This document shows, piece by piece, positions 1 through 64,000 of a stretch of 64,000 bases of DNA. The DNA comes from Pleurotus ostreatus/Saccharomyces cerevisiae fusant (taxonomy: Eukaryota > Opisthokonta): positions 1-64,000 of the forward strand of contig JAMQCK010000093.1 of NCBI GenBank assembly GCA_024196135.1. Reading direction: 5' to 3'. The notes beneath the pieces were generated by a model, which made no database searches, was not told the origin of the DNA, and was given only the letters and a program-made list of their open reading frames with translations. Numbering within the stretch: position 1 is the stretch's first letter; each line of letters opens with the position of its first letter. Both the position numbers and the translations under genes were made by a program.

Positions 1-106
1 TGCGCTGTAAAGCCCTCGTCAGCCACTGCACACTGCAAACCAGGCGGGTAAAGAGATGAGACCGCGACGCACCAGAGCCCTGCTTCTTGCGCAGCACGCT
101 GGCTGC

Positions 107-160
107 TTCTACGCTCGACGGCTGTCTTCTACGCTCGACGGCTGCCTTCTACACTCGACG
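107..160. repeat. Short tandem repeat, about 20-bp unit
   Basis: Two copies of a 20-bp unit (TTCTACGCTCGACGGCTG plus two bases) start at 107 and 127, and a partial third copy runs 147-160 with one base changed. It lies just past the 3' end of the GH47 gene. No function is apparent. The rest of 1-253 shows no gene I can support. Confidence 0.7.
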
Positions 161-253
161 CACTTCCCTCGCTGCGACCGTCATCTCGCATCGCGCGCCC
201 CTCATCTTCATCGCGTCCCCAATCAGCCTCGCCGCGCCCCGATCTCCCCCTCA

Positions 254-3012
<2,759 letters not shown>

Positions 3013-3545
3013 GGGCTGCTTTATATGGCAAGCTGGTGAGGTTCAAGGGTCCATGGGGAGGAGGGGGAGATGGTGGTGGAAGACAAGGCGACTTGGGCGC
3101 GCAGACGCGATCAATGACCGCGGATACGCAGCAGCACGTGCCTTTGCCTCCGTTCCGTCGCGCCGGAGGTGATGTCATCAGCAACAGTGGACCCACAACT
3201 TGACTCTGAATCTCATCTCGATACGCAGCGACACTCGACTGAGGTTAGATGCGCGGGTTCCCCTTATGCATTTGACCGCGCAGACATAGGGATGATTTTT
3301 TGATTCAATCTCAAGGTATAGCTCGTCATTTAGAGTGCGTGAATTGAACGTGGCTGCCAAACGGAGCACACGTGCAAATATCACTTCCTGTCTTCCTCCT
3401 CGTTGCTCAAATTTTCTTCGGTCAACCTTCCACCTGCTTCACCAGAGTCTCCTTGAATATTCTGAGTGCGTCGGGGAGCTATCAGCGCGGACGACCCAGG
3501 TAGCTAACGCAGTCATTCAGAGCAAGCAAAAAAAAACATCTCGCA
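3013..3545. other. Divergent intergenic region, GH47 / F-box
   Basis: 533 bp between the divergent starts of the GH47 gene (-) and the F-box gene (+). It must hold both promoters. I see no further gene and no convincing TATA element. Confidence 0.6.
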
Positions 3546-4886
3546 ATGTCAGGACACCATCACAGCACTCTCTGCACCGATTGCGGCCACTCCGTCTCTA
3601 TCGACCTCTCGCTCGGTCCAGAAGAGGAGGTGCTTCAAGCTATCCGCGACGGGCACATACCCTCCGAATCCTCATGCCGTGCGCACAACGCGGCAGCGGA
3701 TGCGGTCCAGTCGAAAATTGACGAGCTGGATCGGCCCATTGAGCGGCTGCAGACCTTGACCGAGGAAGTGGAGGAACACCGCGATCGACTCATCGAATAT
3801 TCTGAGCAGCAGCGCGCTCTGGCGGCTCCTGTTCAACTTGTACCAGCCGAGCTCTGGGAGACGATCTTCCGATATGCATGCGCGGAAACGACGCTCGAAT
3901 ACCCTCTCAAGCGCGACATGCTCACCGCACTCTCTCTCGGTCTCGTCTGTCAGAGGTGGCGTGCTATCGCTCGACGCGATACCCAGCTTTGGGCGCCTTA
4001 CCTGCGATTTGACGTGTACGCGCTCATGTTTGACCTTGCAACATTATTACTTGAGGACGAAGTGCGCGACTTTCGCGCGGTCGTGGCTTGCTATCTCGAA
4101 CGTTCCCGCACTGAGCCGCTCCGCCTGCACATAATGTGGCGTGGGCTCGAAGCAATGCCACAGGAACTGGAAACTTTCTCGGAGGACGCGCACCACCTGC
4201 TTCGCGACGTATTCGCGCACTTCTGGAGATGGAAGAAGTGCACCATTGCCGCTGACGTGTTGGAATATATGCTCGAGCACGAACCACGCATCAGGGTGCC
4301 GAGCTCGCTGGAGTACTGCTCCGTCATCGACCCAAAGGGAAGTCATCGCCGGATCGTTCCTTTATTTTCGGACGCACCGCGCCTCACGCGCTGGTCACAT
4401 TCAGGCCGCGGGCTTTACGAACCGGATCTTCCATTCTCGCAAATCACGTATTTCGATGCGGAATGGACTTCTGTTGAATATCTGGGGCAAATACTGCGGT
4501 CCTGCAAAGCTCTCGAATACCTTGACGTCTACGTAGCCGCTGGGAGTGACTCGCATCTCAGCGGTTTCCCTTCGCGCGCCTCGCTTCCGCATCTGAAAGT
4601 ACTCGCGCTCAAAAGAGCATCCAGCTCCCTCGTGCATACCGTCCTCTGCCTCCTCAGCGCGCCCATTTTGGAGTATCTGATGCTGGATTTGAGGCCCGGT
4701 CAGCCGTGGGGGGAGTCCCTTGCGGCAGAGTTGTACTCGCTCTTGGAGCGATCCTCGGGGAAAATCTCTTTGCACATCAGCATGACTCTTTCTGGCGACA
4801 GACTTCGCGAATTCCTGAGGCATCCACGCATCGGGTCGGTCAATGGCTACATGTTGAGTATGTGCCCATATCAAGTACCGACATAG
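3546..4886 (+). CDS. F-box-like protein, CxxC / coiled coil / F-box / LRR-like (type C family, A1)
   Basis: Uninterrupted 446-residue frame from ATG 3546. Order: N-terminal LCTDCGHSVSID motif (half of a zinc-ribbon-like CxxC), a conserved EVLQAIRDGHIPSESSC stretch, a coiled coil at about residues 55-95 (LDRPIERLQTLTEEVEEHRDRL), then an F-box-like helix set, VPAELWETIFRYACAETTL ... LVCQRWRAIARRDTQLWAP, at about 98-150. The rest resembles divergent leucine-rich repeats. Predicted role, from the family, is substrate recognition in an SCF ubiquitin ligase; the target is unknown. It is closest in this window to the gene at 9152, which has the same ACAETTL...PLK signature, and the two flank a zinc-finger gene. 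Confidence 0.85.
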   Translation: MSGHHHSTLCTDCGHSVSIDLSLGPEEEVLQAIRDGHIPSESSCRAHNAAADAVQSKIDELDRPIERLQTLTEEVEEHRDRLIEYSEQQRALAAPVQLVPAELWETIFRYACAETTLEYPLKRDMLTALSLGLVCQRWRAIARRDTQLWAPYLRFDVYALMFDLATLLLEDEVRDFRAVVACYLERSRTEPLRLHIMWRGLEAMPQELETFSEDAHHLLRDVFAHFWRWKKCTIAADVLEYMLEHEPRIRVPSSLEYCSVIDPKGSHRRIVPLFSDAPRLTRWSHSGRGLYEPDLPFSQITYFDAEWTSVEYLGQILRSCKALEYLDVYVAAGSDSHLSGFPSRASLPHLKVLALKRASSSLVHTVLCLLSAPILEYLMLDLRPGQPWGESLAAELYSLLERSSGKISLHISMTLSGDRLREFLRHPRIGSVNGYMLSMCPYQVPT

Positions 4887-5788
4887 CTGGTGTTGCATGC
4901 TCTAGCCTCCTCCTTCGGTACAACGTGCGCTGGTGCTGATGTCGTCGGATGTGCGGATAGGAATTGGGATGATTGTTTTGAGTCAGCCGTTCGCACTGTC
5001 GGCCTCGGACTTTTGGCTCAACAGAGGTGACGTATAAGTACAACGAAGGACGCTGTGTTTTTCCTCAATGGATACTCGTTCTGTTTTGATAAGACATCAT
5101 AACACAAGGACCTGATACCCAACCGCGATCCATGACTTCATTTCCCACTCTTGTACAGCTTTGTCTGCTCCTTCGACTCCGATCCCATTGTCTATTCCTT
5201 CAATATCGATCAGTACAAGTACAGATATACATTCTTCGCGTCGTCGTCGGCTTTGTCTTCCTTCCAGGTATATATACAAGATGGAGGGCCTTCGTCGCGC
5301 TTCTTCCCCTCCCTCCTCTCCTTCGGCTACCCATTAGCCATTCCCCGTCTTCCTCTTGGCCATCCGTCGTGCGAGTGGCCTTCAGCTTTGGGCCCCCGTT
5401 GCGGAAGGTATTGCGCGGAGTGTCGCGGTGGCCCATTCGCGTCCACGGCAGGGCGGTTCCTTCGGCGTAACTCGATAGTCGACCGCCGAGTGCGTCGAGG
5501 GAGAATGCAGAGGTTGCGACGCCGGGCGCGCTTCGTACGCATCGTTAGATGCGCCAACGTACACGCTGCCGGGTGTGCTATGTGTCGGCGAGTTGCGCGT
5601 CGGCGTGCCCAATGCTATCACAGACATGGACCTCAACAGGCGCCTCGCTGTAAGCCATAGAGCTGGCATGCTATAGACGCCGTTAATCAGGCTGAAAAAA
5701 AATCATTAGCATCTACCACTTCCTTAAAGACGAACGCTGACAACTCACTAGTTCAATTCCTCATTGAGGCCTCCTGGGTATCATTCAT
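4887..5788. other. Intergenic region, no supported gene
   Basis: 902 bp between the convergent 3' ends of the F-box gene and the zinc-finger gene. A 169-codon open frame (5151-5660, +) has no recognisable domain, a biased composition and overlapping frames of equal length, so I do not call it. It could contain UTRs or a non-coding transcript. Confidence 0.5.
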
Positions 5789-8344
5789 CTAGCCCTCTGT
5801 GGCGGCCGCCGTCTTCTTCGCCTTCCTCGCGCGGGACGTCGTCGGCTTGGGCTGCGCCGCCGGCTTCGCCCCGTACCTCTTCCTCCCCAGATGCGTCTCC
5901 GCAATGTGGCGCGACAGACCCTTGGAGTCTGACCGGCTGCCCGCCCAGGCGCCGCAAATGCGCATCTTGGGGTTTCCATCCGCGTCGAGCTTGCTCTCGG
6001 TATCTTCCACCATCCATCTGCAATGGTAGGCGTCGGTGTTCTTGACCCCGTTCTTGTTGATTGGACGCCGCCTCAGCTCCGCGGCGTCCGCGGGCATGGG
6101 CTTGGGACGCGCGCCGTGGTGGTTGAGGATGTGTGGGAGGATGAGGGTGTGCGCGTGCGCGGCGTCGTACGGGGTGAAGGTCGTGGTGCACGCACAGCCA
6201 TCCCAGCGGCATTGCGCATGCCCGGATGGGCCGAAGATTTCCTCGAGGGTGCCGTCTTTGAAGCCGGAGGCGGCATCGGCGGTGGGGGCGGGGGAGGCGG
6301 AGCTGGAGGTGGCGGACGTAGAGCTGGATGAATCAGAGCGGGACCTCGACGATTTCGAGGGGGAAGATCCAGAGCTCGATGACCCCGACGAAGGTGTGTT
6401 CGAAGAGGAAGTGCCGGAGAGCCCAGAGGCCGAAGCGTTGCTGCTGAGCGACGACGATGACTCGTTCGACGAGCTGTACATCGTCGACGGCGGCGTGGGG
6501 AGTTGGGTGTTCGTAGTGTAGGCAACGAGCTGGTTGTCGTAGGCGATGGGCTGGCCGGCGTAAGTGAAGGGCTGATGCGCGTAGGGGTCCATCTGCGGTA
6601 CATAGGCGTTGCCGTACGCGTCCAGGTAGAGGCCATTGTAAGCGGTCATCGGTGCACCCTCGTAGACGGGCGCGGGCGCGAAGCTGCCAGGAGCGGGTGC
6701 AGGTGCGAAGCCGTACGTGTAGCCTTCGTACGCTTGGGGGCCATAGCACGGGACCTGTGGGAAGACGGTAGGGTCCACGAAGGTTTGCACAGGCGCCGGC
6801 GCATAGCCCTGCATCGGTGCGAGCACATAGTCCTGCGGTTGCCCAGGCACGAAATCCTCTGCAGGTAGGGGCGCATCGCCCTCCGCAGGTGGGAGCGCGT
6901 CTCCCTCAGTAGGTATGGGTGCGTATGCTTGCACGATCTGCGCGACCACGGCCGGGTTGAGGGGGAACTCCTCCCTACATTCGTCATCAGTTTCGTCTCC
7001 TACACGAAGAGATAGGGTCAACGTACCCATTCCAGCCGAGTACGAGGCCTGCGTTCGGGGTGAATAGTTCAGCGCCAAGAGGGGTAGGATCGGTGGCGTT
7101 GATGGGGGTAGGTTCGGCAGCATTGAGCGAGGTAGAGGCAGCACCGTCCAGAGGCGCAGGCTCTACGGCTTTGTGGTTGGTTTGACTAGTGGCATCGACC
7201 GCGGGAAGCTGGGGGGCGTTCTGACGAAGTGGTTGGAGGGGCTTCCGAGCACTAGAAAATATATCAGACTTATTTCATTGGCTGAATACGATTATCTGAC
7301 ATACCGGCGATTCGCTCGAGGCTGGCGGCGGGAGGAGTGATGGGCGGTCAATGCCGAGTTGGTGTGGTCGACGGTAGAGGGTGCCGCGGTGTCGAGCCTC
7401 GTGCGCTTGGTGGGGCGCTCGGAGGGTTCGAGGAAGTCACGACGGTTGTCGAGAGAGGCGAGGCTTTGTTCATCGACGGTGGTGCTTTGTTCGGGGGCTA
7501 TGTTCTCTGCATCGGGGATGACAATGGTCTCGGGGTAGCTGTAGACTGGGGCAGTGGCCGCCACCTGCGCGCTTTGTTCGGTGGCCGCGACGTCGGTCGG
7601 GGGGTTGGTGTCGGGGCTGTGGAGTGGGGCGTCGAGGATGAGAGGAGGGGTCGGGAGTCCGTATGGGATAGCTGAATCATCGGTGGCGCGCGCGTCACCC
7701 CGCGCGTCGCTGTGTTCCTGCGTGATCGGCGCGCTAGGATCACAAACGCCTGCGGTGTGCACAGGCAGCTGCCCAACCGAGCGGTTTATCTTGTTCTGGT
7801 AGAATTTCTCAATGACCGGCTGGAGAATCCTCGCCCAGATACACAGGCCCCGCTCCATGAACCACGTATCGTTATCGAAGTCGATGACTTCGCCCTTGTA
7901 CAGGTAACAGTCCTCGACTTGGGACAAACCGTCTGTCATGCGCTCAAGGTCGCGTTGGAGGGTCCGTATAGGGTCTGAATCAATGGCCTCGAGAGTATGA
8001 GGAGCACTGTCGTTCGAGAGTGTCGGTGCATCATCGGCTGGGCTCGGTGGCTGGTCTGGCACCACGGCGACGAAACCGGGCACGTCAAACGACGGCTGGT
8101 ACTCGTCGAACCCTGTGTTTGTGTACTGGAAGTTGGCCAATGTCTCTGTATAATAGATTAAGCACTGGAGTAGCGATCTATGGCTTTGCCACGCACCGGC
8201 ATCGGACAGGTACCATTCATTCGCATTCATATCCGGCGCGTAGCCGTCTGGCATGTTCATATTCTGTGTCTGAGGGTCCTGCAGGATATCCTGCGGGATG
8301 GTGTAGAGCGGGGAGAGCTGAGAGTTCGGAATGTAGTAAGCCAT
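5789..8344 (-). CDS. Two-finger C2H2-like zinc-finger protein with low-complexity linker (ZF-1)
   Basis: Three exons, 8344-7305, 7251-7027 and 6974-5789, joined by introns with GTATGT and GTACGT donors; the lengths sum to 817 codons. The start MAYYIPNSQ at 8344 is preferred over an in-frame open stretch reaching 8497. The N-terminal part has a conserved-looking block (TLQRDLERMTDGLSQVED ... WFMERGLCIWARIL) and a basic PTKRTRLD patch, a likely nuclear signal. The middle is Tyr/Pro/Ala-rich, then Ser-rich. The C-terminus has two finger-like units, CRWDGCACTTTF...HILNHH and CRWMVED...CGAWAG...LSRHIAETH, and ends in a Lys/Arg/Ala tail. Probably a DNA-binding regulator; targets are unknown. Related genes are at 11244-12905 and 20399-22870. 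Confidence 0.8.
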
Positions 8345-9151
8345 TGTGGGGGTTGGGTGTGGAGTGCAAGAGCGAGAGCAAAGCAACGAGCGGTGGCTAT
8401 GAGCATTCACGTGACCCAGGTGGGTTCGGATCCGGTCACAGTCACGTGACCGTGCTGTGTTCGCTGTGCGCCGGCCCGGAAAAGCCGAGAAGCGCAAGGA
8501 CCGCTATGGACCTACACATGGGAGGGGAGGTCTTCGGCGACACCTAGTAGTAGTGGTACTCGTTGCTGCTGAGCCGGAGAAGATCAACGGAGACAGAGGA
8601 GGACGTACCGCGGACTCAGGGGAAGAGGTTGCGAAATTCAATCAGCACCCATTGTTGAGTTTGGGTATGCGTCCAGAGTCGAGCGCATTCTTGGACTTCC
8701 GGGTGCTCTCAGACTCTGAAAGATTGGAGCGAGGGAGAAGAAGAAGGAGCTATATTCATCCTGGAGAGATATCATAGTAGACAGTGGTGATACGGGCAGT
8801 CAGATGAAGGTTGGGGACAAGGCGCGCGCGCGAATAATTCCTTCCCATCCTCATTCCCGACGGTCATATCACGCATTTGACTCTTTCCCAATCCTGCAAA
8901 GAAACAGATCACTTGGACTCTATTCCACGAGGATTGAAGGAATCTTTGTGCCGCTGATACTTCTCAGCGGGAATGTACGTCGCTATGCGTTATCCTTCCT
9001 CGTAGCTCAAGACCCCTTCGCACAGCGCATACCCTGTAATCCTCAACCTGCGTCGATTGAGCTCTCCTGGTGCGTCCCTCGCTCTTCTACCTGCGTGACC
9101 TGCTTTACTGACGCGGTCCACCAGCGCGAACGTGTAGAAGATCGTGTCGCT
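8345..9151. other. Divergent intergenic region, ZF-1 / F-box A2
   Basis: 807 bp between divergent starts. The F-box frame stays open upstream to an ATG at 8804, so a 116-residue N-terminal extension is possible, but that stretch lacks similarity to the paralogues. CACGTG-containing sequences occur near 8408 and 8443. Confidence 0.5.
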
Positions 9152-10441
9152 ATGACAAGAACCCGCATCCCTCTCTGCCCGAACTGCGACCGCTCCGTCT
9201 CTGTCGACGCGTCCCTCCATCCGACCGAGGACATTCTTCAGTCCATCCGCGAAGGCTACATCCCCTCCGAAACCTCCTGCCGCGCGCACAGCGCAGCCGC
9301 GGATGCTGCCAAGTCGCAAATCCGCGACCTCGATCGTGTCTTGATGCGGCTCACCGCCTTGACCGAGGAAGTGAAGGCGCACCGAGAGCGGCTCTCCGAC
9401 TTCGCAGAGCAGCAGCGCGCGCTTACAGCTCCCGTCCGGCGCATTCCCACCGAGCTCTGGCAGCAGATCTTTCTACATGCATGCGCAGAAACGACCCTCG
9501 CATGTCCACTGAAAACTCAGATGCTCACCGCGATGTCCCTAAGCCATGTTTGTCGGACGTGGTGGGCCATCGCGCGGCATGACGCCGAGCTTTGGGCTCC
9601 TCGCCTGAAGTTCGACCTGGGACGGATGCTGATGGATGTCACGAAGGGACGGAACGGGAACGAAGTGCACGAATATCGCTTAGCCGTGACCTTCTACCTC
9701 GACCGTTCTCCCGCTGAACCGTTCTCCTTCGACGTTACATCGGAACCTGATGGCGATATTCCGGACAATCTGGAGCATTACTCGGAGGACGTGCATCTCC
9801 TGCTCAGGATGCTATTCAAGAACTTCTCACGGTGGAAGGAATGTTGCATCGCAGGAAACGCCCTAGACTACCTGATTTTTCCCGAATTCCTCGGGCACAC
9901 GGCGGAGATGCTGGAATCCTGCTCTATCGTGGGCGAGATGCGCGAACTCTATCTCATCGAAGAGTTGTTTTCGGATTCCCCGCGCCTGACACGCTGGACG
10001 CAGGACTACAGTGGATTCGCGCCGAAATTGCCTTTCTCGCAGCTCACCCATTTGGAGACGGGTAAGATCGACTCTCCCTTCCTGTGCCAAATTCTCTCTT
10101 CCTGCGAAGCGCTCGAGGTCTTGGATATCTGCATCATGAATTCTGACCATATCCGACTCGGTTTGCCTTCGCACGCTGTGCTCCCGCGGCTGCGAGAGCT
10201 TTTTCTGGCCGGCCAGACCACTCTTGTTCTCGGCACCGTTCTGCGCAGCCTTGAAGCCCCCGCCTTATCGCAGTTAACGCTGGGGGCCATACATTGCTCT
10301 AGAGGCTTTCAGGAGTCGGATTGGAAGTCGCTGTTTGACAGTGAGGATTTCCGGTCTTTCAAGGACCGCACGTCGAGCTTCTCTCTGAGTGTCGACAATC
10401 TTGAGGACGATAGGGTGTACGAACTGCTGGAATCGTCTTGA
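9152..10441 (+). CDS. F-box-like protein, CxxC / coiled coil / F-box / LRR-like (type C family, A2)
   Basis: The start is taken at ATG 9152 because MTRTRIPLCPNCDRSVSVD then aligns with the N-termini of the paralogues. An in-frame ATG at 8804 would add 116 unsupported residues. Order: LCPNC motif, ILQSIREGYIPSETSCRAHS block, coiled coil (LTALTEEVKAHRERLSDFAEQQ), F-box-like IPTELWQQIFLHACAETTL with CRTWWAIARHDAELWAP, then LRR-like repeats to residue 429. It is the closest relative of the gene at 3546. Likely an SCF substrate receptor by family; no target can be inferred. Confidence 0.83.
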   Translation: MTRTRIPLCPNCDRSVSVDASLHPTEDILQSIREGYIPSETSCRAHSAAADAAKSQIRDLDRVLMRLTALTEEVKAHRERLSDFAEQQRALTAPVRRIPTELWQQIFLHACAETTLACPLKTQMLTAMSLSHVCRTWWAIARHDAELWAPRLKFDLGRMLMDVTKGRNGNEVHEYRLAVTFYLDRSPAEPFSFDVTSEPDGDIPDNLEHYSEDVHLLLRMLFKNFSRWKECCIAGNALDYLIFPEFLGHTAEMLESCSIVGEMRELYLIEELFSDSPRLTRWTQDYSGFAPKLPFSQLTHLETGKIDSPFLCQILSSCEALEVLDICIMNSDHIRLGLPSHAVLPRLRELFLAGQTTLVLGTVLRSLEAPALSQLTLGAIHCSRGFQESDWKSLFDSEDFRSFKDRTSSFSLSVDNLEDDRVYELLESS

Positions 10442-11243
10442 ACTACGGTCGTCGATCTTGCAATATGACCGTCTCCTTGGTACGCTTCTTGCTTTCTCTT
10501 GATCCATGACTTTGCTTACGATGATGAATTTCAGGGAGAGAGGGGGCTCAAGCACACGACGAGGTTCGGAAGATAAAACGAGGTAAGATTCCAAAGATGC
10601 TGCTAACTCTATATTCGACTAATGACAATTCCAGGTTTGCACGCGTTAGTAATGGTACTGGTATCTACGTCTACATTAGGCGGTGTGCGCGTGCCACGAA
10701 TGGACTTGGTGTGTTTCTCCCTTTCGGCCGAGGTCTGCCCGTCTTGCGGAATGAATCCCTGCGGCCTGCATACCGACGCCGGCGAAGACGAAGCATAGGT
10801 GTCCCTCGCTCCGATGAGCACCGTCGCGGCAGTCGTGAGCTGACCATCGTATACCAGCTGATTACAGGCCTTGCAGTGGTGTTCGGCGAGGCTCCCCAGA
10901 GTGATTCAATACAAGCGCTCCAAGGAAAGCAAGACGGACTCTCCGCGGCGGAGTAAGGCGGGTTATCCAGGAAAGTGCAAGACAGGTCTCCGGATGGAAG
11001 CAAGACGGGGTACGAGCTGCGCGTACATTGAGGCAAGGACAAGTTCGGCGAGGAGCATGCGAGCGACGATGTGCGCGGAGTCGTGGCAAGTTGACGAGTG
11101 GTGCGTTGCTGAACTGCCACATCCCAGATCTCCAGCCGTCGCTGTTGGCTGGCCTCTACGATGGTCACTTTGCGCCTTTAGGACGAGCTCTTCGCGCCTA
11201 TACGACGGTCTCTTGACGCCTTGACGACAAGCTCCGGGCGCCT
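10442..11243. other. Intergenic region, no supported gene
   Basis: 802 bp between convergent 3' ends of the F-box gene and ZF-2. Several open frames up to 165 codons overlap on both strands without conserved motifs; none is called. Confidence 0.5.
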
Positions 11244-12905
11244 TCACGTCTCCTTCTGGATATGCTGCTTTCGCACATGCGCGACGATCGGGCCGACATC
11301 CGGCCCATCTTTACCCAACGGATTGCGGCACTCGCTCCCATCTTTCTTGATCCAGTGGCAGATGTATCGCTTGCCGTCCGCCGCTTGCCTCCCGCGGTTC
11401 CGCCGTACGTCGGGAGGAACTTCCTCGGGATGGATGCTGTGGACGGTCTTGAGGTGCTCGCCGATGCTTGCAGGCGGCTGGTCGGTGGAAAAGGTATGCG
11501 TGCAGAAGCCCCAGCGGCAGGGGATGAGGCCGGGCGGGGCTGTGGGCGTGGGCGCGGCGTTGCTGTTGTTGACGCTGGTGGTGGGTGGTTGGGGGTTGGC
11601 GGTGTAGGACTCGGCGGGGGAGACGGTGAGGGGAGGAGTGGGCAGCTGCGCGCGAGGGCCAGCGGCGAGTCTGTTCACGACTGCGGGGCTGAAGGTATGT
11701 CAGAGACTGGCGGCGTAGATGTATACAAGGCGCTTACCGCTGTACAGATGGTCCGCCGGCTTGCGAAGGGTGGGGGATATGTCGTTGGGCGGGCGGGAGC
11801 GCAGTACGCGGAACCCAGTGTCTACGGCCGTCGTGTGGATGTACGAAGTACACATGATCGGGACACCTTGGATCGAAGAATGGCCCTCGTGGGGGAAGGT
11901 CGGCCTGAGGAGGGCTTGGGTAGGGGGTAGAGCCGGCGTGAGCAGGCATCATACTACGCGGTTTATCGTTAGCTACTCTCAGAAGGGCTTTTCTGAGCTT
12001 AACGCACCCAGCGTTGCTGTTCGGGTTCGCGTGGTGGGGAGGTTGGGTTGAGACGGGTCTTTGTTGCGGGTGCGCGCTACGCATGGAGGTGAGCGATCTA
12101 TAGTATGGCATTGACAATGTACTCACCGACGCGGCTTCCCAGGAGGCGTGCGGGGCTTGGTGGAGGAGTGGACTTGAGGGCGCCTGGGGTTGGGGGAAGG
12201 TGCAACAACAGCATCAGGCGCCTGGTGCCTAGCGCGCTTCGCGGGTCGTTCTTCGTGGGTATCATCATCCCGAGGATGATTGATGGTCTTATGAGAAGCC
12301 TGGGTAGCTGGGAAATTGTGGGACGGCGTGGGATGTTCTTCGAGGGAAATGGTGTTTTGTGGCGATGGTCGTGGCGCAGGGGTGGCGTGGACCGTCTGAA
12401 CAGCTTGAGCCGACGCGGTGCGTTGCAGTGGCTGGGGTTGTGCAGCAGTGTTGCTGACGCCTCCTGGCGTCGGCGTCTGATGGGCTCTGTGGATGTGCTC
12501 GTCGCGGAATCGCTTCATGAGGTGAAAAAGCTTGGCGCAGAGCATCGGATCCCTGAAGTCCATAACTTGTCCAAGGAACGTGTACGTTCCGTTGGGGCCT
12601 GGCAGGAAGTTGGCGAACACGCTATCCCAGAGAGCCGTATCATACGGGCGCAGGAAATCTGCGCCCTCGTTTGTGGCACGGTTGAGCGCGCCTGGCGCTA
12701 CGCGCTCGGCCAGCCGACGTAGAGCGTCTGGATCGCCATTGGGAGAGAAGTTTGACGGAATCTTGCCGCTCATGACGATAAGATACGCTGCAAAATAACC
12801 TAAGGGCGATGAGGACGCTTGACGCGTAGCATGGCCTTGCCACTCACGGTCGTAATTAGGCGCCTTCTGCGCGTTCTCGAGTGGCTTGGTGTTGTTGGCG
12901 GCCAT
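11244..12905 (-). CDS. Two-finger C2H2-like zinc-finger protein (ZF-2)
   Basis: Four exons, 12905-12127, 12097-12008, 11953-11738 and 11688-11244, sum to exactly 510 codons with canonical introns. A further small intron inside exon 1 after NYDR (GTGAGT near 12851) is possible. The N-terminal half contains ALWDSVFANFLPGPNG and LFHLMKRFRDEH helices, then HEERPAKRARH, a basic patch in the same place as in ZF-1. The C-terminus has two finger units, CRWGFCTHTF...HLKTVH and CHWIKKDGSECRNPL...HVRKQH. Same architecture as ZF-1 and ZF-3. Likely nuclear and DNA-binding; function unknown. Confidence 0.78.
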
Positions 12906-13492
12906 TTTGTCTTGTGTGAATGAGGCACGTTCAGGTGAGTGAGAATTCTGAGGCTTTGCTGGCTCTTTGCTCGTTGGAGATGACGGTGGGTGAAAGGAAG
13001 CTTGGAAAGTGCAGTGGCTGCGCTGTGACCACACGGGTGGCAAGACCAGCTAGTCACGTGATCGTAACGCGCGGGCCAATCTGTTCACGAGCGCTCGCCT
13101 CAAACCATGAATCCTTCCATCGACAATTGAAATGCGTAGGCGCAGTTATCGTAAGCTTCTCTTAAGACGTATTTTTGAAGACTGTTGTGGTGACAGTGGA
13201 ATGGCTATCATATCTGCCACAATATCATGATGTTTTGTGGCGAGTGCTCTTTGCGCAGGGTTCGCAGGTCACCGAGACATCTCATACAAATAGTCCAATG
13301 GAAGGCGTGTTCAGGCAATAATGTCCGAGGCATAAGCGATGCACGCAAGTGCGACTGGAGGGATACAGATCGTATGCGATACGATACAGAGATGAATCAA
13401 ATGTCCGAGTTGTCCGTTGAATAAATATGTGAGTCCTCGCTCTGTCCTTGTTCATCGTCCTGGTCACCAGGAATCACATAGGTAAGGCTGTC
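12906..13492. other. Intergenic region upstream of ZF-2
   Basis: 587 bp holding the ZF-2 promoter and the 3' flank of the Ser-rich gene. No other gene seen. Confidence 0.5.
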
Positions 13493-14116
13493 TCAGACTG
13501 CAGACGCGCTATGAAGGCGGGACGAGTGCTCGCGTCTGGATGAGAACGGTCCGCTCGACGCAGTGGCGACGCTGGGATCGACTGCGGAGGTGGCAATACT
13601 GCTCGCCGTATAATCGAAGGGCTTGCTAGACGCGGACTCAGTCGGAGCGCCAAACACACTCGACGCAGGACCATCATGTCCTCCGGAAGCGGACGCGAAA
13701 GGACCGCTCGATCCCGAGTGGGAGGGGAAGCTCGACACCGAGTCGGTGGAGGGCACGTTGGATGCCGAGCCGAAGGGGCCGCTGGAAGCTGAGACGTGCA
13801 GTCCGCTCAGCGACAAGCTTAGCGACGCTGCGTGACTGGGACCGCTCGACGCAGACCCAGCGAGATCGCTGGACACGGAGCTGTAGGGCTCGATGGTTTG
13901 GGATACCGAATGGCCCGAGGCGGACCTCGAGGGACCTCCCGAGCCAGAGGGAGCAGCGGGATAGCTAAAAGCGGGAATGGATCCAGAGTAGCCGGCGTTG
14001 CTAGCAATTTCGCTGCTGGATATAGCGCTGCCGGAAGGCTCGATAGAGTCGATGCCCGTCGGTGCCGTGTACGCAACGCCGGCCAAGGCAAGGGTGAAGA
14101 AGGTGACGAGTTGCAT
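13493..14116 (-). CDS. Small secreted Ser/Ala/Gly-rich repeat protein
   Basis: 207 residues in a single exon from ATG 14116. A clear signal peptide, MQLVTFFTLALAGVAYTAP, is followed by a mature protein of almost pure Ser, Ala, Gly and Pro. The motif ASSGPF (with SGPF/SKPF variants) recurs at least five times from about residue 110 to 195. There are no cysteines and no C-terminal hydrophobic tail, so no GPI anchor is indicated. The composition suggests a heavily O-glycosylated cell-wall or extracellular protein. I do not recognise a family. The antisense frame at 13832-14359 is a shadow. Confidence 0.72.
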   Translation of the reverse strand: MQLVTFFTLALAGVAYTAPTGIDSIEPSGSAISSSEIASNAGYSGSIPAFSYPAAPSGSGGPSRSASGHSVSQTIEPYSSVSSDLAGSASSGPSHAASLSLSLSGLHVSASSGPFGSASNVPSTDSVSSFPSHSGSSGPFASASGGHDGPASSVFGAPTESASSKPFDYTASSIATSAVDPSVATASSGPFSSRREHSSRLHSASAV

Positions 14117-14644
14117 GATGGTTGGTGGGCTATTACGGTCGCTGAGGCTCTCTCACTTCACGGGTTTGCGGGAAGATGGAGGTGCGTTGTGAGATGCAGA
14201 TGCAGTCGCGCAAAGATGTGCATTATAAAGGCGGACGGTGGAGTCAACACTCCACCGTGCAGTGCCGGAATACTGCGCCGCTGCTCGCTTACCCGCGGCC
14301 AGAAATCGCAAACGCACCTTCACATCATGAAGCTATGTTCAAACGAACTGTGCTCTTGACTGCGGCTGGTGCTTGGCCGGTGCGAGAACTGCGTGCAGTG
14401 TGCGGGCGATGTCGGGGTCTTGAATCTCGATGGACCCCATGGTATCCGCTATTGCGTGGGTGTCCGAGAAGACTTCCTTCCTTCCGGAGACAGAGGGGCA
14501 GCTACTAGCCGTAGACAGAGATGTAAGCTGCAGGGGATACAGAGCAGCAGACAACTGGGAGGCCGAGTTGAACATTCGGCGGCAATTGCCGGCGCCGTTG
14601 CGTCCAACACGTGGTTTCCGTGCGCTTGAGGGGCGGTCAGCAGC

Positions 14645-14798
14645 TTGTGAGTCCGGCAAGGTCCGAGGAACGAGGGTCGGGCCGGAGGTTGGTCTATGGA
14701 CGAAGGGAGATGATCGAAGGTTTCCGATCGCCACTGCTTGGCTCGATCGGCCACCTTCGACATCTGCAGAGCCGTACGAGCGTACGCTCTTTCAGCAT
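14645..14798 (+). repeat. Partial copy of the 372-bp tandem repeat unit
   Basis: About 154 bp that read identically to 15492-15645 in the tandem array. It begins TTGTGAGTCCGGCAAGG and ends CTCTTTCAGCA. The match stops sharply on both sides, about 0.7 kb before the array. Confidence 0.85.
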
Positions 14799-15141
14799 CC
14801 AGACATCAGGACAAGCTTGCAGAGGAGGGGGGGGGTCTCGTTGACACCGCTTGAGTACCTTGCGAGCACAAGATGCCTCGTTTAGAAAGCGTATTCGCGG
14901 TCGATCAGCGAAATCTCCCTCACGGGGTACGTCCTTTCCCCTGTCCCACGACGCCCACGACGCCTTGCCGCTTGTATGCTGCTGCCGTGTATGGGACATG
15001 CGTCCCAGCACAAATGTACATATCACTCTCATTTTGCCCCTATTCTCTGCCTGCTTGCAGAACACATCCCCGCAGGTCACGCACCCCTTGCACTGCTTGC
15101 AAATCTACTATGTTCTATGCTGCTCAATTACCTACTGTGTT

Positions 15142-15177
15142 CCACGACGCCCACGACGCCCACGACGCCCACGACGC
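15142..15177 (+). repeat. CCACGACGC microsatellite, four copies
   Basis: Four head-to-tail copies of CCACGACGC. A shorter run of the same unit lies near 14948-14966. Confidence 0.75.
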
Positions 15178-15371
15178 TCTATCCGCTTGTTATTGTCGCC
15201 GCATTAACTGAGACAAGCGTCTCAGGCTGATTTTCCCACAGGTGCTCCAAAATTCGTGGGCATCGCGGCCGTGTGGGGTCTTGCTTGGTGCTGTCCAGAG
15301 TCTCCGTCGCGCGCTCCTTCGGTTGGGGTATCAGCGCATTCGCTGACGCGTCGCTGTGCGACTTCGATGTC

Positions 15372-16237
15372 GGGTGTCCCGCTCATGCGCTGAGCCCGGG
15401 ATCTCTCGAGCCTGTCGCCGCTCCCTGCCGCCCATCAAGATGGCGGTGGAGAGCGGCGTCCCCCAACCTGAGGAACGAATGAGTCCATAGATTGTGAGTC
15501 CGGCAAGGTCCGAGGAACGAGGGTCGGGCCGGAGGTTGGTCTATGGACGAAGGGAGATGATCGAAGGTTTCCGATCGCCACTGCTTGGCTCGATCGGCCA
15601 CCTTCGACATCTGCAGAGCCGTACGAGCGTACGCTCTTTCAGCACCCGCCCACCGCTCCCTTTTTGAGTTCTGTGTGTGAGTTCTGTGTGAGAATTTCGT
15701 GACTTCAAGACTTTAAGTTTCCCCGGCTCTGAGATCCCGGTCGGGGTGTCCCGCTCATGCGCTGAGCCCGGGATCTCTCGAGCCTGTCGCCGCTCCCTGC
15801 CGCCCATCAAGATGGCGGTGGAGAGCGGCGTCCCCCAACCTGAGGAACGAATGAGTCCATAGATTGTGAGTCCGGCAAGGTCCGAGGAACGAGGGTCGGG
15901 CCGGAGGTTGGTCTATGGACGAAGGGAGATGATCGAAGGTTTCCGATCGCCACTGCTTGGCTCGATCGGCCACCTTCGACATCTGCAGAGCCGTACGAGC
16001 GTACGCTCTTTCAGCACCCGCCCACCGCTCCCTTTTTGAGTTCTGTGTGTGAGTTCTGTGTGAGAATTTCGTGACTTCAAGACTTTAAGTTTCCCCGGCT
16101 CTGAGATCCCGGTCGGGGTGTCCCGCTCATGCGCTGAGCCCGGGATCTCTCGAGCCTGTCGCCGCTCCCTGCCGCCCATCAAGATGGCGGTGGAGAGCGG
16201 CGTCCCCCAACCTGAGGAACGAATGAGTCCATAGATT
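15372..16237 (+). repeat. Tandem array, 372-bp unit, 2.3 copies
   Basis: The copies start at 15372, 15744 and 16116; the last is cut at 122 bp. The first two appear identical by eye. The unit contains GTGTCCCGCTCATGCGCTGAG, a TGTGTGTGAGTTCTGTGTG stretch and the segment also found at 14645. 372 is a multiple of three, so long minus-strand frames stay open through the array; this is a by-product of the period, not evidence for a gene. It resembles no rRNA or known transposon end that I recognise. Confidence 0.9.
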
Positions 16238-16344
16238 CGCCTCATCCTTGTCCTCTACCATATTCACGACGGGCTCGTCTGAGTGCTTTCAAGACGACAC
16301 ATAGTACGTGACAAGCTGCCTTACCATAGATGCGAGACTGACTT

Positions 16345-17724
16345 ATGTGCGTTCAGCGCGCGTACTGGATGCGGGACCTTGAGCTTTCACTCTGCCCCGG
16401 CTGCAACCGGCACCTCGCGGTCGACGGCACCGCAAGCGCGACGCAAGAAGCGCTCGAGGCGATCAGAGAAGGCGATAGTCCTTCCGATTCCTCGTGCGTC
16501 GAGCTCAACCGTGTCGCCCGCGAAGCCGAGCTGCAGGCTGCCGACCTCGATCGCGAGATCAAGCGACTGCACGCGCTGGCTCGGGGCCTTCAAGCTCACC
16601 GGGACCGGCTGCTTGGGTTTGCTCGTCAAAAGCGCGCACTTGCGGCCCCCGTTCGACGTCTTCCAATCGAGATACTCGAGGTCATTTTCATGCGCGTCTG
16701 CGCAGACGTTTGTCTCAAGTATCCTATGAGCTCCGCACGTCTTCCAGTCAACCGACTCCGCGGCGTATGCAGCAGATGGCGCTCTGTCGTGGTTAGCTAC
16801 GAGGCGCACCTCTGGAAAGCGGAAGACGTCTATATCGACCTCCACTCGCTATCGCATGGTGTCGAGTGGTGGGACGAGCTCGACCAGGCACGTGAATTTT
16901 GCTCCGCCGTCGTGCAAGTCCTTCAGCGATCGGCGGAAACGCCTTTTTCGATAGAGCTGGATTGCACGAGTGTGGACGTAGCAAATGACTTGCTGTCGGG
17001 ACACGATGTGTACGAGCCACTCCTCAGGGCGATTACTCGCAGCGTGCCGCGATGGCGCGAGTGCATCATTCCAGACTTCCTCTTGCACTATGTGGTAGAG
17101 CAAGGGTATGACCCGTGCGAAGCCCTGGAAAACATCCACATCACCGAGATCTTCAGCACTGGCGCGGATCTCACCTTCGAAGAAGCCCCACTTCTGACCG
17201 AATGGGTCCATAACGGGAAGGGCATCTCCGTATACCCCAGCTCGCAGATCTTATCGCAGCTCACGTATTTGAAGACTGGCCATTTCAAGGACACCGACTT
17301 CTTATATTGCATCCTAGACGAGTCGAAGGCGTTGGAGACACTCGACATGGCACACCTCGTTGTCTATAAGAACTTTCCCCCCGACGTGCCAGAGGTTGCG
17401 CTGCTTCCACGACTTCGCCACTTTTACCTCGTCTTTACTGATCTTCGATTTCTGATCAGTCTTCTCCAAGCTCTTGTCACGCCTCAGCTGGAGTACCTCA
17501 CGCTCGAGCTCGACTCCAAGAACGACCTAAGGGGAGTTCCTGTGGCAGGCGAGTGGGCATGGCCGGACGCAATTTTCAACCAGTACCTGGAGCGCTCGTC
17601 GTGCACGCTGTCTCGCCTTGGCCTGATAAATATCGGGCTTTCGGAAGAACACGAGAGTGGACTGCGCAATCACCCGTCCATTGGCGAGGTTGTCAGCATT
17701 TCGGGGAACGAATCTGACGAGTAG
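16345..17724 (+). CDS. F-box-like protein (type C family, A3)
   Basis: 459 residues from ATG 16345; an ATG at 16369 (MRDLELSLCPGC) would place the start in register with the paralogues and is equally possible. Order: LCPGCNRHLAVDG, ALEAIREGDSPSDSSC, coiled coil (LDREIKRLHALARGLQAHRDRL), F-box-like LPIEILEVIFMRVCADVCL with CSRWRSVVVSYEAHLW, then LRR-like segments to IGEVVSISGNESDE. It starts about 100 bp after the tandem array. Predicted SCF adaptor by family. Confidence 0.82.
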   Translation: MCVQRAYWMRDLELSLCPGCNRHLAVDGTASATQEALEAIREGDSPSDSSCVELNRVAREAELQAADLDREIKRLHALARGLQAHRDRLLGFARQKRALAAPVRRLPIEILEVIFMRVCADVCLKYPMSSARLPVNRLRGVCSRWRSVVVSYEAHLWKAEDVYIDLHSLSHGVEWWDELDQAREFCSAVVQVLQRSAETPFSIELDCTSVDVANDLLSGHDVYEPLLRAITRSVPRWRECIIPDFLLHYVVEQGYDPCEALENIHITEIFSTGADLTFEEAPLLTEWVHNGKGISVYPSSQILSQLTYLKTGHFKDTDFLYCILDESKALETLDMAHLVVYKNFPPDVPEVALLPRLRHFYLVFTDLRFLISLLQALVTPQLEYLTLELDSKNDLRGVPVAGEWAWPDAIFNQYLERSSCTLSRLGLINIGLSEEHESGLRNHPSIGEVVSISGNESDE

Positions 17725-18381
17725 CTTGGACAGATCTCAGCAAGGCAGGATCGCTTCGTCTCCGTGAGCATTCTTCGATCGGTTCTCGACGTCTAGCCCG
17801 CTGACGCCGCGACAGCAGCTTCTAGCGTTGAAGGTTGCATTAGCTGTGAAGTGTATCGGGGGGAACGAAGAGTTTCTCGCATACAATGTGCTCTTGTACC
17901 TTGGTAATCCGTGGAAGACCGAACAAGGGTACCGTGAAGCTGGGACCTCATGCCCGTCAACAGTCGTGAATGCCGCGCACCGAATGCGAATTTTCGTGGC
18001 ATCATTTAGCGCTTAACGTGAGGGAGAGCGTACTCAATCTGAAGCCCGCTGCATTTATCGAATCACGTGTCGTGTTCGACTTTCTTGTACACGTGTCCTC
18101 GGGAATTGCCGTCCTAATGTCAGCAAGCACCGCGTTGTTCTCACGGCCCTTGCTTCATTCTCTCATGACAAGCATGAAAACATTGGATTCCGCGATGCCG
18201 ACCTTCGTTGTCTGGGACATGAGCTGCGCTGGCGTTCCGGCTTGAACAGTGCCTTACGGCTTTCGTCAGGTCACGCTGTCGAACTGCCATGCTGGCAGCG
18301 CGACCATCGGAGATGCCCACGATCTAAGCACGCTCTGGACACGAACTGCACTGACGGTCACCGCCCTTGACTCTCTCCATC
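17725..18381. other. Intergenic region, no supported gene
   Basis: 657 bp between an F-box gene and the DOMON/b561 gene, both on +. Only short frames without motifs are present. Confidence 0.5.
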
Positions 18382-20035
18382 ATGAGCTACTGGTCTATAC
18401 TTACAAGACAGCTAGCTTGGATATTGGTCGCTCGATGTATAACCTCCGCAGCTCAGACGACTGCAGGGTCATGCAACCCATGGATGTGTCTCAATGCGAC
18501 GTTGAAGGACGACACGATCGAGGTAAGTAAGATATGCACCCTTGGCAGAGTGTGGAATATTCCTTCTGATGTTGCTCTTGCTCAAGTATGCTCTGACCAA
18601 TCTCGAAGAACCGTTGGGATGGATGGCAGTTGGCTGGGGCGATAGAATGCCACAGACCCACATGTGCGTCAACTTGGTCATTCAACCCTCCTCTCGAGCA
18701 CGTCGACGAGCTCGCCATAAGTTTGTAAATGATTCATGGTCTCTGACGCACCTGTAGGGCTGTTCTCTGGCCAAATACAGACGGCACCGTGACTCTTTCC
18801 CAGCGCTTTGCGCGAGGCCATATGGAGCCACGTCTGGAGAATCGTCCGCCACGAATAGCAAGTATTCCGGAGATTAAAGCATCAGTATGCACATATCAGA
18901 TTGTATTTCGACGATAGCTGATCGCGCTCATTGCAGTGGATCGGGACGACAACACTTTCTTTCGTTGTACCCCGAGAGCAAGATGCGGAGAACTCGACCA
19001 CACCTCTCACCCCTGGCATCATCGCCTTTTCGCCCTTCCCTCCCGCGAGCGCAGACCCTAGCGCGCATATTCTGGCGCATACGGGCACCGGACACGTACA
19101 TCTCGTTTTCCAAGAAGACGGCGAAGCCGCAGACGATGTCGATGGGAACTCGGACTCTATTGAAGATACTCCTGCGCAATCGCACGTCGCCGACCGCGCC
19201 TCCACTAGCCGACTGCTCGTGCTACACGGCGCGCTCATGACGCTCGCTTTCGGCATACTCCTCCCTATGGGCGCCCTCGTCGCCCGCCTGACGCGCACGT
19301 ACACGCGAAGCTGGATCGTCGCGCACAAAGCACTACAAATGTACGCTGGCGCTCCTGCGGTTGTCCTCGGCTTGACCGCTGCAATCGGAGGCGTCGTCGG
19401 ACGAGGCGCGCGGCATATTCACGATTCGCATCAAGCGGTCGGGGTGTTGCTGGTGACGCTCTATGTCGTGCAGGTCGGGCTCGGGGTGTATATCCATGGA
19501 CGGCCGAAGGTGGTGGCGCATCCGGTGCGGAATATTGCGCACGTTGCGCTTGGCTTGAGCGTGGTGGGGTTGGGACTAGCGCAGGTGAGATTTTTATGCA
19601 GAGAGAAGAGAGAGAAATCATTCTGACACGGGAGCGTACCAGGTACGAAGTGGGTTGCACGAGTGGGACTCGCATATGCCCAATATGACGGTCTCGGACT
19701 GGGCATACCCGATGCATGGAGCGTGGGCCGCGGTGTGTCTGAATCGCGTTGATTTCCCCTATGCTTCGCGGCTCATCGACTCTTCGCTGCAGCTCTGCGT
19801 CCTGCTCTACGTCTTCGGCTTCTGCCTCCTCCCGCGCCAGTTCGCACAGGAGAGAGCGTCCAAGAGCGAAGGCGCGATGGGGAAGGAGTACGTTCCACTT
19901 CAAACGGGACAGGTCGAGCGCGGCGACGCGCGGCCGATCATCGGGGACGCGGGAAACTCCAAAGTTACAAATGAGCGCGGAGACGCAGTCAGCGACAACG
20001 AGGAGGTTCGAGTTCCTTTGCTACGGGGAGACTAG
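18382..20035 (+). CDS. DOMON-cytochrome b561 membrane redox protein
   Basis: Exons 18382-18522, 18587-18663, 18758-18884, 18937-19583 and from 19643, with a probable further intron near 19735-19790. The start MSYWSILTRQLAWIL gives a signal peptide. Next is a DOMON domain of the cellobiose-dehydrogenase cytochrome type: LGWMAVGWGDRMPQTHM then LWPNTDGTVTLSQR, where Met and His haem ligands are expected. A b561 core follows with histidines in LVLHGALMTL, IVAHKALQMY, DSHQAVGVLL and NIAHVALGLS, two haem-b sites in the family. The C-terminus has LLPRQFAQE, usual in fungal members, then a polar cytosolic tail. Predicted to move electrons across the plasma membrane or a vesicle membrane, perhaps for iron or quinone reduction; the substrate is inference. 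Confidence 0.88.
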
Positions 20036-20398
20036 TATGGCAAATCATCCTTCGACGATACTGGAGGTGGGGATTGATCCCCTTATAGCTTGGACGGCCT
20101 GCAGTCGTTGACGATGGACATTGATATAGAATATAATTATCACGGAGCACAGCAAATAGTACAAACGATTCGAGATATTGAAAGGAGGTATGCTACAGAT
20201 GGTTATGTTACGGGGGCATTTCATATAGTGGTGGGGTACCTAAGGTAGGTAAGTGGATGATTGGATAGATATGGTAGAAACGGACAATAAATAGGTAGAG
20301 CCGGCTACAATAAATACGTACGAGCGCAGACCTGAAAGGATGAAAGTAGGAAGCATGAGCAAGGTCGAGAAAAGTCCGAGGCAAGCGCGACCAGCCCG
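20036..20398. other. Convergent 3' intergenic region
   Basis: 363 bp, more AT-rich than its surroundings, between the convergent b561 and ZF-3 genes. Likely 3' UTRs and polyadenylation signals; no gene. Confidence 0.5.
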
Positions 20399-22870
20399 CT
20401 AACGCCAATGCGGCCTACCAAGGTGATAACGGCCGATGTGTTTGACCATGGCCGTTGCCCTTCTCTGCCCGCCCCGTTGAGGATCCTGACTGTTCATGAA
20501 GCAGGACGAGGTTCCTACACCTCCCCAAGCGCAGGCAGTCGGCGTCTCCCATCCACCAACCTCAACTTGCTCCTTCCTGGGCCTGCGCCTGCCGGGTTCC
20601 TGCACCTCCACCCATTTGCCCTTGATCTCGGTTTCGAAGTGCTTTCGGACGGCCGCTTTTAGGTCGTCGTTCGAGAGTGAGGTATCGAACACGTATGTGC
20701 AGCGTGCGTGCCACTTGCAGAGTATCCCAGCGGGCGGTGGATGGACGGCAGGAGGCGCGCCGTTCGCGAAGGACAGGGTCGCGGGCGCTGCTGGAGTAGG
20801 CTGAGCGGCCGCGGGAGCCGCAGGCTGGGTGGTTGACGCCAGCTGAGGCTGCTGCGGAGGAGCGACACTGGGCTGAGCGCCTTGCACGACCTGGTCCGCA
20901 AGGGGCATCTGGTGAACACCGGCTGAGTGCGTGTGCGCGCCATGGTGTGCATGCAGCTGTTGCTGGGGCGCCCACTGATGTGGTGGAGGGTTCTGAACAC
21001 CGTAGTCCTGTGGTTGAGGGACGGGGAATGGCGAAATCGGCAGAATACAAGAATCGTAGCAGACCCCATAGCCGAGCTGAGGATAGTGCACTTCGAAGGG
21101 GTGTGGGTTGTAGACAACACCAGGCGTCTGTTGCAGCTGCCATTGAGCTGGCGCTTGGGCGAAAAGCGCTGGTCCGTAGTTTGGCTGCTGCTGCTGATGT
21201 TGTTGATATTGATGCGGCGGCGGAAGCTGAGCTGGCGCAAGAGCGTGCGCCAAGACAAGTCGATGCTGAGCTTCTTCATGGTGAGGAGGTCGTGTCGTCG
21301 CACGAAACCGAGGGGCGCTCGCATAAGCATCATCACGAGCATCCTGCACATCCTCCGGTTGCTGCTGCTCCGCGGCGGCCATGCCATATGCTCGAGGTGA
21401 TCTATATGCGCATGAGCGAATGTTCAATCTTGGCGCGGAATGCCCATACCTCAATGTGTCCGGCGCTGCAGGCCCTGCGTGAACATGCCCATCCTGCTCC
21501 TTGCGGAGACGCTTCTGCGCCCTGCGGCGCTTGTCGGCCTCGTCATGGGATGCTTGATCGTAACGCTCTCCGTCTTTCGATTGAGAACGCGCGCGCTTGC
21601 GCTTACTTCGTGCTTGATCATAGGGGCCCGCAACCTCATCGTACCTTTCAGTACATGATTAGCCAGTCGATTCATGGATTGTAGTGAAATTTGCGTACCT
21701 CACAAGCAAGTCATTGGGTTGACGGTTATTGAGCCCACTCGACTCCAGCTGGTAACCAGTTTCTTGGCCGTCTGCGAGGAAGTGTCCCTCGTCCGGACGA
21801 GGTGCAAACAATGCATCGTCATCGAGCTCGGGAGCCTCGCAAGCGTTCGAGGGAGCAGACTGATGGGTAGGCTGCGAGTCCTGTTCGAGCGGGGAAGCTG
21901 CGCGCACGCCAGCAGGCTCTTTCACAGTCGTGAGGACTGAGGAGGTTGCAAGCTCGGGGCCTGAAGGAAGCGAAGCATTTTCTGCAGCGCCTTCCTTTGT
22001 ATCGTGCGCTGGCGCACTGACATCTGCGTCGTCTTCGTGGTCTTTGCCCGATCGTCCGTTATGCCTTGAATGTACTGGTTAGGAAATAATCGCGAGATAT
22101 CAGCAAGGAACTCACTTTTCTTCTGCATCTTTCTCGCCCTCAACCAGTTCCTCTCCTACAACGTCGACCGGAGCATCTGATGCTGCAACAGTGACGGAGG
22201 CGTCAGGATGCTCTGCATCCTGTGCCGCAGCAACGAACGGGTCGTCATCTTGAGGCGCGACTGCAGCCTCTTCGCTGGCTTGTTCCGTGCGTCGATCGCC
22301 GCGACGACCGAGGATACCCGGCGAACTCTTGTACGATGCCCTGGTGGGAGTTGAAGGCCCGTCATAGAAGGCGTCCAGTAAGGCGCTTGTGTCCTCCATA
22401 TTCTCCGGCGTGCGATAAGGGGGCAGCTTCTGCAACGGGGAAGGCGGATCGTAGCGACCCTGGCGAATGACGGGCGATACGTCAGGGGAGAAACGATTGA
22501 CACCTGCGTCCGATGCCCATTGGGTGCGGGGCGAGGGAGAGAGGCGGCTGTATAGCTGGCCATCTCTTTCGAACGTGTTGAAGGTGGTGGTGGGCGGAGA
22601 GTTCTCGTCAAAGAAGCGAGGTCTGGGCGGAGGCGTGCTCGGGATCCATGGTAGAGGGGTAGAGGGGGCGCCAGCGCCGTCTTGGGAGGTCCTACGATGG
22701 GGAGGAGGGCCGAGGGGCTCGTAGAAGACGTCGGGCGTCGAGGTAGAAATGACGGCGGGCGCGTCTGAAGCAGGATCGGGTGTAGGCCGTCGGGTGGCTT
22801 GCTGGCCTTTGTTGGCTGTCGCGCGGCGACCCTTCTTGCCCGTCGCTGCCCTCTTCGTCCTCGCCGGCAT
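20399..22870 (-). CDS. Two-finger C2H2-like zinc-finger protein with Gln/Pro-rich linker (ZF-3)
   Basis: Exons 22870-22116, 22064-21699 and 21644-20399 sum to 789 codons, in frame across both introns. The start MPARTKRAATGKKGRR is basic; the frame is open upstream to 23155 but that part looks non-coding. The first half is Pro/Ser-rich and disordered, followed by a basic bipartite-like signal ARSKRKRARSQ and DKRRRAQKRLRKEQ. Then comes a Gln/Pro/His-rich region (HQYQQHQQQQPNYGP) and a C-terminal pair of finger units, CKWHARCTYVF...VRKHFE and CAWGGVGTSSC...MVKHIGRYH. The fingers resemble those of ZF-1 and ZF-2, while the N-terminal parts do not align by eye. Probable transcription regulator. Confidence 0.78.
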
Positions 22871-25800
22871 ACCGTGCGCTATGTTCGTGAGGGTGGATTG
22901 GGGTGGTGTTGCTTTGTCGTTGAGGTTGTGTGCGTATGTTCGTGAGCGACGATCGAGGCTTGGGTTTGTCGGCCGTCTATGTCGTTCGGGTTCGTGTTTG
23001 TTGATTGTACGGTGAATTATGCGGATGTGGTAGGCTGTGAGGTGCTCGTAAGGCGAGCGAGGCTCTCGACGCGTGAAGGCGACGAGAGAGAGAGGCGGTT
23101 GGGAAGAGATGGAAAGGCGCGTGGAAAAGGGCGGCGGTCGCGATGACGCTTCCAAAATAGTTTCCTCTGCTGATCAGGCGCGAGCCGCCATTGTCACACA
23201 GGCATCAACAATCTCTGCCACCCAGCCTCGAGGTCAACGCGTCGGATGAGGTTCAACTTGAGGGCGAGGCCGATGGGCTTCTGGGCCATGTTATTCGCAG
23301 GCGCAGGAACTCGTTACGCGCCGTGAAATGCCTACTAAGTACAAAGTTCGTCAATTATGTCTCTATTGGGATGAATAGACTGCTTACCCGCAGATCGGGA
23401 ACCCGGCTATCCGTCATTGAAGTCAATAATGGCCTCGCCTCGCGCATTGCCACGGCGAAGCCGTCGAAAGGACTGATATCCATCGCCGCCACCGTCGTCA
23501 CCAGGTCTCGCTAAGGCTTGTCATTGTCCTGGACTGGCTGTTACCGAATGAACGCGCGAAAATCTGCGCATCCTTGCGCGTACTCTATCCTGCAGAGGTT
23601 CTGCGAGTTTGGTGAGCTTCTGAGCTTTCTCCAAAATTGAGGGTAAGCACGTACCCGAAATTCTGCGTGGTCATCCAAATACGATGGCTGGGTGCAGGAC
23701 TGGCGACGAAACAGTGAAGACCTTCCAGGCTTGGGCTAACGTGAACTGCCATCTTCCTCCCGTACCGTCTCCTAGGATGTCGAGATACTCTTCAACGCAC
23801 CTAATTCGACAGCTTGGAGCCTTCCCAAAACTCGAGGCGTCTTATCGCCCCACGGTGCCCTTGCCACGTCGAAGTGGACAGCGAAGCTCGATTGCCGCGT
23901 ATTCGTCAGTCGCCCTTTCCACTTCGGCCTTCGATAATTGCATGGAACCCAACGTGGTCAGCACACTCCACTCGGCAGGTAGATGCCTATGGACTTCTAG
24001 TTGGGTAGATGAGGCGGAAATCCCGAGCCTGTCGTCTTGTGACCAGCACGCACCTGCCCTCGACACCTTCATCGCGCTCGCTGTCCTTCTGGCCGCCCTG
24101 CACTGAGCAGCTGCCCTCGCAATGCAGCCTAGCTATCCGTACAAATGACCAGGGTGCTGTAGAGCCGCGCATCCCGGCGTCGCAGACATTCGCGCACTCA
24201 TGCAACGTTATTGAGCACTTCGCCTCTCTTGCTGAGATTGACACCCTGCGTCTGTGCTTCGCGACAGCAGCCACCACTCAACGCGCTGAGCCGGGATATG
24301 TGCGTTCTAAGCCATCTTTCCTATGTAAAAGGCCCATTAGCGCTTGGGTGCTGAGCTGGCTTCAGTAAACGCACCTCACGTACGCTCGATCGCTGTGTTC
24401 GACCGCCCGTGGCTCACCTTATCTGCTCTTTCATAGCGCGTAGACTGAAGCCTTAGTGGCGCATATATGTGTCGCCCTTCGACCTCCAAATTCCAACAAG
24501 TCTTGAGCTTTAGGGCTGCAAGTTCGCAGATGCACGGCATGCGCATGCGTCGCACTTTCCCCCTCGGCACCTACCTGCATCTCCATCCCATACCCTATCT
24601 TCGAAAGAACTGCACTCCTTGAATATGCAAGGGCGGCCAGGTAGACGGCGCGACAGGCGAGCCCAGCAGACGCCCGATACGTGGACAAGCAGCGCCAATC
24701 GCAACAAGATCGTTTCTTGTTCACATTTGGCACGATGCCACACATATCTACGCTATGTACCTAAGGATTCATGAGCTACAGTTCAACTTCAATTAGATGC
24801 TTGAGAGAACTCGCCCAGATATACAACTCCTCCGGAGCGGCGTCCGAGGACAGGAAGGCGGTAGGCGCCCGAAGTGAACGTCTTAGCGCGCAGATAAGCC
24901 CTCGTATGCTTTCCGACGGCCTCTTGATACTCAAAAGGGTTCGTCGTCCCTGTAGACGCTCAACAGGGGCCTCGACACCGCAGACGGCGACGGGGAGCGA
25001 CGAGATCGGGTCGAAAATGGCGATCAAATAGCTTGCTTCCCACCACCATGATCTCCTGCGCCACCGCTCGCGGGTAGCTCAATCTCCCTTCAAGCCGCGC
25101 CCTTCCGCTCCCTCTTGCTAGCTCATCCTTCTCTGGCTGTATAACGAAGTTATCCGAAGTCGAAAGCGGCGCTTGTAGCTTAGGTCGACTTACGATTGGC
25201 GTGAACTGCGGACTTCGCGCCGTGGTCGTCGTGTGGTATCGAGGGTGCGCCTCAATGTCTCTCACTGATATACGTGTCTCATACTCGGACCAGCACAGAA
25301 CCCTTTTCAACTCTCGCTCAAAGTCGTGCTTCTGCTCTGCCTTGTCCCCGTTCAGCTCTCGTCACCCTCCCTTCTCTCTCTCCCTCGCTTGGTACCCTCT
25401 CCGTCAAGCCCATGCCATCGAAATACATCTATGTCTTCCCAAGTACTGGGGCTGCCGTTGGGCACCTGTTTGTGCGAGGTCTTCCTCCGCCGAAATACGT
25501 CACGTGACCAATCTACCTGGACGAATTCCAACTTCAGCCTCGAGTTTCCGCTGGGATTGACGGCGGGTCCTGACCACGGTACTTCCATCTGGACTAAAGG
25601 ATTTCCTTGCCACGAATTGAATATCGCCGTCGCAGCCCTTGGCAACGGAAGGGCGTACTGAGCGCGAACGCGTAAAGTCCGATTGCATATGCTTACAGGC
25701 GCGGCCCCTGAGCAGATCCTACGCGTGTGCATGGTCGCTCCCTCGCTGCAATCTCGAGGCTGGCTTTTGCCGGCTGAGAAGATGCAATGGTTCAGCTTCG

Positions 25801-26454
25801 TGGTTTCCGCCGTAGATTCTTCAACGTGCATCGTCCTCGCGCTGACAGTCGTGTTAGGGTCCGTGATGCTTTTTAGACGAGGACATGAGGTGAACGCCCT
25901 TTTGCCGTATCTCACGAAGCTCAGGACTTCTAACAAGCAGTGTACTTGCGGTTTGGTCGATTACGCAGCGGGATTATTCGATACCTTTTCGGCCGGCTGA
26001 CAGCTCCTCAGGCCTCAGATTTTAGCCTCCTCTCTTAGGCGTCAAACTTGGGGGTATAGTCACTATAGCTAGACAGCAATCGTATGACAGATCTGAATGC
26101 TCCTATTGTGCGACGGAAAGTCTGCCGTCCCCTCGCGGACATTTGAGTGCCTGGACAAGTTGTCGTCGTGGCGGGTCGTTCAAAGTAGACGTAGAATCTT
26201 GGGGCCTTTTAGCCAGTGAGGCGACCCTTCCTGCTTCTTCCTGCTCTCGCGTCGAGCACCCTCGGCAGAATATGCCCGCCTGAGATGCGAGCGCACAACG
26301 ATGTTGAGGAAGTTGAACCGTGGGAGTATTCCGGTGTTGGCCGGTATGTCATGACAGGGCCCAAATGAGTAACTTCGTTCAGCGGCGGAATACCAGTTGT
26401 TTGAGTTCGCCGTCGTCGTCGGCGACGTCGAGGGCATCCTTGTCTCCGCCCGTC
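22871..26454. other. 3.6-kb gene-poor region
   Basis: Frames up to 194 codons occur on both strands, but none shows a known motif, a signal peptide or splice-consistent joining with neighbours. No tRNA-like cloverleaf and no terminal inverted repeat was seen. It could contain decayed genes, a long non-coding RNA or promoters. It is the largest unexplained stretch in the window. Confidence 0.5.
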
Positions 26455-29400
26455 ATGTCTAGCTTCGACAAGGTCGTCAAGCTCGCCTGCAAGCCCAAGG
26501 CAAACCCGCCAAAGTCGAAGGTACGCCACGTCGCCGACGAGGGGCGCGCCCGCTGATGCCGTGCAGTACCTCGAGCCCATCATCGCCGCGACATGGTCCG
26601 AGGAGGGCGCCGTGGGCGATGTCTGCAAGGCCCTTGCCCCGCGATTCCGCGAACCGAATGCCATAGTGCGTGTTTACTTCAGGCGCACAGAAGCCGACAA
26701 CTCACGCCTAGCAGGTCGTGTTCAAGGCCCTCATCGTCCTCCACACCATGATGCGCAGCGGCGCGACGGATAACGTGCTCGGCTTCCTCTGCTCGCACGA
26801 CGTCCTACGCCTACGGAACGTCTCGGCGGGGAATTGGGAGGGTGCGTGGCGTCGCTGATCGTGCGGGGTGCGGATCCGCTGACCTCCTCTCGCAGGCTAC
26901 CAGGCCCCGCAGAACCTCCAGCACTACGCCATCTACCTCGACTCGCGAATACGCGCCTTCAGCGAGCTCAAGCACGATGCGATACGCGTGCAGGCGGAGA
27001 ACAACCGCGATATGCGCAACTCGCACGTTGTCGACGACGAGCTTGGGATCAACGTCAGCAAGTATAAGGCGAAGAGCGAGCGGAGCAAGCCTGCGAGTGC
27101 GGGCGTGTCGCGAAGCAAGACGGTCATGGGTCGGAAGCTGCGGGTCATGACGGTCGAGAAGGGCCTCTTGAGGGAGACGAAGGCGGTACATCGAATGATT
27201 GACGCTCTCGTCGAGTGCAGGGTGCGTCGCTTGCCTTGCTATCGTTATCGTGTCTGACCGATCATTAGTTTTATCTCGATGATTTGGAGGACGAGCTCAC
27301 GATAACCGCACTGCGCATGCTTGTGAAGGATCTCCTCATCCTTTTTCAGGCCGGCAATGAGGGTGTTATCAACCTACTCGGTGCGTTGATATACGCAACA
27401 TTACTTGCGGTATACTTACCAGAATCCAGAGCACTACTTCGAGATGTCCCATGTCGACGCAGAGGCCGCGCTCAAGATCTACAAACACTTCTGCAAGCAG
27501 ACCGAGAAGGTCGTTGAGTTCCTCGGTGTCGCACGGAAACTGCAGAACCTCCTCAACGTCTCCATACCCAACCTCAAGCATGTATGTACACCACACTTGT
27601 TTGTGGTGCAGTGCTAATAATCCTCATAGGCACCGGTGTCCCTCGCCAGCGCATTGCAGGAGTACCTCGACGACCCCAACTTTGAGCAAAATCGCATCGA
27701 ATACCGCGCCAACAAGGAGGCCGTCGATAAGGGTATCGTGAAGGAGACTGACGCACGGAGGTCGAAACCCGAAGGTACGTTCGCCGGCTACGTGAATGTC
27801 GTCCTCTGGACTAATCTCGGCAACCTCGCAGACAAACCCTCTACCTCGTCCTCTACACCATCAAATGCGACTACGCCCTCAACGTCCACGAACAAGAATG
27901 TCATCGACTTCTTCGCGGCAATCGAGGAGGAGCAACCCACCATGTTCAACCCCCAGACCAACAGGTCAGCTTTCTGCTCAGCGATTTATCCCAGTGACTA
28001 ATGTCTCGATTCAGTCCCAACTCTGCCTACTTCCAGCAAAACCAGATCGCCAATCCTTTCGTTCAGCGCCAAATCACTGGGATGCCTATGCAACAGCCCG
28101 GTATGATGCCTCAACAGACAGGCATGCCTATGCAGCAGCCCTTCGTCGCGCCGCAACAGACGGGCTTCAACCCCTTCGGCATGCAGCAACAGCAACCACA
28201 ACAGCAGCTTCTCCAACCCCAAGCCACTGGCCATCGTCCATTCTCGTCGTTCCTTCCCGACTCACATTCCCAACCACAATTCAACGGGCTCAACCCGAGT
28301 CTCAACGGTATGACCGGCTCGGCGTCGATGGGCGCGATGCCGCAGCAGCCGCAGATGACAGGTATGCCGTCGCTGCAGGTCAACGGGTCGTTCCCGAATG
28401 GACAGCAGCAGCAGCAGTCGAATACGGCGGGGGTGCAGCTGCCGCAGTTCCCGGGGACAACGCTGCGCGCGAATGCGCTGACGCCGCAGATGACGGGGTC
28501 GAATCCGTTCCGCGCGAGCTCGGTGCTGCCGCAGACGACGGGCTTTCAGGCCGCGCCCTTCGGACAGCAGCAGCAACAGCCCTTCCAATCCCAACAACAA
28601 CCCTTCCAGTCCTCTCCCTTCGGATCGCAGCAACAACTCGGCCAGCAACAGAACGGTCAGCAGCAGCCTTTCCAGCCGACGCCGTCGTTTGGCGCGTCGC
28701 TGTTTGGCGCGGGCGGGCAGCAACAGCCCGAGGCGCCTGCGCGACCCGCGTCGGCGCCGTTGGGTGCGATGAAGAGCGCGAGCCCGCCTCCGCAGCCGGT
28801 GAAGACGCACCAGACGGGGACGAAGAATCCGTTCGGGCCTGTTGTGCAGCCGCCACCGCCGGTACCGAAGGTGCCGACGCTGATGGAGCTGGCGATGGGG
28901 TATGGGAAGCAGCAGAACGGCCAGCAGAACGGCCAGCAGCAACCGAACGGTCAGCAACAGCAAAATGGCCAGAACGGCCCGCTGCAGCTGCAGACCACTG
29001 GCTTTGGCGCGTCGCTGTTTGGGAGCGGAAGTCAGACGGGCGGGATGGGGAGCTCGTTGTTCGGTGGGGCTTCGCAACAGCAGCAGCAGCAGACGGGCGC
29101 GGGCTCGTCGGGGCTCGGGTTCAACTCGAGTGCGCTGGGTGCGGGGCCGACGGATATGAGCAGCGTCGCGTCGTCGTTTGCGAAGAGCGACCAGAGCAAT
29201 GGGCAGAACAACAATGCCTCTTCCTCGCTGTTCTCCGGCGCGTCGTCTTTGAACCCGCAGAACACGTCAACGACGATAACAACGACGTCGGCGTCCCTCT
29301 TCTCGCATGCGACGGGCATCTCGTCGCAGCCGACGGGTCTGACATCGCAGCCTACGGGCGCCTCTGGTGGCTTGCGACCACAGACGACGGGCTTCCAGTC

Positions 29401-29956
29401 GTCGTTGAAGCCGTTCAAGCCCTCGTCGTCGTTTGGGGCGAGCTTGCTGGAGTCACTGCCGCCGATCCCAGGGTCGTCACCGGCGACGCCGGCTGTGACT
29501 GGATCTCAACCGAATGGGCAGGCCAACGGACAGGCAGGAAATGCCCCGTCGCAGTTCTCGATGCATACTAGCAGCGGGAGTCTCGGGGGCACGTCCTCGG
29601 GGCCGGGGTCGGGTGCGACGACGGGGGTGGGGCTTCGACCACAGATGACTGGGGGCGCGAACCCATTCCGGCCGCAGACGATGTTCGCGCTGGGTGGGAG
29701 TGGCGCGCCGCCGATGCCGTCGTTCAACGCTGGTGGTTTGGGCTCTCAACCGACGGGCGCCTTCGGTGGTTTGAGTTCACAGCCGACAGGCGCATTCGGT
29801 GCTTTGGGTTCCCAACCGACCGGGGCCTTCGGTGGCCTCAGCTCGCAGCCGACGGGCTTTATGGCGCAGTCCTCGTTCGGGCAGTCGCTGTTTGGCCAGC
29901 AGCAGAACCAGCAGCAACAGCAGGCCAATCAGCCACCGACGGCGTCGCTGATATGA
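26455..29956 (+). CDS. AP180/CALM-type clathrin adaptor with ANTH domain (Yap1801/2-like)
   Basis: Recruits clathrin and cargo to PI(4,5)P2-rich plasma membrane during endocytosis. The start is ATG 26455 (MSSFDKVVKLACKPK). Exon joining through about eight small introns gives an ANTH domain: a basic PPKSKYLEP site at the lipid-binding position, WSEEGAVGDVCKAL, FKALIVLHTMMRSG, ITALRMLVKDLLILFQAGNEG and a YLDDPNFEQNRIEY helix. The last exon (28014-29956) is a long Gln/Asn/Gly-rich tail with repeated Q(Q/P)TG units and five NPF motifs (IANPFVQ, GFNPFG, GSNPFRA, KNPFGP, GANPFRP) that bind EH-domain proteins such as Ede1/Pan1. Overlapping long frames (27796-29571 and minus-strand ones) are shadows caused by the repetitive codons. 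Confidence 0.93.
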
Positions 29957-30524
29957 TGACGAACGCACGACAGTCCTCGCTCTCTGCTACGTGACTTATG
30001 CCTGCCTGCCGCCCCATGGCACGCCCGGGGATGGATGGATTTGCACTGACGTTGATAGGGCGGGACGGACGCGGATGGACCTTGGCTCGTTGACATGCAT
30101 ATGCTCGCCGATACCGTACACTCGCGGCTATCGTACATTCGCGGCTTCCATACACTCGTTCTCCGTTACCTCGCCGTTGGCTCGCTTCGATTGATACCTT
30201 GTGTTTTTACTACTTACCATTATTCGTCCCGACCGTGCGCGTCCGTTAGGGCGCGCGCCACGCTCCTTGTATCTGTCCGTTATCCTATAGCTACCTCGTT
30301 TTGTGCGTTGCGGTGTGGTGCGTCAGACCTCCGCAGCGCGTTGTGTAAGTATACGGTGCCGTCTGACTCTGCCTTCAATGGATTGGTTATATGCCAGTGG
30401 TGTTGGAGTCGCTAGTTGAAGAATTTCGAAGGGAGGTAGCGTGGCAGTCACATGATCTCCACGTTTTGTTGACGAGTGCATGCTCGTGCTTTGATCTTGA
30501 ACCGTAACCACCACCACCGCCGAC
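29957..30524. other. Intergenic region
   Basis: 568 bp of 3' flank of the AP180 gene and 5' flank of the first type B F-box gene. No gene seen. Confidence 0.5.
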
Positions 30525-31199
30525 ATGCGCCGCTCAACAAGGATACAGGCTCTTACATCCAAAGACGCTTCGGCTGGCGCTTTGGGTGACACCGCAAGCC
30601 TAGCTGGCTCTCGAGGCCGAGTCAGCAAGTCAACTGCGCGGAAGCGGGCGAGGGGTCAGATTGAAGCGGAAGTAATCGTCCGTGATGACAACAACGCTTC
30701 TGAGCGCAACCCAACGACTGACTCTAAAAGCAAGGTGTGTAATTATGCTACTGTTCCTTTACGTGCTCTAATGATTTTTTTGCAGCGTGCTCGGACCAAC
30801 CGAAAGGCCAAGCATGTCGAACCGGCGTCCCGGCGATCTGCTAGGATCTTCGCTCGCATGAACGGTCCTATACACCGTCTGCCCGCCGAGCTCCTCTCCG
30901 AGATATTCTTGCACCTCCGCGAGCTGCTCGATTCCGGCTGGGGATATCCCAATCCCACACCGAAGCTGGATGACACCATCACGCGCGTCTGCAAGTCTTG
31001 GCGACGCATTGCGCATGGGACGCCACTATTGTGGCAATACATCGTCCCCCAAAGCAGGGAGCTCGCCGAATATCTGCGCCGATATCTACCTCTCACGGGG
31101 ACGTGTTCACTACACGTCGACTTGTGTCGCACCATGTACAGCAGTGACCAGTCCGGGATAGAGCAGCTTCGTGACCATTCGCATCGCATGCGTTCTCTG

Positions 31200-31207
31200 C
31201 GGCTGAT
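31200..31207 (+). repeat. Target site duplication, left copy (CGGCTGAT)
   Basis: 8 bp immediately before the left terminal inverted repeat, identical to 36231-36238. Eight bases is the hallmark of hAT elements. Confidence 0.95.
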
Positions 31208-31225
31208 TAGGGCTGGACACCGTCA
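31208..31225 (+). repeat. hAT left terminal inverted repeat
   Basis: 18 bp, perfect inverted match to 36213-36230. It lies at the 3' end of the transposase gene. Confidence 0.96.
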
Positions 31226-31370
31226 GTACGACGGCTACGGTCCGTACGGGAACGGTGTGTGCTGGCCAGGAGCAATCTGTTTCCGTACCACCGGTCCACA
31301 TTTGAAGACCTAAGACGGTACGGTACGGTCCAGGGTACGGGCAAGAACGGTGTATACGGTGTCCACGGTA
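31226..31370. promoter_or_regulatory. hAT left subterminal ACGG/CCGT repeats
   Basis: A cluster of ACGG and CCGT tetramers in both orientations (for example GACGGTACGGTACGGTCC and GGTGTATACGGTGTCCACGG). Such subterminal repeats bind transposase in Ac/Ds-type elements; binding here is inference. Confidence 0.65.
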
Positions 31371-31398
31371 TATAATGATTGTAGAATCAAGAAAAATG

Positions 31399-34300
31399 CT
31401 ACACTACGCCGTCGGCCTTCTCCATCCTCTTACGTGCAAGGCGAAGACGGTGCTTGACCATCATCAGAACACGTATCGTGTTTGGCTGAAGACTAGCGCG
31501 ACGCAGAGAGATCGTGTCACGACCTCCTGAGAACACCCTCTCAACAGCAACAGCTGATCCTATATCAAGATGTCAGTACAATGACCTTCACAAGAACAAG
31601 GTGCATTACCAGGGATAGACAGGACATCGCAAGCCAGTCGATAGAGGTTGGGAAAGCGAGCCTTGCGTCCCATCCACCACTCGATTGGATCACAAGTCTC
31701 GAAGTCCTCCAGTGGGAGCGTGAAGTACTCCTCGAGCTCGTCCCGAACGGCAAGCTTGCGCTTCTTGTATCGAGCGCCAAGCCGCAGTTTTGAGGGCGAC
31801 GTGTTGGCCGACGTAGCTGCCGATGTTGAGGTTGATGTGGACGCCGATGAGGTCGATGTCAAAGCAGTTGCTGGATCCTGGGTGTATGAGCGCGACGAGG
31901 CTAAGTATTGATCGTGGAAGTGCTCATGAAGAGCCTTCTTCGCGTCTTCAAGGTAATCGAGGAGATCGTCGTCGTCTTCGTAATCGTCCTTCAGGCCCTC
32001 GTATGACATCCGGGGGTCAAGTACTACAACCAAGTTCAGTATGACGAGACAAAACTAGTTGACGTACTCACGACTCGCCCAAGTATATAGATGTGACTCA
32101 TCAAACTTGTAGTAGTATTCGGCAAGTTTGTGATGAGCGTTGGCGAGGCCCTCCTTGATCTCGGATGGCGTCCCGGCTGGTAGCTCGGCCAAGCTCGTCT
32201 TGAGATGTTGTTGGAGTTCACGGAAAGTTGAATGGACGGTGGATAGCATGGGACGGGAGGTGCGCGACATATCTGTTGTCGCCTCACGGAAAGCCTTCAG
32301 CCAGCCCGTGACGAGCTTGATAGCCTGCCAGTCTTCATCGGACAGCTCGTACTGCCGGAGATCCTTCTCGAGGGAGACATAATCCTTGATAATCTCCTCA
32401 TAGTCGAGCGCCCGGCCTAGTCTAGTTATCAGCACCAGCCTGCACGCCCACGGATTGCCACTCACGTAACATTTGATGAGTTGAGGACCAACGCGTACGC
32501 ACATCCAAGATCAACATGAGCAGGAACTCCGTATTGTGCACGATCTCATCCGCACGCTTCCTCTTGATGAGGTCGATCCACCGCTGGCGACGCTGGGGAG
32601 AGACACGGACACCCTTGATTATCGCGCGAAGCTGCAGGAAACTGTTCATTGACCAGAGAAACAGTCAAAGCAAGCGAGCACGTACACGGATTATGGCGGT
32701 TCGGATCCCAGCACTCATCCATGGGCTACCAGGACTGGCTGTAGGCGCGCCACTCTCGTCCGCATCCTCCGAGTCGGCCTCGGTATAATCGACGTCGAAG
32801 TCGCGCTCGACAGGAATGGTTACGGAGTCCTGGTAGTTTGTTGTCGCGGCCTTTTTGGTCTTCTTGTTGTCCTTCGGCCAGACACCGACAGCTTCCATAA
32901 GCTAGCGGTGCACGTGAGTGAAGTTCCCTAAAAGAACAGTTCCTACGTACCTTCAACGCTGCAAGGTGAATCGTATGTGGCATGCACCGAAGACGCGCCT
33001 GCTGTGCATCGAAATAGATCCCGTCTGCTATGCAGCGCCGTGCGATTTCGGCGACCATGGTGTCATTGTTCGTCGCGTTGTCCATCATAAACGCGATGAC
33101 CTATATGATCCGTGAGCGCCAGTGAACATGTCGAAGCCCAATCGAAGCCACTAGCTATCTACACACCTTGCGCTCAAGCCCGTAGGTCTTCAATGTCTTC
33201 CAAACAACGTCGGCCATGTTCTCACCCGTGTGAGCTCCGACAAGTTCTTGAAAATCGATCAAAAGCTCCTCTGCGAAGTGATCAGCATTGCAACGTCGGA
33301 GTAATCAGTTTGGTACCCACCAAGTTGCCCCTCGTTCGTCACATAATGTGCAACGATGGCCAGGAAAGCGTGTTGGTTGCTTGATGTCCATGCGTCAATA
33401 GATATTGTAACTTTTCCTTCAAGCTCCTGTGCACCATGAGCCACCGCATACACGCACAGCATAGTCGAGAAAATCAACATACCGCAAACATGGACTTCAG
33501 CTCATCAACTGTCTCATCCCCCATCTGCATGATGCGACGGCGGAAGGCTTTCCGACCAGGCATGTCGTAGTCAAGCGGCGCGCGGTGATTCTGGGCGTAC
33601 TTAATCATTGCGAGGAAGGATGGCTTCTCGACCTCGTCAAATGGCTGGTCTGTTTCTACCATCCACTCAGCAACAAGGCGTTCCCAAGCATTGTCGTCCC
33701 AGGGCTCCTACATTATGTCAGCCTGTTTAGAGTAGGAAGACGGGGGTCAGACCTGCTGTGCATCGATCTGGCGTTGGAAGGCTTGCTTGATACTTTCGGT
33801 TCGAGCGTCGAGCTTTCGCTCGTAGCGTGCAGCCAATGCTGAAGTCATCTCGACCTTCCCAGTAGCCAGGTCGATCTCGTCCTGTGTGATGTCGCCACCA
33901 GATACCATTCGCATCGCCTCGTAAAGGGCGAACATGCCCGGAAAACTCTTGAGGTGAGCAACCAAGCCTTGGCGGGAGGGTGAGCGATGGAGAGACCAGC
34001 GACAAGTTCACGTACTATTTGTGCAGCACCTCATCGCCTTCGTGATCGTAAAGACACGACGAGCACCATGCCACGACCTATAGTGTCGATCGCCTGGCTT
34101 GCCGGTCTCACCAGCTGCGTTGTGGTCGACGCGCTCGTAGAAATGGTATATGGGGCTTCGAGCCTGCTTCTGTAACCACATCAGTATGTGAACCTACACC
34201 AAAGGCAGAAACATACCGAACGTTGCCCCTTCGGCACCTCAGCTCCACGGACCGTCGTTCTCGAAGAAGTTGCACCTGACTTCGTCCCCATATCCTTGTC

Positions 34301-35648
34301 TTCTCGCGGCACCTTCGGGTTTGCTGGTTGCTTCCCCTTGTCCTTCAGCTTACGAGGTTGCAGCGGTACCGCTCGAGAAGGCAGCACTCCCGCCAGCTAT
34401 CTCGCGTCAGATGGACCGAGCAGGAGGATCAAAGCACTCACCTCCTCGCCCAGGATCTCTACGTCCGAGTCCGCAGAGGCATCCGACTCGGTGTCGAAGC
34501 CGTCACTTGTGTATGTTGCGTCTTCACCGTCAGAATTGACCGCCATGCCCGCCATGTTACCGCCCTTCTTCGCCTTGCGTCGTCGCTTCCGGCGCTTAGG
34601 TTCATCGTCACCAAGATGCTCCTTTTCCGCAGCCAAAGACGCATCAAGCTTGCTGGTGCGACGCTCGCGACGCCCGCGACCTGATAAGCCCGTCAAAATA
34701 GGTCAACACGTGCAAAAATGAGCAACGTACCATCGGTTCCTTCAATACAATCTGGTCCTCAAGAGACACGTCAGTGCAGGTCAAGGATGAGATGAGTCAC
34801 GGCATACCGTCCTGGCTAGCACCTCCACGTAACAAAAGACGTAGGTCAACATGCGCCATAGGACCGATACCAAGCTCGTCCAGGGTGCCGATATCTGGAA
34901 CTTCTGTGCGTGAGCCTCGTCGAACGAGGACTCCAGTACGCTGGTGCCAAAAGGACGCAGGGATGGAAAGACGCTCGCTGAGCATGGCCTTCAGTTGAGC
35001 GCCAGAGATGTTCGCCTCAACGACTAGGATTGGACAACGATGAGAAAAATCGTGCAGATGAGATACATTGACATGACTTACGAAGCGGCAAGGTCCCTCG
35101 TCCTGCATCACCACCAACAAAGATAGTATAACTATTGAGCTGCTGGCGGACGCGACGAAGCGATGTGTTGGCAGCATGTTCCCGACGATAGCGTATATGC
35201 CGAGGGAGGTGAAAGACTTGATGAAGACGTAGAAGGATAGGATACTGTGATTGCGCTACACGAGCAGTGAGCAAATTATCAACAACAAAGGGAAATGACG
35301 CACCGACAATGCAGGTAAGCAGCAACAAATATCCATATACAACTATAAGGACCTCTGGAAGCGAAGCCAGCTGGATCGGGGTGAAGGCTGTGAGCAGATA
35401 GAAGAGCCTGAAGCAGGCGAGAGTTGAGAAAAGCGGCAGGAAGAGAAGGCACGCGACGAGGGAGAGCCAACGTAGGGGATGGTGGATGATAGTTGATGGG
35501 CTTGCTGCCCGAAAAGCGCCAGGCTTCGCACCTATCAACGAGGTCAGTAGGGATGTGGGAAGTATCAGATGCGGAACTCACTACCACCACCATGCGTGCG
35601 TGGATTCATCGTGGTTGGGGATGTGGACGTAGCGAGCTGGGAGGTCAT
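31399..35648 (-). CDS. hAT transposase with N-terminal hydrophobic segment and ubiquitin-like domain
   Basis: Splicing of about 18 exons, checked codon by codon for the first 14, gives about 1,130 residues from ATG 35648 (MTSQLATSTSPTTMNPR) to TAG at 31399. Order: a hydrophobic stretch with two potential membrane helices (LSLVACLLFLPLFSTLACF; VLIVVYGYLLLLTCIV); a ubiquitin-like domain of about 83 residues (35135-34821, intron 35024-35081) ending LRLLLRGG; a Lys/Arg-rich and acidic linker; a BED-like region (RVFTITKAMRCC...LVAHLK); then the RNase-H-like core: TISIDAWTSSNQHAF, IAFMMDNATNND, RCMPHTIHLAALK, DVRTRWSSTHQML. The C-terminal hATC dimerisation block is DPIEWWMGRKARFPNLYRLA and AVAVERVFSGGRDTISLRR. 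No stop or frameshift was found. The core call is certain; the N-terminal fusion is my splice model. Confidence 0.9.
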
Positions 35649-36084
35649 GGTCGGCTTTTATGCACCTGTACCGCAGTACAAATCGGGACTGTGAAGTTTT
35701 CAAGGCAACCAACGTAGGCTAGACTGAGCATCTGCCATCGATAGTCTGTAATATGCAGGGTGAGCGAGTGCATCGGTGCAGGCTAACACATCGACGCACC
35801 GAACAGTGTCAGCAAAAAAGTACACGTTCCTCAGGCGGCAACATCTTTGTACAGCGTCGCTCTCTCATCCACGAGCCGAGAGCAAAGAGAGAACACTAAC
35901 TCAAGGTGCCATGAAAGGCAGTATAGACATCCGCAGCTCCGTGAATGGACGGTCATTTCGGGCACTGTCGAGCCACGTCAAGGACGCGCAGCACGAGCCC
36001 GAGCAAGGAGGAACTTTCAATGCTGGTCCAGACGAGAGTGAGATGCTTATAGTATTGGAGCAGGGAGGCCGTCGGGGCCGTACG

Positions 36085-36212
36085 ACGGCTGCGCACGGAC
36101 GGGCTTGACGGGTGAGAGAAGAACTTGAGCCGGGCCGTCACCGACCCAAGCCCAAGCGTGACGGTACGGGTCACTACTCATTATTACGGGCCGTATTTCC
36201 GACTATATACGT
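36085..36212. promoter_or_regulatory. hAT right subterminal ACGG/CCGT repeats
   Basis: Dense CCGT/ACGG motifs (GGCCGTCGGGGCCGTACGACGG, GGGCCGTCACCGACCC in part) mirror the left end. Probable transposase binding region and promoter-proximal DNA of the transposase gene. Confidence 0.6.
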
Positions 36213-36230
36213 TGACGGTGTCCAGCCCTA
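36213..36230 (-). repeat. hAT right terminal inverted repeat
   Basis: 18 bp, perfect inverted match to 31208-31225; it lies upstream of the transposase gene. Confidence 0.96.
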
Positions 36231-36238
36231 CGGCTGAT
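36231..36238 (+). repeat. Target site duplication, right copy (CGGCTGAT)
   Basis: Identical to 31200-31207; the F-box reading frame continues directly from it. Confidence 0.95.
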
Positions 36239-37390
36239 GGCCTCGTTCACGGAGTTCAGCGTGATGCAGCCCCTTTCCACGCCCGATCCCCAGAGCGTTT
36301 TCGTCTCGACGCTCTCTGAGGAGCCGCTGGGCACGGTCACACCCCTGGCATTTCTCGAGGATGTCTCTCGTCTGTCCAAACTCGGTCTAAACTTTCAATC
36401 CGTCGAATTGCAGGCGATCTCGGTGCCGCCGTTGGAAGCACTCACGGAGCTCAACCTGTATCTGAGCTTTGGCGTCGCGAGCGTCCATGACGTATTGCAG
36501 CAGTGCTGCAGGACGCTCAGGAAGCTCAAAGTCAGCGTTGGCGTATGCGACACGCGGCCGGCGCCAGCCGAGGCTCTGGACCTTCCCTCACTCCTGAGCC
36601 TTGACCTCGATTGCAATGATGGCCCGGTCCTTCAGATGATCTCGGCGCCTAACCTCGAAAAACTGAAGCTCTACGGACCCGCGCCTGAAATCCCCGCTCT
36701 CCTTCTGGCCTACCTCACCCGCGTACCTTCCTCTGCCGCAAATCTCCGCCTCCTTCACATCGACACCGTGCATACGGAGGATTGGGACGAGACCACGGTA
36801 CCAGGAATCCTCCTCGAGTGCTTCGCCAAGATGGAAGGGCTCCAGGTCATTGGCTTTCGTGTGTTCCCGGATAAGATGGAGATGGCGATTTTCGGCCCAC
36901 TGACCAGAAACTCGGAGGAGGGCGCTCTACCACTGCTGCCGAGCCTGAAGGTCGCCATGTTCGGTAGCCGAAGTTTTAGCTGGAACATCGTCTACACCGA
37001 GGCGTACAAAGTGTTTGTGGAATCACGGAAAAGCGCTCAGCTTATAGGCGGGGCCGTGGTTCCAGTGGCGCAGATCTCGCGGGAGCACCGGGACATTTGG
37101 AAGATCGACATCGGTCAGGTTTAGGTCCAATAGTATCCTACAGATATTCTGGTGTTGACTTTATGTATAATTGAGGCCACATAGAACTTGGAGGGAATTG
37201 AGCTCATTGGGTGTGTGTGTGAGGGTGTACTTGTTGGGAGCAGAGCTCTTATGAAGTAATGCGCGCATGGAAAACTGACAAATATGTTCGGCAGTTGCCG
37301 TGCGCGTGTTTCGAGACATGCATGTCGCGCGAGGACGACGTTTACTACCAACCATCAGCTGCGATTGAAGTTTGCTTTGACAACAACGCG

Positions 37391-38901
37391 ATGAGGTGCG
37401 CGTCCTTGCTCAGCACTTTTGTTTTTGACTCTGACTCTTACTCAATCTCAGTAGGACCGAAATATTGACATCGCTCTGCCCGGGGTGCCAACGTTGCGTT
37501 TCTTGCACCGGCCACCCTTTCTCGCCCTCTCAAGACATCGTCGAAGCGATCAGGAACGGCGATGGTTCCTTGGGCGACTTCTCTGACAGCTACTATAGGG
37601 CTCGAGCGATGGACGCAGAGCAACAAGCGCACATCCTCGCTTCCGAGATCGACCGGCTGCTCAGCCTTGCACAAGGGCTTTCGGCGCACCGTCGGCGTCT
37701 CTTGGAATTCGCTGCTCAACAGCGGGCGATAGCCGCCCCCGTGAGGCGCCTACCCGACGAGCTTCTGGAAAAGATCTTCCGGTTCGCGTGCGCCAGCGTA
37801 GTGTTCACGTATCCCTTGTCGAAACCTATGCTGACGGCGGTGGCCATCAGCCACGTCTGTCACCGGTGGCGCGCCATTGCTGAGCACGACAAGCAGCTCT
37901 GGGCACCAGCCTTCATCAAGCTGCACGAAGATGACATCAGCGTGCTCCCGAAAAAACCTACAGTCGAGCAGCTACGGCTCTTCAAGGCGGCCTTACTCGC
38001 CTACCTCGCGAGGTCCGACCCACTTCCCTTCGCCATCGATTTGCGAGGGTCCTGCACCATCCGCGAGGATCATGGATCGAAGGAATTTTCTATCCTGCCC
38101 GAGATGGATTTTATCGACGCTGTCACCCGCCGCTGCGACCACGCGCGCTTTTGCCGCACCTCCGTCCGGTACTTCTCGACGATGCTCCATTTCTACATGC
38201 GGAAACGGGACCGAGCGGCGGGGTGCGTGGTATCGATCATGCTGGAGGCTCTCGAGAGTTTTGAGCTCGTAGACGATCCACGCGCATGGCCGAGGGCAGG
38301 CGTGTCCGCTCCGTACCATCTGGACTTTCTGAAGAATTACGCGCCTCGTCTGCGCTTTTGGAAGCAGGACATTATCGACATGGGCTCTGGTTTCTATGAT
38401 ACTGCGATGCAGCACGTTCCGGCGCACACAGTGGTGCGCCTTGAGGCGTCGTGGACCGACTTCGGACTTGCCATTAATGCACTTTCCTCCTGCGCGAGCT
38501 TGAAGGAGCTCATAATCGGACTCTGCCATACCACCGACACATGGAGCAACCCAAACCGCGAAGCGATGATGCTACCGGAGCTGGAGTCCCTCGCCGTCGC
38601 TGCAGTTCCCGTGCGCTCGGTACTCGGGCGTCTGCTGAGCGGCCTCACTGCGCCGCGTCTGCGACATGCGCGATTTCGCCGTGCACTGCCAGCCGAAGAG
38701 CGTCGCATCGACAGGGAGCTTGCACCAGATAGGACTGATTTTCCGCACGTAGACTTTGCGGGTTTCCTTGAGCGCTCGGGGTGCGCGCTGGAGTCGTTAG
38801 CTCTGCAGGGCGTATGCGCCACGCTCGAGGACGCCGTCCTTCTTCGAGAGAGACTGTCGAGGACAACAGAGATTTTGATAGAGGACGCTAAGATCGCGTA
38901 G
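37391..38901 (+). CDS. F-box-like protein, type C (C1)
   Basis: The coding start is a 5-nt first exon, ATGAG at 37391-37395, then an intron to 37451. Exon 2 (37452 on) gives MSRTEILTSLCPGCQRC. Without this splice the frame has no ATG, since the in-frame codon at 37465 is TTG, and the same layout recurs in C2, C3 and C4. Order: C-P-G-C-Q-R-C-x-S-C motif, PSQDIVEAIRNGD, coiled coil (ILASEIDRLLSLAQGLSAHRRRL), F-box-like LPDELLEKIFRFACASVVF with CHRWRAIAEHDKQLWAP, then LRR-like repeats. It follows B1 by 267 bp on the same strand. Predicted SCF substrate receptor. Confidence 0.85.
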
Positions 38902-39417
38902 CTTGTACGTCCTGTGTACATCCCGTTCCGCTTCTCGGCCATATATATATATGCAGGGAGGACGCATGGAAGTACTACTATTCGAGAAGTGTTCTTTCTG
39001 CGGCGCTACAAATCGATTATGCGTGTTTGATTTCTGGAGTTCCCTCGTTTGAGACCTACATAGCAAGATCAGCAACCAGAATAACATACAGCCGCGCCCT
39101 CAACACGCCCTACCGTCGACCCAAAAGTTGAACTTAGTCACCTGACCGCGTCCCCCGCGTCTCGGAACGCTCCCGCCGGTAAAACACCCGGTCCCGGTCC
39201 CCAACCCCCAGCGCGCTCCGTCATCCACCCCCAGTTCGGGACGATGACGCGCTCCCCGGCAGCGGCTGTAGCGGCTGCTTATGAAGGGCCTCAATTGAAT
39301 ACGGCTTGATTCCAGCCACGACCGTGTTCCCAGCCTCGCTTTCGTGCTTGCTTTCCACGTCCATCGTCTTCGACTTGCTCTGACACGAACATCTCCTCGA
39401 ACAACTACTGAGCCAAC
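38902..39417. other. Intergenic region C1 / TMEM14
   Basis: 516 bp. A TATATATATATA run at about 38941-38953 lies just past the C1 stop, probably in the 3' region. Pyrimidine-rich DNA before 39418 is the likely TMEM14 promoter. No gene. Confidence 0.5.
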
Positions 39418-40117
39418 ATGTCCACCCCCGTCGCCCTCACCTCTCTATCCCCCACGCCCGCATACGTGACGGGCGCGCTATGCGTGGTCGGCGGACTCAT
39501 CGGGTTCGCGCGTCGGCGGTCCGTCATGTCTTTAGTTGGAGGCGCAGGGTGAGTGAGGACTTGCTTGGACGTGTTCCCCTGCCTGCCTGCCCGGGGGTGG
39601 GGGGGACGAGGGGACGCGCTGGTTCGCATCCTCCGCGATGCCTGTCCCCGATCGGTTCCCCGCATCCGACTACACACGTTCATCCGCTGCCTTACATCCT
39701 AGCAATGACCTAACTGACACGCACATTTCCCAGCGTCGGCGCACTTTACCTCTACGCGGCCAACCTCCTTGACAGCGGTGCAGCGAACGGGCTCGAGACT
39801 GCTTTGGGTGAGTGTGCTTCCGCTCTATGCCCCTGCTTGCCCGCCTCTCCCCCCTTCTCTTTCAACGGCGTCGTGTCCTTCTCGCCCTTTCTGAAGGGCA
39901 AACCGCTCACTGCCCTCCCCCTCCCACCCCATGCTCGCTCCCAACCTTTTCTTCCCCTCAACCCACGCACTAACAACGCACTAACCCCCATATCCCAGGC
40001 GCCTCCGCCCTCCTCCTGCTCTCCTCCCTCCCGCGCGTCGCTAAGGGCCCCGTCCCCCTCGGGCTCACGCTCACCAGTCTCGCGATCGGTGGGTACTATG
40101 GGCGGGTGTACCTCTAA
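39418..40117 (+). CDS. TMEM14 family small membrane protein
   Basis: Three exons, 39418-39548, 39734-39807 and 39999-40117, giving 107 residues. Four hydrophobic helices can be seen: VTGALCVVGGLIGFARR, SLVGGAGVGALYLYAANLL, LETALGASALLLLSSL and LGLTLTSLAIGGYYGRVYL. The glycine-rich helix spacing and a Gly-Tyr-Tyr near the end are typical of TMEM14/UPF0136. Family members lie in mitochondrial or other inner membranes; TMEM14C has been linked to porphyrin transport, but substrate here is unknown. The two introns are 185 and 191 nt, longer than the window norm. Confidence 0.85.
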
Positions 40118-40533
40118 CCAACGAACGAGGGACGGCAACTACTCTGGCGGCCTGGAAAGAGAAGCGACGATGCAAGGGTGGCGGAGAAGGAAAACAAATC
40201 ACGGAAACGAAGGCAAGCGCGCGATCTTGGACCGTGGATCTTGTGTACATGTACAATGTCATGTATGCACTCAACAAATGGACGTGCCTTGTCTTGGGCG
40301 TCAAAGCTGTCGATGTTGAGGTCTTCAGCTCACGTATCAAGGTCTTCAGGTAAGATGCCTGGCTTCAACTGAAGTTCAACGCGTGCGACCTCGCGTGCTC
40401 TTTCTGAACGCGTGGGCCTCGTGAAGCGTTTCCGAACCGCAAGCACACGGGCGTACATTGTACAACAGGCGGCAGAACGTACAACAAGGGCCATTACATA
40501 GCAATAAATCGATCGCCTCGGTCGAAGACCCTG
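40118..40533. other. Convergent 3' intergenic region
   Basis: 416 bp between the convergent TMEM14 and eIF4E genes. Only 3' flanks are apparent. Confidence 0.5.
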
Positions 40534-41829
40534 CTATGAGAGTGGTGTTCTGTCGATGGCCGAGTTTCGGAAGGAGGACTTGTCCTGCATGGAATCTGCA
40601 AAAGGTATAAGCGCGTGCGAGAGGCAACGGGCGAGGTAGGGCGAGAAAGCGGCGATGATGGAGAAAGAGTGAGAAAGCGAGAAAGAGTGAGAAAGCAGCG
40701 TTGGCGATCAGGACGAAGCAAGCAAATGAAGGATGACGATGTTTTATGATGACCGGGAAGTAAAGGCGTGTTCCCACTGTACGCCACGACATATGCAGAT
40801 GGGACCGTCCTCCAGACAAAGTGTACGAAAGGACGGGAAGCAGAGACGAAGAAGTGGCAAATTACGTATGGTCGAAGAAACAGTGACAAGTAGAGAATAA
40901 AGGGGAAACCACTCGAAATGATGGATGGGATAAACGCACCGTTGTTGGATTTGTACTCCATGATTGTGGTGGCTGGAAGGTTGAGCGCCTTCCGCATGGT
41001 ATCCCTAAGCAAACATGAGATGAGCAAGAGCACGAAAGGCACGCCACGCACCTGATCTTTTCCCTGAGCTTCAGATCGCCGTCCGTCTTGTTCCAAAGGC
41101 TGATGATGTCTTCACTTTGTCGGACGCTGATCGTGCACCCGCAAATCTCTGGCGCATCGCGCAGCTCCTCCTCTACCGCGCCCTCCGCCGCCTGACACGC
41201 GTCGAACTGGTCGCCCACGATCGCCAGGATGAGGTCCTCCCATATCCTATCCGCGACGCCCTTCTTCAGCCGCACGATCCACTTCCCGCCCCTTATGTTC
41301 AGCGGGTCCTCCCACACGGGGCGCCGGATGCCCTGGTGGAACAACAAGTAGTCGGTCGTCGGCTGCAGCTTGCTGGGCGGCTCGAGGTGCGTCCAGAGGC
41401 CCCAGAAGGACTCGGCGGACGAGAAGGCGGCTATGCGCTTGATGCCCTCCTCGTAGGAGGTGATCTTGTCGCCGGGCGCGCGGCGCATGCGGAAGAAGAA
41501 GACCCATCTGGGGAGGCGCGGGGGCCGGAGCTGGGGCGATCAGGCCGGAGGGGGGCGGCGGGCGGGCAGACATACGTGGTGCGGAGCGGGTGCACGGGCG
41601 TGCCGTTCGTGCTCGTGGCGCTGGTGGTGGTGGGTGATGCTGAGGACGTCCCGTCGGCGGCGACGGAGGTGGAGAAGTGCTTGGAGGGGACGCGGACGGG
41701 CGGGCGCTGCCCCGGGGGCGGGACGCCGCTTGCTGATGATGCTGGCGGCGTGCCGGGTGTCGGTGCGCCGGGCTGCGCGGCGTTGGAGAGGAAGCGAGAC
41801 TGCGAGTGGTTGGAGAAGTAGCTGCTCAT
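40534..41829 (-). CDS. eIF4E class II (4EHP-like) mRNA cap-binding protein
   Basis: Binds the 5' cap in the cytoplasm. The start is MSSYFSNHSQSRF at 41829; an ATG at 41844 adds five residues (MTTTT). A Pro/Ser/Thr-rich N-terminus is followed by NGTPVHPLRTTWVFFFRMRR, ESFWGLWTHL, PVWEDPLNIRGGKWIVRLKK, EICGCTISVRQSEDIISLWN and TTIMEYKSNN. The W of PVWED is the second cap-stacking tryptophan; at the first position there is Tyr (ITSYEEGIK), the mark of class II. The C-terminus DSMQDKSSFRNSAIDRTPLS is only reached by a 344-nt intron (40596-40939) to a 62-nt last exon (40534-40595). Divergent from KEI1 across 150 bp. Confidence 0.92.
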
Positions 41830-41979
41830 CGTGGTCGTCGTCATCGGCGGTGATGAGAAGATGCAGGTAATCAAAATTTGCGGCAAGCGCGCGCGTCGGG
41901 CCGGGTGCCCGCGCCCCTCGTGCGCGTCGCCCGCGCCGTCGTCGGCGCCCATTTCGCCCTTGCCTCCGCCCGTCACGCC
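41830..41979. promoter_or_regulatory. 150-bp bidirectional promoter, eIF4E / KEI1
   Basis: The two start codons face away from each other 150 bp apart, so the two genes must share promoter DNA. No TATA box is seen. Confidence 0.6.
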
Positions 41980-43128
41980 ATGAAACTCACGCTGCGCCCG
42001 GAGTGGCGGCTGTATCCCCTCTCGTCGTTCCTCGGGGTCCTCGATCTGAAGACCGGGGTCATCGTCGCGCTGCTTTTCGCGCTCCTCAACAAGGTCGCCG
42101 GTGTGTACGGCCTCATCGCCGCCCTCACCGGCGCGGGCGGCTCCTTCGCGCAGATCAGCCTCTACCTCTACTCTACCCTCGCCCTCGTCGCCATAGCCCT
42201 CGGGCTCAAGGCCGTCAAGCGGGTGCGTCGCCCCCTCCCCATTTTCGTCACCATCGCTAACTAACGCGGCACTGCAGGAAGACGCCAAGCAGACGCTCTA
42301 CTTCGCGCACTTCTTCTTCTTCGACCATGCCCTGTCTACCGCCTGGGTCATCTGGTTCGCCATCGTCTGGTGGGTCAAGACGCCGCATGACGGGCGGCGG
42401 CAGGCGCACTCTGCCGCGCAGGAGGCCATGATGCACGCCGCGCCGCCGCACGAGCCCATGACCGACGCGCAGCGTGTCGCCGCCGCGATGACGATCTGGG
42501 AGCAGGAGAAGGGCTTCGCGGCGGCCATCATCGCGATGAGCTGGCTCTCGAAGGTGCGTAGGGCCGTCGTTCCTGTGTGCAGTGGGTTGATCATTCTTCG
42601 TATATGCAGTTCTACTTCGCCCTCCTGATTTACTCTTACGCCTCGCACCTCCGCAAGGGGTCGTACCGCGCGCTTCCTCTCTCCCGAAGTACGCCCGTGC
42701 TCTCGGCACAAGTGCCCTCGCACTACGAGAACGGCGCGGCGCTGTACGACGACACGGCTCTCGGCCTCGGGGAAGACGAGGACGGCGTGGATGACTTCTA
42801 CCGCGTGCCGTTGAGGACACCCGTCAGTCGCGGAGGCATGGCGAGCGGGAACGGCCTCGCAAGCGGTAACGGGACACCGAACGGGCGCGCAACTACACCC
42901 CTCAGCCGCAACGTCACGCCTAATGGCCACAAGCCCGGACAGGGGTCCACGTCCAGCCTCGCCGACTTTGTGGGCGCGCCGCGCGGGAAGTCGGGGTTGG
43001 GGAACGGGAATGGGGAGGTCGTGTTCGACGCGGAGGAGGTGAGTTGTTGAGGACAGCTTGATTCCGAGTCTTCGCATCCCGGGGCGACGCTTTACAACGA
43101 TCACTGACTCCTCTCTCAGCGCCGGTAG
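41980..43128 (+). CDS. KEI1: KEI1-like subunit of inositolphosphorylceramide synthase
   Basis: Kei1 is the non-catalytic partner of Aur1 in the Golgi, needed for making inositolphosphorylceramide. The start MKLTLRPEWRLYPLSSFLG is followed by DLKTGVIVALLFALLNKVAG, the family's first membrane span and signature. Further helices are LYLYSTLALVAIALGLKAV, FFFFDHALSTAWVIWFAIVWW and FAAAIIAMSWLSKFYFALLIYS. The Gly/Asn/Thr-rich C-terminal tail is cytosolic or lumenal and disordered. A final GTGAGT at 43039 allows an 81-nt intron and a stop at 43128 (EERR); if unspliced the stop is at 43048. Confidence 0.9.
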
Positions 43129-43439
43129 CCACTCGGGCCTCGATAGCTTCTGACCTTGTGTGTGCTCTTGTCATACCCTGCCTAATGATACCGGCATGCC
43201 TTTTCACATGGTTTGTCCGCTCCTGCGCTCGGGGCGCTTTGACGGCTCGCCTTATCCCTCTTACCACCCCGAGGCCTGCTGACTCTCACATCTCCGCCCT
43301 CCGCTCCCTCCTGTTCCCTCCCCTCCCTCCTGTTTGCTGTATGGGATAATAGAACGCTCGTTGTACGTAGACTCGGCTCTCCTCAGGAATACGTAGACTA
43401 AACTCTAGGAGTATATTATACTAGTGCCCTATGGCATTG
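43129..43439. other. Convergent 3' intergenic region KEI1 / C2
   Basis: 311 bp of pyrimidine-rich 3' flank; no gene. Confidence 0.5.
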
Positions 43440-44906
43440 TCAACCCTCTACCTGCAGTTCTGTGGTGCCTGGCAACCTGTCTCGGACGAGGACGGCGTCC
43501 TCTGGCGTGGTGCATACGCCCTGTAGGGCCAGAAACTCCAGCACGCAGTTTGAGCGCTCGAGGAACCCAGCGAGTTCGGCGAGCGGGAAATCTGTTCTGT
43601 CCGGCGCAAGTTTTCTGTTGATGCGGCGCTCGTCGTCTGGCGTTGCACAGCGGAACCGGACATGCCGCAGACGCGGGGCAGTGAGAACGCTCAGCAGGCG
43701 GCCGAGTACAGTGCGCGCGGGGACTGCAGCGACGGTGAGGGACTCCAGCTGCGGCAGCGTCATCGACTCGCGGTCGGAATCGCCCCGTGTGTTCGTGATG
43801 TCGAAGAGCCCGATTACGAGCTCCTGCAAGTTTACGCAGGAGGAAAGCGCACGTTTCGCAAGGACCAGCTGGGTCCACAATGCTTCAAGGCGTACCAAAC
43901 TGTGCGTCGGAGCGCTTTCAATGACCCTATGGTTATAATCATCAAAGTCGACGATGTCCTGCTTCCAATAGCGCAGACGAGGCGCGTGCTCGGTGAGGGC
44001 GGCCACGATGTCTCGTGCGTCTCCTGTCACCATCCAGTCCTCGAGCTCGAGACTCTCGAGGCGCTCAAGTATCATGCCCCTGCGCGTCGACCGGCCACGC
44101 ATTGCTTGAGATATATTCCACATCAAATTATCGACGGAGGAGATGCAGCCGAAGCGCGCGCGGTGGCAGCGGCGGCGGACAGCATCAGCGAACGCCGCTG
44201 CTGGCAGGATAACGTACTCTGCCCCGTCCCATACTCCGTTGGGGTAGATGCAGCCGCCTTGTAAGTCGATAGCGAATGGCAATGGATCCGATCTCGCGAG
44301 GTAAGCAAGGAAGGCCGCCTGGAAGGGCGGCAGCTGCTTAAATGTAGGTTTCTTTGGGAGCTCATCGATCTCGCGTTTGTGCAGCTTGAAAGAGGCCGGC
44401 ACCCAGAGCTGCTTGTCATGCATAGCGATGGCGCGCCACCGGTGGCAAACGTGGCTGATGGATGCCGCCGTCAGCATCGGTTTCGACAGTGGATACGTGA
44501 ACACGACGCCCGCGCACGCAAGGCGGAAGATCTTTTCCAGAAGCTCATCGGGTAGGCGCCTCACTGGCGCGGCTACCGCGCGCTGCTGAGCAGCGAAGTC
44601 CAAGAGACGCTGACGGTGCGCCGAAAGCTCATGTGCCAGGCTGAGCAGCCGATCGATTTCGGAAGCAAGGGTGTGAGCTTGTTGCTCTGCGTCCATCGCT
44701 CGGTCCCGGTATTGGTTGTCAGAAAGGGCGCCCAAGGACTCATCGCTATTCCTGATCGCTTCGACGATGTTTTGAGAGGGCGAGAAAGGGTGACCGGTAC
44801 ATGAGATGCAATGATGACAACTAGGGCAGAGTAGTGTCGATATTTCGGTCCTACTGGGACTGAGTGAGGGTTTAAAAGAAGTACTGGGCAAGGGCGCGCA
44901 CCTCAT
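43440..44906 (-). CDS. F-box-like protein, type C (C2)
   Basis: The start is the 5-nt exon ATGAG (44906-44902), then an intron to 44860; exon 2 begins at 44859 and reads MSPSRTEISTLLCPSC. Two CAG acceptors 6 nt apart would both keep frame. Order as in C1: LCPSCHHCISC, PSQNIVEAIRNSD, coiled coil (TLASEIDRLLSLAHELSAHRQRL), F-box-like LPDELLEKIFRLACAGVVF with CHRWRAIAMHDKQLW, LRR-like repeats ending TTELQVEG. Close relative of C1 on the opposite strand; it follows B2 at 248 bp. Confidence 0.85.
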   Translation of the reverse strand: MRCAPLPSTSFKPSLSPSRTEISTLLCPSCHHCISCTGHPFSPSQNIVEAIRNSDESLGALSDNQYRDRAMDAEQQAHTLASEIDRLLSLAHELSAHRQRLLDFAAQQRAVAAPVRRLPDELLEKIFRLACAGVVFTYPLSKPMLTAASISHVCHRWRAIAMHDKQLWVPASFKLHKREIDELPKKPTFKQLPPFQAAFLAYLARSDPLPFAIDLQGGCIYPNGVWDGAEYVILPAAAFADAVRRRCHRARFGCISSVDNLMWNISQAMRGRSTRRGMILERLESLELEDWMVTGDARDIVAALTEHAPRLRYWKQDIVDFDDYNHRVIESAPTHSLVRLEALWTQLVLAKRALSSCVNLQELVIGLFDITNTRGDSDRESMTLPQLESLTVAAVPARTVLGRLLSVLTAPRLRHVRFRCATPDDERRINRKLAPDRTDFPLAELAGFLERSNCVLEFLALQGVCTTPEDAVLVRDRLPGTTELQVEG

Positions 44907-45153
44907 CACGTTGTTGTCGTCGAAGCAAGCTTCAATCGCAGTTGACGGTTGGTAGTAAACGTCGACCTCGCGCGACGTGCATGTCACATAACATGAGCAC
45001 GGCGAGTGCCGAACGTATTTGTCAAATTGCCTCACAAGAGCCCCTCAGTGCCCTCACACACACAATGAGCTCAATTCCTTTCGAGTTCAAGTTCTACGTG
45101 ACCTCGAGTATACATAGCACCGGCACAAGGATATCTGTAGAATACTATTGGAC

Positions 45154-46725
45154 CTAAGTCTGACCGATGTCAATCTCCCAAATGTCCCGGTGCTTCCTCG
45201 AGATCTGCGCCGCCGGAACCACGGCCCCGCCTATAAGCTGAGCGCTCTTCCGTGATTTCACAAACACTTTGTACGCCTCGGTGTATACGCTGTTCCAGCT
45301 GAAGCTTCGCCTACCAAACAGTGCGACCTTCAGGTTCGGCAGCAGTGGTAGAGCGCCCTCCTCCGAGTTTTTGGTCAGAGGGCCGAAAATCTCCATCTCC
45401 ATCTCATCGGGAAACACATTGAAGCCAATGATCTCGAGCCTCTCCATCTTGGCGAAGCACTCGAGGAGGATTACTGGTACCGTGGCCTCGTCCCAGTCAT
45501 CCGTATGCCCGGTGTCGATGTGGAGGAGGCGGAGATTCGCGGCAGAGGCAGGGACGCGGGTGAGGTAGGCCAGAAGGAGAGCGGGGATGTCGGGCGCGGG
45601 TCCGTAGAGCTTCAATTTTTCGAGGTTAGGCGCCGAGATCATCTGAAGGACCGGACCGTCATTGCAATCGAGGTCAAGGCTCACGAGAGAGGGAAGGTCC
45701 AGAGCCTGGGCTGGAGCCGGCCGCGTGTCGCATACGCCAACGCTGACTTCGAGCTTCCTGAGCGTCCTGCAGCACTGCTGCAATACGTCATGGACGTTCG
45801 AGACGCCAAAACACAGGTACAGGGTGAGCTCCGTGAGGGATTCCAACGGCGGCACCGAGATTGCCTGCACTTTGACGAATTGGAAGTTCAGGCATAGGTC
45901 GGATAGCCGAGAGACGTCGTCGAGGAACGCCAAGGGTATGGCCGTGCCGAGCGGCTTCTCTGAAAGCGTCATGATGAAAGCGCTCTGGAGATCTGGCGAG
46001 GCGAAGGGCTGCATAGCGCTGAACTCCTCGAAAGAGGCCGTCACCTCCAAGGAGCGCATGCGATGAGAATGGTCCCGGAGCTGCTCTATCCCGGACTGGT
46101 CCCTGCTGGACATGGTGCGGCACAAGTTGACGTGCAGTGGACACGTTCCCGTAAGAGGCAGGTACCGGCGCAGGTATTCGGCGGGCTCCCTGCTTTTAGG
46201 GGCGATGTACTGCCACAGTAGTGGCGTCCCATGCGCAACGTGCCGCCAGGACCTGCAGACGCGCGTGATGGTGCTGTCCAGCGCCGGTGTGGGATTGGGA
46301 TATCTGTGGTCGGGGATGAGCAGCTCGCGGAGGTGGAGGAATATCTCGGAGAGGAGCTCGGCGGGCAGGCGGTGTATAGGACCGTTCATGCGAGCGAAAA
46401 TTCTAGCAGATCTCCGGGATGGTTCGACGTGCTTGTCTTTTCGGTTGGCCCGAGCGCGCTGCAGAAAAAAGATCAGAGCTCACACAGGAGCAGTAGCATA
46501 ATCACACACCTTGTTTTTAGAGTCAGTCGTTGTGTTGCGCTCAGAAGCGTCGTGGTCATCATGGGCGATTACTTGCGATTCAATCTGACCCCTCGTCCGC
46601 TTCCGCCCGGTCGCCTTGCTGACTCTGCCTCGAGAGCCAGCTGGGCTTGCGACAGAAATGTCTCCCGAAGCGCCATCCGCAGCATCTTTGATTGTACTGG
46701 CCTGTATCCTCGTCGAGCGGCGCAT
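45154..46725 (-). CDS. F-box/LRR-like protein, type B (B2), intact
   Basis: Two exons, 46725-46510 and 46458-45154, split at the same place as B1. The N-terminus MRRSTRIQAS...ATGRKRTRGQIES is basic and probably nuclear. Then RRSARIFARMNGPIHRLPAE, F-box LPAELLSEIFLHLRELL, CRSWRHVAHGTPLLWQY, and leucine-rich segments (SLTELTLYLCFGV, CRTLRKLEVSVGVC, LPSLVSLDLDC, APNLEKLKLYG, NLRLLHIDTGH) to the end IDIGQT. There is no CxxC or coiled coil, unlike type C. It is the best guide to how B1 looked before the transposon arrived. Confidence 0.88.
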
Positions 46726-47068
46726 GTTGCTCGTGGTGGTGATGGTTCGAAGTCAAGGCACGAAGCAGGATCTCATCGGCAAAACGCGCGCATCATGTGA
46801 CCTCCACGCGAGCAGTGTTTGAATTTGCGGGTGGCAGCTGCTTCTGAGTTGTAAGTACCCAGCTCAAGCTCGACTGCCAGAAAACCGAGCGAACACATGC
46901 CGGGCAATTAAACGCGATGCTAGACCTGACTCTGACCACCGACCTTAGCCATCAAGATCACGAACATAAAATCCGAAAATCCAGCATCAGTGATCTGGTC
47001 CTTCCCGGGCCGCCGACTGTATCCTGGAGACTGACCGACCAAGCGAGGATGCATATACAGTGTACAAG
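46726..47068. other. Intergenic region B2 / C3
   Basis: 343 bp holding the B2 promoter and the C3 3' end; no gene. Confidence 0.5.
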
Positions 47069-48420
47069 CTACGCGATTTCCAAGTCCTCTACAAGAAGCT
47101 CCTTTGTTTCCGGCAATCTCTCTCGAATAAGGATGGCGTCCTCTGGCGTGGCGCACACACCCCGCACCACCAACAGCCCTAGCGCGCATTTCGAGCGCTC
47201 AAGGAAGCCCGTGAGCTCGGCGTGCAGAAAATCGGTCCTATCTGGCGCAAGATTCTTATTGATGCGACACTCTTCCTCTGGCGTCGCACAGCGAAATTGC
47301 GCCTGCCGCAGGCGCGGGGCAGTCAGAGCTCCAAGTAGACGGCCAAGAATTGTCCGCGCGGGGGTCGCAGCGAGAGTCAAGGATTCCAGCTGCGACAGAG
47401 TCACGGGCTTGAGATTGAAGTCCCGCCATGGGTCGTATGGTTTGCATATCGCAATGACAAGGCCCTTGACCCATCTTGGAAGGGTAACGCCCGCCAGGCG
47501 CCACTCCGTCCACGACGCCTCAAGGTACTGCAGAGCGCGCCCGGGTGCGTGCACAATCGCCCCGCGATGTCCAGCGCTTGTCAGACCGACGACGTGCTGC
47601 TTCCACGAGCGCAGACGCGGCGCATTCCTGGTGAAGAAGTCCGCCTTGTGCAGGTACATCTCGTTTGGATGTTTGCGGTTCTCTACGAGCTCGAGGCTTT
47701 CGAGGCTCTCCATCTCGACGCGTGCAGACAGGCTCCGCCTGGCCACGCGGAAGAGATAATTGACGTAGTTGATGGAGGTGGTGCAGAGGCGAGCACGGTG
47801 GCAGCGGCGCGCGAGATGGTCGAAGAAGTCCCCTTCCGGGAGGATGCAGAGCTTTCTTTGACCGTGAGAGTCGAGGGCAAGGCAGGGGCCTTGCAGATCG
47901 ATTGCAAAGGGCAAAGGGTCCGACTTGGTGAGGTACGCACTCACCGCATTCTTGAAGGGCAACAACCGCTCGGACGTGAGTGGTTCTGACAGCGCCATGA
48001 TGTCGTAGTAGTCGAGCTTAATGCAGACGGGCGCCCAAAGCTGCTTGTCGTATTCAGCGATGGCGCGCCACCGGCGACAGACGTGGCTGATAGACGCCGT
48101 CGTCAGCATCAGTCGCGACAACGGATGCATGAACACGATGCCCGCATGCGCAAGGCGAAAGATCTGTTCCAGAATCTCGTCGGGCAGCCGGTCGACCCCA
48201 ACGGTTTCCTCTGGTAGATCTGCGTCTACATCTCGGGACCGGCAGTGGCTGTCGGCATCACTGCACCCAATGGCGTCGACAATCTCTTGAGACGGCGAGA
48301 AAGGGTAGCCGGTGCACGAGTCGCAACGTTGGCACCCCGGGCAGAGCGATGTCAATATTTTGGCACTATCTGGAGTATGAGCTGTCAGAAAGAGGTTCCG
48401 AGCATATATACGCACCTCAT
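47069..48420 (-). CDS. F-box-like protein, type C (C3), coiled coil missing
   Basis: 5-nt first exon ATGAG (48420-48416), intron 48415-48366, then MSAKILTSLCPGCQRCDSC. After PSQEIVDAIGCSDADS the coiled-coil segment present in C1 and C2 is lacking: about 45 residues are absent and a short DADLPEETVGVD stretch joins straight to the F-box-like LPDEILEQIFRLAHAGIVF with CRRWRAIAEYDKQLWAP. LRR-like repeats follow to KELLVEDLEIA. The frame is otherwise intact, so it may be functional or early in decay. It follows B3 at about 308 bp. Confidence 0.82.
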
Positions 48421-48727
48421 ATTGCTGCTGTTAACGAGGACTTCAGTCACAGTTCATGGTCAGAAGGCAACATTGTACCCGCGCGATATGCATGTCTCAA
48501 AACACGTGCACGGCAATTGCCGAACGCAATTCAACTTTCATCCGCGCAATGCCACCATGCTCTGCTCCCAATCCACTCTCACACACAATGAGCTCAAGTT
48601 ACATATTTTCCCAGGTCTATACATGATGCACAGCACGGGAATAAGTAGAGGAACACCCTCGTTATGAACCCAAGTCGCGACGTCGATCCCACAATGCTCA
48701 ACCCTACGTCTCCAGTCTAGATAACAC

Positions 48728-50294
48728 CTAGAAGCGGATGATACTATATTCCCGCGAGATCTGCGCCGCTGGAACCCCGATCCCACCGACAGATTGTGCC
48801 CTCGCCCGAGATTCCACAAACGCTCGATACGCCTCCGAAGGTATGACAGGCCTGGACCAGTGATAGTGGTCTCTGCCAAACACCCCCGCCCTAAGGCTCG
48901 GTAAGAGCAGCGGCGCACCTCCCTCCAAGTCGACGGTCAGGCGGCCGAAGATTTGGAACACCTCTGGGAAAGAGTTGAAACGTATCGTCTCGAGTGCCTT
49001 TAGCTTAGCGAAACACTCGATGAGTATCGCTGGGACCGTGTCTTTGTCCCACTTCTCTGTGTGCACGGTCGCGAAGTCGAGCCAACGGAGGTTAGTCGCG
49101 GTTGAAGGTACGCGGGCGAGGTATGCCAGAAGAAGAGCGGGACTGTTGGGCGCGGGTCCGTCGATCTTGAGTTTCTCGAGGTTGGGCGCGGAGATCAACT
49201 CCAGGACCCCGGCAGCATTGTACTCGAGGTCAAGGCTCTTCAGCGCGGGGAGAGCCAAAGCATCCGCCGGCGCGGGACGCGCTTCGCACAGCGCGATGGT
49301 TATCTTGAGCTTCCTGAGCGTTCGACTACACTGTTCTAGCGGGCCACGGACGCTCAGGATGACGCAGCGAGAGAAGAACAATGTGAGTTCCGTTAAGGAC
49401 TTCATCGGCGGGAGCGAGATCACCTGGGTATATACGCGTTCGAGGTGCATGTGCAGATTGGACAGCCGGGACGCGTCCTCGAGGAATGCTAAGGGTGTGA
49501 TCGTGTCCAATGGGCCTTTTGCGAACATTAGAAGGTATGCGTCCTCGAGATTGGGCGCGGCGATGGGCGTCGGCATGCGGAACTGGTCACAGGCGCCCGA
49601 CAGGATCAGGGCGCGTAAGCGGTGGCTATGAGGCCGAAGCTTTCCCAATAAGCGATCGGCCCCGAGCCGCGCTTCGAAGCCACTGACATTGAGCGGACAT
49701 TGCCCTGTGAGGGGGATATAACGACGCAGGTACTGATCACATCCACCTCCCGGGGGGACGAGATGTCGCCAGAGTCGAGGCGTTCCGTACGCGACGTTAC
49801 GCCATTTTCTGCAGACGCGCGTGATAGTGGTGTCGAGCTTTGGAATGGGGTTGACAAAGAAGAAGCCGCCGTTGATCAACTCGAGGATGTGGAGGAATAT
49901 TTCGGATAGTAGTTCGGAGGGCAGCCAATGAATGGGACAATGGAAACGAGCAAAAATTCTGGCAGACCGTCGGAGAGAAGGGGGTACGTCGTCTTGTGTA
50001 TCGTTCCGAGCACGCTTTGGGAGGGGCATAGATTAGAATGTATCCAGAACCAGCGATCTACATACACACCTTGCTCTTCCTGCTGGTCGAAGTCCGAGGC
50101 TTCAAACCAATTTCTGCAGCGCTACTTTCCATCTGCTGCACGGGGCCGTCGACGTCTCCCCTCCTTCGTTTGCGCGCAACTGGCTTGCTATCTCGACGTC
50201 GGACAGCAGCCGAGCTTGCGACGCCAGAGCCTTCAGAGGCGTTGTTCGGAGCAGACTTGACTGTCTGAGTCTGTATCCTTGCCGAGCGACGCAT
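48728..50294 (-). CDS. F-box/LRR-like protein, type B (B3)
   Basis: Two exons, 50294-50070 and 50014-48728, with the intron in the same position as in B1 and B2. The N-terminus is MRRSARIQTQTVKS...ARKRRRGDVDG. Then RRSARIFARFHCPIHWLPSE, F-box LPSELLSEIFLHILELI, CRKWRNVAYGTPRLWRH, and leucine-rich segments (RTLRKLKITIALC, LPALKSLDLEYNA, APNLEKLKIDGPAP). It ends ISREYSIIRF. More divergent from B1 and B2 than they are from each other. Confidence 0.86.
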
Positions 50295-50714
50295 ACCACA
50301 AGGAGCGATGTTGTGTAGGGATGATGTTGGTGGTCGAAGGACAAGGCGCAGACGAAAGGACCATCAAATTCTTCGGCAATGTGCGGACATTACGTGATAC
50401 GTGTTCGACTTTGCCGGTCGGTTGCATAGAATTTCGAAAGGCTGGTGGATAAGAGAACAGATGCAGTGCTGGCGGGGGATCTGCAGCAGCTGGGGCCAGT
50501 TGTGAATCTGAAGTCTGAGAATGCACTGGACGGTAGAGCGCGGCTGCAATCCTGGCCACTCTTTCTCAACGGCTGATGCAGGAGCATCGATAGTCCTACT
50601 ACTTTTGAGAAGACGAGGTGCTAGGAAGCAGCTGTGGTCAATTGCTTTGATGCTATCGAAGGCCTACCACTTGATTCAATGCATACAATGTAGATTCTTT
50701 CGAGTATATGTGCA

Positions 50715-52204
50715 TTACATATCTTCGATATCCTCCACCAAGAGCTTCGTAGATCCCGCCAAATTTCTCCGAATAATAGCAACGTCCTCGCAAGCGGCGC
50801 ACACGCCCTGCAGAGCTAATGACTCAAGAACGCATGACGAGCGGTCGAGAAAGCCTCTCAAGGCGTCGTACGGAAATTGTGCTGTCTCCGGAATGAAGTA
50901 TCTGCCGACTCGTCGCACCTCGTCTGGCTTCGCGCAGCGGAGCCGCGCGTGGCGCAGACGCGGGGCGGTAAGGATGCTCAGAAGACGGCTAAGCGTAGCC
51001 CACACAGGGACTGTAGTGACCGTGAGGGACTCGAGGTTTGGTAGCGTTAGGGGACCGGGTTCGGCATTATTCCATGTGTTAGGGGGAGCGAACACGCCGA
51101 TGATAAGCTCCTTCAGGTTGACGCAGGGAGACAGCGCCCGGCCCGCAAGCGGCCACTCCATCCAAGACACCTCGAGACGCACCAGATTGTTTCGCGGCGC
51201 GTGAAGTATTACCCCATCGAAGCTGGGGCTCGTGGAATCGACAATATTCTGCGTCCAGGAGCGCAGACGCGGCGCGCACTCGGTGAAGAGGACCGCGTGA
51301 TATGGCATGATCCTATCCGGTTCGCGGTGCGTGCGGTCCTCGACGAGCTCGAAGCTCGCGAGGCTCTCTATCTCGATGTGTGCGGGCATCCTCGCGCGAA
51401 ACTCGATGCCATAGAGATAGTTCAAGTACGCGAAGGATGTGGAGCAGAGGCGAGCGTGGTGGCATCGGCGTGCAAAGTGTTCGAAGAATTCAGAGGCTGG
51501 CAAGAGAGGGAGGGTCCGCTTTGGCCCATATGCGAAGGCGACGCAGGGTCCGTGCAGGTCGACAGCGAAGGGCCGCGGATCCGACTTTTCGAGGTATGCG
51601 ATCAGCGCGTTTTGGAACGGCAAAAGACGCTCGGGCGTGGGTTTCTCTTCACGCTCCTCGATCTCGTACGTATCGAGCTTGACGCAGATCGGCGTCCACA
51701 GCTGCTTGTCGTTTTCCGCAATGGCGCGCCAGTGGTGACAGACGTGGCTGATCGTCGCCGCCGTAAGCATCGACTTTGGCAGCGGATACGTGAAGACGAC
51801 GTCCGCGCACGCGAAGCGGAATATTTGCTCCAAGATTTCGTCCGGGAGTTTACGAATGGGAGCGGTGATCGCGCGTTGTTCAGCGGCAAAGTCCAGGAGG
51901 CGCTGGCGGTGAGCTTGGACCTCTCCGACCAAAGCGAGCAGCCGGTCGATCTCGAGTGTAAGGGTATGCGCTTGTTTTTCCGCGCTCATCGCATTATTCA
52001 GGCGGTCATTGTCGGTGAAGGTTTCGAGGGACGCATCGTTGGCCCTGATCGCGACGACGGCGTCTTGAGACGGCGAAAAAGGACTGCCGGTACAAGTGAT
52101 GCTTCGTGGACAGCCGGGGCAGAGCGATATCGATACCACGTCTTCAGGTCTATCAGAGTTGAGCATAGGTCCGAGAGAGGTCAGAGCGAAAACACGTACT
52201 TCAT
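50715..52204 (-). CDS. F-box-like protein, type C (C4)
   Basis: First exon is again 5 nt, here ATGAA (52204-52200), then an intron with GTACGT donor to 52150; exon 2 starts at 52149 and reads MKPEDVVSISLCPGCPRS. Order: LCPGC motif, PSQDAVVAIRANDAS, coiled coil (TLTLEIDRLLALVGEVQAHRQRL), F-box-like LPDEILEQIFRFACADVVF with CHHWRAIAENDKQLW, LRR-like repeats, end KLLVEDIEDM. The long antisense frame at 51201-52283 is a shadow. No type B partner lies directly upstream of this copy. Confidence 0.85.
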
Positions 52205-52588
52205 CTTGATGGTCGAAGGCAAACTGCGGTCAAGATATCGGCCTTTGCCGGCGTGCCGTCGGTGCCGATCGTCAGGTGACTAGTTGAACTTCGGCGTGTC
52301 TCAATTTGCGAGCTGCTTAGCTTTTCCCTCGTCTCGTTGCTTCCTGCATGATATTACAGAGTTTCACAACAAAACGGAGCGCTATATGATTGTCACTGTT
52401 GTTTTGTTGCATCGATACGCGAGCCAAGCAATATCACATCCGGGAAGGACTTATGAACAAGGGTTGGAGCAAGGGATGGGAGCTGGACGCATTCTCGAAT
52501 GAGCCCCAAAATTATAGGTATGCCTGATTCTGCACAAAACGTTAGTGCCAACGGTCAGAAGACAGGAGAGATGTACACAGACTTTGAT
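52205..52588. other. Intergenic region C4 / C5
   Basis: 384 bp holding the C4 promoter and the C5 3' end; no gene. Confidence 0.5.
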
Positions 52589-54040
52589 TTATTCGCCGCT
52601 GAGCTCCTCCGAATCAGTTACGACAAGGTCTGTGACGGCGGGAAGCCGCGCGCGCAGAAGAGCGACGTCGCCTGCCCCAGTGCACACCCCTTCGATCTCT
52701 AGGGAGTCCATCTTGCAGTCCGACTGCGCAAGGAACTGCGCGAACTCGGAGTGCGGGAAGTCAAGCCGGTCCTCGGGAGCGCCCTCGCAGCATAGCACCG
52801 CGGTATAGTCGGTTAGATAGTTGTCGCTCCCATGACAAAGGCGCGCGCGCTTCAAGCGCGGGGCTGTGAGCGAGGCGAGGAGATCACCAAATATGGTGCG
52901 CGCCGGCCGAGCGACGAGACGGAGAGATACAAGAGAAGGCAGGATGATGGGCTTGGGCGGAGGGGTGTAGGTGCCATCATGCCTACCTCTGGTGGCTATA
53001 AAGAGGGAGATGCTGAGGTCTTCCAAGGCCCCACAGTCCGCAAGCGCGTCGTAAGCGGAAATCGCCGACACCCACATCACGTCGAGATGGGTAAGCTGCG
53101 ACATGGGTGCGTGAACACACAAGTGTTCGCTGCCACCTATCTCTGTAAAGGTCTGCGACCAACGCTTCAAGTTCGGTGTACTTTCGCGCACGAAGTTAGC
53201 AAAGATGGTCAGGTGCGCATGGTCACTGCTCTCATGGCAGACGATGCTGTCGAGCTTTTTGATCAAAGCTCTCCGCCCTCCGCGCTTGCGTACCGCCCTC
53301 GCGAATGCCGAGAAGATCTTGTCCAGGTGTCGCAGGTACGTGCAGTCGAAGTCCGCGTGCTGACAGCGTCGGATGAAGTGCGCCATAAATCGCCCCTCAG
53401 GGAGGACTGCATGCAACCCGTTCCTGTGCTCGATGTAGACACAGCCGTCCCCACGCAGATCGACGGAGAAGGGGAGCGGATCCGAGCGCGCAAGGTAGAA
53501 AACGAGCGCTTTACGGTACTCATTCACCTGCGTTTCCCTGAACTCTGGGCTATTGTCGGCCGTTATGTTGACTTGAATGCATGGGATGAGCCAGAGCTGC
53601 TTGCTGGTCAACAGGATCGTCCGCCACCTGTGACAGACGTGGCCGAGGATGCGCGCCGTCGTCATCGTCGGTTGCAGCGGAAAGGCAAACTCGGACGTCC
53701 TGCACGCGAGGAGGAAGATGTTCTCCAGGATTTCCGTCGGGACGCGTCGCACTGGCGCAATGAGGGAGCGCTGCTGCTCTGCGTAGTCGGCGAGGCTCTG
53801 GCGGTGGGCTTGGAGGTCCCGAGTCAAGGCCTGAAGGCGGCGGATTTCCGCGTCGAACGCGAGAATCTCCCCTTCTGCATCCTCTGCTTTTGAGATATAA
53901 TGCTGACTCGGGATGGTGTCCGGTGGCAAGTCTCCATTTCTCAGTGTGTCAAGGTCGGTCTGAGAGGGAGCGCGCGAAATGGTGCGGGATATAGAACGAG
54001 AGCAGTTTGGGCAGAGCGCGATATGGCAGGTGTCATTCAT
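52589..54040 (-). CDS. F-box-like protein, type C (C5)
   Basis: The start is taken at ATG 54040 (MNDTCHIALCPNCSRSIS), in register with the paralogues; the frame is open to 54211 without similarity. Order: LCPNC motif, DLDTLRNGDLPPDTIPSQ, coiled coil (EILAFDAEIRRLQALTRDLQ), F-box-like VPTEILENIFLLACRTSEF with CHRWRTILLTSKQLW, LRR-like repeats to VVTDSEELSGE. It shares the PSQ/SRxIS blocks but is distant from C1-C4. The antisense frame at 52832-53893 is a shadow. Confidence 0.83.
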   Translation of the reverse strand: MNDTCHIALCPNCSRSISRTISRAPSQTDLDTLRNGDLPPDTIPSQHYISKAEDAEGEILAFDAEIRRLQALTRDLQAHRQSLADYAEQQRSLIAPVRRVPTEILENIFLLACRTSEFAFPLQPTMTTARILGHVCHRWRTILLTSKQLWLIPCIQVNITADNSPEFRETQVNEYRKALVFYLARSDPLPFSVDLRGDGCVYIEHRNGLHAVLPEGRFMAHFIRRCQHADFDCTYLRHLDKIFSAFARAVRKRGGRRALIKKLDSIVCHESSDHAHLTIFANFVRESTPNLKRWSQTFTEIGGSEHLCVHAPMSQLTHLDVMWVSAISAYDALADCGALEDLSISLFIATRGRHDGTYTPPPKPIILPSLVSLRLVARPARTIFGDLLASLTAPRLKRARLCHGSDNYLTDYTAVLCCEGAPEDRLDFPHSEFAQFLAQSDCKMDSLEIEGVCTGAGDVALLRARLPAVTDLVVTDSEELSGE

Positions 54041-54871
54041 TCTGGAGATAGCCAGCAAGACGCAAGTGATGTTCGCCGGGAAACGGGAGAAGCGCCAGCT
54101 CGTACAAGAGCAGATGATGGCAAAAGCAGACCAACGTGCAATCCGCGCGGCGGTCTCCGGCAAGTAGCGGCGCGTCGTGACACGGCGATGACGAACCGTG
54201 ACAAGGCACATGTCACGTCCCTAAAAGGAATAATCGGAAAATTTCCAACTTGCTCTCTACCTCCACCATCCCTCTCGTTGGTTCGGACCATTGGAGACGA
54301 TGGACGTCGAGTACCCTCCATGAATGCAACACCTTTCTGCTCGCACCCTTGCGCCTCAACGTCTCGCAAGAACTCAACATTATTGATCACTCGCACGCGT
54401 CGGTAGTGGAGGTTCTCGACCCCCATCGGTCTGCCCACCCATCCTCAACAACCCTTGACCTCCCTATACCCCTGGCCTTTTCTCTTCGATCCATATATCC
54501 TCCTCTGCACACACCCAACACCACAATCAACCAGGGCCCCGTCGCGCACGCTTCCATACGCGGGGCCCGTTATCCTTTGTGGCAGATCGAGCTGTTATAC
54601 CGTGTCTTGTATATTCGTGCGCGACAAATGCAATCATCCCACGTCGCGCTCGTAGTTTGGGGACTTACATTTTCACTTCCATCCATCCTTCATCCCGGAC
54701 TGCGGTCTTACTTTTCCCTTCCGAGTCTTGGTCGATCGCTTAGGCTACGCATCCCCTGTACTTTGCGATATTCACAATGCATCTTGTGCTCATCCAGTCG
54801 TGTTGCGTGACGGTGTGGACAGGCGACCTCATAAATACGATAAATAGCGAACAGCCCGACTGCCCTGTCGC
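54041..54871. other. Intergenic region, no supported gene
   Basis: 831 bp between C5 and the secreted-protein gene. A plus-strand frame at 54250-54810 has no conserved motif. TATA-like ATAAATA lies near 54838. Confidence 0.5.
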
Positions 54872-56443
54872 TCAGATGCTCAGGTCAGCGTCATTGATCT
54901 CGGGTGCGGGCCTGTAGAAGGGGAGGTCAGTCAGGCTCACGATCTCGACGAAGAACGACACAGCGTCGTCGGACGAAGCAACACGATGGTAACAAGGCGG
55001 GGGAGTAGGAGATACGAAAGAGAGTCAAAGATACGAAGGGGAGTCGAAGACATGAAGGAGAGTCGAAGACACGAAGGAGAGTTGAGGAAAGACAACGCAC
55101 TTATCCGGGTTGAAGATTGCGATCCCGCCAAGGGTGCAGGTGAGGCCGTCCTCGCTGAGCGCGGAGTTCTTGCTCTTGTACGCCTTGTCGGTCTCGGGGA
55201 GGACGCAGATGGAGGCGTCCATGGGCTTGTCGGTGACGACGACGGTGTTGTAGAAGAAGCACTGGGGGAGGGGGTGAGTTGAGGATTAGTGAGAGCGCGA
55301 GCGTAGAGTGGAAGATCAAGACGCAAGTCGATGGGAGGGAAATGAGGGGAGAGCAGGTGAGAAGATCATACGCACGGGGAAGTTCCAATCCGCGTTCGAC
55401 TGGTCCGTCGGGTTCTCGACCATCAGCTCGCCCGAGCTCTGCAGCTGGCCGGCGAGGTCCAGTTCGTAGGCTGGGCGGGAGGTTAGCAAGGGCCGAAAGA
55501 GGTTTGTCGACAGGTAGAAGAGCGCGGAGGACGAGCGCGTCCAAGAACCGTCCAAGAACGCGACGGAGCGGTAATTATGACGACGAGGCGAAAGCGATAC
55601 GCACTAACGGTCTGGTTGTTGTTCGACAGGTTGATGCACGTCTGGTCCCAGGTCGACGCCGTGTCCTGCTTGAGCTCCATGGTGCACGCGACGAGGTCCT
55701 CGGGGGCGACCTGCATGACGTCGCCGCCGAAGCAGCCCTGCAGAGGGGTCAGCGACGCCTGGCAAGGCATGGAGGGGAAAGCGCGAATGGGGGAAGTGGT
55801 GAAGGAGAGGGGTGGGGGTGCGAAGGAGAGAGGTGGAGTGTGCGAAGGAGAGAAGCTGAGAGTGCGAAGGAGAGAGGTGGGGGGCGCGCAAAGGAGGGAA
55901 CACTCACATCGAAGTCAGGGTTCCCGCCACCGCCGACGTAAACGCCGGAGATGTACCACTGGTCCTCCGGGTGGTCGCCTGGGACGCAGCTGGGGGCACA
56001 ATCAGCGCTTGCTCATCGAAGTGCCAATCGCGACGAATGCTCACGAAGGACCGTAGGTCAAGACGGGTTGGAGAACCTGATGCGCAACGCGTCAACACGC
56101 ATACTCTCGCAAGACCCTTCGATCTACGCGTACACCGTTGCCAACGGCTGCGGGGTCACCGCCGTCCTCCTGGAGCGCGTTACCGGGCTGGATACCGGGC
56201 CAGACGAAGAGGGTCTGGCCGTCGAGGTCGTTGGGCGGGATCGCTGGGACCTTCATCGTGGTCGCGAGCTCTGTCGTGGAGCGAAGTCAGTTCAGAGCTT
56301 GTATTACCCGAAGGTGATGAGATGCACGTACTCGTAATGTGAGTACCCACAGGGAGGTACCAGCTCGGGCCCGTCCAGTCTGTTCCGAGGACGCTAGGCA
56401 GGAGCGCGGACGCGGCGGCGAGGGCGAACGTGGAGGCGTACAT
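54872..56443 (-). CDS. Secreted protein of unknown function (NGVLQPVLTYGPSC type)
   Basis: The start is ATG 56443, giving signal peptide MYASTFALAAASALLPSVLG; an in-frame ATG at 56464 adds seven residues. Splicing of about eight exons gives TDWTGPSWYLP, TMKVPAIPPNDLDGQTLFVW, GNGVLQPVLTYGPSCVPGD, WYISGVYVGGGGN, CFGGDVMQVAPEDLVACTME, ELDLAGQLQSSGELMVENPT, a VVVTDKPMDASIC stretch, and end PAPEINDADLSI with TGA at 54872. Aromatic and Cys placement suggest a beta-sandwich extracellular protein. I recall similar secreted proteins of unknown function in other basidiomycetes, but cannot name an enzyme. The final exon phase fits (AA|G). Confidence 0.78.
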
Positions 56444-57666
56444 CGTGCGGGGCGGCCTGTACAAACGAAGGAACGTGGCTGAAAGCGAGTGGGAGGGTAT
56501 GTAGATGGTGAGCTCCGGGGCCGTCGCTGAGCGCTTCTTATATGAGGTGCGCGCATATGAGATGCGGGCATTCTGTCCCGCGGTCGACTCACTTCAACTG
56601 ATTCGAGCGTCGAGGCTCCTCAAGCAGACGGTGCGGCTTGCTGTGAATGGAGACCGCAGGCGTTGCGGCGGCGGGGGAGGGAGTGGGCGACGGGCAATTC
56701 GCTCGGTGGTTTCCATCAGCGTCCTCGAACACTTGGAGGGTGCGCGGCCATATGATGGCAAGCGGGGGTTACGAGACGGGGCTGTTGGGCATCTCAGGAT
56801 TGTCCGTGTACCGCGGGGCGAGCACAAAGGGGTGATACGTATCGGATTGGGAAGAATGGACGTTGAGTTGCAACTTGAATGTCCAGAGCTTTGAGGAACG
56901 AGGTAACCGAGGAATATAAGTTGCTGTCAACAATTGTGGTGCGACGTATTGAAGATGGCCGTTCATCGCTGCGTTTTGTGATAGAAACCAGCAAGCTGGC
57001 GTCTGACAAGCCATATTCTTGTTCGACGAGGTCAAGATAAACCATGACTTGTTTGGACATGTTGATCCACCATCAGTAGCCCGAGATTGATCAATAGCCA
57101 TCAATAACTTCGACGTTGTCTCCTCCTCTCATGAGCCCCGGAGGCACCTTCAGCCATCCCTCTAATCCCAAGGGCGCTGCTCTACCGATGCGCAGCTACA
57201 AGGGTCGAAGGAGTGCATCACAGCCAACAACTCAGGCACGCTCTTAGTACCTCATACGCCTCAAATTCGAACTAGCTCCCCGATCCCCTCCAAATAAACC
57301 ATGCTTTACGGGTCTTTTGCCGCTGCCCTAGACCTGCTGCACCTCAGAATCAACCGCGACGCGAACTTCAACCACAAACTCACATGACCGTGTCGAAATT
57401 TGTAGGCCGAGGCGAAGTGGGACAGACGACAAATGGGTGGACAATGACCCCGATCTTACTCATGGCACCATCTGCCCGGATGGCCTCAAGACCCGAAGAC
57501 GTACCTTGGTCTTCTCCTTCATGGCTGGCTTCTGCTGCGACGACCTTCACTCACGCTCGCCTGTCCTTTTCCTGACCTAAAACCTCGATCACTCGTGCTG
57601 AGGATCGTTATTCATCGACTAGACGCGAAGTCCCCCTCATAAGCGCCCAAGCAACAGTGTGCTACA
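56444..57666. other. Divergent intergenic region, secreted protein / PQ-loop gene
   Basis: 1,223 bp with short frames only. Contains the promoters of both divergent genes. No gene called. Confidence 0.5.
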
Positions 57667-59206
57667 ATGCCCAACGCAGCCGCCGAGAATGCACTCGGGA
57701 CGATGGGTGCGTCGCCCATAACATCGATCGGTGTACACGAGCTGATGCATCCCCCCTCCCAGGTGTCGTGTGCTGGTGCATCCAGCTCATACCCCAGATC
57801 TGGAAGAGCTACAGGGAAAAGTCGACGAAGGGACTGTCTCCCTGGTTAACGTGCGTCATCCTCCCTCTTCCCCTCGTTTCCACAGTGACTGAATGCGCCT
57901 CACAGCTTCCTCTGGACGATCTCCGCGCCCTTCCTCGGGACCTACTGCGTCGTGCAGAAGCTCAACATCCCCCTCATCCTCCAGCCGCAGCTCTTCGGCT
58001 TCCTTTGCTGCATCTCTTGGGGCCAGGTGCGTTCCCCTCTTCCCCTTCCCTCCCCTGTTTCCCTTCACCCTTCACCCTTCGTCCCTTCCCTCATCCCACC
58101 CCTAGCCCATCACTGACGCGGTTCCCCTCTCCCCATCCCATCTCACCCACCATCGACTGACACCGTTTCCCACCCAGTGCCTCTACTACACCCCCGGCAC
58201 CTACAGCCTTAGACGCACCCTCCTCATCACCCTCTCCCTCCTCGCCGTCATGGCCGGCTTCGAGGCGGGCATGGTCTACGCCATCCGCCCCGCGTACGAG
58301 GCGGGGAACATGAAGCCCGTGCGGTTCTTCGGGATCATGAGCAGCGTGCTGATCTCGGTGGCGCTGCTGCCGCAGTATCGGGAGATCTACAAGCATAGGG
58401 AGGTCGTGGGGATATCAATCCCGTTTATGTTGATTGATCTGTTGGGGGGTGAGTGGCCGTGGTTTTTTTTCTCGTGGGTGGGCAGGGGGTGGGTTGGGGA
58501 GGGGTGAATTGGGGAGGGGTGGGCGGGAAGCGGGTGTGGGTGTGGATGGCTGACGTGCTTTACAGGCGTGTTCTCGGACCTCTCGCTCGCCTTCGCGGAG
58601 GAGTTTGACGTGATTGCGGCGATCACGTATAGTTTAGTTGTGGTACGTTCGCGCGCCATTCTATAGCTACCTATAACGCTGACGACTTCGAACTTCCTTC
58701 TTGCTATCCCCTCGAAACTCTCTTCGCGCTGACGACTCGAATTTTGACACTCGCTCACCCCTTAAACATTCCTTTGCGCGGACGGCTTGAACCACCCTAC
58801 ACCCTGCTGGCTTGAAACCACGCCCTCGCCACCTTAACAGGTCCTCGACGGCCTCGTGATCATCGCGGCGCTCATTCTGAACCCGCTCGCGCGGAGGAAG
58901 AGGAGGAGATCGCAGGCCGAACGCGATCAGGAGGAGAGGGCAGGGCGGACGGTGGAGGGGAATGAAGTACGGACGTTGGATGGGGACGAGGGGCGTACAC
59001 TAGAAGGTGCTGTCGGCGACGGTATACCGGTGGCGAGGGACGCGGAGTCCGCGCGGACGGTGCTCGAGGCGCCCGCGCCGAGGACGAGGACGACCACGGA
59101 GTCGGAGAAGGATGGGGTGGACGAGCCGGAGAAGGATGTAGTGGCCGCGACGAAGGGAGTCGTGGGCTGCAGCGCGTCTACCGATGTGGAGAAGCAGGAT
59201 GATTGA
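57667..59206 (+). CDS. PQ-loop repeat membrane protein
   Basis: The start is MPNAAAENALGTMG at 57667; exons join through five or six introns. Two PQ-loop repeats are visible: CWCIQLIPQIWKSYREKSTK with GLSPWL, and LISVALLPQYREIYKHREVV with GISIPFMLIDLLGG. Seven membrane helices are expected, including FLWTISAPFLGTYCVVQ, LLITLSLLAVMAGFEAGMVY and VLDGLVIIAALILNPL. A charged cytosolic tail of about 110 residues, rich in Arg, Glu and Thr, ends at KQDD. PQ-loop proteins export amino acids or other small solutes from vacuoles or lysosomes; the substrate here is unknown. Confidence 0.88.
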
Positions 59207-59572
59207 TGTTCAGTGGAGGTTGAGGATGGGTTGCGAGACTGGAAGGTAACCTAGGAGGCTGAAAGATGACGGTTATGACCGGTGATGTTTATGACCATAG
59301 ATCCCGAGGAGCGTGTATAGACGAATTGTACAAGGGACTTTAAGGACACAGTGGTTCTGCCTCGGTTTTCTGTATGGATTTTCAGACGTTGAGCGCATAT
59401 CTACTGTAGGCAATTAAGCATCGATGAACTGGTCGTCGATCAGTATTATGTATCAAGTGAACTGTTGGAAGCATTAGTACTTCAATGATGACTCATAAAC
59501 AGGACGTACGAAGAAGTATGACCGCTGAAGCTAACGCCAAGAATCGAATGTGGGAGTTTCTTTGGGTCAATC
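59207..59572. other. Convergent 3' intergenic region
   Basis: 366 bp between the PQ-loop gene and the frameshifted F-box gene. No gene. Confidence 0.5.
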
Positions 59573-61158
59573 TTACTCGACCTCGCTGGGCTCGAAATGC
59601 TGGAACATGTCGCCGTCGGAGGGATACGGAAAAGGGCGATGTCTGACAGGGAGGGATCTGCCCAAGACAACGATGAGCTTCGTCTTGATTGGCAGCTGCT
59701 CCCGAATGCGGCTGACTTCCTGCTGCGTGAGACTGATAGCCAGGAGCTCGAGCGATGCCAGGCGGCAGTTTGAACGCCGAAGGAGTGCGTAGAAATCTTG
59801 CTGCGGCCAGTGTGCACCGTCCTCCAATAGTAGGTCGAAGTCGAGGTCGTCGCTCGCGACGTGATAGAAACTAGCATGCTTCAGCCTCGGGGCAGACAGC
59901 GCACCGAAGAGGCGTCTGAGGGTGGTACGCGGTGGACTGACCGTAACCTGGAGGGTTTCGAGATAGGGAAGGGTGAAAGAAGATACATATGCCGAAGGGT
60001 CGACGGCGTCGCTCGGCGTGTAGAGCGAGATGTTGCAATGCTCTAAGCGGGGGCATTGCGAGATAATGGCGTGAACTCTGACAGCGTTCGACCATTCCAT
60101 CTCGAGATGTACGAGGTTCGACAGAGCGGCAGGCATCGCGCGATACTGTCCAGGTCCTTCGAGTTGTTTCCAAACCTTGAGACGAGGCGTGTGGCGGAAC
60201 AGTGAGTGAGGCTCTGCGCGCCCTGTGCCCTCCTCGCAGTAGGTGACAGTAACAGCCTCGAGTTGCTCCATGATCACATTCCAAGGTGCTTGCACGCCGA
60301 GATAGCTGATCGCCCTGTCAGGCGCCTCGATGCTTCGACAGCGCGAGAGGTTTTTAAAGATGATCGCCGGGAGGATATCAACTTCGCGTCCGAGGCGGAG
60401 GTCGTCGGATATGTCCACTGCGGCACGCCAAGGCCCACAGAGCTCCAATGCGTAAGGATGGGGGCAAGAATGGACAAGGTACAGCTCCAGCACCTGTCCA
60501 AACTGCGTCACATCGCGGCTAGTCAGATCGTTCCGCTCTTGGTAGAAGTAGATCTTGTCGTCTAGGACGATCTGGAAAGTCCACAAGATGCTGTTTTCGA
60601 GCAAGATCTGCCGCCACCGGTGGCAAATGCAGCTCAGCGAGGCGGCGGTGAGCTCGCTTCTTCCCACAGGAAACAGCAGGATAGAGTCTAAGCATGACCG
60701 AAAATTTCAAGCAGTAGCTCGGTAGGGAGCCGCCGGACAGGGGATGCGAGAGCACGTTGCTCCTTGGAGAAACGCACGAGCAGGCGTCGACGATGGTGTA
60801 GTTCCTTCATCAAGGATTGCAGTCGCTTCGTCTCATCGTAGAGCTGGGCAGCCTGCTCCTCCGCCGCTTCAGCTCTCCCAATGAGACGACGGCACGAGTG
60901 CGCAGACGGTGTGTATCCGCTTCGTAGCTGTTCACGAGAGTGAAGGGTCGGTTCGAAGAAGGTGTTATAAGAGATGGAATCCTCGCAGTACGGACAGAGT
61001 TCGATAGATTCCTCATCCTCGTCGGTGGTCGTCAGCTCGTCAGAGGATGATTCTGATTCCTCGTCGGCAGTCTCGTCGAGCGACATGGCTTCTTCATCGG
61101 TTGATGCATGGGGCTGGTCTCCCAGCTGCGATGGATGCTCGGCGGGTATCGGTCGCAT
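59573..61158 (-). pseudogene. F-box-like gene (type C family) with a one-base frameshift
   Basis: From MRPIPAEHPSQ at 61158: an acidic Ser/Glu-rich stretch, IELCPYCEDSISYN, coiled coil (DETKRLQSLMKELHHRRRLL), then F-box-like LPTELLLEIFGHA, which hits a stop at 60688-60690. Six bases later, in another frame, the family sequence resumes without loss (SILLFPVGRSELTAASLSC, then ICHRWRQILLEN, LRR-like repeats) and runs to FQHFEPSEVE at 59573. The gap matches one missing base near 60690. No canonical intron fits between the two halves. It may be a pseudogene or a sequencing error. Confidence 0.75.
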
Positions 61159-61382
61159 TTTACAGATTACGGAGACATGCTTAGGATAGCTTTGAGCTCG
61201 CAGCATGCACAGGAGAGCCAGTCCGAACGCACCTTTGAGTACCACGATGATCAATGAAAGTCCGTTACAAGCTGCACACCGCGATTGATGTCGAGCGCGG
61301 GCGACGCCACATATTCCACTCGACTTGTTCGCAACTTTCATCTCGCCGCCAGAGTCGACGTCGGCAGGGACCAACAGCCAAG
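61159..61382. promoter_or_regulatory. Bidirectional promoter region, F-box / PRP40
   Basis: 224 bp between divergent starts of the frameshifted F-box gene and PRP40. Minus-strand open frames extend into it, so the F-box 5' end may overlap. Confidence 0.5.
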
Positions 61383-64000
61383 ATGAACGTCTGGGTATGT
61401 TGGGCTATGTGCGCTCCCAGGACTTGACTGATATACTGTAGACTGAGCACCGGAATCCTGAGGGACGTACGTACTGGTTTAACACCGGGACACGGGAAAG
61501 CGTCTGGGAGAAGCCCGACGGTATGTTCTCGCATCTGAGCTTGCGTACAGTGCTTACTCTCATGGCTAGACCTCAAGACGCCCTTCGAGGTGCGAATGCT
61601 GCTCTCTCAGAGAATAGATGCTAATCGCGATACAGAAAGCTTTGTCGACCACGAAATGGAAGGAATACTTCTCGGGTGGCAGAAAGTACTACTATCATGT
61701 GCGTGCTCTGCGATGCAAGTGAAGCCACTCTGACGGGGTTCGCAGACCGAGACGAAAGAGTCGAAATGGGACATGCCCGAAGAGCTCTTGCTGCTCTTGG
61801 AAAAGGTGGAGAAAGGAGGCCCTGGCGCGGCTGCAACGCCGACGACGTGCGTGCCCGGGTACTCATCCCTCGAGCTTTCGCTAATCCCCACCTCAGACCT
61901 AGCCAAATTGCCGCAGCCCCAGGTTCAGCGACTCCCGCGGGGATTACGAATGGTCAGGTCCCTAATGCCAACCCTCTGGCCGTGGGCCCTCATACGGGTG
62001 GGCAGACCGCGCCCAACGGCCTCCCCCTCTCCGCTGGCGTTCTCCCCGCGCGCCCGAGCATCGGTGACGACCCGATCATCCCGCACAACGGCTTTCAGAC
62101 ATTTGAGGAGGGCGAGAAGGCGTTTATGCACCTCCTGCGCAAGGCTGGCGTCGACCCGACGTGGACGTGGGAGCGCACCATGCGCGCGATCATCACCGAC
62201 CCGCTGTACCGCGCACTGAACTCGCTCGCGGAGAAGAAGGCTGCGTTCGAGAAGTTCACCGCGCAGCTCAAGGCGAAGGAGCAGGAGGAGAAGGAGGCGC
62301 GGATGGCAAAGCTGCGCCCGGCGCTGCGCAACATGCTCAAGGGCAACCCGAACGTCTTCCACTACACCACCTTCTCGACGGCGAACAAGCTGTTTGCGCA
62401 GCACCCGATCTGGCAGCAGGCGCGGATAGAGGCCGAGCGAAGGCAGATATTTGAGGAGTACGTTGACGAGTTGAAGGAGCGGGAGATTGTGAGTAACCTC
62501 TACTTTCAGTTATGATAGCTTCTCATCTCTCTCAGCAAGAAACTCGTGCCGCGCGCACCCGCGCCACCCAAAAGGTCGTCGCCCTGTTTAAGCAGCTGGA
62601 CATTGACGTGTTGACGCGCTGGCGTACCGCTCACAAACTCCTCTTGGACTCCGACGCATGGAAAGAAGACCCGGAGCTGCAGAAGCTCCCCAGCCTTGAC
62701 ATCCTCCTCGCATTCGAGGACTACGCGCGGGTGACCGAGCGCGAGTTCGAGGAGCAGACACGGCGTGCGCAGGTCGAGAAGACGCGGAAGGAGCGCAAGG
62801 CGCGCGAGGCGTTCAAGGCTTTGCTCCAGGAGCTCGTCGACAACGGCACGATCAAGGCGCGCTCGAAGTGGAAGGAGGTCTACCCGTTGTTCAAGGACGA
62901 CGAGCGGTACCTGAACATGCTCGGGAACCCGGGCTCGAACCCCCTCGAGCTCTTCTGGGACCGGGTAGACGAGCTGGACCAGGTACTGGATAAGAAGATG
63001 GAGGTGACTGACGCGGCGCTGAAGCGGCATGCGGCGCAAACGGGCAAGGAGAAGGAGGTGAAGGAGGGCGAGCAGGAGACGAAGAAGGAGGACGAGGACG
63101 TGAAGATGGAGGATGTCGCGGAGCACGAAAAGCGCCAGGAGATCACGCCAGAGACGACGGAGGAGGAGTTTATGAGCATGGTCAAGGACGACCCGGAAGT
63201 GAAGGAGAAGCTGTCCGACGACGACTTGAAGGAGATCTTTAGAACGGTAAGTATAATGGCTTGAGCCGCGCGACATTGTGCTGATGATGTTTGTAGATGC
63301 ATGCGGCGGCTATCAAGAGGCAGGCGGACGAGAAGCGGCGGTGGGAACGGAAGCAGAGGCATCTGCAGGATGACTTCCGCTACGCACTGAAGAAGCTGCC
63401 GGAGCCGATTGACATCAATATGACCTTCGAAGAGGTATGCTCCCCTCTGTTTCTCCTTCCCGCGTATCTCATCACCATGTCTGCAGGCTGTCCCGCTCAT
63501 GCAGCACCTCCCTGAATACTCTGCCATCGCCGACGACGAGGGACGACGCGCGGCGTTCGCCAAGTTTGTCAAGCGACAACGAGTACGCCTACGTGATGAA
63601 CACTAAGCTTCCCGCTGACCCCACAATAGGAACGCCTCCGCGATGCCGGGTCGGAGGACGGGTCTCAAAATGGACGCAAACGCAAGGAGCCTATGCGCGA
63701 CCGTGACTACGACCGGGACGTCAAGCCTCGCGACGCCGGCTACAGGGACCGCGAGCGTGGCGGCCGGTATCGACAAGCGGACGACGGCTACGACAGGCGC
63801 TACGATCGCGACTACCGCTCGAGGCATGGCGGCCACCGCGACGACAGGCGAGACCGCCGGTCGCGCGGCTACAGCCGCGATTGGGACGAGCCGAAGCGCG
63901 AGGAAGCTGATCGTGTGTCAATACCGCGAGACGAGCCGCCAATCAAGTACGAGCTGGATGAGCGGGCGGACAAGGTATGTCGCCGTTCATGGCAGCGGAA
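61383..64000 (+). CDS. PRP40: PRP40 pre-mRNA splicing factor, WW and FF domains, 3' end outside window
   Basis: U1 snRNP-associated factor that bridges the 5' splice site to the branch-point protein and RNA polymerase II tail. Exon 1 is only 12 nt (ATG AAC GTC TGG, 61383-61394), so the first WW domain starts at residue 1: W, then [20 protein letters not shown] and VWEKPDD after the intron ending 61441. WW2 is [17 protein letters not shown] with SKWDMPEEL. After a Pro/Gly/Ala-rich linker come five FF domains ([92 protein letters not shown]), an acidic KE-rich insert at about 63030-63140, and an Arg/Asp/Tyr-rich tail. The gene runs past 64000, where a GTATGT donor ends the last visible exon. 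Confidence 0.93.

Follow-up and report, generated by a model that had tools for sequence, protein, structure and literature searches.

A predicted hAT transposase gene in a fungal genome with hydrophobic helices and a Gly-Gly-tailed ubiquitin-like domain ahead of the transposase core

The window, by which we mean the whole stretch of 64,000 nucleotides analysed, contains an apparently intact hAT transposon of a fungus, to judge by its looks a basidiomycete, 5,023 bp in length (31208..36230, minus strand). The element ends in 18-nt terminal inverted repeats with 100% identity to one another, one at the 3′ end of the gene that it carries (31208..31225, plus strand) and one at the 5′ end (36213..36230, minus strand), and is bordered on both sides by the 8-bp target-site duplication CGGCTGAT (31200..31207 and 36231..36238, both plus strand). 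Contig C109 of the same genome, which is colinear with the window flanks on both sides at 93-96% identity, has this site uninterrupted, with a single CGGCTGAT at the junction and without the element. An inverted paralogue lying within the window itself (44257-46809, ~84% identity) also crosses the site without the element. The empty sites, taken with the inverted repeats and the duplication, imply that the element integrated as a single unit. Searching the 40-Mb assembly at the DNA level gave no second copy of the element, the two other matches being short pieces of the relatives described below.

C109 may represent either the second allele or a paralogue of almost the same sequence. A segment of ~180 bp in the window (30673-30855) is absent from the otherwise colinear C109. 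Ubiquitin loci elsewhere in the assembly are paired by equal scores, C140 with C889 and C677 with C704; these pairs and the empty site (C109:3000-7000) suggest that the assembly partly contains both haplotypes. When the flanks of the element are joined at the duplication they form one continuous frame, i.e. that of an interrupted host gene. The first part of the joined frame matches the Pfam F-box-like family (7.8e-07, 29.2 bits against a cut-off of 24.3), and its second part matches no Pfam family at E ≤0.1. The surrounding region holds a cluster of F-box type genes, comprising 30501-31199 with 36239-37124 (the member split by the hAT element), 37435-38901 and 44257-46809; in the second of these, 37435-38898 matches F-box-like at 1e-07.

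The predicted transposase gene (31399..35648, minus strand) runs from an ATG at 35648 to a stop at 31399 and comprises 18 exons, the spliced translation of which is a chain of 1,126 residues with no internal stops. All 17 introns are GT-AG, each with a length of 45-66 nt. The introns that the original prediction had placed at 35024-35081 and 35256-35303 were recovered to the base, with GT-AG borders and the reading frame kept; a third (35532-35581) is likewise GT-AG and in frame, and 14 more GT-AG introns follow into the transposase. The splice sites in the gene models of all three copies considered here were hand-picked for an open frame, so agreement of intron phase is the weaker evidence; intron columns shared between copies are less affected.

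The hAT core starts at residue 380 (31399..34157, minus strand) and includes, at residues 1031-1110, the C-terminal dimerisation domain PF05699 (E 1.2e-19, 70.4 bits against the Pfam cut-off of 21.4). The three remaining Pfam matches of the full chain, i.e. SurA_N_2, DUF659 and DUF2508, all lie under their cut-offs. An N-terminal BED zinc finger is frequent, but not universal, in the hAT superfamily; zf-BED is not among the Pfam matches of the full chain at E ≤1. Three stretches resemble catalytic motifs on sequence only, DAWTS (residue 584), MDNATNND (residue 649) and VERVFS (residue 1079), and would supply the hAT D, D and E residues under the motif definition that we assume. With one exon of the core as query, no relative was found among viral and prokaryote contigs, as is expected if the element is fungal.

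Ahead of the core the predicted chain has a composite front end. A hydrophobic hairpin at residues 39-98 (35305..35484, minus strand) is recognised from two Kyte-Doolittle peaks over 19 residues, of 2.31 and 2.23; past residue 230 the maximum is 1.29. The hairpin is followed by a basic stretch at residues 100-138 (35137..35253, minus strand), identified from its excess of K/R, with 8 K/R and 1 D/E over residues 99-138 and similar composition in the paralogues. The ubiquitin-like domain (UBL) occupies residues 139-224 (34821..35136, minus strand); it begins with NSYTIFVGG, has the intron 35081-35024 inside it and ends in LLLRGG. Basic stretches that appear NLS-like by eye, GRGRRERR and PKRRKRRRKAKK, then lie within residues 236-274 (34565..34731, minus strand), and basic runs are likewise present between UBL and core in the paralogous copies on contigs C536 and C401.

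These paralogues emerged from a search of the 40-Mb assembly with PF05699. It yielded 28 matches, among which several represent different exons of a single gene; contigs end near several matches, and there the upstream (5′) portion of the gene is absent. By tblastn against 12 PF05699 loci, the relatives on C536, C401 and C296 are close to the window transposase (~35-68% identity over the main exons, E down to 0.0), with the remaining matching loci reaching 70 bits at best. Both C536 and C401 have the front end, with the same order of parts as in the window element. Their UBLs are identical to that of the window at 27/85 (C536) and 25/85 (C401) positions, and their hydrophobic parts at 12/55 and 13/59, respectively. 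Local alignment of UBL pairs gave z values of 19.8-20.9 and that of the N-terminal hydrophobic parts 5.5-9.6, the observed score being reached by 0 of 1,000 shuffles in either case; the values for the hydrophobic parts are to be read with care, because the shuffling of hydrophobic sequence is a weak control. The hydropathy peaks are 2.67 and 1.33 in C536, the second being weak, and 2.43 and 2.56 in C401, such that on hydropathy there are two candidate membrane helices in all three copies.

Both paralogous elements have terminal ends related to the inverted repeats of the window element. The target duplication of C536 agrees in 7 of 8 letters, and at the ends located for C401 no clean target duplication was found. 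In C296, the match starts at residue 429 of the core and the UBL was not found in the 1.8 kb ahead of the match; this relative is therefore counted neither way. By eye, the first 1.8 kb of the stretch C296:1-6000 appears rich in GC and repetitive, and a 3′ inverted repeat end lies at 4570. Close to each end of contig C447, which is 168,368 bases long, there is a hAT piece (C447:2166-2339 and C447:166030-166203); the two have equal scores and opposite orientations.

Comparison of the gene models reveals two intron columns, 178 and 361, common to all three copies. An intron at column 112 is shared by the window and C536, with C401 having none there, and an intron at column 433 in the same two copies has its counterpart at 430 in C401. 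Introns 1, 4 and 5 fall at differing columns, in a region that is loosely aligned. The intron phases agree throughout the three copies. The gene model and the recurrence of the same layout in C536 and C401 bear out the original prediction of one chain leading from the front end into the hAT transposase, and together the analyses support a predicted protein in which hydrophobic helices, a GG-tailed UBL and a hAT transposase follow one another. The inverted repeats and target duplication that bound the element, together with its absence from the C109 site, imply that the front end moves with the transposase.

The resemblance of the domain to ubiquitin, as originally predicted, stands at the level of the family; the window copy by itself is unrecognisable, scoring 3.8 bits against ubiquitin and matching no Pfam family. 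The other two single copies score 7.5 and 10.1 bits, and all three values are below significance. PF00240 is found by Pfam in 2 of the 3 copies (best E 0.014) and Rad60-SLD in 1 of 3 (0.011), the former below its cut-off. A profile built from the three copies gives 25.0 bits against ubiquitin (1.7e-4), where the maximum for 300 column-shuffled profiles is 5.1. A profile built without the window copy retains 19.0 bits for ubiquitin (0.013) and recovers the window copy at 1.5e-12. Chance matching was considered as an explanation and was rejected on the shuffled controls (n=300 for profile columns; n=1,000 for alignments).

Searched against all PDB sequences, the three-copy profile gave 309 matches at E ≤10, the best 60 of which were examined. 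The names among these 60 are all of the ubiquitin, ISG15 or ubiquitin-derived type, where we take the Affilin entries and those called 'interferon-induced 17 kDa protein' to be of ubiquitin/ISG15-derived type. Rows matched over a single stretch range, within the same best 60 of 309, from a ubiquitin chain at 2.2e-6 and ISG15 at 8.8e-6 down to 1.1e-4; polyubiquitin chains have far lower E values because their repeats add up. The best PDB matches cover profile positions 5-86 of 87 and place the GG onto G75-G76 of ubiquitin. An AlphaFold model of exon 4 alone (pLDDT 56.8) has no clear beta-grasp; we count it as uninformative, because strand 1 lies on exon 3 and is thus missing from the model, for which no alignment was used.

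The UBL appears to be confined to this small group of elements. Each UBL exon searched against the whole genome at E ≤1, with the three best candidates scored per search, finds itself and the other two copies only, and at E 0.001 the window exon as query finds C536 only. The three-copy profile, applied in six frames to 43 loci (some overlapping and several without their 5′ side), likewise detects the UBL at the window, C536 and C401 only. PF00240 has 42 matches in the genome at E ≤0.01; the 8 of these places inspected by eye resemble ordinary host UBL genes, presumably of the BAG, RAD23, splicing-factor and ubiquilin types, and none resembles a transposase. No recent capture of the domain from a present-day host gene was seen among these 8 places or among the best candidates at E ≤1, where the UBL exons match only each other.

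The terminal GG of the UBL is kept in all three copies, which are ~30% identical across the domain, the next residue being A, S and A. The GG marks where the membrane/UBL part of the chain gives way to the NLS-like part. The residues preceding it vary, from LLRGG in the window to RVLGG and RRLGG in the paralogues; LRGG, the tail that deubiquitinases read best, thus occurs in the window copy only. At the position corresponding to V70 of ubiquitin, a residue of the Ile44 patch, each of the three copies has Arg, implying that canonical docking of deubiquitinases may be lost. The proposal that the element exploits the host SCF system finds no support, with Arg at the V70 position in 3/3 copies and LRGG in 1/3; the F-box gene into which the element has landed says nothing about the element's own protein. 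The proposal that the UBL controls localisation or stability of the transposase is plausible.

The invariance of the GG at ~30% identity and its position at the border make release by a protease the most likely working model, albeit one that we advance tentatively and at somewhat less than an even chance: the element would encode a membrane-held pro-transposase, which a host protease of deubiquitinase type would release by cutting after Gly-Gly. The pro-protein would consist, in order, of a short N-terminus, the membrane hairpin, a basic cytosolic stretch, the UBL with its GG, the NLS-like stretches and the hAT core. The hairpin would insert into the membrane of the ER or the nuclear envelope with both ends cytosolic. 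According to the positive-inside rule a basic flank marks the cytosolic side, and the basic flank before the UBL would hence place the UBL in the cytosol. There a host deubiquitinase or ubiquitin-like protease may cut after the GG, as happens with ubiquitin-ribosomal protein fusions, and the freed transposase, equipped with the NLS-like stretches, would proceed to the nucleus. Transposition would in this way be coupled to host processing, with uncut enzyme staying off DNA. The weak second hydropathy peak of C536 (1.33) is a point against the membrane hairpin, and the variable residues ahead of the GG and the Arg at the V70 position count against the release step. In its broader form, i.e. a membrane-tethered zymogen freed by host ubiquitin proteases and kept across the whole fungal hAT subfamily, the proposal is rather unlikely.

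The strongest alternative, possible though in our judgement doubtful, is that the UBL is real but is not cut, serving instead as an interaction or regulatory module, while the hairpin positions or buries the enzyme. The module might bind the proteasome, p97 or a SUMO/ubiquitin receptor, or might mediate self-association. Many UBL domains are never processed, and both the variation of the pre-GG residues between copies and the Arg at the V70 position in 3/3 are as expected of such a module; it accounts less well for a GG that is invariant at ~30% identity and that lies at the membrane/UBL-NLS border. An improbable further alternative is that the gene has two products, with the transposase starting from an internal Met and the hairpin-UBL part being separate or optional, e.g. 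a repressor. Methionines are present in frame at residues 278, 281, 351 and 421, the first three (278-351) lying between the GG and the start of the core, and to our knowledge a hAT transposase normally lacks such a front end. Against this, the hand-picked gene models connect the front end to the core in frame, by way of 7 introns in the window copy, 7 in C536 and 6 in C401, and 4 of these introns share their columns between the window and C536, with C401 sharing 2 and having one 3 columns off; no hint of a second start was noticed. That the UBL is a small alpha/beta domain of another fold, ubiquitin-like by chance, is very improbable: the 3.8 bits of the window sequence and the exon 4 model without a clear beta-grasp would fit it, but the profile match, which spans nearly the whole domain and sets GG on GG, the ubiquitin and ISG15 names in the best 60 of 309 matches and the shuffled-profile maximum of 5.1 against 25.0 bits all oppose it.

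Comparison with known systems helps to place the working model of a tethered and protease-released transposase. The hAT superfamily includes the Ac, Hermes and Restless types, with which the window element shares the 8-bp duplication, short inverted repeats and a C-terminal PF05699 domain; it differs in having a hydrophobic hairpin and a UBL before the core. In fusions of the UBA52/RPS27A type a true ubiquitin stands at the very N-terminus, there are no membrane helices and cutting is established. The window element, read from sequence alone, resembles these fusions in the placing of a GG-ended domain with a predicted ubiquitin fold before another protein, whereas its UBL is not at the N-terminus and has membrane-type helices ahead of it. 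TMUB and HERP are membrane proteins with a UBL that involve no mobile element and no transposase core; they combine membrane helices with a UBL in one chain, as the window element is predicted to do with a transposase core besides. The Crinkler header is a UBL-like N-terminus found in proteins linked to transposons, so that a ubiquitin-like N-terminal domain and a connection to transposons are common to both; no Crinkler family appeared in the Pfam scans of the full chain and the UBL copies, the library presumably including one.

Parts of the ubiquitin system have been described in other transposons. One report concerns Helitrons with VTD or OTU domains, which are of deubiquitinase type (PMC9741609), and another concerns RAG1, in which an N-terminal RING ligase is carried on a Transib transposase (PMC10799480). 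These cases demonstrate that components of the ubiquitin system are acquired by proteins of transposons (PMC9741609, PMC10799480). The Helitrons and RAG1 carry enzymes, some of them presumed, that cut or attach ubiquitin (PMC9741609, PMC10799480), whereas the hAT element of the window carries a predicted ubiquitin-like fold itself. Among the open-licence PMC matches listed, no title or abstract opening mentions a hAT element with a ubiquitin-like domain.

A cut-and-paste transposase would be expected to be soluble and to reside in the nucleus, and we know of no other case in which an element regulates itself in the manner proposed here. If the conserved front end is what it appears to be, membrane retention and host proteolysis of the ubiquitin type could gate transposition, and the switch for transposition would then be a membrane hairpin combined with a UBL that the element itself encodes.
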